Shown here piece by piece: positions 1 to 39,208 of a stretch of 39,208 nucleotides of DNA. Origin of the DNA: Thiohalobacter sp. (GTDB lineage Bacteria > Pseudomonadota > Gammaproteobacteria > DSM-19610); contig JALSRZ010000146.1 in NCBI GenBank assembly GCA_026984515.1, positions 1-39,208 on the forward strand, given 5' to 3'. The position numbers were made by a program, and so were the translations under genes. Below the pieces are notes generated by a model, which worked only from the letters and a program-made list of their open reading frames with translations, did no database searches and was not told where the DNA came from. How positions within the stretch are numbered: position 1 is the stretch's first letter; each line of letters opens with the position of its first letter.

Positions 1-5
1 CCGCC

Positions 6-35
6 TGGACAGCCTGAGAATGGACTTGTTATGAT
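6..35 (+). promoter_or_regulatory. Candidate sigma70 promoter of aroQ
   Basis: TGGACA at 6-11 and TATGAT at 30-35 are separated by 18 bases, and a TG one base before the -10 gives an extended -10. Transcription would start near 42, leaving a leader of about 24 nt before the aroQ ATG. This is a match by eye only; the region is short and cut by the window edge. Confidence 0.45.
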
Positions 36-65
36 CCGCAACGCAACCAGCGGATTATACGTGCA

Positions 66-515
66 ATGTCCAGATTCCTGATCCTGAATGGCCCTAACCT
101 GAACCTTCTTGGTAACCGGGAACCGGACCATTACGGGGTTGCAAGCCTGGACGATGTGAACAAAAAACTTGCACTTGCCGCCCGGGCGGCCGGAGTGAAG
201 TTACTCACTTTCCAGTCCAATGCTGAATCCGAGCTTATCGATCACATTCATGCCGCGCCTCATGAGGACATTGATTTCATTATCTTCAACCCGGCTGCGT
301 TTACTCATACCAGTGTAGCGCTGCGTGATGCCCTGCTGGCGGTAGAGATTCCCTTCATCGAGGTGCATCTGTCCAATGTCCACGCGCGTGAAGAGTTTCG
401 CAGCTATTCCTATTTTTCGGACATTGCAGTAGGTGTGATCAGCGGTCTGGGTCCGGTTGGTTACGAACTCGCTTTCCAGGCGGCGCTTTCCTGCCTGGAA
501 AAGAGCGCTGGGTAG
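66..515 (+). CDS. aroQ: Type II 3-dehydroquinate dehydratase
   Basis: Converts 3-dehydroquinate to 3-dehydroshikimate in the shikimate pathway; the family forms soluble dodecamers. The 149-residue product has the usual length. Visible family motifs are [12 protein letters not shown] at 9-20 with the active-site Arg18 and Tyr23, [14 protein letters not shown] at 49-62, NPAAFTHTS at 75-83, and the catalytic His101 in [13 protein letters not shown]. The usual FQSN-EGEL is ESEL here and the usual RH-S near 112 reads RSYS, both mild departures. No clear Shine-Dalgarno precedes the ATG, but the protein N-terminus matches the family exactly. It sits upstream of accB and accC, a common proteobacterial arrangement. 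Confidence 0.96.
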
Positions 516-570
516 CAGCGTTTCGAGGCTCCCGCGGCTGGTTTGTTCGGCGAAATTCGACGCAGATCGC

Positions 571-599
571 TACCAATTCCACGCAACTCGCGCTATACT
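571..599 (+). promoter_or_regulatory. Candidate promoter of accB-accC
   Basis: A good -10, TATACT at 594-599, lies 30 bases before the accB ATG. The -35 at 17-base spacing (TACCAA, 571-576) is poor. The position between aroQ and accB suggests that the acetyl-CoA carboxylase genes have their own promoter. Called by eye. Confidence 0.35.
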
Positions 600-629
600 C
601 CTGCCTGTTCACTTGCCCGCAGGACGACA

Positions 630-1085
630 ATGGATATTCGCAAGGTCAAAAAACTGATTGAGTTGCTGGAAGAATCCGGTGTGGCTGAAATCGAGATTCA
701 CGAGGGCGAGGAGTCGGTTCGTATCAGCCGCTATGCAGCGAACGCACCCGCTGCTGCGCCGGCCCCGGTCGTAGCACCGGCGGCGGCTCCCCCCGCAGTG
801 TCTGCCCCGCCGTCCGGGACCAGTGAACTGAGCGCGTCGGAAATCCCCTCCGGTCATACCGTTGAATCCCCCATGGTTGGCACTTTCTACCGCGCACCCT
901 CCCCCGGCGCCGGTCCTTTTGTGGAAGTCGGCCAGCGCGTCAACGAGGGAGATACCCTGTGCATCATCGAAGCGATGAAAATGCTCAACCAGATCGAAGC
1001 CGACAAGGCGGGCGTGATTAAGGCGATCCTGGTGGAAAATGCCGAGCCGGTGGAATACGGTCAGGCGCTGTTTGTCATTGATTGA
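630..1085 (+). CDS. accB: Biotin carboxyl carrier protein of acetyl-CoA carboxylase
   Basis: Carries the biotin that AccC carboxylates and that the AccA-AccD carboxyltransferase uses to make malonyl-CoA for fatty acid synthesis. The 151-residue protein has an N-terminal helical segment starting [16 protein letters not shown], an Ala/Pro-rich linker at about 36-65, and a C-terminal biotinyl domain with EAMKM, where Lys117 is the biotinylated residue. The 'thumb' region is seen around 87-97. An upstream in-frame start at 543 is rejected because 630 gives the canonical N-terminus and has AGGA six bases ahead. accC follows after a 149-base spacer holding a REP-like repeat pair, so the two genes are probably still cotranscribed. 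Confidence 0.96.
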
Positions 1086-1132
1086 TCTATGTTCGATCAC
1101 CGCTGTCTCATTAACCGTGCATATATGCGCCC

Positions 1133-1216
1133 CCCCGCAGGAGCGGGCTTGCCCGCGAACAGGGTTTTTTCGCGTTTTGCCGACACTGTTCGCAGGCAAA
1201 CCCGCTCCTGCAGGGT
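1133..1216. repeat. REP-like inverted pair between accB and accC
   Basis: Two copies of the GGAGCGGGC-TT-GCCCGC palindrome family face each other: CCCGCAGGAGCGGGCTTGCC from about 1134, and its inverse, running from CTGTTCGCAGGCAAACCC near 1186 to GCTCCTGCAGGG, with a T-rich spacer between them. This is the BIME-like arrangement of REP elements. The pair can fold into one long stem and sits inside the presumed accBC transcript. Confidence 0.8.
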
Positions 1217-1234
1217 TAGTGTGGGGCAGCAGTG

Positions 1235-2575
1235 ATGCTGGATAAAGTTGTTATCGCCAACCGTGGCGAAATCGCATTACGCATCCTGCGGGCGTGCCGT
1301 GAGCTGGGTATCAAGACGGTGGCCGTGCATTCCGAGGCCGACCGCAGCCTCAAACATGTCTTGCTGGCCGATGAATCTGTCTGTATCGGGCCTGCGCCTT
1401 CGGCGGAGAGCTATCTCAATATCCCGGTATTGATCGCCGCGGCCGAGGTGACCGACGCGGTGGCCATTCACCCGGGATACGGTTTTTTGTCCGAGAATGC
1501 CGATTTTGCCGAGCAGGTCGAGAAAAGCGGATATATCTTCATCGGGCCGCGCGCTGACACCATACGCACCATGGGCGACAAGGTGGCGGCCATTCGCGCC
1601 ATGAAAGAGGCGGGTGTGCCCTGCGTACCCGGCAGTGACGGCCCGCTGGGCGACGATGACGAGACCAACATCAAGCTGGCGCGCGGTATCGGTTACCCGA
1701 TCATTATCAAGGCGGCTGCGGGTGGTGGCGGCCGTGGAATGCGCACCGTGCACGCGGAAGCCAATCTTCTCAGCGCCATTACCCTGACACGTAGCGAGGC
1801 GCAGGCCGCGTTTGGTGATGGCACGGTGTACATGGAGAAATTCCTGGAAACGCCACGCCACGTGGAGTTCCAGGTGCTGGCCGACGGTGAGGGTGCGGCG
1901 ATTCACCTGGGGGAGCGCGACTGTTCCATGCAACGCCGGCACCAGAAGGTCGTCGAAGAGGCGCCTGCGCCGGGCATTACCATGGAACAGCGCATGACGA
2001 TGGGCGAACGCTGTGCCGAAGCCTGTCGCCGCATCCAGTACCGTGGCGCCGGTACCTTCGAGTTCCTGTTCCAGGAAGGCGAGTTCTATTTCATTGAAAT
2101 GAATACCCGCGTGCAGGTGGAGCATCCGGTCACCGAGCTGATCACGGGCGTGGATATCGTCAAGGAACAGTTGCGCATTGCCGCAGGCGAAGGCCTGACC
2201 TACAGCCAGGAGGACATCCGCTGGACCGGGCACGCGGTCGAATGCCGTATCAATGCCGAGGACCCGAAGACCTTCCTGCCCTCGCCGGGCACCATTACCC
2301 AGTACCATGCCCCGGGTGGTCCTGGTATCCGGGTCGACACGCATATTTACAACGGTTACCGGGTGCCGCCCTACTATGATTCCATGATCGCCAAGCTGAT
2401 CGCCCACGGTGATGACCGGGTGGCTGCCATGGCGCGCATGCGCGGGGCCCTGTCCGAGATCGTGATCGACGGCATCCGGACCAATATTGCCCTGCACCAG
2501 GATATCTGCAGCGATGCCGCGTTCCTGGCGGGCGGCACGGATATCCATTACCTGGAGAAAAAACTCAACCTGTAA
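1235..2575 (+). CDS. accC: Biotin carboxylase subunit of acetyl-CoA carboxylase
   Basis: ATP- and bicarbonate-dependent carboxylation of the biotin on AccB. The 446-residue product is close to the family's usual ~449. It begins [20 protein letters not shown], typical of AccC, followed by a biotin carboxylase N-domain, an ATP-grasp domain with the glycine loop [12 protein letters not shown] near 160-170, and the [14 protein letters not shown] catalytic segment near 287-300. A GTG directly before the chosen ATG (1232) would add one residue; ATG at 1235 reproduces the canonical start. prmA follows after 38 bases. Confidence 0.97.
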
Positions 2576-2613
2576 GCGTGGATTCCTCCTGCGGGGTGAT
2601 GGTGGACCCTTGT

Positions 2614-3495
2614 ATGCCCTGGCAACAACTCTCTCTCGAAGCCGGTGATCTCGATCCGGAAGCCCTGTCGGCGTTTTTCGAACAACAGGGCGCACTCTCG
2701 GTGACGTTCATGGATGCCGCTGAACAGCCCCTGTTTGAACCTGATCCGGGCACTACGCCGCTGTGGTCGGCCACACGTGTGACCGCCCTGTTTGATGCGG
2801 ATGCCAACTTTTCCGCCTTGAAACGGCACTTTGCAGACGAATACGGCGCACAGGCGCTGGCGCGGCTGCACGAGGAGATGCTGGCTGACCAGGACTGGGA
2901 ACGGCTCTGGCTGCAGCGTTTCCATCCCATGCGCTTCGGTGAGCGGCTGTGGATCTGTCCCGACGGGCAGCGTCCGCCGGATGTGAGTGACGCAATTCTG
3001 ATCGATCTGGATCCCGGCCTGGCCTTTGGCACCGGGACACATGCCACCACGGCCCTGTGCCTGGAGTGGCTGGACCGGCATCCGCCGGTGCAACAAAGTG
3101 TGCTGGACTACGGTTGTGGTTCGGGCATCCTGGCGATTGCCGCCCTCAAGCTGGGTGCCGCGCAGGTCCGGGGTGTCGATATCGACCACCAGGCGTTGCA
3201 GGCGAGTCGCGACAACGCCTTGCGCAACCAGGTGGACGCCGGTTTACAGACCGGTTTTCCCGCCGAACTCCCGGACCAGCTCTTTGACCTGTTGCTGGCG
3301 AATATCCTTGCCAATCCGTTGATCGAACTGGCGCCGGAGCTGGCCAAACGGGTCAGACCGGGTGGTCGGCTGGTGCTGTCCGGCATCCTGCCGGAGCAGG
3401 CGGAGGCCGTACGTGCGGCGTACGCACCATGGTTTACCTTATCCGGACCGGCAGAGCGCGATGGCTGGGTGCGTTTGCAAGGCAGGCGCAATTGA
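2614..3495 (+). CDS. prmA: Ribosomal protein L11 methyltransferase
   Basis: Trimethylates ribosomal protein L11 using S-adenosylmethionine. The 293-residue protein equals the usual length. It has an N-terminal L11-recognition domain starting MPWQQLSLEAGD, then a Rossmann methyltransferase with the SAM motif DYGCGSGILAIAALKLGA and the conserved NILANPL segment. A GTG-started extension to 2578 exists, but ATG 2614 gives the family's MPW start. It lies directly after accC, as in many gammaproteobacteria, and is probably part of the same transcript. Confidence 0.95.
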   Translation: MPWQQLSLEAGDLDPEALSAFFEQQGALSVTFMDAAEQPLFEPDPGTTPLWSATRVTALFDADANFSALKRHFADEYGAQALARLHEEMLADQDWERLWLQRFHPMRFGERLWICPDGQRPPDVSDAILIDLDPGLAFGTGTHATTALCLEWLDRHPPVQQSVLDYGCGSGILAIAALKLGAAQVRGVDIDHQALQASRDNALRNQVDAGLQTGFPAELPDQLFDLLLANILANPLIELAPELAKRVRPGGRLVLSGILPEQAEAVRAAYAPWFTLSGPAERDGWVRLQGRRN

Positions 3496-3544
3496 ACTAG
3501 ATTCATCGCTTGCCGATATCGACCCGGGGAAACGCTGATTTATT

Positions 3545-3615
3545 CGTTGCGAGTGCCTTACCCTTCGGGTCAGGGCCTCCTCGCAATGAGGGGCTTGTTC
3601 AAATGAATCAGAGAC
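3545..3615. repeat. CATTGCG-type dispersed repeat upstream of the DUF3426 gene
   Basis: The spacer after prmA holds CGTTGCGAG and, about 35 bases on, CTCGCAATG as inverted ends, followed by a tail reading TTCAAATGAATCAGAG. The same ends and tail (TTCGAATGAATCAGGAG) recur at 23770-23881 upstream of gcvH, so the two are copies of one dispersed family. No transposase is associated. Confidence 0.6.
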
Positions 3616-3631
3616 TCCCGATAAGGAATTC

Positions 3632-4567
3632 ATGTACGTAGCCTGTCCTTCCTGCAAGGCGCTTTACAAGATCGAGCTGGTCCACCTGCGCGCTGCCGGG
3701 GGGCAGTTACACTGTGGTGCCTGCAAGACCCGCTTCAATGCCAGTGCAGCGGTTTTTGAAGACCCGCAACAGGCGCTGGCCTACGAATATCCCCCGCAGG
3801 TCGGGGAAGCGGAGGCGCAGGCGATCGACGAGCTCGTACACCGTGCGCTTGACCAGGTTCCGGGGCCGCAGGAGGAAGAGTCGGGAAGCACGGCCGGGGA
3901 AACGGATCTCGTTGACGATATCCTCTCTGCGCAGGGCGCCGAGCCACCCCCCGAGCGCGTCTCCATACAGGCGGATGTGGATTTCAGCGCCTGGCCCCCG
4001 GTGACAGAATTTCCGGCAACTGCACCGGCAGCGCCGCCACCGGAGGCGGATGAATTTCACCAGGCATACCTGTTGCAGCACGCCGTGGGCGGCGCCGGCC
4101 GCACCAACTGGGGCATGATTGCGACAGCGCTGCTGCTGGTCGCATTGCTCGTAGCGCAGTATATCTGGGGGGATCGCTACCATTTGGCGCAGTTCGCGCA
4201 ATGGCGACCGGCGCTGGACATGTTCTGCAAGCCACTGGACTGTGACCTGCCCTTGCGCCGTGATCCGGGACAGATCGAGATTACTGAGCGGGAAATCGTA
4301 CGGCACCCGTATATTGCCGATGCCTTGCTGGTCAACGCCACCTTCGTAAACAATGCCGACTTTCCCCAGGCGTACCCGCTGTTCCAGATTTCCTTCTCCG
4401 ATGTTTCCGGGGCGCCGGTGGCGGCACGACGCTTCCGGCCCGCGGAATACCTGGCCGTCCCCGCTGCGATGGACAATGGCATGGCCCCCGGCGAACAGGT
4501 GCATGCGGTGCTGGAAATTATCGACCCGGGGGAACGGGCGGTATCCTTTCAGTTTGAATTTTTATAG
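3632..4567 (+). CDS. Zinc-ribbon, DUF3426 membrane protein
   Basis: 311 residues. The N-terminus is an MJ0042-type zinc ribbon: Cys5, Cys8, Cys28 and Cys31 in CPSC and CGAC. An acidic, Pro/Ala-rich linker (about 50-145) follows. One membrane segment lies near 160-180 (ATALLLVALLVAQYIW), and then a C-terminal DUF3426 domain that should face the periplasm. The function is unknown; the family is widespread in beta- and gammaproteobacteria and often sits between prmA and dusB-fis, as here. The zinc ribbon would be cytoplasmic, which suggests nucleic acid or protein sensing coupled to the envelope, but that is inference. Confidence 0.85.
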   Translation: MYVACPSCKALYKIELVHLRAAGGQLHCGACKTRFNASAAVFEDPQQALAYEYPPQVGEAEAQAIDELVHRALDQVPGPQEEESGSTAGETDLVDDILSAQGAEPPPERVSIQADVDFSAWPPVTEFPATAPAAPPPEADEFHQAYLLQHAVGGAGRTNWGMIATALLLVALLVAQYIWGDRYHLAQFAQWRPALDMFCKPLDCDLPLRRDPGQIEITEREIVRHPYIADALLVNATFVNNADFPQAYPLFQISFSDVSGAPVAARRFRPAEYLAVPAAMDNGMAPGEQVHAVLEIIDPGERAVSFQFEFL

Positions 4568-4593
4568 TTCAACCCCTCGCCGCTTGCAACATA

Positions 4594-4623
4594 AGCTGCA
4601 GGGGCGGGCAAGCCCGCTCCTAC
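4594..4623. repeat. Single REP-like palindrome
   Basis: CTGCAGGGGCGGGCAAGCCC followed by GCTCCTAC: one copy of the dispersed REP-like family, just after the DUF3426 gene. It is in the opposite orientation to the first arm at 1134. Without a T-tract it is unlikely to be an efficient intrinsic terminator. Confidence 0.65.
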
Positions 4624-4641
4624 CACGGGTTGCGTTTTATA

Positions 4642-4679
4642 TTGTCAAGTCTTGACAAGCAGGAAACAGCTTGTATACA
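4642..4679 (+). promoter_or_regulatory. dusB-fis promoter with overlapping operator-like palindrome
   Basis: TTGACA at 4652-4657 and TATACA at 4674-4679 are spaced by 16 bases, a good sigma70 match about 125 bases before dusB. A perfect 8-bp inverted repeat with a one-base centre, TTGTCAAG-T-CTTGACAA at 4642-4658, covers the whole -35. A second, weaker -10 (TATGAT, 4750-4755) lies nearer the gene. A dimeric repressor binding the palindrome would block the -35. The regulator is unknown. Confidence 0.55.
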
Positions 4680-4804
4680 GGCTCTCCGGCAATTTTCGCG
4701 CCGGATAAAAAAGTACCTTCAGGTCCTTTTCCCGGTTCAAAACTGCGCGTATGATTGGACGCCTTTCCCCCTGACAACAGGTCGAGGCGCTTACGTAACG
4801 CGGC

Positions 4805-5791
4805 ATGCAGATTGGTCCCTACAAGTTGCGCAACCAGCTGGTGCTGGCTCCCATGGCGGGGGTTACCGACCGGCCGTTCCGCCAGCTGTGCAAAAAACTC
4901 GGCGCGGGCCTTGCCGTATCGGAAATGGTGTCCTGTAATTCGGCGCTGTGGGGCAGCCGGCAGACACTGCGGCGTATGGACCACGAAGGGGAACTTGAAC
5001 CCAGGTCGATCCAGATCGCCGGTGCTGATCCGGACATGATGGCGCAGGCCGCGCAGTTCAATGTCGAACGTGGCGCGCAGATCATCGATATCAACATGGG
5101 TTGCCCGGCGAAAAAGGTCTGCAATGTCATGGCCGGTTCCGCCCTGTTGCAAAATGAAAGCCTGGTAAAAAAAATACTCGCTACGGTTGTCGCGGCGGTC
5201 GAGGTTCCCGTGACCCTGAAAATCCGTACCGGGTGGGATCCTGAAAACCGCAATGCCGTGAGCATCGCGCGTATCGCCGAGCAGGCGGGGGTCCAGGCAC
5301 TGGCCATACACGGGCGTACCCGTGCCTGTGCCTACAAGGGTGCAGCGGAGTACGAAACCATCCGCTGTGTCAAACAGGAAACCCGCCTCCCGGTGATCGC
5401 CAACGGTGACATCGCCAGCCCCGAGCTTGCAAGGGAGGTTCTGGACTATACCGGCGCCGATGCCGTCATGATCGGGCGCGCGGCACAGGGACGTCCCTGG
5501 ATTTTTCGCGAAATCGAACATTATTTATCCACCGGGCAGTTATTGCCTGGGCCCGGGGTGGAGGAGATACGGACCATCATGATTGAACACCTGAATAATC
5601 TGTATACATTTTATGGGGATTACACCGGCGTGCGTGTGGCACGCAAGCACATCGCCTGGTACAGCAAAGGGCATCCGAACGGCGCCGCTTTTCGCCACAG
5701 CGTCAACCGTGTGGAATCGATCACTGAGCAGTTGCGCATGACGCATGCATTTTTTGACCGCCTGTCCGACGCACGAGAGTTGGCGGCATGA
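4805..5791 (+). CDS. dusB: tRNA-dihydrouridine synthase B
   Basis: FMN- and NADPH-dependent reduction of uridine to dihydrouridine at specific positions in tRNA. The 328-residue protein has the TIM-barrel start LAPMAGVTDRPFRQLCKKLG, the catalytic Cys100 in INMGCPAKKVC, the substrate/FMN segment LKIRTGW, the HGRTR motif, and ANGDI plus MIGRAAQGRPW phosphate-binding loops. It is the first gene of the dusB-fis operon; its TGA overlaps the fis ATG (ATGA), so translation is coupled. The 237-base upstream spacer contains the promoter and a palindrome at the -35. Confidence 0.95.
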   Translation: MQIGPYKLRNQLVLAPMAGVTDRPFRQLCKKLGAGLAVSEMVSCNSALWGSRQTLRRMDHEGELEPRSIQIAGADPDMMAQAAQFNVERGAQIIDINMGCPAKKVCNVMAGSALLQNESLVKKILATVVAAVEVPVTLKIRTGWDPENRNAVSIARIAEQAGVQALAIHGRTRACAYKGAAEYETIRCVKQETRLPVIANGDIASPELAREVLDYTGADAVMIGRAAQGRPWIFREIEHYLSTGQLLPGPGVEEIRTIMIEHLNNLYTFYGDYTGVRVARKHIAWYSKGHPNGAAFRHSVNRVESITEQLRMTHAFFDRLSDARELAA

Positions 5792-6078
5792 GCGCGGTGA
5801 TCCAGGGAAACGGTACCGTGATCCGGTCCATGCCAAACCGCGAGCGTCGCAAGGAACCGTTGCGGGCCTGCGTTCAGTCAGCGCTCGACCTGTACTTCAT
5901 GGACCTCGACGGCCACAAGGCGGATGGCGTCTACGACATGGTGGTGGGGCAGGTCGAACACGCCATGCTCGAAAGCGTGATGCAGCACACCCGCAGTAAC
6001 CAGACCCGGGCGGCGGAAGTGCTGGGCATCAACCGCAGCACCCTGCGCAAGAAACTGAAGTTATACGGGTTGTTGTAA
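5788..6078 (+). CDS. fis: DNA-binding protein Fis
   Basis: Small nucleoid-associated protein that bends DNA and activates stable RNA promoters. The 96 residues match the family's ~98. The C-terminal helix-turn-helix QTRAAEVLGINRSTLRKKLK is diagnostic; the N-terminal half carries the dimerisation helices (ALDLYFMDLDGH and following). The start overlaps the dusB stop by four bases. An internal Met at residue 15 could be an alternative start, but it would leave the protein short. The E. coli operon has the same order; autoregulation by Fis is known there and not tested here. Confidence 0.95.
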   Translation: MSAVIQGNGTVIRSMPNRERRKEPLRACVQSALDLYFMDLDGHKADGVYDMVVGQVEHAMLESVMQHTRSNQTRAAEVLGINRSTLRKKLKLYGLL

Positions 6079-6108
6079 ACCGGATATAACAGGCAGGTCA
6101 ACAACTCC

Positions 6109-6190
6109 CACCTGCAGGAGCGGGCTTGCCCGCGAACAGTTCGGCGCCCCGCCTGGCCTTGTTCGCGGGCAAGCCTGCTCCTGCAGGGTC
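6109..6190. repeat. REP-like inverted pair between fis and purH
   Basis: CCTGCAGGAGCGGGCTTGCC opens the first arm; the second runs from GTTCGCGGGCAAGCCTGC to TCCTGCAGGG, with about 25 bases between. The arms are nearly perfect inverses over some 29 bases, so the pair can form a long hairpin. It fills most of the 134-base spacer and is the cleanest copy in the window. Confidence 0.82.
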
Positions 6191-6212
6191 ATTTACATAA
6201 CCAGGACGTATT

Positions 6213-7775
6213 ATGTCAGCCATTCAGCGCGCATTGATCAGCGTGTCGGACAAGTCCGGCATTGTGGAATTTGCCGGCCAGTTGCACCAGGCCGGTGTCG
6301 AGATCCTGTCCACCGGGGGTACCGCTAAATTATTATCCGACAACGGGGTGCCGGTCATCGAAGTCTCTGATTACACGGGTTTCCCGGAGATGATGGCGGG
6401 CCGGGTCAAGACCCTGCACCCGAAAATTCACGGCGGCATCCTGGGCCGTCGTGGCAGCGACGATGCCGTGATGCAGGAGCAGGGTATTCCCCCCATCGAT
6501 ATGGTGGTGGTTAACCTGTATCCCTTTGGGCAGACCGTGGCCAACCCCGACTGTGACCTGGCCACGGCCATCGAGCACATCGATATCGGCGGACCGACAC
6601 TGATTCGCGCAGCGGCCAAGAACCATGCGGCGGTGACCGTACTGGTCGACAGCAACGACTACGCGCAGGTGCTGGAGGAAATGGCGGCAAATCAGGGTGC
6701 CGTCAGCGATGCCACGCGTTTCCGGCTGGCGGTCAAGACCTTCGAACATACCGCGCGGTATGACGGCGCCATCGCCAACTACCTGGGCACCCTGACCGGT
6801 GCCGGTGAAAAAGAATGCTTCCCGCAGACGCTCAGTATGCAATACCGGAAAGTGCAGAGCATGCGCTACGGTGAGAACCCGCACCAGGCCGCGGCCTTCT
6901 ATGTCGAACACCAGGCTGCTCACGCCAGTGTCGCGAGTGCGGAACAGTTGCAGGGCAAGGAACTGTCCTACAACAACGTGGCGGATACCGATGCGGCGCT
7001 GGAATGCGTAAAGCAGTTTGACGAAGCGCCGACCTGCGTCATCGTCAAGCACGCCAACCCCTGTGGAGTGGCCCTGGGCGACAGGCTGCTGGAAGCCTAT
7101 GACCGCGCGTACAGCACCGACCCGGAGTCGGCGTTTGGCGGCATCATCGCCTTCAACCAGGCGCTGGACGCGGAAACCGCCAGGGCGATCATCGACCGGC
7201 AGTTCGTGGAAGTCATCATTGCGCCGCAGATCGACGCCGACGCCCGTACGGTGCTGGCGGAGAAAAAGAATGTGCGCGTGCTGAGCTGTGGTGTCTGGTC
7301 GGGCAGCAGCCCGGCGCGGCTGGATTTCAAGCGCGTCAATGGCGGTCTGCTGGTGCAGGAAGCCGACCTGGCGCTGTTCAATGAAACCCGCGTGGTGACC
7401 GAACGGGCGCCCTCGGATGCCGAGATGAAGGATTTGCTGTTTACCTGGCGAATCTGCAAGTACGTGAAATCCAATGCCATTATTTACGGCAAGGACGGCA
7501 TGACCATTGGTGTTGGTGCCGGTCAGATGAGCCGTGTTAATAGCGCCCGCATTGCCGGTATCAAGGCCGGTCATGCCGGGCTGGAGGTAAAGGGTTCGGT
7601 GATGGCCTCGGACGCTTTTTTCCCGTTCCGCGACGGGATCGATCAGGCCGCCGAGGCGGGTATTACCGCAGTCATCCAGCCCGGTGGCTCGATGCGTGAC
7701 GAGGAGACCATTGCCGCTGCCAACGAGCACGGCATGGCTATGGTGTTCACCGGCATGCGCCATTTCCGGCATTGA
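6213..7775 (+). CDS. purH: Bifunctional AICAR formyltransferase / IMP cyclohydrolase
   Basis: Catalyses the last two steps of de novo IMP synthesis: formylation of AICAR with 10-formyl-THF, then ring closure. The 520-residue protein has an MGS-like cyclohydrolase domain at 1-~195 ([38 protein letters not shown]) and a C-terminal transformylase domain with the catalytic Lys279-His280 in [13 protein letters not shown]. The end, FTGMRHFRH, is typical. It is directly followed by purD, the usual purHD order. Confidence 0.97.
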
Positions 7776-7849
7776 ATTCGGTAATACCGTTTGCAACGTC
7801 CCCGCTCCTGCGGGGTCAGCTAACCTCTGGTTAATGCAGGGCTGAAGAT

Positions 7850-9130
7850 ATGAAAGTACTGGTAATCGGCGGTGGTGGCCGCGAACACGCCCTGGCCTGG
7901 AAGGCCGCGCAGTCACCGGGGGTGAGCAAAGTCTATGTGGCGCCCGGGAACGCCGGCACGGCGACAGAAAACCATCTGCAAAACATCGATGTCGGCGCGG
8001 AAGATATCGACGCACTGCTGGCCTTTGCCAGGCAGGAATCCGTCGACCTGACCATCGTCGGGCCGGAAGCGCCGCTGGTGGCGGGTGTGGTCGATCGCTT
8101 CCGGGAGCAGGGCCTGCGTATTTTCGGCCCTTCCGCTGCCGCAGCCGAACTGGAAGGCTCCAAGGCGTTCACCAAGGATTTTCTGGCACGGCACAATATC
8201 CCCACCGCCGCATACGGCAACTTCACCGATCTCTATGCCGCTATCGCCTACATCAAACAGCAGGGTGCCCCCATCGTTGTGAAGGCCGACGGCCTGGCGG
8301 CCGGCAAGGGCGTGATCCTGGCGCAGACCGAACAGGAAGCCATGGACGCCTGCAGGGACATGCTGGCCGGTAATGCCTTCGGTGAAGCCGGTCACCGTGT
8401 GGTAGTGGAAGAGTTCCTGACCGGTGAGGAAGCGAGTTTTATTGTCATGGTCGACGGCGAGCACGTGCTGCCGCTGGCGACCTCGCAGGACCACAAGGCG
8501 CGCGATGACGGTGATACCGGCCCCAATACCGGTGGCATGGGGGCCTATTCACCGGCGCCGGTGGTCGACCATGCCATGCACCAGCGCATCATGGCCGAGG
8601 TCATCCGGCCAACGGTGCAGGGTATGGCCGCCGACGGTAAACCGTATACCGGTTTTCTCTATGCGGGCATCATGATTGCCCCGGACGGTACGCCCAAAGT
8701 CCTGGAATACAACGTACGCTTCGGCGACCCGGAGACCCAGCCCATCATGCTACGCCTGAAATCGGACCTGGTGGAGCTGTGTGAAGCGGCGCTGGACCAG
8801 CGTCTCGATCAGGTGCAGGCCGAGTGGGACCCGCGCGCCAGCCTGGGGGTGGTACTGGCCGCCGGCGGCTATCCCGGCCACTATGAAAAGGGCGATGTGA
8901 TCAGCGGGCTGGATGCTGCGCAGGCGGAAGGCGTAAAAGTATTCCACGCCGGGACACAGTTGAAAGATGGCGTCGTGGTGACCAGCGGCGGACGCGTGTT
9001 ATGTGTGTGCGCGCTGGGCAAGGAGGTTGCCGATGCCCGGCGCCGTGCCTACCAGGCGGTTGAAAAAATCAGCTGGAAGGATGTCTATTACCGGCGCGAT
9101 ATCGGCCACCGCGCCATCGCCCGACTGTAA
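7850..9130 (+). CDS. purD: Phosphoribosylamine-glycine ligase (GAR synthetase)
   Basis: ATP-dependent joining of phosphoribosylamine and glycine in purine synthesis. 426 residues, the usual length. The N-terminal domain begins MKVLVIGGGGREHALAWKA; the ATP-grasp part shows KADGLAAGKGV and NTGGMGAYSPAP; the metal-binding ends LEYNVRFGDPETQP are present. It lies 74 bases after purH, and the spacer contains a half REP copy (CCCCGCTCCTGCGGGG, about 7800-7815). Glycine consumption here is a metabolic link to the gcv operon further along. Confidence 0.97.
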   Translation: MKVLVIGGGGREHALAWKAAQSPGVSKVYVAPGNAGTATENHLQNIDVGAEDIDALLAFARQESVDLTIVGPEAPLVAGVVDRFREQGLRIFGPSAAAAELEGSKAFTKDFLARHNIPTAAYGNFTDLYAAIAYIKQQGAPIVVKADGLAAGKGVILAQTEQEAMDACRDMLAGNAFGEAGHRVVVEEFLTGEEASFIVMVDGEHVLPLATSQDHKARDDGDTGPNTGGMGAYSPAPVVDHAMHQRIMAEVIRPTVQGMAADGKPYTGFLYAGIMIAPDGTPKVLEYNVRFGDPETQPIMLRLKSDLVELCEAALDQRLDQVQAEWDPRASLGVVLAAGGYPGHYEKGDVISGLDAAQAEGVKVFHAGTQLKDGVVVTSGGRVLCVCALGKEVADARRRAYQAVEKISWKDVYYRRDIGHRAIARL

Positions 9131-9219
9131 GCCCCGGATGATATCCACCACCATTCCACCACCCGGCTATAAAACCGCGCACGATATGGGCCGCCCTTTC
9201 ATCGTCCGGTTACAACACC

Positions 9220-9246
9220 CTGTAGGAGCGGGCTTAGCCCGCTGTT
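9220..9246. repeat. REP-like palindrome overlapping the rpiA stop
   Basis: GTAGGAGCGGGCTTAGCCCG followed by C is the tightest palindrome of the family, with its GCGGGC and GCCCGC arms meeting at TTA. On the minus strand that TTA reads TAA, the stop codon of rpiA. It lies between the convergent purD and rpiA genes and could shield both 3' ends. Confidence 0.7.
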
Positions 9247-9896
9247 CTTGTATCTACACCGTTTGCCGTGCCCAGCAGCAGCACGTCTGCCGGGCGATTG
9301 GCAAAAATACCCACCGTCACGATACCCGGAATATTGTTCAGCTCGCTTTCAAATTTGCACGGCTCCATGATTTCCAGGTCCTTGACATCGAGGATGATGT
9401 TGCCGTTGTCGGTAGTGAAACCCTGGCGCAGTTCCGGACGGCCACCCAGCTTGACCAGTTCGCGCGCCACGTAACTTTGTGCCATGGGAATAACTTCGAT
9501 AGGCAACGGGAAGGCGCCCAGCACGCTGACCAGCTTGCTCTCGTCACAGATACATACAAACTTGCGGCTGGCGCCGGCAACGATCTTTTCCCGCGTCAGT
9601 GCGCCACCACCACCCTTGATCAGGTGTAACTGGCTGTTGGTTTCGTCTGCACCGTCGATATAGACCGACAGTTCGCCTGCCTCGTTCAGGTCCAGGACCG
9701 GGATGCCGTGCCCTTTCAGGCGTTCGGCGCTGGCCACCGAACTCGCCACCGTGCCATCGATCTTGCCCTTGATGCCGGCCAGTGCGTCGATAAAGAAATT
9801 GGCCGTTGAGCCAGTGCCCACGCCGATCACGGTGCCGCTTTCCACGTATTCCAGCGCTGCTTCGGCTACCTGCTTTTTCAGTTCGTCCTGGTTCAT
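9234..9896 (-). CDS. rpiA: Ribose-5-phosphate isomerase A
   Basis: Interconverts ribose 5-phosphate and ribulose 5-phosphate in the non-oxidative pentose phosphate pathway. 220 residues from the chosen ATG, giving [18 protein letters not shown] as in the family; GGAG six bases ahead supports this start over an ATG four codons upstream. Motifs: [37 protein letters not shown] and the C-terminal [14 protein letters not shown]. The last residues and the stop fall inside a REP-like palindrome. It is transcribed away from ilvA. Confidence 0.96.
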
Positions 9897-9923
9897 GACC
9901 GTCTCCAAAAATCGAATTGACGA

Positions 9924-9990
9924 ATAATACCGGTTTTACCGGGTGTCGAGTCAAATCCGTTTGACTCTCGACCCTTGAATCCGGTTATTA
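9924..9990. promoter_or_regulatory. Back-to-back rpiA and ilvA promoters sharing a palindrome
   Basis: GAGTCAAA and TTTGACTC form a perfect 8-bp inverted repeat with spacer TCCG (9948-9967). Each arm supplies a -35 TTGACT: rightward at 9961-9966 with TTATTA at 9985-9990 (18-base spacer) for ilvA, and leftward at 9954-9949 with TATTAT at 9929-9924 (19-base spacer) for rpiA. A protein on the palindrome would affect both genes. The -10 and -35 calls are by eye. Confidence 0.5.
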
Positions 9991-9997
9991 TCCTGAC

Positions 9998-11518
9998 ATG
10001 ATCGATAATTACCTGAAAATGATCCTGAATTCGCAGGTCTATGACGTTGCCGACGAGACGCCGCTGGACCTGGCGCGGAATCTGTCGCGGCGCCTGGAGA
10101 ATGACATCTGGCTCAAGCGGGAGGACCTGCAGCCGGTGTTTTCCTTCAAGCTGCGCGGTGCCTACAACAAGATCGCCAGCCTGGACGAGGCCGCCTGCAG
10201 CAACGGTATTATCACGGCTTCCGCCGGTAACCACGCCCAGGGCGTGGCGCTGGCAGCGCAGTACCGCAAACTGAAAGCGCTCATCGTCATGCCGCGTACC
10301 ACCCCGGGCATCAAGGTCAGGGCAGTGCAGGCGCTGGGTGGCAAGGCGCTGTTGCACGGTGATACCTATGACGACGCCTATGCACACGCCGAACACCTGG
10401 CCGCGGAACAGGGGCTGCCTTTTATTCACCCCTACGATGATCCCGAAGTCATTGCCGGGCAGGGCACGGTGGCCATGGAGCTGTTGCAGCAGTGTCGGGA
10501 TCCGTTGCACGCCGTGTTCGTGCCGGTGGGCGGTGGTGGGTTGATCGCCGGTATTGCTACCTATATCAAGTACCTGCGCCCGGACATCCGGGTCATCGGT
10601 GTGGAGCCGGATGACGCCCCCTGCATGTACGAGGCACTGCGGCGCAAGCGCCGCGTGGTGCTGGACCAGGTAGGTATTTTTGCGGACGGCGTGGCAGTGC
10701 GCCAGGTCGGCAAGGAACCGTACCGGCTGGCGCGCAAGTACGTGGACGAGGTGATGCTGGTCAGTACCGACGAAATCTGTGCGGCGACCAAGGATATTTT
10801 CGACGACATGCGCGCCATGGTGGAGCCGGCCGGTGCGCTGGCGGTGGCGGCCATCAAAAAATACGTGGAGCGCGAAGGGATCTCGGGGGTACGACTGGTG
10901 GCGATCAACAGCGGCGCCAACATCAATTTCGATCGTCTGCGGCACGTGGCGGAACGCGCCGAGATCGGTGAGCGCCGTGAGGCGCTGCTCGCGGTGAGCA
11001 TCCCCGAACGCCCGGGCAGTTTCCTGCGTTTTTGCCGCACCCTGGGCAAGCGCGGCATTACCGAATTCAATTACCGTTATGCGGATGCCGGCGAGGCGCA
11101 CGTATTTGCCGGTGTGCAATTGTCGAAAGGTGACGAAGAGCGCCAGGCGTTGCTGGATAAACTGCGCGGTGAAGATTACCCGGTCGTTGATATGACCGAC
11201 AACGAAATGGCCAAGTCACACATCCGCTTCATGGTAGGTGGCCGTGCGCACAACCTGGAAGACGAAGTCCTGTACCGTTTCGAATTCCCCGAGCGCCCCG
11301 GGGCGCTGCTGAAGTTCCTGAGCACAATCGGCCGGCGCTGGAATATCAGCCTGTTTCACTACCGTAACCACGGTGCCGCGTACGGCCGGGTACTGGTCGG
11401 TATCCAGGTGCCGCCCGGCGATCGCAAACACTTCCGCGGGTTTCTCGACGAGCTGGGCTACACCTGGTTCGAGGAACTGGAGAATCCGGCGTATTCGCTG
11501 TTTCTCGGCAACGGTTAA
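9998..11518 (+). CDS. ilvA: Threonine dehydratase, biosynthetic
   Basis: PLP-dependent deamination of threonine to 2-oxobutanoate, the first committed step to isoleucine. 506 residues, about the length of E. coli IlvA. The fold-type II catalytic domain spans ~1-330, with PLP Lys51 in FSFKLRGAY and the glycine-rich VGGGGLIAGIATYIK loop. Two C-terminal ACT-like regulatory domains follow (RREALLAVSIPERPGSF and EVLYRFEFPERPGAL), so allosteric control by isoleucine/valine is expected. No Shine-Dalgarno precedes the ATG, and the predicted -10 would place the transcript start within a base or two of it, so the message may be leaderless. Confidence 0.96.
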   Translation: MIDNYLKMILNSQVYDVADETPLDLARNLSRRLENDIWLKREDLQPVFSFKLRGAYNKIASLDEAACSNGIITASAGNHAQGVALAAQYRKLKALIVMPRTTPGIKVRAVQALGGKALLHGDTYDDAYAHAEHLAAEQGLPFIHPYDDPEVIAGQGTVAMELLQQCRDPLHAVFVPVGGGGLIAGIATYIKYLRPDIRVIGVEPDDAPCMYEALRRKRRVVLDQVGIFADGVAVRQVGKEPYRLARKYVDEVMLVSTDEICAATKDIFDDMRAMVEPAGALAVAAIKKYVEREGISGVRLVAINSGANINFDRLRHVAERAEIGERREALLAVSIPERPGSFLRFCRTLGKRGITEFNYRYADAGEAHVFAGVQLSKGDEERQALLDKLRGEDYPVVDMTDNEMAKSHIRFMVGGRAHNLEDEVLYRFEFPERPGALLKFLSTIGRRWNISLFHYRNHGAAYGRVLVGIQVPPGDRKHFRGFLDELGYTWFEELENPAYSLFLGNG

Positions 11519-11564
11519 TCGTCCCGAATTCACCCCGCTCCTGCAGGGTAACCGGTTTGTGTGG

Positions 11565-12047
11565 TCAGGGTTCGGAGGACGGGGTCTTGTTCTCCAGCCG
11601 CAAAATAAAATCCCACTGCTTTTTGCTGATCGGCATGATCGACAAACGGTTGCCCTTGCGCACCAGCGGGCAGTCTTCGAGTTCCCGGTATCCCTTCAGT
11701 TCCTGCAGGCTGATGAGCCGCTTTGTTTTGCGCTGGTATTGCACGTCCACCATGTACCAGCGGGGGTTGTCGGGATCGCTTTTGGGGTCGTAGTATTTTT
11801 CCGCAGGGTCGAAGGCGGTGTGGTCCGGGTAGCCTTCGCGCACGACTTTCATGATGCCGACGATCCCCGGTTCGGCGCAGTTGGAATGGTAGAAAAACAC
11901 CGGGTCGCCTTTTTTCATCTGGTCGCGCATCATGTTGCGTGCCTGGTAGTTGCGCACCCCGTCCCAGTGATCGGTCTTTTTGGGCATTTTCTGCAGGTGG
12001 TCGATACCGAATACGTCGGGTTCCGATTTCATTAACCAGTAGTTCAT
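11565..12047 (-). CDS. EVE domain-containing protein
   Basis: 160 residues starting MNYWLMKSEPDVFGIDHLQ, the hallmark of the EVE family (thymocyte nuclear protein 1-like). The segments DGVRNYQARNMMR, GDPVFFYHSN and PGIVGIMKVVREGYPD form the predicted aromatic-cage fold related to YTH and PUA domains. Such domains bind modified bases in nucleic acid; the bacterial ligand is not settled. It begins five bases after the cyclo-ligase stop and is likely the last gene of the zapA-6S-cyclo-ligase minus-strand unit. A half REP copy lies just beyond its 3' end (about 11531-11550). Confidence 0.9.
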   Translation of the reverse strand: MNYWLMKSEPDVFGIDHLQKMPKKTDHWDGVRNYQARNMMRDQMKKGDPVFFYHSNCAEPGIVGIMKVVREGYPDHTAFDPAEKYYDPKSDPDNPRWYMVDVQYQRKTKRLISLQELKGYRELEDCPLVRKGNRLSIMPISKKQWDFILRLENKTPSSEP

Positions 12048-12052
12048 GTATT

Positions 12053-12649
12053 TTATCCTTTACGGAACAGGTGCCAGTTGCTGTCGGTTGCCACTGCGGT
12101 CAGTGGTACATCCCAGGGTCTGGCCGACAGCCGCGGCAGTTGCTGAAAGTCATAGGCGAGGCCGACCAGGCGCGGTTTGCACCAGTATTTCCGGTGCAGC
12201 AGGTAGGCAAAGCTGCGGTCATAGAAGCCGCCACCCATGCCCAGGCGATGGCCGTTGTGGTCGAAGCCGACCAGTGGCGCCAGCACCAGGTCCAGGGCCT
12301 GAGCTGCAATGCGCTGCCGGTGCACGTTGGCGGGTTCGGCGATACCGAAACGGTTTTTGACCAGCAGCGAGCCGGGTTCATAACGTGCAAACCACAGCCG
12401 GTTGGCCCGGTACGGCACCAGTACCGGCAGGTAGACCTGCTTGCCCAGGCGCCAGGCCAGCTCTATCAGCGGGGCGGTTTCGACTTCACCGTCAGCGGGC
12501 AGGTAGGCGGCGATATGCCTGCCGGTGCGGAACAGCGGCTGGCGAGCGAGTTCCCTGCAAACGGATACGGAATGTTTCAGCCGTTCGGCGTCACTCAGCG
12601 CGTTGCGTTTTGCGCGGAGTTGTTTGCGTTGTTCGGAGCGGCTGGTCAT
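12053..12649 (-). CDS. ygfA: 5-formyltetrahydrofolate cyclo-ligase
   Basis: ATP-dependent conversion of 5-formyl-THF to 5,10-methenyl-THF, which recycles the inhibitory folate formed as a side product by serine hydroxymethyltransferase. About 198 residues, the family's usual length. Visible features are an N-terminal basic helix (SEQRKQLRAKRNAL) and the conserved substrate loop LGMGGGFYDR with the preceding APLVGFD. An in-frame GTG two codons upstream (12655) could be the start. It sits downstream of 6S RNA, as ygfA (fau) does in E. coli, where the two are cotranscribed. Confidence 0.93.
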   Translation of the reverse strand: MTSRSEQRKQLRAKRNALSDAERLKHSVSVCRELARQPLFRTGRHIAAYLPADGEVETAPLIELAWRLGKQVYLPVLVPYRANRLWFARYEPGSLLVKNRFGIAEPANVHRQRIAAQALDLVLAPLVGFDHNGHRLGMGGGFYDRSFAYLLHRKYWCKPRLVGLAYDFQQLPRLSARPWDVPLTAVATDSNWHLFRKG

Positions 12650-12708
12650 GCGCACAAGCTACCGGATTTGTTGATAAACGCTCCCGCCACATACGGACAA
12701 GGTGCCGG

Positions 12709-12724
12709 ACCCGCTCCTGCGGGT
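12709..12724. repeat. Half REP-like copy
   Basis: ACCCGCTCCTGCGGGT is a 16-base palindrome made of the outer half of the REP-like family, between the cyclo-ligase gene and 6S RNA. Similar halves are at about 7800 and 11533. It could form a small hairpin in the 6S-ygfA transcript. Confidence 0.45.
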
Positions 12725-12774
12725 TGTGTCGTGTTGCTACCAGGTACAGGGTTAGTCCCCCCGGAAATCAAAGA

Positions 12775-12957
12775 CACCTTCCGCAGATACCGTCGCAGTT
12801 GTTGCCCTTGAACCGGAGGTTCAAGTGGGAGCGAGTGTCAGACCTAAGGCTTTCCACGCATGGCGGACATGCTCACGGGCCTGACAAGCCAACTCCCGGG
12901 GCCAAATATTAGGCTCAAGGAGATCTGAACTGCTAACGAGCACCGCAGAAGGTGCGC
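12775..12957 (-). ncRNA. ssrS: 6S RNA
   Basis: Regulatory RNA that binds sigma70-RNA polymerase holoenzyme in stationary phase by mimicking an open promoter. On the minus strand the 5' segment CACCUUCUGCGG pairs with the 3' segment CUGCGGAAGGUG as a 12-bp closing stem, giving about 180 nt, the expected size. Further 6S hallmarks are GAGCCUAAUAUUU, GUGAGCAUGUCCG, AAGCCUUAGG, the CUUGAACC-UCC-GGUUCAAG hairpin near the 3' side and ACUGCGACGG. Position between zapA and the cyclo-ligase gene, same strand, matches E. coli. A TATACT -10 lies just upstream on the minus strand; ends are approximate. Confidence 0.93.
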
Positions 12958-12963
12958 CCAGTG

Positions 12964-12969
12964 AGTATA
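12964..12969 (-). promoter_or_regulatory. -10 element of the 6S RNA promoter
   Basis: TATACT on the minus strand, with the expected transcript start near 12957, three bases before the closing stem of 6S RNA. No good -35 is visible at 16-18 bases, so the promoter may depend on an activator or on other contacts. Confidence 0.5.
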
Positions 12970-13008
12970 CAATGGTTCGTTGCGGTGGCGTTAGCGTACA
13001 GGAAAAGC

Positions 13009-13323
13009 TTACAGTTCCAGCTGGTTACCCTGGTTCAGCGCGACGTCGATCTTGTCCTGCAGGGCGCGGATGCGCTGGCTGATGTTGAGCTGGTAGTCGT
13101 CTTTCACGGTCTTCTGGCCGAGCAATTCGTGGGCCATGTTCAGCGCGGCCATGACGGCAATGCGGTCGGCACCGACGATTTTGCCGGTATCACGGATTTC
13201 CTTCATTTTGTCGGTCAGGAATTCCGCCGAGGCAAACAACGCCTCGCGTTCATCGTCGGGACAGGCGATCAGGTATTCCTTGTCCATGATGTGTACGCGC
13301 AGCGGCTTGGTGTTCTGTTTCAT
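13009..13323 (-). CDS. zapA: Cell division protein ZapA
   Basis: Binds and bundles FtsZ filaments at the division site. 104 residues. The N-terminal beta/alpha part (PLRVHIMDKEYLIACPDDEREALFASAEFL) is followed by a long helix ending in a coiled coil (RIRALQDKIDVALNQGNQLEL). The start ATG overlaps the TGA of the preceding coiled-coil gene as ATGA, so the two are translationally coupled. 6S RNA follows on the same strand. Confidence 0.93.
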   Translation of the reverse strand: MKQNTKPLRVHIMDKEYLIACPDDEREALFASAEFLTDKMKEIRDTGKIVGADRIAVMAALNMAHELLGQKTVKDDYQLNISQRIRALQDKIDVALNQGNQLEL

Positions 13324-13553
13324 ACGCCCTGCTCCATGGCCTTGAGGCGGTTGATCATGGCCTCCACCCGGTTGCGCGCCATTTCGTTCTTTTCGATCAG
13401 GCTGGCGCGTTCGGTCACCATGGAGTCCTGCTGGTCGCGCAGCGAGCGGTTTTCCTCTTTGAGGCGTTCGATGCTGCTGACCAGTTCTTCCAGGCGGACT
13501 TCCAGTTTGAGCAGTTCCTGTTCGGTAACGGATTGCGGAGTGTTTTTAGTCAT
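13320..13553 (-). CDS. ZapB-like coiled-coil protein (TIGR02449 type)
   Basis: 77 residues, almost entirely a predicted coiled coil (LLKLEVRLEELVSSIERLKEENRSL onward) with heptad-spaced Leu and Ile. Small proteins of this kind are found upstream of zapA in many gammaproteobacteria and resemble the FtsZ-ring organiser ZapB in length and fold, though sequence identity is not implied. The overlap with zapA supports a division role. A GTG two codons earlier (13559) is an alternative start. The assignment rests on position and coiled-coil character. Confidence 0.75.
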   Translation of the reverse strand: MTKNTPQSVTEQELLKLEVRLEELVSSIERLKEENRSLRDQQDSMVTERASLIEKNEMARNRVEAMINRLKAMEQGV

Positions 13554-13614
13554 GCGCACACTATAGAGAAGGGGTAAAAATGCGTCAATGTCGGCGCTGT
13601 GTAATAATTGTACT

Positions 13615-14178
13615 ATGCCTGAAAATCAACGCCTTGAGTATTACGATGTCGCCGATAGCCTGGACCGCGCCTCGCTGCTGGTGGACGCGGCGGATTGCCA
13701 CGGTTTTTTGTCCGGGCTGGTGTGCGCATCCGGCTTTGCCGACCCGAAAATCTGGGTGGCCGAGATATTCGAGGACTATAACCCCAAAAATACGCGCCAG
13801 GCAGAGGCATACCGGCAGCTGCAGGCGCTCTACGAACTAACCGTGAGCGGCCTGAACAGCCACGAGATCGATTTTGAGCTGCTGCTTCCCGGTGACGCGG
13901 AATCACTGCGCGAGCGCGCCGGCTCGCTGGGCAGCTGGTGTTCCGGGTTCCTGTCCGGGCTGGGGATGGGTGGCCTGCCGGCGCAGGACCGGTTGCCGGA
14001 CGATGTCCGGGAGTTGCTGCACGACCTGTCGGAAATCTCCCGGGTGGATTTTGAGCTGGACCAGCCCGGCGAAGACGAACTGGTCGCCTTCGAGGAAGTG
14101 GTGGAGTACATCCGTGTGGGTGTACTCTTCCTGCACGACGAACTGCAGCCCCCCAACACGCCGTCACAGGTACAGTAA
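13615..14178 (+). CDS. ygfB: UPF0149 family protein YgfB
   Basis: 187 residues from the ATG giving MPENQRLEYYDVADSL; an ATG at 13588 would add nine residues and cannot be excluded, as neither start has a convincing Shine-Dalgarno. The family pattern is clear: CHGFLSGLVCA near 27-37, then WCSGFLSGLGMGG and the C-terminal EEVVEYIRVGVLFLHDEL. The function is not established in general; in Pseudomonas aeruginosa YgfB has been linked to regulation of beta-lactam resistance. It is followed after five bases by pepP, the same order as in E. coli (ygfB-pepP-ubiH-ubiI). Confidence 0.9.
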   Translation: MPENQRLEYYDVADSLDRASLLVDAADCHGFLSGLVCASGFADPKIWVAEIFEDYNPKNTRQAEAYRQLQALYELTVSGLNSHEIDFELLLPGDAESLRERAGSLGSWCSGFLSGLGMGGLPAQDRLPDDVRELLHDLSEISRVDFELDQPGEDELVAFEEVVEYIRVGVLFLHDELQPPNTPSQVQ

Positions 14179-14183
14179 GCAAC

Positions 14184-15488
14184 ATGGACCAGAAAGAATT
14201 CGCCCGCCGGCGCAAGCAGCTGATGCGCATGATGGGACCGGACGCAATCGCGATCCTGCCCACCAACCCGGAGCAGCCGCGGAACCGTGACGTGGACTAC
14301 CCGTTCCGGCCGGACAGTGATTTCTATTACCTGACCGGGTTTGCGGAGCCCGAAGCAGTGATGGTGCTGGCCCCGGGGCGTGAGCACGGCGAGTACCTGC
14401 TGTTTTGCCGGGATCGGGATCCACAGATGGAGACCTGGCACGGCCGGCGTGCCGGTCCCGAAGGCGCAGTGGAAAAGTTCGGCGCCGATGATGCTTTCCC
14501 CATCCAGGATATCAACGAGATCCTGCCCGGTCTGCTGGAAAGCCGGGAGCGTGTCTTTTACACCATGGGTTCGGCCCCCGAGTTCGACCGTCGGCTGATT
14601 GGCTGGGTGAACCGTATTCGCCGCCAGTCACGCGCGGGCAAGCATGCGCCGGACGAGTTCATTTCGCTGGAGCACTTTGTGCACGATATGCGCCTGTACA
14701 AGAGCCGGGCGGAAATCCGGGTGATGCGCCAGGCTGCCAATATCGCGGCGCGAGCACACAAGCGCGCCATGCAGCTGTGCCGGCCGGGCATGATGGAATA
14801 CGAGCTGGAAGCAGAATTCCTGCATGAATTTCGCCGCTCGGGTGGCGAGCCTGCCTATCCCTCCATCGTGGGCGGCGGCGAGAACGCCTGTATCCTGCAC
14901 TATACGGAGAACAACGCACAACTGAAGGACGGAGACATCCTGCTGATCGACGCGGGGACGGAACACGAGTATTACGCTTCCGACATAACGCGCAGTTTCC
15001 CGGTGAACGGGCGCTTCAGCAAGGCGCAGCGCGCCATATACCAGCTGGTGCTGGATGCGCAACTGGCGGCCATCGAAGAGGTGTACCCGGGTAATACCTG
15101 GAATGCACCGCACGATGCCGCCGTCAAGGTGATCACCCGCGGCCTGGTGAAACTGGGCCTGCTCAAGGGGCGCACCCCGACCCTCATCAAGGATCGGGCC
15201 TATCACCGCTTCTACATGCACCGTACCGGGCACTGGCTGGGTATGGATGTGCACGACGTCGGGGATTACAAGGTCGGTGGCGAATGGCGGGTGCTGGAGC
15301 CGGGCATGGTGCTGACCGTCGAGCCGGGACTGTACATACCGGCCGGCAGCAAGGGGGTGGCGCGCAAATGGTGGAATATCGGCATACGTATCGAGGACGA
15401 CGTGCTGGTGACGCGCGACGGTTACGACGTATTGAGCAAGAACCTGCCCAAAGAGATCGATGCCATCGAGACGTTGATGGCAAAGTAA
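14184..15488 (+). CDS. pepP: Xaa-Pro aminopeptidase (aminopeptidase P)
   Basis: Removes an N-terminal residue preceding proline; a dimanganese M24 metallopeptidase. The 434-residue protein has an N-terminal creatinase-like domain (FRPDSDFYYLTGF) and a C-terminal pita-bread domain whose five metal ligands are visible: Asp in LLIDAGTE, Asp in YASDITRSF, His in HRTGHWLGMDVHD, Glu in LTVEPGLY and Glu in IRIEDDVLV. Length and motifs match E. coli PepP. It is part of the ygfB-pepP-ubiH-ubiI block. Confidence 0.95.
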   Translation: MDQKEFARRRKQLMRMMGPDAIAILPTNPEQPRNRDVDYPFRPDSDFYYLTGFAEPEAVMVLAPGREHGEYLLFCRDRDPQMETWHGRRAGPEGAVEKFGADDAFPIQDINEILPGLLESRERVFYTMGSAPEFDRRLIGWVNRIRRQSRAGKHAPDEFISLEHFVHDMRLYKSRAEIRVMRQAANIAARAHKRAMQLCRPGMMEYELEAEFLHEFRRSGGEPAYPSIVGGGENACILHYTENNAQLKDGDILLIDAGTEHEYYASDITRSFPVNGRFSKAQRAIYQLVLDAQLAAIEEVYPGNTWNAPHDAAVKVITRGLVKLGLLKGRTPTLIKDRAYHRFYMHRTGHWLGMDVHDVGDYKVGGEWRVLEPGMVLTVEPGLYIPAGSKGVARKWWNIGIRIEDDVLVTRDGYDVLSKNLPKEIDAIETLMAK

Positions 15489-15557
15489 CTGAAGTGGTTT
15501 TGACGGCCTGCGTAGCGGTAACGGCAATTGTTCAGGTTTGCACAGAGGAGAAAATAC

Positions 15558-16160
15558 ATGACAAGAAATATTGCAACAGCATGTGTGCTGGGTCTTGCCC
15601 TGGCCGGCGGCAGCGTGGTTGCCGAAGACAAGGCTGATGATGTCATTACTTCCATCGACGAGGGTATGGAATATTACCGGGAAGGTGATTACGCGGAGGC
15701 GGTCAGCAGCCTGAACTACGCGGTGCAGCTGATCCAGCAGAAGAAAGGCCAGTCGCTCGGCAAACTGTTGCCGCAGCCGCTGGATGGCTGGACGGCGGAA
15801 GAAGTGCAGTCACAGGCGGCGGGCGCGGCCATGTTCGGCGGTGGCGTGACCGCTGAGCGCAAATACTCGAAAGACAACAGCCGGATTACCATCAGGATCG
15901 TAACCGATTCGCCCATGCTGCAGGGTGTCATGATGATGTTTTCCAACCCGATGTTCGCCAACGCGGACGGCGCCAGAATGGAGCGCATCGGTCGGCAGAA
16001 AGCCATTGTGAAATACGCCGCGTCCAACCAGTCGGGCAATGTGCAGATGGTGGTCAAGAACCGTTTCCTGGTGAGCGTGGACGGCAACAGTGTGAGCCGT
16101 GAGGAGCTGCTCGACTATGCGAAGGCCATTGACCTGAAGAAGCTGGCCGAGCTGCCCTGA
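15558..16160 (+). CDS. Secreted TPR-like protein of unknown function
   Basis: 200 residues from the ATG preceded by GAGGAG nine bases upstream; an in-frame start at 15528 is rejected for lack of a signal. The N-terminus TRNIATACVLGLALAGGS followed by VVAED is a signal peptide with a probable cleavage near residue 22. The mature part opens with one tetratricopeptide-like helix pair (EYYREGDYAEAVSSLNYAVQLI), then a mixed domain with a Gly/Met-rich stretch (AAGAAMFGGGV, LQGVMMMFSNPMF). I do not recognise the family. It separates pepP from ubiH, which are adjacent in E. coli. Confidence 0.8.
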   Translation: MTRNIATACVLGLALAGGSVVAEDKADDVITSIDEGMEYYREGDYAEAVSSLNYAVQLIQQKKGQSLGKLLPQPLDGWTAEEVQSQAAGAAMFGGGVTAERKYSKDNSRITIRIVTDSPMLQGVMMMFSNPMFANADGARMERIGRQKAIVKYAASNQSGNVQMVVKNRFLVSVDGNSVSREELLDYAKAIDLKKLAELP

Positions 16161-16173
16161 GCATCCCGTGCCA

Positions 16174-16286
16174 ACCTGCAGGGGCGTCGTCCCCCGGCTC
16201 GAATACCCGGCCTGGTTACCACAAGCAGGTGGCCGACTACCGGGCATGCCGGGTCCATTTGTCATTCCGCTGAAGGACGGAATGAC
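16174..16286. repeat. REP-like remnant and 26-nt GTCATTCC hairpin
   Basis: CCTGCAGGGGCGTCGTCCCC (16174-16194 region) is a decayed relative of the REP-like family. GTCATTCCG at 16261-16269 pairs perfectly with CGGAATGAC at 16278-16286 across an eight-base loop; this 26-nt hairpin recurs in degenerate form at 26552-26577. Neither has a T-tract. They occupy the 174-base spacer before ubiH, where no other feature was found. Confidence 0.6.
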
Positions 16287-16334
16287 TGTAAAGGAATTGA
16301 TCAGAGCTGCCACAGGGAATTCAGGAACAGGCTT

Positions 16335-17561
16335 ATGATGAAAACTGAAGTGGATGTCCTGGTTGTCGGTGGTGGCCTGGTTGGTGCCAGCCTGGCCTGC
16401 GCACTGGGGCAGGCGGGGATCCGCGTTTGCCTGGTGGAGGCCGGTCCGCTGCGTGCGGACCTGCCGCCGGGCTACGACGAACGCAGCATTGCGCTTGCGC
16501 AGGGTTCGCAACGGATCTTCTCCGGCCTGGGACTCTGGTCCACGCTGCAGGACCAGGTATGCCCGATTCATACCATCCATGTATCCGACCGTGGTCACTT
16601 CGGCTTTACCCGCCTGCATCGTGAGGAGGAGGGTGTTCCTGCGCTGGGTTATGTGGCTACGGCGCGCGTGCTGGGCAAGTCACTGCTGGACCGGATTGAC
16701 GGGCTGGAAAAAGTACAGATACTGGCGCCGGCGCAACTGGTCGATTTCCAGGTCGGGGAAGCGGGGGTAGCGGCGGAGCTGCTCGTGGACAACAGGCCGG
16801 TACACTGCACTGCGAAGCTGCTGGTAGCGGCAGACGGTGCGCAGTCCTCGATTCGTACCCAGCTGGGTATCGAGACCACGCAGCGCGACTACGGCCAGAC
16901 CGCGGTCATTGCCAATGTGACCACCGACCGGCCACACGCGAACGTGGCCTACGAACGTTTCACGGATACCGGCCCGATGGCCCTGCTGCCCATGACCGAA
17001 CAACGCAGTGCCCTGGTATGGACGGTTCGTTCGGAACAGCGTGCAGCACTGATGGCACTGGACGACGCGGAATTCCTGGCAAGGTTACAGACGCGTTTCG
17101 GGTATCGCCTGGGCAGGTTCCTGAAAGTCGGCCAGCGTCAGGGCTACCCCCTGTACCTGCTGCGCGCGCGGGAATCCGTACGCCCGCGCATGGCGCTGAT
17201 CGGCAACGCAATACATACCCTGCACCCGGTGGCCGGGCAGGGCTTCAATCTCGGTCTGCGCGACGTGGCCGCACTGGCGGAGGTGATCCTGGATGCACAG
17301 CGCAACGGACGGGATATCGGTGGCGGTTCGGTGCTGGAGCGTTATGCCGACTGGCGGCAGGCCGACCAGCGACGGGTGGCGTTCTTTACGGACAGCATGG
17401 TGCGGCTGTTCAGCCAGACGTTGCCGCCGGTTACCTGGCTGCGCGATGCCGGCATGCTGGCGCTGGATATCTGCCCGCCGGCGAAGCGCTGGTTCGGGCG
17501 CCTGAGCATGGGCCGCGCCGGCCGCCTGCCGCGCCTGGCACGTGGCCTGGACCTGTCATAG
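16335..17561 (+). CDS. ubiH: 2-octaprenyl-6-methoxyphenol hydroxylase
   Basis: Flavin monooxygenase of ubiquinone synthesis that hydroxylates the ring at C1. 408 residues. The FAD dinucleotide fold is at the N-terminus (DVLVVGGGLVGASLACALGQ), the middle motif is VAADGAQSSIRTQLGI, and the C-terminal FAD motif IGNAIHTLHPVAGQGFNLGL carries the family signature. The next gene is a paralogue, as in E. coli, where UbiH and UbiI are adjacent. A second Met immediately after the first leaves the start ambiguous by one codon. The AGGAACAGG upstream is a reasonable Shine-Dalgarno. Confidence 0.93.
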   Translation: MMKTEVDVLVVGGGLVGASLACALGQAGIRVCLVEAGPLRADLPPGYDERSIALAQGSQRIFSGLGLWSTLQDQVCPIHTIHVSDRGHFGFTRLHREEEGVPALGYVATARVLGKSLLDRIDGLEKVQILAPAQLVDFQVGEAGVAAELLVDNRPVHCTAKLLVAADGAQSSIRTQLGIETTQRDYGQTAVIANVTTDRPHANVAYERFTDTGPMALLPMTEQRSALVWTVRSEQRAALMALDDAEFLARLQTRFGYRLGRFLKVGQRQGYPLYLLRARESVRPRMALIGNAIHTLHPVAGQGFNLGLRDVAALAEVILDAQRNGRDIGGGSVLERYADWRQADQRRVAFFTDSMVRLFSQTLPPVTWLRDAGMLALDICPPAKRWFGRLSMGRAGRLPRLARGLDLS

Positions 17562-17603
17562 GAGCGGCCTCCTGACCGCGAATGCACACGCAGCAAGGTA
17601 CCC

Positions 17604-18785
17604 ATGATGACCAATAATAATTTCGACACAGTGATTGTCGGTGGCGGGCTGGTCGGGCTCTCGCTGGCCGCCGCGCTTGGCAGGGACGGATTCAGCGTGG
17701 CGGTACTCGAAGCCAGGCCAGTGATCAGCGACTGGCCGGAAGACCGTGTCGACCTGCGTGTGTACGCCATTACCCGCGAATCACAAAGGCTGTTCGAGCG
17801 AGTCGGCGCCTGGCCGGCCATGTTAGCGAAGGCCGGACCCTTTCGCGCCATGCACGTCTGGGATGCCGGTGGAGACGGCGCTATCCACTTTTCCAGTGCC
17901 GATCTTGGCGAGCCTTGTCTCGGGTATATCCTGGAATCACGGGTGATCGAGCAGGCTTTACTGGGCGTACTCGCGGAGCTTCCCACGGTTCAGCATTTCC
18001 GCCCGGTCACCGTGATGGCATTCCGTCAGCAGGAGGACGGGCAACAGCTTGAACTCGAAGACGGGCGTACCCTGCAGGCCGGGTTGCTGGTGGGTGCAGA
18101 TGGCAAACATTCAAAGGTGCGCGATCATGCCGGCATCCATGCGCGCGTATCAGACTATGGCCAGCAGGCGCTGGTCGCGGTGGTCAGCACTGAGCGGCCG
18201 CACGAAGAAACGGCCTGGCAGCGATTCCTGCCGACCGGTCCGCTGGCCTTCCTGCCGTTGATCGATGGCCGTTGCTCCATTGTCTGGTCTGCAAGCAGCG
18301 AGCGGGCGGAACAACTGCTGCAAATGGATGCAGCAGATTTCCGTGTCGAGCTGGGTGAGGCCTTCGAATTTCGCCTGGGCCAGGTAACCGCCTGTGGTGA
18401 ACGTGCGTTGTTTCCCCTGCAGCGCCAGTATGCGGAACGCTATGTGGCTCCGCGAATCGCCCTGGTCGGCGACGCCTCGCATGTCATTCATCCGCTGGCC
18501 GGGCAGGGTGTAAACCTGGGGCTGAAGGATGTCGCCGGGCTTGCGGGTGTGCTGGTGGACGCGCGTCGGCGCCAGCGCGACATTGGCTCGCTGCCGGTAT
18601 TGCGGCGTTATGAACGCGCCCGTAAAGGTGACAATATGGCCATGATGCTGGCCATGGACGGTTTCAAGCACCTGTTTGGCAGTTCGTTTGCGCCACTGCG
18701 CCGGGTGCGCAACCTCGGCCTGAACCTGGTCGACGCCGCGCAGCCGGTCAAGAACCGGATCATGCGTTCTGCAATGGGTTTGTGA
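17604..18785 (+). CDS. ubiI: UbiI/VisC-family ubiquinone hydroxylase
   Basis: 393 residues, paralogous to the upstream UbiH. Features are the FAD fold FDTVIVGGGLVGLSLAAALGR, the middle motif LVGADGKHSKVRDHAGI and the C-terminal VGDASHVIHPLAGQGVNLGL. Position after ubiH identifies it as the C5-hydroxylase UbiI (formerly VisC) by synteny, although UbiF and UbiM relatives share these motifs, so the regiospecificity cannot be read from sequence. It begins 42 bases after ubiH and is surely cotranscribed. Confidence 0.88.
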   Translation: MMTNNNFDTVIVGGGLVGLSLAAALGRDGFSVAVLEARPVISDWPEDRVDLRVYAITRESQRLFERVGAWPAMLAKAGPFRAMHVWDAGGDGAIHFSSADLGEPCLGYILESRVIEQALLGVLAELPTVQHFRPVTVMAFRQQEDGQQLELEDGRTLQAGLLVGADGKHSKVRDHAGIHARVSDYGQQALVAVVSTERPHEETAWQRFLPTGPLAFLPLIDGRCSIVWSASSERAEQLLQMDAADFRVELGEAFEFRLGQVTACGERALFPLQRQYAERYVAPRIALVGDASHVIHPLAGQGVNLGLKDVAGLAGVLVDARRRQRDIGSLPVLRRYERARKGDNMAMMLAMDGFKHLFGSSFAPLRRVRNLGLNLVDAAQPVKNRIMRSAMGL

Positions 18786-18831
18786 AGCGTTTCCAGGGCC
18801 TGTGCCTGCATAGTGATGGCTGAACGAAGCT

Positions 18832-19464
18832 ATGATTATTTCCCACAGATACCGATTCATCTTTATCAAAACCGTAAAAACCGCAGGCACCAGTATCGAG
18901 GTGTTTCTTTCCGGCCGGTGTGCAGAGCAGGACGTGTTTACGCCGATTCTTCCCCCGGTCGCGCCACACCGGGCGCGAAACTTTGGTGATTTTTACAACC
19001 ATGTCTCTGCCAGTGAAGTAAAGGCGGCTGTTCCTGATGAAATATGGAGGAACTATTTCAAATTCTGCGTGGAGCGGAACCCGTGGGACAAGGTGCTTTC
19101 CCTGCATCGTATGTTGAGACACCGAAGTGGCATGGATATACCGTTTGACGAGTTTCTTTCCGGTAAAAACGATGCCTTCAAACTGGCGCTGAATTACCCC
19201 AGGTACACGGACCGGGCCGGTGACCGGCTTATCGTCGACCGGGTGCTTCGCTATGAACGACTGGACGAAGAGCTGGGGGATGTGTTTGGCATGCTGGGCG
19301 TTCCATACAACGGAACACTGGACGTCCATGCCAAGTCAGATGCGCAGGCGGGACAAAGATTGCCATACCGTCAGATCTATACAGACCGGCAAAACCGACT
19401 GGTTGAGCAGGCCTATAAAAAGGAGATAGATCTGCACGGCTACCGTTTTAGCGGGTCCGATTGA
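18832..19464 (+). CDS. Sulfotransferase family 2 protein
   Basis: 210 residues. YRFIFIKTVKTAGTSIEVFL holds the 5'-phosphosulfate loop that binds PAPS, and FKFCVERNPWDKVLSLHRML holds the 3'-phosphate-binding Arg and Ser. It is thus a probable carbohydrate or small-molecule sulfotransferase of the PF03567 type. The acceptor is unknown, and no PAPS-synthesis gene is in the window. It is visibly more A/T-rich than its neighbours (for example the first 60 bases), which, with the lack of operon partners, hints at horizontal acquisition. It begins 46 bases after ubiI. Confidence 0.85.
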   Translation: MIISHRYRFIFIKTVKTAGTSIEVFLSGRCAEQDVFTPILPPVAPHRARNFGDFYNHVSASEVKAAVPDEIWRNYFKFCVERNPWDKVLSLHRMLRHRSGMDIPFDEFLSGKNDAFKLALNYPRYTDRAGDRLIVDRVLRYERLDEELGDVFGMLGVPYNGTLDVHAKSDAQAGQRLPYRQIYTDRQNRLVEQAYKKEIDLHGYRFSGSD

Positions 19465-19578
19465 CCACCGCGGTTGCTGGCAAAGGTGGTCGCTGGTTAA
19501 GGCCGACATAATTCCGGCAGGTGTAAAAATATCGTAACAAGTGTCGGCAAGCTTTACGTCCAGGTGTATGGCTCAACG

Positions 19579-19606
19579 GTGACTGTGCGCCTAACCTGCG
19601 TATAAC
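19579..19606 (+). promoter_or_regulatory. Candidate promoter of the VPLPA-CTERM gene
   Basis: GTGACT at 19579-19584 and TATAAC at 19601-19606, spacer 16 bases, about 97 bases before the start codon. The rest of the 238-base spacer 19465-19702 is unusually A/T-rich and holds nothing else I can name. I did not find a convincing sigma54 site, which is used by some PEP-CTERM systems. Confidence 0.3.
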
Positions 19607-19702
19607 ATTACCGATTCCATTTTTTGCATGATTCTTGCTGTCTGTTCAATGGATATGTATTCACACTGGCAGTCGATGGATGGAAAATCAGGAGGGGACG
19701 AG

Positions 19703-20398
19703 ATGGGTTGGAAAAAAACAACGTTAGTTTCGGCGATGAGCGTGGCAATGGGAGCAGCGAGTTTCAGCACGTTTGCCAGTCTTACCACTGCGGAAACACT
19801 GAATTTTACGCTGGGCCAGGTCGCGGATGTGGGTGGCGGCCAGACGGACATCGTGGGTTCGTACTTTGCCTTTGATTTCACCGGTGACGGAATTATCAGT
19901 GCGAACGACAAGCTGCCGATTGGCAGTTTTAACGGAATCCGTATTGGCGCAGTGCAAGGTGCCAGCGGTAGCCACACCGGCCCAGTCGATGGTTCCGAGA
20001 ACCCGAATATTGATCACCCGTGGGAGATGCTGGGCAGTACGGGTATGCACCAGACTACTACGCCGGTTACCGTGAATGGCGGTTCAGGGGACAATCTGAC
20101 ACTGGATATGAGTGGTTGGGGTTTTACCTGGAACGGCATTCCCAATGTACCCCTTAACCAGACCGGCGCTGCAAATATCAGTTGCACCGCCGGCAGTGGG
20201 TGTTCGGCGGGAAGCAACTACATACTGGATGCCGCTTTTACCGGTGCGGATTCCGGCTCCGGGTTTACAACGGCACCCTACGTCCTGCATCTGGAAGGGA
20301 ATATCACTACCGTGCCACTGCCCGCGACAGCCTGGCTGTTCGGCTCAGGCCTGGCAGGACTGGCAGGGGTTACACGGCGGCGCAGACGCCGGGGCTGA
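19703..20398 (+). CDS. VPLPA-CTERM surface protein with EF-hand loop
   Basis: 231 residues from the ATG preceded by GGAGGGG; longer in-frame starts from 19628 lack this site and would bury the signal peptide. An N-terminal signal (TLVSAMSVAMGAASFSTFAS) is followed by a low-complexity Gly/Ser/Thr/Asn-rich domain. DFTGDGIISAND near 47-58 fits a calcium EF-hand loop. The C-terminus is a sorting tail: VPLPATAWLFGSGLAGLAG plus a run of arginines, the VPLPA variant of the PEP-CTERM signal handled by exosortase. The exosortase itself is not in the window. Such proteins are usually tied to exopolysaccharide and biofilm. Confidence 0.85.
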   Translation: MGWKKTTLVSAMSVAMGAASFSTFASLTTAETLNFTLGQVADVGGGQTDIVGSYFAFDFTGDGIISANDKLPIGSFNGIRIGAVQGASGSHTGPVDGSENPNIDHPWEMLGSTGMHQTTTPVTVNGGSGDNLTLDMSGWGFTWNGIPNVPLNQTGAANISCTAGSGCSAGSNYILDAAFTGADSGSGFTTAPYVLHLEGNITTVPLPATAWLFGSGLAGLAGVTRRRRRRG

Positions 20399-20774
20399 TT
20401 TACGCTTCCGGTGAGGTAAGTGCCGGTGCACGCTGCCGGGCTGTCCGGCTTGTCAGTCAGGTACTCATTGCAGGTCTGCAGGGTTGTTACTTTAAATCAC
20501 TGCTGTCCCGTTAACCCTGGAGCGCGCCTGCAGGTGAGGGCATGGAACCGGTATCGCCCGGTCAGGACCGTCTGCCGCAGGGATGCGGCAGTCGAGCGGC
20601 CAGGGATGGCAGGTTCCGCGTGTCCTGAGCGGGCGATACCGGTTCCATGTCCGGGTAGCCCGACCTGGCTCAAAACGTACCTGCCGCTTATGTTTCAGTC
20701 ACGTGGTTGGCGGGTTAACGGGACAGCAGTGACTTTAAATATGTAAGTAACACGTTTTGCGCTACACTGCGCCT
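20399..20774. other. 376-base spacer with a nested palindromic element
   Basis: No gene is seen. Almost all of the right two thirds is the repeat described at 20491-20739. The left part (20399-20490) has no recognised feature. A possible -10 (TACACT, 20763-20768) lies just before the HxlR-type gene. Confidence 0.7.
20491..20739 (+). repeat. Nested palindromic element, left copy
   Basis: Three layers. Outer inverted repeats of 27/28 bases, beginning TTTAAATCACTGCTGTCCCG at 20491-20517 and mirrored at 20712-20739 with one gap. Inner 28-base arms at 20541-20568 and 20622-20649 with one mismatch. A 53-base core, 20569-20621, with hairpin CTGCCGC-AGGGAT-GCGGCAG, then GTCGAGCG, then hairpin GCC-AGGGAT-GGC. 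Positions 20498-20686 recur inverted at 21983-22172, beyond the HxlR-MOSC pair. The core recurs at 28214-28267. Confidence 0.88.
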
Positions 20775-21176
20775 ATGAGTGGAGCGAGCCCGGAAAGAGA
20801 AAAACCGCCTGGCTGCAAGCGTTCAGCCTGTGGTGTGGCCAGTACCCTCGACCTGCTGGGCGACAAGTGGACCCTGCTGGTGGTGCGGGACCTGCTGCTG
20901 GGCAAGCGCACCTACAGCGAATTCCAGAAATCCCCGGAAGGGATCCCGACCAATATCCTCGCCGAACGGCTGCGGCGCCTGCAGCAGGCGGGCATTATCG
21001 AAAAAATGCAGTACCAGGATCGCCCGGTGCGCTACGCCTATACGCTCACCGACAAAGGGCGTGACCTCGGGCCGGTGCTGCGCAGTATGGTGGTCTGGGC
21101 GAACAAATATATACCCGGAACCTTTACCCTGGAGGAAGTGGACGCCATGATCGGGCAGGTGGGCAGGGACGCATGA
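20775..21176 (+). CDS. HxlR-family transcriptional regulator
   Basis: 133 residues, the size of a one-domain winged helix of the HxlR/MarR-like class. CSVA-type opening is seen as CGVASTLDLLGDKWTLLVVRDLLLGKRTY, then NILAERLRRLQQAGIIEK (recognition helix) and the wing YAYTLTDKGRDLGPVL. N-terminal Cys residues (Cys14, Cys19) are the kind that act as redox or electrophile sensors in this family. The ATG is chosen over an upstream TTG at 20757. It overlaps the MOSC gene by four bases (ATGA), so it probably controls that gene and itself. Confidence 0.9.
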   Translation: MSGASPEREKPPGCKRSACGVASTLDLLGDKWTLLVVRDLLLGKRTYSEFQKSPEGIPTNILAERLRRLQQAGIIEKMQYQDRPVRYAYTLTDKGRDLGPVLRSMVVWANKYIPGTFTLEEVDAMIGQVGRDA

Positions 21177-21973
21177 ACATTACTGAAATCAATATCTACC
21201 CGATCAAATCCACGCGCCGCATTGCGCTGACGGAAAGCGAGGTGCTGCCGCGGGGGCTGCCCTGGGACCGGCGCTGGATGCTGGTCGATGAACAGGGGAA
21301 ATTCATTACTGCGCGCCAGCACCCGACGCTGGCGATGGTGGAAACCCGTTTCGACGGTGACCAGCTTACGGTCAGTGTGGCTGACCGCACGCCGCTGCAG
21401 TTGCCTTTGCAGGCACCTGCCGGGCAACCGCGCAAAGTCACTATATGGAAGGATCAGTGCGACGCCATGCCGGTCAGCGCACAGGCGGATGCCTGGTTTT
21501 CGGACTACCTGGGCCTGCGCTGCCAGCTGGTGCGGATGACGGATGAACTGGTGCGCGGCGTGGACCCGAAATTCGCGCAGCACGGTGACGAGGTAAGCTT
21601 TGCCGATGGCTTCCCGATGTTACTGATCAGTGAGGCATCCCTGAAAGATCTCAACAGCCGCCTGGATACGCCGGTGTCCATGCGCCGCTTCCGGCCCAAC
21701 CTGGTGGTGGATGGCGAGCAGCCTTACGCAGAAGACCACTGGCAGCGACTGCGCATCGGTGCCGTCGAGTTCGAAGGCGTGAAAAACTGTTCGCGCTGCG
21801 TGTTTACCACCATTGACCCGGATACCGGCCGCAAAAATCCTGACAGGGAGCCCTTGCGCACCCTGAGCAGTTACCGGCGGCGCCCGGAGGGTGGCGTGTT
21901 TTTCGGGCAGAACCTGATACCGCGCAGCGGCGGGGTAATTCACGTCGGGGATCCGGTAGAGGTTTGCGGGTAA
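21173..21973 (+). CDS. MOSC domain protein (YcbX/mARC-like)
   Basis: 266 residues. An N-terminal MOSC_N beta-barrel (INIYPIKSTRRIAL, WDRRWMLVDEQGKFITARQ) precedes the MOSC domain with VKNCSRCVFTTIDPDTG; one of Cys206/Cys209, probably Cys209, is the molybdenum ligand by comparison with mARC and YcbX. YcbX has an added C-terminal 2Fe-2S ferredoxin domain; this protein ends before one, so electrons must come from a partner. The family reduces N-hydroxylated compounds, which suits an HxlR-controlled detoxification unit. Both genes lie between inverted copies of a palindromic element. Confidence 0.9.
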   Translation: MNITEINIYPIKSTRRIALTESEVLPRGLPWDRRWMLVDEQGKFITARQHPTLAMVETRFDGDQLTVSVADRTPLQLPLQAPAGQPRKVTIWKDQCDAMPVSAQADAWFSDYLGLRCQLVRMTDELVRGVDPKFAQHGDEVSFADGFPMLLISEASLKDLNSRLDTPVSMRRFRPNLVVDGEQPYAEDHWQRLRIGAVEFEGVKNCSRCVFTTIDPDTGRKNPDREPLRTLSSYRRRPEGGVFFGQNLIPRSGGVIHVGDPVEVCG

Positions 21974-21982
21974 GCAGCAAAC

Positions 21983-22172
21983 CGGCAGGTACGTTTTGAG
22001 CCAGGTCGGGCACCCCGGACATGGAAGCGGGATCACCCGGTCAGGACACGCAGAACCTGCCATCCCTGGCCGCTCGACTGCCGCATCCCTGCGGCAGACG
22101 GTCCTGACCGGGCGATCCCGCTTCCATGTCCTCACCTGCAGGCGCGCTCCAAAGTTAACGTGGCAGCGGTGA
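21983..22172 (-). repeat. Nested palindromic element, right (inverted) copy
   Basis: Inverted version of 20498-20686. The inner 28-base arms are at 22020-22047 and 22101-22128 with one mismatch, and the core is at 22048-22100, nearly identical to the left one. Compared with the left copy the arms differ at several places (ACCGGTAT versus AGCGGGAT), and the opposite arm changes to match, which keeps the pairing. The outer repeat is seen on one side only. The core motif strand here is the minus strand. Confidence 0.85.
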
Positions 22173-22379
22173 GCTTCCTTAACAGATTGATTCCATTGCA
22201 TGAGATTGCCGCGCTGTCCGCCCCCCTGAGCGCGAAGCGTCGTTTCCTGTCCGTTTCGCGGTGAGGGGACGTTCCGGCAGGGGGCAGTGATCGCTTATTT
22301 GCCTGTTTTGGCTGGTGAAGTTTTGCGGCTTGGCGGCATCCGGCCAGCAGGGTATAGTCTGCGCTCGATCTCGTACTGC
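22173..22379. other. Spacer between palindrome and glycine riboswitch
   Basis: The first 60 bases include AGATTGCCGCGC in an A/T- and C-rich setting, a partial inverted copy of the CATTGCG-type repeat (GCGGCAATCT). The remainder holds the presumed gcv promoter. GCAGGGTATAGTCTGCGC at about 22348-22365 includes TATAGT, a plausible -10, about 25 bases before the aptamer, but no good -35 was found. Confidence 0.4.
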
Positions 22380-22590
22380 TGCGGGAGAGGATCGGCGCGG
22401 ACAGGTTTTCGCAGCCGGTCGCCGAAGGCGCAACTCGCTCGGAATCGCTCAGGCAAAAGGACCGTAGCAGCAGGTCTGGACTTCGTTCAGACCGGATGGA
22501 CTCTGGAGAGCGGCCGGGTTTTGTGAGCCGGCCCACCGAAGGGGAAGGCACGATTCCCGTGCCCACACTCTCAGGTTACCGGACAGAGGA
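22380..22590 (+). ncRNA. Tandem glycine riboswitch
   Basis: Two aptamers in series sense glycine and usually turn on glycine cleavage genes. Aptamer 1 opens with GGGAGAGG, has GCCGAAGGCGCAA and closes CGCTCAGGCAAAAGGACC. Aptamer 2 opens GACTCTGGAGAG, has CCACCGAAGGGG and closes ACTCTCAGGTTACCGGACAG followed by AGG. These are the family's conserved blocks in the correct order. A hairpin (22591-22613: GCGACGG/CCGTCGC) follows directly with no T-run. The gcvT start is 77 bases beyond, so control is expected through the gcvT leader. Confidence 0.94.
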
Positions 22591-22613
22591 GCGACGGTTT
22601 TTTGAGCCGTCGC
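22591..22613 (+). promoter_or_regulatory. Hairpin after the glycine aptamers
   Basis: GCGACGG pairs with CCGTCGC around a T-rich loop. It starts one base after aptamer 2 and is the most likely part of the expression platform. The loop, not the 3' side, contains the T-run, so it is not a standard intrinsic terminator. It does not cover the gcvT start region, 55 bases away. Confidence 0.5.
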
Positions 22614-22667
22614 CCTGCCTGTTTCCGGGTGACGCAAAACGCAACGTTTTCGTGGTACAGAGTCACT

Positions 22668-23768
22668 ATGGGTAACAGGACACCGCTGTTTGAAACACAC
22701 AGGGCGCTCGGTGCCAGGCTGGTGGATTTTGCCGGCTGGGATATGCCCATCCACTACGGTTCACAGCTGCAAGAGCACCATACCGTGCGCCGTGATGCCG
22801 GCATGTTCGATGTTTCGCACATGACCGTGGTGGACCTGGTCGGGGCGCAGGCGCGTCCTTTTTTGCGCCACCTGCTGGCTAATAATATCGACAAGCTGCA
22901 GGATGAAGGCAAGGCCCTCTACAGTTGCATGCTCAACGAGCAGGGCGGTGTGATCGACGACCTGATCGTGTATTTCATGCACCCAGACTGGTTTCGGCTG
23001 GTGGTGAATTCCGCTACCCGTGACAAGGACCTGGACTGGATCAATGCACAGGCTGCACCGTTCGACATCGATGTGATTGAACAGCCGGAACTGGCCATGA
23101 TCGCCGTGCAGGGACCCCACGCGCGCGACAAGGTGCTGTCGGTGCTGGACGAGCCCGTCCGCCGGCCCGCCGCCGACCTGCAGCTGTTTTTCGGCACCGA
23201 ACACGGGGACTGGTTTATTGCCCGCACCGGCTATACCGGGGAAGACGGCTTTGAAATCATGCTGCCGGGTACGCAGGCAGCGGCCTTCTGGAATGCGCTC
23301 AAAGACGCAGGGGTAGCCCCGTGCGGCCTGGGCTGCCGGGATACCCTGCGCCTGGAAGCCGGCATGAACCTGTACGGCACGGACATGGATGAATCGCTCA
23401 GTCCGCTGGTCTCCGGCCTGGGCTGGACGGTGGGCTGGGAACCGGCCGGGCGGGATTTCATCGGCCGGGATGCACTGCAGCGTGAACGCGATGCCGGGCC
23501 ACGGCAAAAACTGGTCGGGTTGTTGCTGGAGGACAAGGGTGTACTGCGCAATCACCAGAAGGTGATCACGGACCGGGACGGGCAGGGTGAAATCACCAGC
23601 GGCAGTTTTTCGCCAACGCTGGGCCGTTCTATCGCACTGGCGAGAGTGCCCGTGGATACGGGTGCACGTTGCCAGGTCGAAATCCGTGGCAAGCGGCTGG
23701 CTGCGCGGGTGGTCAAACCGCCGTTTGCACGCAACGGCAAGGCGCAAATCGAACTGGACCAGGGTTAG
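22668..23768 (+). CDS. gcvT: Glycine cleavage system T protein (aminomethyltransferase)
   Basis: Transfers the methylene group from the aminomethyl-lipoyl H protein to tetrahydrofolate and releases ammonia. 366 residues, close to the E. coli 364. The start [20 protein letters not shown] is canonical; an upstream TTG (22602) lies in the riboswitch hairpin and is rejected. Motifs are [20 protein letters not shown], the catalytic Asp in [16 protein letters not shown] and [11 protein letters not shown]. The operon continues with gcvH, gcvPA and gcvPB. Confidence 0.96.
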
Positions 23769-23769
23769 T

Positions 23770-23881
23770 TCGTTCATTGCGGGTCACGAAGTGACGCGGC
23801 AATCTCCAGCGGATTGACGCCATTGCATGCAATGGCCACGCTATGTTCGCAATGACGAGCTTATTCGAATGAATCAGGAGT
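23770..23881. repeat. CATTGCG-type dispersed repeat between gcvT and gcvH
   Basis: TCGTTCATTGCG at the left and CGCAATGACGAGC at the right are inverted ends; CATTGCATGCAATG is an internal 14-base palindrome. The tail TTCGAATGAATCAGGAG also follows the copy at 3545-3615. The element fills nearly the whole spacer between two operon genes and would be transcribed into a folded segment of the gcv mRNA. Confidence 0.7.
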
Positions 23882-23907
23882 TTCCTGGATGACAAGGGGA
23901 ATCGGAT

Positions 23908-24297
23908 ATGAGTGAATTACCGGGCGATCTGAAGTACAGCAAAAGCCACGAGTGGGTGCGCGTAAACGATGACGGCACCGTGACGGTCGGTATCACCGAT
24001 CACGCGCAGGAACAGCTGGGTGATATGGTCTATGTGGAAGTGCCGGAGCAGGGCCGCGAGCTGGAAGCGGAAGAAGCCTGCGCCGTGGTTGAATCGGTCA
24101 AGGCGGCATCTGACGTATACACCCCGCTGGCCGGCACCGTCGTGGAGGTCAACGAGGCACTGACCGATGCGCCCGAGACGGTTAACCAGGATGCCTACGG
24201 TGCCGGCTGGCTGATGAAGCTCAGGCCGGCATCCGGTGATGCGTTGAATGATCTGATGGATCCGGATGCCTATCAGGCATTCATTGATGCTGAGTAG
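23908..24297 (+). CDS. gcvH: Glycine cleavage system H protein
   Basis: Lipoyl carrier that shuttles the aminomethyl group among P, T and L proteins. 129 residues, the family's length. The lipoyl-attachment Lys65 sits in [16 protein letters not shown], with [21 protein letters not shown] near the N-terminus. The rest is the usual sandwich with AGWLMKLRP. It follows gcvT after a CATTGCG-type repeat and precedes gcvPA after a hairpin-containing 125-base spacer. A lipoylation system is needed but is not in the window. Confidence 0.97.
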
Positions 24298-24365
24298 CCG
24301 GACTGCGTTGATGAGTTTCCGCTGAAGCCCCTGACGCTGAATCAGGCCACCCGTTTGCGACAAAA

Positions 24366-24395
24366 CCTGCAGGCCCGCTCCTGCAGGGATTTTTA
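24366..24395 (+). terminator. REP-derived hairpin with T-run between gcvH and gcvPA
   Basis: CCTGCAGG-CCCGCT-CCTGCAGG forms an eight-pair stem with a six-base loop, and GATTTTTA follows at once. It comes from the REP-like family, but the added T-run gives it the shape of a weak intrinsic terminator. It could lower gcvPA expression relative to gcvT and gcvH. No test of function was possible. Confidence 0.4.
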
Positions 24396-24422
24396 AAATT
24401 GATAGACAGGTAGTTGCAGTTT

Positions 24423-25820
24423 ATGCCCTTCATACCCCACACTGAAAACGACATACGCAGGATGCTGGACTGCATCGGTGTGTCTTCAGTCGAACAGTTA
24501 TTCGATGAGATCCCGGCCGGGCTGCGCAGCGAGACGATGGAACGGGTTCCGGAAGCCCTGACCGAGCACGAAGTCAGCCGCCTGATGAGCCAGCGCGCCG
24601 CGCAGGATGGCCAGCCGCTGTGTTTTATCGGTGCCGGCGCCTACGAGCACCATATCCCTGCTGCCGTGTGGGAACTGACCACCCGCGGCGAGTTTTACAG
24701 CGCCTATACACCCTACCAGGCCGAGGCCAGCCAGGGCACCCTGCAGCTGATCTACGAGTTCCAGAGCATGATGACGGCGCTGCTGGCTATGGAAGTTGCT
24801 AATGCCTCCCTGTATGACGGCGCCTCGGCACTGGCCGAAGCCGTACTGATGGCGATACGCGCCAACCGAAAGTCGAAAGCACGGCGCATTCTGATGCCGA
24901 GCGCAGTGCATCCGGCCTATCGCCAGACCACACACAGCATCGTTAACAACCAGCAGATCGAACTGGTGGACGTGCCGTACGACGACCAGGGCGGTCATAC
25001 CGGACTGGATCGTCTTGCGCAGCACGAGGGCGAAGACATTGCCGCGCTGGTGATTGCACAGCCTAATTTCTTCGGTGTGCTGGAAGAGGTGGACGCCCTG
25101 ACCGACTGGGCGCACGCCAACGGCGCCCTGGTGATTGCCGTGGTCAATCCGGTAGCCATGGCCTTGCTGAAGCCTCCGGGGCAGTGGGGAGAGAAAGGTG
25201 CGGATATCGTGGTCGGGGAAGGCCAGCCGCTGGGTGTGCCACTTTCTTCCGGGGGTCCCTACTTCGGCTTTATGTGCAGCAAGCAGCAGTATGTGCGGCA
25301 GATGCCCGGGCGTATCGTCGGTCGCACGGTCGACCGCGACGGCCGCACCGGCTACACCCTGACACTGCAGGCACGCGAGCAGCACATCCGCAGATCAAAG
25401 GCGACCTCGAACATCTGTACCAACCAGGGACTGCTGGTTACGGCCGCGACCATTCACATGGCGTTACTTGGCGGTGAAGGTCTGCGCCGCGTGGCACAGG
25501 CCAGCCATGCCAACACCCGCAAGCTGGTTGCAAAACTCAGCGGTGAGCATATCCGCCTGCGTTTTGACCGGCCGTATTTTCACGAAGCGGTGCTGAGCAG
25601 TACACTGCCGCTGAAGCGCCTGCTGCGGCCCCTGTATGCGCATAACCTGCAGCCCGGTTATGTGCTGACGGAAGCCTACCCGGAGCTGGGTGAGTCCATG
25701 CTGGTATGCGCAACGGAAACCAAAAGTGACGCGGACCTGGAGCTCTACCGTAGCCACCTGGAGCGCGTGATTGAAAAACAGACAACGGCGGGTTGTCCGG
25801 TTCAACCAAAGATGGCATAG
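24423..25820 (+). CDS. gcvPA: Glycine dehydrogenase (decarboxylating) subunit 1, P-alpha
   Basis: One half of the split PLP-dependent P protein, which decarboxylates glycine and passes aminomethyl to GcvH. 465 residues from the ATG giving [20 protein letters not shown], the canonical start; a TTG at 24414 is rejected. Typical segments are [40 protein letters not shown] and GGPYFGFM. This subunit lacks the PLP lysine and works with GcvPB. tpx starts 29 bases after its stop, so P-beta is not immediately adjacent. Confidence 0.95.
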
Positions 25821-25849
25821 CCCATCGGGCATGTCTGAGGAGAGATGTG

Positions 25850-26356
25850 ATGGCAACGATTACACTGCAGGATAATGAAATTCATACCAATGGCGAACTG
25901 CCCGGGGTTGGCACCAAGGCGCCGGACTTTCACCTGGTCGATGGCGCGCTCGCGGACAGGCGCCTGTCCGACTACGCGGGAAAGAAAAAACTGCTGAGTA
26001 TTGTACCGAGCCTGGATACCGGGGTCTGTGCAGCGTCCAGCATCATGTTCAACAAGTCGGCGACAGAAAACGACGACACTGTCATCCTGGTGATCTCAGC
26101 GGATCTTCCGTTTGCGCAGGAGCGTTTCTGCAAGGCGGAAGGGGTTGACAAGGTGGTGCCCCTGTCCATGATGCGCTCGCGCAATTTTGCCAAGGATTAC
26201 GGTGTGCTGATCGAAGACGGCCCGCTGGCCGGTATTACCGCGCGTGCGATTGTCGTCATCGATGCGGACGACAAGGTGGTCTACACCGAACTCGTTCCCG
26301 AGATTGCCCAGGAGCCGGATTACAACAAGGCACTGGCCGCGTTGAAGGCCTGCTAG
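25850..26356 (+). CDS. tpx: Thiol peroxidase, atypical 2-Cys peroxiredoxin
   Basis: Reduces lipid hydroperoxides and hydrogen peroxide with thioredoxin as donor. 168 residues, equal to E. coli Tpx, from ATG 25850 with GAGGAG ahead; an upstream in-frame ATG at 25793 overlaps gcvPA and is rejected. The peroxidatic Cys60 lies in PSLDTGVC (PxxxTxxC motif kept, the usual Pro before the Val is Gly) and the resolving Cys94 in QERFCKAEG. Its TAG stop is the first part of a terminal inverted repeat. It interrupts the gcvPA-gcvPB pair. Confidence 0.95.
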   Translation: MATITLQDNEIHTNGELPGVGTKAPDFHLVDGALADRRLSDYAGKKKLLSIVPSLDTGVCAASSIMFNKSATENDDTVILVISADLPFAQERFCKAEGVDKVVPLSMMRSRNFAKDYGVLIEDGPLAGITARAIVVIDADDKVVYTELVPEIAQEPDYNKALAALKAC

Positions 26357-26536
26357 CCCGCATTTCTCACCGGGTTCCGTAGCGAGGCGGTGGCAGGTCG
26401 TGTGATCAGCGGCGTTCGCGACCGAGGGCCGCGCAGGCATAGTCGACACGATGTCGAGCAGCCCGACCGAGTGAACGCCGCTTAGCGCGCGGCATGACGC
26501 CGCCGCAGCAGGAAGTCGGTGAGGAATGCGGGCTAG
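26353..26536. repeat. 184-bp palindromic MITE-like element after tpx
   Basis: The ends are inverted repeats of about 19 bases: CTAGCCCGCATTTCTCACC at 26353-26371 and GGTGAGGAATGCGGGCTAG at 26518-26536, one mismatch. Inner inverted repeats AGCGGCGTTC (26408-26417) and GAACGCCGCT (26473-26482) nest inside, and TCGACA-CGA-TGTCGA forms a central hairpin. No reading frame with recognisable coding signal. CTAG at both ends supplies the tpx stop codon. Similarity to other genomic copies could not be searched. Confidence 0.75.
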
Positions 26537-26703
26537 GGAGCCTCTGATACCGTCATTTCAGCGAAGGCCGGGATGACAAATTGACCAGGGGTTCCCCGGG
26601 GAATCGGTCCGTCATTGCGAGGCGCGCAGTGGCGAATCAGGCCGGGTTTGACCTGGTAAATTGAAATTGACGTTCATCCAGGGATACCTGGTTTGGGTTA
26701 ACT
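26537..26703. repeat. Degenerate repeat cluster before gcvPB
   Basis: Contains a degenerate 26-nt GTCATT...GATGAC hairpin (26552-26577), a partial CATTGCGAGGCGCGCAGTGG segment of the CATTGCG family (about 26612-26631), and CCAGG-GATA-CCTGG (26678-26691), a five-pair stem 12 bases before the gcvPB GTG. Together with 26353-26536 this makes a 347-base gene-free spacer. No promoter was identified with confidence. Confidence 0.5.
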
Positions 26704-28158
26704 GTGCTGATTTTTGAACATTCACAAAGTGGCCGGCGCGCCTTTGCCCAGGCGCCGGTCGATGAAGTTGCGGTCGATGATCTGCCCGCAGAACTGTTGC
26801 GTGACGATACCCCGGCCCTGCCCGAGGTGTCGGAAATGCAGGTCGTGCGTCACTACACCCGCCTGTCGCAGAAGAATTTCTCCATCGATACCGAGTTCTA
26901 CCCGCTGGGTTCCTGCACCATGAAGTACAATCCGCGCGCCTGTAACACGCTGGCGATGCTGCCCGGATTCCTGGCGCACCACCCGCTGGCGCCGGCCAGT
27001 GAAGGGCAGGGCGTACTGGCCTGCCTGTATGACCTGCAGGAAATGCTCAAAGGGGTGACCGGCATGCAGGCCGTTTCGCTGGCACCGGCCGCCGGTGCCC
27101 AGGGCGAGTTTGCCGGTGTGGCCATGATCCGTGCCTATCACGATGCGCGCGGTGACGCGGAGCGGGACGAGATCCTGGTACCCGATGCCGCGCACGGTAC
27201 CAACCCGGCCACTGCGACCATGTGCGGTTACAAGGTGCACGAGATACCGACCGGGGCGGATGGTGACGTCGACGTCGAGGCCCTGCGCGCGGCCGTCGGA
27301 GCGCGTACGGCCGGCATTATGCTGACCAACCCGTCGACGCTGGGGGTGTTCGAGCGTCGTATCGAGGAAATTGCCGGCATTGTGCATGAGGCCGGTGGCC
27401 TGCTGTACTACGACGGGGCTAACCTGAATGCCATACTCGGCAAGGTGCGGCCCGGCGATATGGGTTTCGACGTGATTCACATGAACCTGCACAAGACATT
27501 TTCGACGCCGCACGGCGGCGGCGGTCCGGGTGCCGGTCCGGTGGGTGTCAGCGCGCGCCTGGAACCTTTTCTGCCGGTGCCAATGGTTGCCTTTGACGGT
27601 GATGAGTACAGCTGGGTCGGCGATAGGGAACGTCCGCGGAGTATCGGGCGGCTTTCCGCTTTTGCAGGCAATGTCGGTGTCCTGCTGCGGGCTTACGTGT
27701 ATGCGCGCATGCTGGGTCGGGAAGGGATGCACCGGGTGGCCGAGTTTGCCACCCTGAACGCCAACTACCTGATGAAGCGTTTGCAGCAGGCCGGTTTTGA
27801 CCTGGCGTTCCCCGAACGTCGCGCCACCCACGAATTTATCGTGACGTTAAAACGCCAGCAAAAGGAACAGGGCGTCAGCGCCATGGATGTGGCCAAGCGG
27901 CTGCTGGATTTCGGGTTCCACGCACCGACCACCTATTTCCCCATGCTGGTTCCCGAGTGCCTGTTGATCGAGCCCACCGAGACCGAGAGTCCCGAAGAGC
28001 TGGACGGGTTTGTCGAGGCCATGGCAAGGATACTCGATGAAGCGGAACAGAACCCGGACCACCTGCATGAAGCGCCGCATACCCGGCCGGTACGGCGCCT
28101 GGATGAAGTGCGTGCCGCGCGTGAACTCAATCTGCGCTGGGTTGCGGACGGTTCCTGA
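26704..28158 (+). CDS. gcvPB: Glycine dehydrogenase (decarboxylating) subunit 2, P-beta
   Basis: Catalytic half of the split P protein. 484 residues, starting at GTG ([13 protein letters not shown] is the typical start). PLP Lys264 is in [18 protein letters not shown], with [25 protein letters not shown] and [13 protein letters not shown] also clear. The gene is separated from gcvPA by tpx and 347 bases of repeats, so coordinated expression may need its own promoter or read-through from gcvT. Another nested palindrome follows its stop. Confidence 0.96.
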
Positions 28159-28183
28159 AGATCACACGCGGGCAACAGAGTGC

Positions 28184-28297
28184 GCGCTGCTTACCCGGCC
28201 GCTGGTTTACAGGCCGTCGGCAGCAGGGATGTTGCCGTCGAGCGTACAGGGACGTATTCACAGCACGCCTGTAAACCAGCGGCCGGGTAAGCAGCGC
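28184..28297 (+). repeat. Nested palindromic element, third copy (perfect 30-bp arms)
   Basis: The arm GCGCTGCTTACCCGGCCGCT plus ten bases (28184-28213) is exactly reverse-complementary to 28268-28297. The 54-base core 28214-28267 matches the 20569-20621 core in layout: hairpin CGGCAGC-AGGGAT-GTTGCCG, then GTCGAGCG, then TAC-AGGGAC-GTA. The arms share nothing with those near 20.5 kb, while the core is conserved and its stems change in a paired way. It lies between gcvPB and the kinase gene, motif strand plus. Confidence 0.9.
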
Positions 28298-28330
28298 ATC
28301 GTTTAACAGCATATTGTCTGGAGAAGTTAC

Positions 28331-29272
28331 ATGTCGGCTTTAATCTGTGGTTCCTTTGCTTTCGACACCATCATGGTCTTTCAGGATAAGTTCAAGAACC
28401 ATATCCTGCCCGACAAGGTTCATATCCTGAACGTTGCCTTCCATGTGCCGGAGCTGCGCAGGGAATTTGGCGGCTGCGCGGCCAATATCGCTTTCAATCT
28501 CAAATTGCTGGGTGGCAACCCTATGCCGATGGGTACGGTGGGCAAGGACTTTTCACCCTATGCCGAATGGATGGATGAACACGGTATCCCGCGTAACCAT
28601 GTAAAGAAGATCGACGGCGCGTACACGGCACAGGCATTTATTACTACCGACCAGGACGATAACCAGATCACGGCGTTTCACCCCGGTGCGATGGACTATG
28701 CCCACGAAGTGAAGGTCGGCGATGCACAGGATATCCGTATCGGCATCGTGTCGCCGGATGGTCGCCAGGGGATGATCGATCACGCCCGCCAGTTTGCCGA
28801 TGCCGGTATCCCTTTTATCTTTGATCCGGGCCAGGCCATGCCGCTGTTCACCGGCGACGATTTCAAACTGTTTATCGAACAGGCGAGCTGGGTGTGTGTG
28901 AATGACTACGAGTCACAGGTGTTGCAGGAGCGTACCGGCTGGTCGCCACACGAAATTGCCGAACAGGTCGAGGCGCTGGTGGTGACGCGTGGAGCAGAAG
29001 GGTCTTATATCTATATGGACGAAAAGCGTATCGAGATACCGGCGGCAAAGGTCAATGCCGTGGTAGACCCGACCGGTTGTGGTGACGCCTACCGCGGCGG
29101 ACTGCTGTACGGCCTGATGAACGGGCTGGACTGGGAGGTGACCGGCCGCATGGCGGCGCTGATGGGCGCTATCAAGGTCGAAAGCAATGGCACCCAGAAT
29201 CACCGCTTCACGCTGGACGAGTTCCGTGACCGTTACCGCGAGAGTTTCGGTGTTGCACTGGCCGAGCTTTGA
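28331..29272 (+). CDS. PfkB-family kinase, probable adenosine kinase
   Basis: 313 residues of the ribokinase/PfkB fold. FGGCAANIAFNLKLLGGNP is the N-terminal substrate motif and DPTGCGDAYRGGLLYGL the C-terminal anion-hole motif with catalytic Asp (GCGDA). Similar proteins in proteobacteria are annotated as carbohydrate or adenosine kinases; the FGGCAANIAF motif is seen in bacterial adenosine kinases. Substrate is not proven by sequence. GGAGAAG precedes the ATG. It follows a nested palindromic element downstream of gcvPB. Confidence 0.85.
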   Translation: MSALICGSFAFDTIMVFQDKFKNHILPDKVHILNVAFHVPELRREFGGCAANIAFNLKLLGGNPMPMGTVGKDFSPYAEWMDEHGIPRNHVKKIDGAYTAQAFITTDQDDNQITAFHPGAMDYAHEVKVGDAQDIRIGIVSPDGRQGMIDHARQFADAGIPFIFDPGQAMPLFTGDDFKLFIEQASWVCVNDYESQVLQERTGWSPHEIAEQVEALVVTRGAEGSYIYMDEKRIEIPAAKVNAVVDPTGCGDAYRGGLLYGLMNGLDWEVTGRMAALMGAIKVESNGTQNHRFTLDEFRDRYRESFGVALAEL

Positions 29273-29359
29273 GTGGCTGGTGCGAGCGCTGTCCTCCTGC
29301 ACGCCGGTACACGTTCAGGACGCGGGGCAGAATGACGGGTACCCGGTGACAGCCATGCC

Positions 29360-30208
29360 ATGAATACCCGGGCGGAGAGGCATAAAAAAGAAGTGCGGCA
29401 GGTATTCGATACCCTCGCGCCCGGTTACGATTGCGCTGCAACACGTTTTTTTCCCTTTACTGCAGACCGCCTGCTGGATTTTGTCAGGCCCCGGCCGGGC
29501 AGCCGGGTGCTGGACGTGGCCACCGGCACCGGCGTCGCGGCGCTGGCCTTTGCCCAGGCCGTCCGGCCCGGTGGCGGGCGGGTAAGCGCGATCGATCTGT
29601 CCGGCGGTATGCTGGACCGGGCCGAGGCCAATGTCCGCAAAATGGCGCTGGACAACGTCGACCTGCACGAAATGGATGCCGAACGGCTGGATTTTCGCGC
29701 TGACTATTTTCACTACCTGGTCTGTTCCTACGGCCTGTTTTTTATTCCCGATATGGCGGCGGCCCTGCGCGAATGGGTGCGGGTGTTGCAGCCCGGTGGC
29801 AAGCTGGCCTTTACCTGTTTCGAGACGACGGCTTTTCAGCCGATGCTGGATGACTTTGTCGAGCGTCTGCAGGCCTTTGGTGTGCAGCTTCCGGAAGGCC
29901 CGTTCGGTTCAAAACGGATTGCTTCGCTGGATCATTGTGGCGCACTGCTCGGCGCAGCAGGGCTGGTGGATATTGATCTCGAATGTCACCAGACAGGCTA
30001 CCACCTGGCCGATGAAAACGACTGGTGGGCCGTTGTCAGTAATACCGCCATGCGCGCCCTGTTCGACCAGGTGCCGGACGAGCGCAAGGCGGAGTTCCGC
30101 GCACAGCATCTTGCTTTTGCAGCCGCACAAAAGAACAAGGACGGATTGTGGATGGATGTGCAGACCCGGTTTGCAGCCGGTATAAAACCGGCAGGAGCGG
30201 TTTCCTGA
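29360..30208 (+). CDS. SAM-dependent methyltransferase, UbiE-like
   Basis: 282 residues. The class I motif I is VLDVATGTGVAALAFAQ, the acidic loop is SAIDLSGGMLDRAEAN, and the post-motif DYFHYLVCSYGLFFIPDM is present. The N-terminal FDTLAPGYDCAATRFFPF resembles UbiE/COQ5 and other small-molecule methyltransferases; the substrate is not known. There is no ubiquinone gene beside it. It is convergent with the solute-binding protein gene, 13 bases away. A six-pair hairpin (AAACCG/CGGTTT) with a half REP sits at its 3' end. Confidence 0.8.
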   Translation: MNTRAERHKKEVRQVFDTLAPGYDCAATRFFPFTADRLLDFVRPRPGSRVLDVATGTGVAALAFAQAVRPGGGRVSAIDLSGGMLDRAEANVRKMALDNVDLHEMDAERLDFRADYFHYLVCSYGLFFIPDMAAALREWVRVLQPGGKLAFTCFETTAFQPMLDDFVERLQAFGVQLPEGPFGSKRIASLDHCGALLGAAGLVDIDLECHQTGYHLADENDWWAVVSNTAMRALFDQVPDERKAEFRAQHLAFAAAQKNKDGLWMDVQTRFAAGIKPAGAVS

Positions 30209-30221
30209 TTGTGATTGCGGG

Positions 30222-31004
30222 CTAGTTCACTTTAACCTGCACCGGAATCCACTTCGCCATCAGGCGGCCCAGGCTGCCGTTCTTCTTCAGGGAATCGAGC
30301 GCACCGTTGAGGGCGTTGGCCAGCGCGGTATCCTGCCTGCGCACAGCCCAGGCGAGGTATTCCTCGGTGAGCGGCCGGTACAGCCCCATCAGCCCGGCTT
30401 TCTCGGTGGCAGCGTTGGCGGTCAGGCGCCAGATGGTGGGCGCATCGTGGACGAAGATATCGATCTTGCCATCAGCCAGTGCATCTGTGCCCTGTTCGAT
30501 GGTTGCAAACGTAATGATATCCGCATCGGGCAGTTTCGCTTTTGCAAACGCTTCTCCGGTCGTGCCTGCCTTGACGCCGACCCGGGCGCCCTTGCTGAAC
30601 AGGGCTTCCGGCCTGGCCCACTGCACCAGGTCGGCGGAACGGATCAGGGCCATCTGGCCGATGCGCATCCAGGGTTCGGTAAACAGTACCTGGCGTTTGC
30701 GCGCCGCGGTGACCGACATGCCGGACATGATGACGTCGATCTTGCCGGCATTCAGCGCCGGGATCAGCTCTTCCCACGGCAGTTCGACAAGTTTTGTCCT
30801 TACTTTCAGCTGCTGTCCGAGCGCCGCAGCAAGGTCGATTTCCATGCCCTGCAGTTTGCCGTCGGCCTTGAAGGTAAGCGGCGGGTAGCTCGCCGAGGTG
30901 CCTATGCGCAGTGTCGAGGGGACTGTGTTATCGGTTGAAAAAGCAAACTGCGTGGACAGCGTCAGCAGGAGGGTCAGCAGTATACGGGCAAGAGTCATGC
31001 GCAT
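30222..31004 (-). CDS. Periplasmic solute-binding protein, family 3 (orphan)
   Basis: 260 residues with a signal peptide (LARILLTLLLTLSTQFAFS) and an SBP_bac_3 fold: LRIGTSASYPPLTFKADGKLQGMEIDLAAALGQ, then PWEELIPALNAGKIDVIMSGMSVTAARKR. The expected polar amino acid ligand is inference. No ABC permease or ATPase is nearby, so it may serve a system elsewhere, or act as a sensor or a chaperone. Met1 and Met3 are alternative starts. The convergent gene ends 13 bases away. Confidence 0.88.
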   Translation of the reverse strand: MRMTLARILLTLLLTLSTQFAFSTDNTVPSTLRIGTSASYPPLTFKADGKLQGMEIDLAAALGQQLKVRTKLVELPWEELIPALNAGKIDVIMSGMSVTAARKRQVLFTEPWMRIGQMALIRSADLVQWARPEALFSKGARVGVKAGTTGEAFAKAKLPDADIITFATIEQGTDALADGKIDIFVHDAPTIWRLTANAATEKAGLMGLYRPLTEEYLAWAVRRQDTALANALNGALDSLKKNGSLGRLMAKWIPVQVKVN

Positions 31005-31052
31005 TTCGCCTTGTGGGTAAGGAGGAATGGTAAAGCATAGTGCCAGATCGTG

Positions 31053-33128
31053 TCAGGCGGAGCAAAACTGCTCCAGTTCCGCGACGGAAAGAAGCGGCGG
31101 CAGACAGCGCATGCCCTCGCAGATGTAGGCGACACCATCGTGTTGCGGCACACGCTGCTGCAGGGGTGCGGGAAGCCCGACCGCGGTATCTGCTATGGCG
31201 AAGACCTGGCGGCGCGGTGCGTAGTGCTGTGCCAGGACGTTCTGCCAGGTTGCCAGCTGTTCCTCTCCGGCACGGATGATGACGGTTTCCACCGGGTAGA
31301 GCGTTTCTTCCAGCGCCAGCAGCAGGCCGGTGTGGCCCCAGGGGCTCTGCTGGATGGCATTCCAGGCGGCGCGGAGTGTCTGCCCGGCTGCATCGAGATA
31401 GCGCGTTTCACCCAGCAGGTGGCCAAGGCGCAGCAGCACCCTGGCCGCGATGGCGTTGCCGGCGGGCATGGCATCGTCGCCCAGGGGTTTGGGACGCTGG
31501 ATCAGCTGTTCGTGATCATCCGCGGTGAAATAGAAGCCGCCGGAAGGATCGGCGAAGTGTTCCAGCACGACCCCGGCAAGCTGCAGTGCAAACGCCAGGT
31601 CGTCATTGTTCCAGCGCACCTGCAGCAGTTCCAGCACGGCATCGATCAGAAACACGTAGTCGTCCAGGTAGGCCGCGAGGTGGGCGTGCCCGTCCTTGCA
31701 GGTTGCGTAGAGACGACCTCCGGACCACATCTGTGTACGGATGAAAGCCAGGGCCTGTTCCGCCGATGCGCGGCAGCGGGGTTCATTACACTGTCGTGCA
31801 GCCTGTGCCATGCCCTTGATCATCAGCGCATTCCAGGATACCAGTACCTTGTCGTCGCGGCCGGGATGGATGCGCTGTTCCCGGGCATTGAACAGCTTGC
31901 TGCGTGCGGTCTCGAGTTGCGCCTGGATATCGGCTTCAGGCAGGCCGAAGTGTTTGCTCAAGGTGGCCACGGAGGTGTAGACGTGTGCATGCCAGCGGCC
32001 TTCGAAGTTGGACGCGCGGTCGAAACCGAAGCGCGCCGCGACCAGTGCGTACTCCGTTTCGGTCAACGATCCCCGCACCTCATCCGGCGTCCAGACGTAG
32101 AATTTTCCTTCTTCGCCCTCGCTGTCTGCGTCCAGGCTGGAATAGTAGCCACCCTGCGGTGACTGCATGTCGCGGATCACCCACTCGCTGGTTTCCGCAA
32201 CGATACGGCGAAACAGGGGCTTGCGGGTGGCGACCCAGGCGTCGCTGTACAGGGACAGCAGCGGACCGTTGTCGTACAGCATTTTCTCGAAATGCGGGAT
32301 CATCCATTGCTCGTCCACCGAGTAACGGCAGAAGCCGCCGCCGATCTGGTCATACATACCACCCAGCGCCATGCGCTCCAGTGTGAACAGCGCCATGTGC
32401 AGGGCTCGTTCATCGGCCTGGCCATCACCGCGCGTGGCGGCCCAGTGCCGCAGCAGGCGCTCGATACTGGTGGGGTGCGGGAACTTCGGCGCACTGCCGA
32501 AACCGCCGTGGCTGACGTCGAACTGCTGTTCCAGTTGCTGGCGCACAACGTCCAGCGGCATGGCATTGAACTCCGCGTGCCTGTCCTGCGCCGGGTCGTG
32601 CCGGTTCATGGACGACATGAAATCGACCAGGGAATGGTTTTGCTGCTCCAGTTCATCGCGGCGTTCGTGGTAGAAATCCGATACGCGCTGGCACAGCTCG
32701 GTAAAGGCCGGCATGCCGTGGCGTGGCTGGTCGGGAAAATAGGTGCCGGCGAAAAAGGGTATCTGTTCGTCCGGCGTCAGGAACAGGGTCAGGGGCCAGC
32801 CGCCGGTACGTTGGGTAAGCAGCGAATGCGCGGTCTGGTAGATTTTGTCGAGATCGGGGCGTTCCTCGCGGTCGACCTTGACGTTGACAAACAGCCGGTT
32901 CATCACTTCCGCGGTGGCCGGATCCTCGAACGATTCGTGTGCCATGACGTGGCACCAGTGGCAGGCGGAGTAGCCGATCGACAGCAGGATAGGCCGCTGC
33001 TCCCGGCGGGCTTTTTCCAGTGCCTGCGGACCCCAGGGATACCAGTCGACCGGGTTGTGCGCGTGTTGCAGCAGGTACGGACTGGTTTCGGTAACGAGGT
33101 GGTTGGTATAGTGAGCGTGGTCTGTCAT
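31053..33128 (-). CDS. DUF255 thioredoxin-fold / alpha-toroid protein (YyaL type)
   Basis: 691 residues. The N-terminal ~170 form a thioredoxin-like domain with the CHWC motif in [19 protein letters not shown] and the [16 protein letters not shown] segment. The C-terminal part is an alpha/alpha toroid related to GlcNAc-2-epimerase and glycosyl hydrolase folds ([28 protein letters not shown]). The family reaches from bacteria to the human spermatogenesis-associated protein 20, and its function is unsettled. It is divergent from the glycosyltransferase operon; the 83-base gap should hold both promoters. Confidence 0.9.
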
Positions 33129-33211
33129 GGGGGTCCGGTCGGGCTGGCTGGCGTGGCGCCCAATATACGCTGCCCGGGCACGTCCATACCCGGAAAATAA
33201 CGAGGGTTTTC

Positions 33212-34015
33212 ATGAGGTTTTCTATTGTCGTCCCGGTCTACAACGAGGCCGGAAATATCATCCCGCTGTTGCAGGAGATCGGCAGTCTGCAGTCCGGGAG
33301 GCCGGACTTCGAGGTGGTGTACGTGGATGACGGCAGCGAGGATGAAACGCGGCAAGTGTTGCGGGACGCACTGGACCGGTTTCCGTTCCTGCGTGTGCTG
33401 AATCATGCGCAGCGCTGCGGGCAGAGCAGCGCACTGCTGACCGGGGTGCGGGCGGCACGGGCTCCCTGGGTCATTACCCTGGACGGCGACGGCCAGAACG
33501 ATCCAGCCGACATCGACGGATTGCTGCAACGCATGGCAGCCGAAGGGGAAACGACAGAGCGGCTGGTACTGGTCGGGCACCGGACCCGCAGGCGCGACAA
33601 CTGGCTGCGGCGCTGGTCTTCGCGGGTCGCCAACGCAGTCCGCAGCCGCCTGCTGCAGGATGCGACGCCGGATACCGGCTGTGGTCTGAAGCTGTTCCCG
33701 CGCGATCTGTTCCTGTCCCTGCCGGCGTTCGATCACATGCACCGCTTCCTGCCGGCGTTGATGCAGCGCGCCGGCGCGCGGGTCATTTCCATTCCCGTGC
33801 GGCATCGTGAACGCCGGGCCGGGGTATCCAAGTATGGGGTGCGCAACCGTCTGTGGGTCGGGCTGGTGGATATGGCGGGTGTCATGTGGTTGCAGCGACG
33901 GCGCACCGGGCAGCCGCTGCGCAGGGAAGGCCGCTGGTCCCGGCTGGCGGACACCCTGGGTATGTACTGGCTGCAGCGCCGCCCCTGCCATGCGCTGGCC
34001 AGGGAGGAGCACTGA
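33212..34015 (+). CDS. Family 2 glycosyltransferase, dolichol-phosphate mannosyltransferase-like
   Basis: 267 residues of the GT-A fold: RFSIVVPVYNEAGNIIPLLQEI, the nucleotide-binding VVYVDDGSEDET, the DxD motif in TLDGDGQNDPADID, and the DTGCGLKLFPRDLF segment. It should move a sugar from a nucleotide donor to polyprenyl phosphate on the inner membrane. The C-terminus is soluble, without the extra membrane segments seen in ArnC. It overlaps the next gene by three bases (TGATG), making an operon that feeds an ArnT-like transferase. Confidence 0.9.
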   Translation: MRFSIVVPVYNEAGNIIPLLQEIGSLQSGRPDFEVVYVDDGSEDETRQVLRDALDRFPFLRVLNHAQRCGQSSALLTGVRAARAPWVITLDGDGQNDPADIDGLLQRMAAEGETTERLVLVGHRTRRRDNWLRRWSSRVANAVRSRLLQDATPDTGCGLKLFPRDLFLSLPAFDHMHRFLPALMQRAGARVISIPVRHRERRAGVSKYGVRNRLWVGLVDMAGVMWLQRRRTGQPLRREGRWSRLADTLGMYWLQRRPCHALAREEH

Positions 34016-34299
34016 TGTTCGATCAACCTGTGGGCTGGCTGGTGATCGGCTTCGCCGGTCAGGCGCTGTTTTCAGCGCGTTTCCTGGTGCAGTGGGTATA
34101 CAGCGAACGCCGCAAGCGGTCGCTGATTCCCATTGCCTTCTGGTATTTCAGCCTGGCGGGCGGCGCTACCCTGTTTACCTACGCGCTGCATATCGGCGAC
34201 CCGGTATTCATACTCGGCCAGTCGCTGGGGGTGCTGATCTATACCCGCAACCTCTATTTCATTCACCGGGAACGCCGCCAGCTGGTACAGGCGGAGTGA
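34015..34299 (+). CDS. Lipid A biosynthesis N-terminal domain (LAB_N) protein
   Basis: 94 residues with about three membrane segments (PVGWLVIGFAGQALFSARFLVQW, PIAFWYFSLAGGATLFTYALHI, PVFILGQSLGVLIYTRNLYF). It matches the LAB_N domain, first seen at the N-terminus of LpxB-related proteins and as a stand-alone gene beside GT2 and ArnT-like glycosyltransferases. A longer in-frame start from 33853 is rejected because it overlaps the GT2 gene in another frame. Role probably in handling polyprenyl-linked sugar or scaffolding; unproven. Confidence 0.88.
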   Translation: MFDQPVGWLVIGFAGQALFSARFLVQWVYSERRKRSLIPIAFWYFSLAGGATLFTYALHIGDPVFILGQSLGVLIYTRNLYFIHRERRQLVQAE

Positions 34300-34332
34300 C
34301 AGGCCGGATCGTAGCGGCCGGCAAGGATCGCG

Positions 34333-35943
34333 ATGGACGCCGACAGTAAGCGGACCGGCTGGCGGTCGCTGCTGCTCGTGGTTGTCGGTCTGGCTGCGTT
34401 GCAACTCTGGTTGCGCCCGCTGTTACCGGTCGATGAGACCCGCTACCTCAGCGTTGCCTGGGAGATGTGGCAGCGTGGCGACTTGCTGGTCCCGTACCTG
34501 AACGGGGAACCCTACAGCCACAAGCCACCGCTGTTGTTCTGGTTGATACAGGCGGTCTGGATCGTGACCGGGGTTTCGGAACTCGCCGCCCGTCTGGTCC
34601 CGCTGGTGCTGAGCCTGGTGGTGCTGTGGTGGTCGGCAGGACTCGCCGCCCGCCTGTGGCCGGAGCGGGCCGGCCGGGTACGGCCGCTGGTCCCCTGGCT
34701 GCTGTTCGGCGGCGTGTTCTGGAACCACTTTTTTACCCTGGTGCAGTTCGACCTGTTGCTGGTGCTGGCGGCCCTGCTGGCCTGGCGTGGTGTGCTGGCG
34801 GCCCTGCACGCTCCGCTGCACGGCTGGCTGCTGGTCGGGTTGGCTATCGGGCTGGGTGTGCTGGCCAAGGGGCCGGTGATCCTGGTGCCGGTGCTGCCGG
34901 CCATTCTGTTCGCCCCCTGGTGGGCCGCGGGCGGGGCGCAGCCGGCCTGGCCGGCCTGGTACCTGGGTGGTTTTGGCGCGCTGTTGCTGGGCACCGCGCT
35001 GGCGCTGTTATGGGCGGTCCCCGCGGGCATGGCGGGTGGCGAGGTCTACCGGCAGGCGATTTTCTGGGGCCAGTCCGCCGGGCGTATGGTCAGTTCCTTT
35101 GCGCATCGCAGCCCCTGGTGGAGTTACCTGCTGTGGTTGCCGCTGATGTGGCTGCCCTGGGTGGTGTGGCCGGTGTTGTGGAAGGCTGCGCGGCGGGTGG
35201 GGACAGCGGACCCCGGGGTGCGTTTCTGCCTGGCCGTGATACTCCCGGCGCTGGTGATCTTCAGCCTGATCAGCGGCAAGCAGGGCAAGTACCTGCTGCC
35301 GCTGTTCCCGCTGCTGGCACTGCTGCTGGCGCGCTGGCTGGCGGAACTGGATGGGCAGGCCAGGTACCGCCCCTGGGTTGCCGGCGTACTGCTGCTGCCG
35401 GGTGGGCTGGCGTTGCTCGTGCTGCCCTGGCTGTCAGCGGGCCCGGACTGGTGGTCGCGGGTTCAGCCGTTGTGGGGCCTGGTCCTGCTGGCAGCGGGTG
35501 CGGTGCTGCTTCGGTGGCCGCTGCAGCCAGGCATGACAGTGCGGGTCACGGCCATGGCGGTCAGTCTTTGGACCGCAACGCTCTACCTCGCACTGGTGCC
35601 GCGGCTGGCGCCACAGTATGACCTGCAGTCGATCAGCCGCACGCTGTATGATTTGCAGCAAAACGGTCAGCCGCTGGCCTGGCTGGGCAAATATCACGGG
35701 CAGTTTCACTTCCTGGGCCGCCTGCAGGCGCGCATTGAACCGCTCGCCGGGCCGCAACCGTTGCACGACTGGCTGCAGGCCAACCCGCAGGGTTACCTGC
35801 TGGTGAACTACCGGGCTGCTGTGCCGGACGTGCCGGATGGCCTGCAAATGCAGCCCTACCGGGGCGGGCAGCTGGTGCTCTGGCCGGCACAGCAACTGCT
35901 CCGGGACCCGCTGCGGCTCGACGCCTTGCAGGCGAGCGGGTAA
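34333..35943 (+). CDS. ArnT-like membrane glycosyltransferase
   Basis: 536 residues, GT-C fold with many membrane segments. The N-terminal motifs PVDETRYLSVAWEMW, then PYLNGEPYSHKPPLLFWLI are those of the ArnT/PMT_2 family, which transfer a sugar from polyprenyl phosphate to lipid A or another envelope acceptor. The periplasmic C-terminal domain is partly seen (KYHGQFHFLGRLQARIEPL). No arnA, arnB or arnD-type genes for L-Ara4N are in the window, so the sugar is unknown. AAGGA precedes the ATG. It ends the three-gene operon. Confidence 0.88.
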   Translation: MDADSKRTGWRSLLLVVVGLAALQLWLRPLLPVDETRYLSVAWEMWQRGDLLVPYLNGEPYSHKPPLLFWLIQAVWIVTGVSELAARLVPLVLSLVVLWWSAGLAARLWPERAGRVRPLVPWLLFGGVFWNHFFTLVQFDLLLVLAALLAWRGVLAALHAPLHGWLLVGLAIGLGVLAKGPVILVPVLPAILFAPWWAAGGAQPAWPAWYLGGFGALLLGTALALLWAVPAGMAGGEVYRQAIFWGQSAGRMVSSFAHRSPWWSYLLWLPLMWLPWVVWPVLWKAARRVGTADPGVRFCLAVILPALVIFSLISGKQGKYLLPLFPLLALLLARWLAELDGQARYRPWVAGVLLLPGGLALLVLPWLSAGPDWWSRVQPLWGLVLLAAGAVLLRWPLQPGMTVRVTAMAVSLWTATLYLALVPRLAPQYDLQSISRTLYDLQQNGQPLAWLGKYHGQFHFLGRLQARIEPLAGPQPLHDWLQANPQGYLLVNYRAAVPDVPDGLQMQPYRGGQLVLWPAQQLLRDPLRLDALQASG

Positions 35944-35976
35944 GCTTCGCTCCTTTGATTGTACTGACCCCCTGTC

Positions 35977-37179
35977 ATGAATGCCGCTCCCGACCTGCCC
36001 CCGCTGTCCCTGAAGAAAAATGAAGAACGGCGTATCCGCGCCGGGCACCTGTGGGTGTACAGCAATGAAGTGGATACGGCGGCCACACCACTGAAGGGCT
36101 TCGCGCCCGGCCAGCAGGTGCGCCTGCTGGCGCACAACGGCAAGCCGCTGGGAACGGCTTATGTCAATCCCAGCTCGCTGATCTGTGCGCGGCTGGTCAG
36201 CCGGGACCCGCACTATGTGCTGGACCGTTCCCTGCTGGTGCACCGCCTGAAGGTTGCACTGTCACTGCGGGAACGCCTGTTCGACCAGCCGTACTATCGC
36301 CTGGTGTTTGGCGAGGCCGACCAGTTGCCGGGCCTGGTCATCGACCGCTACCACGACCTTTGTGTGGTGCAGGTCACCACGGCGGGCATGGAGGCGGTGA
36401 AGACGCAGCTGCTGGAGGCGCTGGACAAGGTGATTCGCCCGGCGGGTGTGGTGCTGCGCGCGGACAGTTCGGTGCGCAGGCTGGAGGGGCTGGAGTCGTA
36501 CCAGGAAGTGATCGGTACGGTGCCGGACCAGGTCCTGGTCGAGGAGCAGGGCCTGAAATTCGCGGTGTCCCTGCAGCAGGGGCAGAAAACCGGCTGGTTC
36601 TATGATCAGCGTATGAACCGTGCCCGGCTGGCAAACTATGTCTCCGGTCAGCGGGTGCTGGATGTATTCAGCTATGTGGGTGCCTGGGGTCTGCAGGCGG
36701 CGGCGGCCGGGGCCAGTGAGGTACTGTGTGTCGATGCCTCGGCAGCGGCCATCGACCGGATACAGGCCAACATCGCCGGCAACGGGCTGGTGGACCGGGT
36801 AGCCACCTTGCAGGGCGATGCGTTCGAGGCGCTCGGCCAGTTACGCGCCGATCAGGAAAAATTCGATGTGGTGGTGCTCGACCCGCCGGCCTTTATCAAG
36901 CGTAAAAAGGACACGAAAAGCGGTGAGCAGGCGTACCACCGTTTGAATCAGCTGGGCATGCAGCTGTTGCGCAGGGACGGTATCCTGGTTACGGCCTCCT
37001 GTTCCCAGCAGTTGCCGGAGGCACAGTTCCGGAAAATCCTGCTGCAGTCGTCGCGTCACCTGGACCGCAGCCTGCAGATCCTGGAGCGCGGACACCAGGC
37101 CCCGGATCACCCGGTGCATCCCGCCATAGCGGAGACGGATTACCTGAAAGCCCTGTTCTGTCGTGTGCTGCCGGCCTGA
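35977..37179 (+). CDS. rlmI: 23S rRNA (cytosine-1962-C5)-methyltransferase
   Basis: Methylates C1962 of 23S rRNA. 400 residues, against ~396 in E. coli. An N-terminal PUA domain (RIRAGHLWVYSNEVD), a central RlmI-type linker and a class I methyltransferase domain with VLDVFSYVGAWGLQAAAAGA, the VVVLDPPAFIKRKKD motif and the catalytic Cys in LVTASCSQQLPEAQF are visible. It follows the ArnT-like gene after 33 bases, though it is functionally unrelated. Related RlmI/RlmK paralogues share most of these motifs, so the exact target is inferred. Confidence 0.9.
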   Translation: MNAAPDLPPLSLKKNEERRIRAGHLWVYSNEVDTAATPLKGFAPGQQVRLLAHNGKPLGTAYVNPSSLICARLVSRDPHYVLDRSLLVHRLKVALSLRERLFDQPYYRLVFGEADQLPGLVIDRYHDLCVVQVTTAGMEAVKTQLLEALDKVIRPAGVVLRADSSVRRLEGLESYQEVIGTVPDQVLVEEQGLKFAVSLQQGQKTGWFYDQRMNRARLANYVSGQRVLDVFSYVGAWGLQAAAAGASEVLCVDASAAAIDRIQANIAGNGLVDRVATLQGDAFEALGQLRADQEKFDVVVLDPPAFIKRKKDTKSGEQAYHRLNQLGMQLLRRDGILVTASCSQQLPEAQFRKILLQSSRHLDRSLQILERGHQAPDHPVHPAIAETDYLKALFCRVLPA

Positions 37180-37302
37180 TGATCATGCCGCGGCTGCAAG
37201 ACACATGTTCCGCGGGGCGCCGGCCTTGGGTGCGAAGATCGTGCCTGCGGGGTGAAAATCTTACAGATTCGAGTGAATATAACTCGGGAATAAACCTGGA
37301 CC

Positions 37303-38091
37303 ATGTTGACTTATCCTGATATTGACCCGGTTGCGGTTTCGCTGGGACCGCTGGCCATTCACTGGTATGGCCTGATGTACCTGATCGGTTTTCTGGCCGT
37401 CTGGTGGCTGGGCAGCGTGCGGGCGCGCAAACCGGGTTCCGGCTGGAAACAGGAGGAGGTCGGCGACCTGCTTTTCTACGGCGCGCTGGGGGTCATACTC
37501 GGTGGTCGCATCGGTTATGTGATTTTCTATAACTTCTCCATGTTCCTCAACGATCCGCTGATGCTGTTCCGCATCTGGCAGGGGGGCATGTCTTTTCACG
37601 GCGGCATGCTGGGCGTGTTCGTGGCCATGTGGCTGTTCGGTCGCAAGACCGGGCGCAGTTTTTTCCAGGTGACGGACTTCATGGCGCCGTTTGTGCCGAT
37701 CGGACTGGGCGCCGGGCGCATCGGCAACTTCATCAACGGCGAACTCTGGGGCCGGCCTACCGATCTTCCCTGGGGGATGGTCTTCCCGCTTGTGGATTCG
37801 CAGCCCAGACACCCCTCCATGCTCTACGAGGCTCTGCTGGAAGGCCTGGTGCTGTTTATTATCCTGTGGCTGTATTCAGCGAAGCCCAAACCGTATCGTG
37901 CCGTATCCGGAATGTTCATGCTGTGCTATGGACTGTTCCGCTTTGCCGTGGAATTTGTACGCCAGCCGGATGCCCAGTTGGGGTTTATCGCATTGCACTG
38001 GGTGACCATGGGGCAGCTGCTGTCGTTCCCCATGATCCTGTTTGGTATATTCCTGCTGCTACTGGCGTATGCAAAGCGAGGTGAGCAGTGA
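37303..38091 (+). CDS. lgt: Prolipoprotein diacylglyceryl transferase
   Basis: Adds diacylglycerol to the lipobox Cys of prolipoproteins, first step of lipoprotein maturation. 262 residues with seven predicted membrane helices. The catalytic signatures are [12 protein letters not shown] near residue 19, [10 protein letters not shown] with His99, and the essential [17 protein letters not shown] loop with Arg139. It starts 123 bases after rlmI; that spacer has a GC-rich stretch but no clear repeat. It overlaps thyA by four bases (GTGA), as in many gammaproteobacteria. Confidence 0.96.
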
Positions 38092-38882
38092 AGCAGTATC
38101 TGGACCTGATGCAGCACGTGCTGGATGAAGGCGTACGCAAGGAGGACCGCACCGGTACCGGTACCCTGAGTGTGTTCGGCTACCAGATGCGTTTCGACCT
38201 GGCTGACGGTTTTCCCGCGATCACAACCAAGAAACTGCACTTGCGTTCCATCATTCACGAACTGCTCTGGTTCCTGCAGGGGGACACCAATATCCGTTAC
38301 CTGCGCGACAACGGTGTGCGTATCTGGGATGAGTGGGCGGACGAAAACGGTGATCTGGGGCCGGTCTACGGGTCCCAGTGGCGTTCCTGGCCGACCGCAG
38401 ACGGCGGGCATATCGACCAGATCAGCGCAGTGCTGGAGCAGATCCGGCACAACCCGGACTCGCGCCGCATCATTGTCAGTGCCTGGAACGTGGGGGAGAT
38501 CAGCAGGATGGCGCTGCCACCCTGCCACGCTTTTTTCCAGTTCTACGTGGCGGAAGGTCGCCTGTCCTGTCAGCTGTACCAGCGCAGCGCCGATATTTTC
38601 CTGGGGGTACCCTTCAATATTGCCTCCTATGCCCTGCTGACCATGATGATGGCGCAGGTGACCGGGCTGCAGGCCGGTGATTTTGTGCACACGCTGGGGG
38701 ATGCGCACCTGTACTCCAACCACCTGGAGCAGGTGCAGACCCAGTTGCAACGCGCGCCGCGCCGCCTTCCGGTCATGTGCATCAATCCCGACGTGGACGA
38801 CCTGTTTGCGTTCCGTTTCGAGGATTTTGAACTGAGCGGTTACGATCCGCATCCGCATATCAAGGCGCCGGTCGCGGTCTGA
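38088..38882 (+). CDS. thyA: Thymidylate synthase
   Basis: Methylates dUMP to dTMP with 5,10-methylene-THF, giving dihydrofolate. 264 residues, the same as E. coli ThyA, with the nucleophile Cys146 in [12 protein letters not shown], the start [15 protein letters not shown], and the [16 protein letters not shown] and [13 protein letters not shown] segments. The start codon is GTG and overlaps the lgt stop. folA starts at its stop (TGATG), so the enzyme that regenerates THF is translated directly behind it. Confidence 0.97.
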
Positions 38883-39208
38883 TGCGGCTTGCACTGATTG
38901 CCGCGCTGGCCGAAAACCGCGTCATTGGTCGTGACAACCAGCTGCCCTGGCGCCTGTCAGCAGACCTCAAACATTTTAAATCGCTGACTATGGACAAGCC
39001 GATTGTCATGGGACGCAGGACCTGGGAATCGATCGGGCGGCCCCTGCCCGGTCGAATCAACATCGTGGTCACCAGGGATAGCGCGTACCGGGCGGATGGC
39101 TGCCAGGTGGTGCATGCTATCGACAGCGCGCTGGCCGCTGCGGGTGATGCGGAAGAAGTGATGGTCATTGGCGGAGCAGGCCTTTACCGGCAGACACTGG
39201 ACCGCGCC
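38882..39208 (+). CDS. folA: Dihydrofolate reductase (3' end outside window)
   Basis: Reduces the dihydrofolate made by ThyA to THF with NADPH. 109 codons are present and the frame is still open at the window edge; the full protein is usually ~160. The sequence begins [20 protein letters not shown], with the active-site acid Asp28 in [13 protein letters not shown], and the NADPH-binding segments [19 protein letters not shown] and [11 protein letters not shown]. The ATG shares its A with the thyA TGA. Confidence 0.96.

Follow-up and report, generated by a model that had tools for sequence, protein, structure and literature searches.

The window analysed here is a stretch of 39,208 nucleotides of Thiohalobacter sp. 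(Gammaproteobacteria; GenBank GCA_026984515.1, contig JALSRZ010000146.1). A hairpin is located at 28184-28297, between gcvPB and a pfkB-family gene, 25 bp past a stop codon. It is formed by two arms that are exact reverse complements and enclose a 52-nt spacer (Table 1). The first-pass annotation had described this pairing over 30 nt; it is real and in fact extends over 31 nt. The same annotation considered the core of this hairpin homologous to that at 20541-20649, which is the case, and a third copy, absent from it, is found at 22017-22131. The 122-nt strand with the copy at 28184-28297 has a folding energy of -89.2 kcal/mol, a stability that no dinucleotide shuffle reaches (z = -10.9).

Table 1. 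Repeat copies of the window and their parts (strand "." = not oriented).
Feature	Position	Strand	Basis
Left target-site duplication ACTTTAAAT of the family B MITE	20489..20497	.	Sequence, flank comparison
Family B MITE, 234 bp, with its own arms and the twin-loop core at 20541-20649	20498..20731	+	Core pattern match 20578-20606
Right target-site duplication ACTTTAAAT of the family B MITE	20732..20740	.	Sequence, flank comparison
Second family B copy, terminal repeats degraded	21980..22172	-	Core pattern match 22063-22091
Left basal-stem arm, family A copy	28184..28214	+	31-bp perfect inverted repeat
Conserved 47-nt core	28219..28265	+	Column composition, alignment with 152 other short cores
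Core hairpin 1, GGCAGC-AGGGAT-GTTGCC, ANGGAX hexaloop 28225-28230	28219..28236	+	Invariant loop positions, stem covariation
Core hairpin 2, GTAC-AGGGAC-GTAT, ANGGAX hexaloop 28248-28253	28244..28257	+	SELEX-site match, conservation, covariation
Right basal-stem arm	28267..28297	+	31-bp perfect inverted repeat

Several other features are present in the window. A tandem glycine riboswitch (22372-22596, Rfam RF00504, two aptamers) directly precedes the gene of the glycine cleavage T-protein, which starts at 22602, and a 6S RNA gene (RF00013, 93.8 bits) lies on the minus strand at 12774-12954. Another family of repeats, made up of CCCGCAGGAGCGGGCTTGCCCGCGAACAG and its inverse, occupies positions 1130-1222, 6107-6195, 7796-7822 and 24369-24395; we take it to resemble the REP sequences of Pseudomonas type. 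Between the two genes that flank the hairpin (window 28159-28330) a diacylglycerol-kinase-like gene is present in the genomes G001, G003, G005, G008, G009 and G020, while the host, G007, G011 and G012 lack it. This gene, once located there, was considered as the source of the hairpin and rejected: it accounts for the larger gap in the relatives, not for the hairpin.

A search of the 3.37-Mb host genome with the core pattern CAGGGAYGNNGNCGNCGAGCGNNCAGGGA gave 40 matches (none with the reversed-pattern control), which fall into two families. About 30 copies, including both other copies of the window, are near-identical together with their arms (family B). About ten, including the copy at 28184-28297, carry a different arm each, always paired (family A). 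The contrast between arms and cores noted earlier is thus a contrast between two families sharing one core. The idea that most copies have the same arm, raised there as the mark of a chance fusion, applies within family B and not to family A. Likewise, the arms at 28184-28297 share no sequence with those of family B, as was stated, but they do with other copies of their own family. The comparison with loci L111 and L087 of the sister species G007, L150 of G012, L204 of Thiogranum, and L241 and L236 shows the window arm to be a diverged member of a weak family A consensus, roughly GTGCGTTGCTTACCCGACATGCNGTTTACAGACC as read by eye. A genome search with locus L111 as query recovered the window copy in an alignment of 127 nt at 84%.

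Family B is a MITE distinct from family A, and its arms moved within a larger unit. The unit is 234 bp long and has the terminal inverted repeats CACTGCTGTCCCGTTAAC and a target duplication of fixed length, about 9 bp, as derived from the flanks of 16 copies; these are the features by which a MITE is recognized. For family A, ends and target duplications are not clearly defined. The two family B copies of the window form a 193-nt inverted repeat with 92% complementarity, and in their opposite orientations they bracket the gene of a MOSC-domain protein (21173-21973) together with a short upstream ORF. Together the bracketing copies may behave as a composite unit, although a separate target duplication surrounds the first.

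Distribution of the core is wide. Relatives of the same genus and family have from 0 to 40 copies each. A genome scan gave at least 120 loci, and Lysobacterales, Tenderia, Thiogranum, Thiohalomonas, Sedimenticola, Halorhodospira and Microbulbifer are among the groups that carry them. When the class was sampled evenly, 21 of 274 genomes, belonging to 16 families, contained the core, often in multiple copies, and the control gave no match. Three genomes carry it inside MITEs with unrelated ends: the host (family B), SZUA-186, where the carrier is a composite of two inverted hairpins, and G054, where the carrier ends in AAATACGTGTTCCGAAT. Cargo of phages or plasmids was considered and rejected: nothing in phage and plasmid collections convincingly matched a core of the window type.

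These data bear on another reading of the hairpin, an ordinary intrinsic terminator or a 3' end stabilising hairpin between gcvPB and the pfkB-family gene. The very high stability and the position shortly past a stop codon would suit it. On the other hand, the hairpin is not followed by a T run, the core is conserved across 16 families of the class with copies in both orientations, and the corresponding site in G011 and G012 lacks a copy. This explanation is therefore extremely unlikely.

The mobility of the element, one of the possibilities raised in the first-pass annotation, is demonstrated by pairs of filled and empty sites. Compared with the empty sites in G007, both arms of the host copies L008 and L044 lie within the insert, which at L008 is bordered on both sides by ATCCAG, a duplication of 6-7 bp. 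In the opposite direction, L113 and L111 of G007 have clean empty sites in the host. No clear target duplication is seen at L044, L113 and L111. Two further sites were unusable for this comparison, L117/G000 due to a family B copy at the site and L123/G019 due to a contig edge. A related element is present in the Pantoea agglomerans plasmid CP016890 and absent from the plasmids CP144369 and CP031650 (~98% identity); here a 28-bp terminator is duplicated around the element and both arms are wholly inside.

It had also been proposed that the element copies the flank of its target as an inverted arm at insertion. What can be said for such copying is that the left arms of L111 and L113 are alignable with the empty site over their outermost 7-9 nt, and only there (1 and 2 mismatches, respectively). 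The whole arms are inside the insert at L008, at L044 and in the Pantoea plasmid, no empty site contains a whole arm, and the arms of unrelated insertions have a consensus in common, all of which makes this origin of the arms very unlikely. The arms belong mainly to the mobile unit, and copying of the flank is at most a minor, outer effect.

Simple ORF calling gave a gene on either side of 88 family A copies, and relative to the core these flanking genes are oriented as ++ in 25, -- in 29, convergent in 25 and divergent in 9. Insertion thus avoids promoter regions and has no preferred strand. This speaks against any fixed function as a cis-regulator of host mRNAs and favours an RNA used by the element itself or by any transcript running through it.

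The arms were said to be replaced wholesale while remaining perfectly paired. The pairing within each copy stands, and the replacement is overstated: the arms drift from a shared ancestor with compensation. Five orthologous pairs of host and G007 copies provide 150 arm positions. These contain 24 double changes that keep Watson-Crick pairing and 8 single ones, while 2.3 double changes would be expected if the arms changed independently. The left arm of the window copy, for instance, differs from its G007 orthologue at 5 of 30 nt, with four differences compensated and one left as G.U. The flanks are 82-91% identical in three of the four orthologous pairs with comparable flanks. Among 98 copies with distinct arms (pre-selected by a stem score of 12 or more, so that about one in ten is dropped), 25 consecutive stem columns are paired in 91-100% of copies, and shuffled columns pair at only 39-92%, mostly below 60%; all four Watson-Crick types occur in 23 of the 25 columns. 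Isolated arm mismatches on the core strand are G.U in 76 cases and A.C in 23 (P = 8.5e-8, a significance inflated by relatedness of the copies). A stem kept by structural selection, the other possibility named in the first-pass annotation, fits the excess of double over single changes, the paired columns and the prevalence of G.U over A.C better.

Pairing could be maintained with no selection as well, if template switching between the arms (quasi-palindrome correction) copied mutations from one arm to the other. Fifteen of the 24 double changes are transversion pairs, which cannot pass through G.U (the other nine are transition pairs), single-step intermediates are rare, and the inverted copy in the host (L005) relative to G007 (L112) shows that arms do recombine. 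Symmetric correction, however, would not give the excess of G.U over A.C, and both short core hairpins covary, where switching is less likely. Clustering of the double changes was tried as a proof of template switching and dropped, as it is not significant (P 0.23). Unselected pairing of this origin is rather unlikely; template switching may operate together with selection.

Some peculiarities of individual arms should be mentioned. The inverted copy concerns the orthologous sites L005 (host contig C31) and L112 (G007 contig C93), between which the hairpin is turned relative to its flanks. At L147/L059 (G019, contig C18) a palindrome of ~102 bp runs into a gene end, possibly as an assembly fold-back, and several contigs of draft genomes end within these hairpins. 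In Halorhodospira (L201, L202, L221, L226 and L243) the arms reach 49-66 bp, are nearly perfect and unique to each copy, and mostly finish at or near the stop codon of the neighbouring gene. That these long arms copy gene ends was considered and dropped, because most clear cases start at the neighbouring stop codon.

The conserved core consists of two adjacent hairpins with the general form GGCNGC-ANGGAX-GCNGCC and GTAC-ANGGAX-GTAT, the latter varying to GTCC..GGAC in SZUA-186 and G109 and to GCC..GGC in family B. In loop 1 (C-A-N-G-G-A-X-G) the C, the A, the GGA and the closing G are invariant in all 130 copies, with N being G, T, A or C and X being T, C, A or G. The fixed positions of loop 2 are kept at 95-100% (GGA at least 99%, A 98%), with N and X variable again. 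The stems covary: pair 3/14 of the core shows all four Watson-Crick types with 45 double changes, and the second pair of hairpin 2 alternates between A-T and C-G. In the minimum-energy fold of the window copy the bases of hairpin 2 are paired in a register shifted by a few bases, so this hairpin rests on conservation, not on folding energy. Some cores are longer owing to extra small hairpins right after an AGGGAC loop (L114, L118, L127, L130, L139, L148, L275 and L276); in the Pantoea loci L275 and L276 the insert sits in hairpin 1 and adds a further ANGGAX loop.

A high-affinity Csr/Rsm site is defined as an ANGGAX hexaloop placed directly on a stem (PMC4005645), and both core hairpins have this form with N and X free. 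Hairpin 2 of the window copy coincides with the SELEX consensus of CsrA, RUACARGGAUGU, apart from X = C; one CsrA dimer bridges two sites 10-63 nt apart with an optimum above 18 nt (PMC7652899). The gap between the two GGA motifs of the core is 20 nt, and two csrA genes are present in the host genome.

The same signature has to be weighed against a purely DNA-level role, where a transposase would recognise the folded single strand through its loops, as RAYT does on REP, with no function of the RNA. The element is mobile, palindromic and independent of orientation, and conservation of the loops on one strand together with tolerance of G.T is expected of single-stranded DNA too, so that the strand bias could be explained by one-strand recognition as well. 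Hairpin 1 of the window copy is also preceded by a CGTC tetranucleotide (28215-28218), as in CGTC REPs (PMC3733652). This tetranucleotide is not kept elsewhere (CATC, CGTT, TGTC), and other features of CGTC REPs are absent. In both loops N and X are free next to a fixed A and a fixed GGA, a signature of Csr/Rsm sites, and we know of no transposase with a preference for ANGGAX loops. Since the same core is found in MITEs whose ends are unrelated, it does not serve as the end on which a single enzyme acts. Recognition at the DNA level is, on balance, unlikely.

Probably, the copies represent a short non-autonomous mobile palindrome, MITE- or YPAL-like, which carries a predicted twin CsrA/RsmA RNA site on a paired but drifting stem. 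The insert includes both arms and the 47-nt core with its two hairpins, set on a basal stem of 20-60 bp. Upon read-through transcription of the core strand the two loops may bind one CsrA/RsmA dimer, with the stem as an RNA scaffold insulating both loops from the surroundings. Only the pairing of the stem would then matter, so the arms of different copies could drift apart as long as changes are compensated. Their turnover would be increased by inversion of the whole hairpin between the arms and possibly by arm-to-arm copying during replication. Binding might titrate CsrA, stabilise transcripts or make insertions tolerable. That it benefits the element is a first guess, suggested by the random orientation relative to host genes. 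The lack of an orientation preference also counts against the proposal, as many copies would then not be read in the sense direction within a host mRNA. In a broader version, which we put forward tentatively, the copies would form a pan-gammaproteobacterial mobile class with the twin CsrA/RsmA site as a cargo captured by several unrelated MITEs, dozens of dispersed copies acting across the genome as an evolvable CsrA sponge or tether that serves persistence or mobility of the element.

Work on global RNA regulators, CsrA among them, usually centres on a small number of dedicated sRNAs and mRNA targets. If the proposal is true, mobile repeats with high-affinity twin sites would scatter CsrA sites over the genome and alter the free pool of the regulator, and the dispersed occurrence of the Rfam motif TwoAYGGAY and of Yersinia Ysr224 would be explained. 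The element also offers a natural experiment on the way in which the arms of long palindromes stay matched: with dozens of paired changes in orthologues at ~90% identity, selection and arm-to-arm copying become separable. A literature search for a link between such mobile elements and CsrA gave none, and CsrA goes unmentioned in a review of prokaryotic MITEs from 2024 (PMC10969869).

The closest known motif in architecture is TwoAYGGAY (Rfam RF01731, clan CL00106 together with CsrB) from Gammaproteobacteria, which likewise has two ANGGAY-loop hairpins on a long basal stem. Its loops are AYGGAY, whereas those of the window copy are AGGGAT and AGGGAC and its hairpin 2 is much shorter; among the copies collected here the architecture is the same with ANGGAX loops, and AYGGAY loops occur only in some (e.g. 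L189). With the TwoAYGGAY model a B-type relative in L213 scores 43.6 bits (gathering 43) and the Pantoea element 25.1 bits, while the window copy gives no match up to E = 10 and the family B window copy none up to E = 1. TwoAYGGAY is typed as cis-regulatory in Rfam, in contrast to the mobile, orientation-random copies described here; a 2010 survey includes it in a table and does not describe mobility (PMC2864571). Rfam matches to miRNAs (mir-BART3, mir-2070 and others) are far below gathering scores and were discarded as chance matches given by any perfect long stem.

YPAL of Yersinia (RU-2) is, like the present copies, a short mobile palindrome with internal inverted repeats, and its target duplications of 3-26 bp lie at or near dyad symmetry (PMC2229807). 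The duplications seen here, 28 bp at the Pantoea terminator and 6-7 bp at L008, with none clear at L044, L113 and L111, may be of a similar kind. The presumed homology with YPAL runs through Ysr224 (RF02770), which is the antisense of the same core: on the opposite strand its alignment spans the entire core both in the Pantoea element (E 8e-8) and in L270 (E 0.0058), the window copy scoring 20.3 bits against a gathering score of 70. Genomes of E. coli gave no match to the Yersinia-type core. From these relations we infer that TwoAYGGAY, Ysr224, YPAL and the copies described here are one group.

CsrB/RsmZ sRNAs also present repeated ANGGAX hexaloops on stems as high-affinity protein sites (PMC4005645). 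They have many loops, whereas there are two here, dispersed in tens of mobile copies for which no dedicated promoter was identified. REP sequences mobilised by RAYT are likewise small dispersed palindromes mostly not found between divergent genes; the GTAG tag is absent here, CGTC is not conserved, and the size and the two-loop architecture differ. ERIC, NEMIS and RUP are also non-coding intergenic MITEs of 100-300 bp with terminal repeats and target duplications (~9 bp in family B). Unlike in these elements, it is the interior core and not the ends that is conserved across unrelated hosts, and MITEs that have no relation in their ends, family B and those of SZUA-186 and G054, contain this core.
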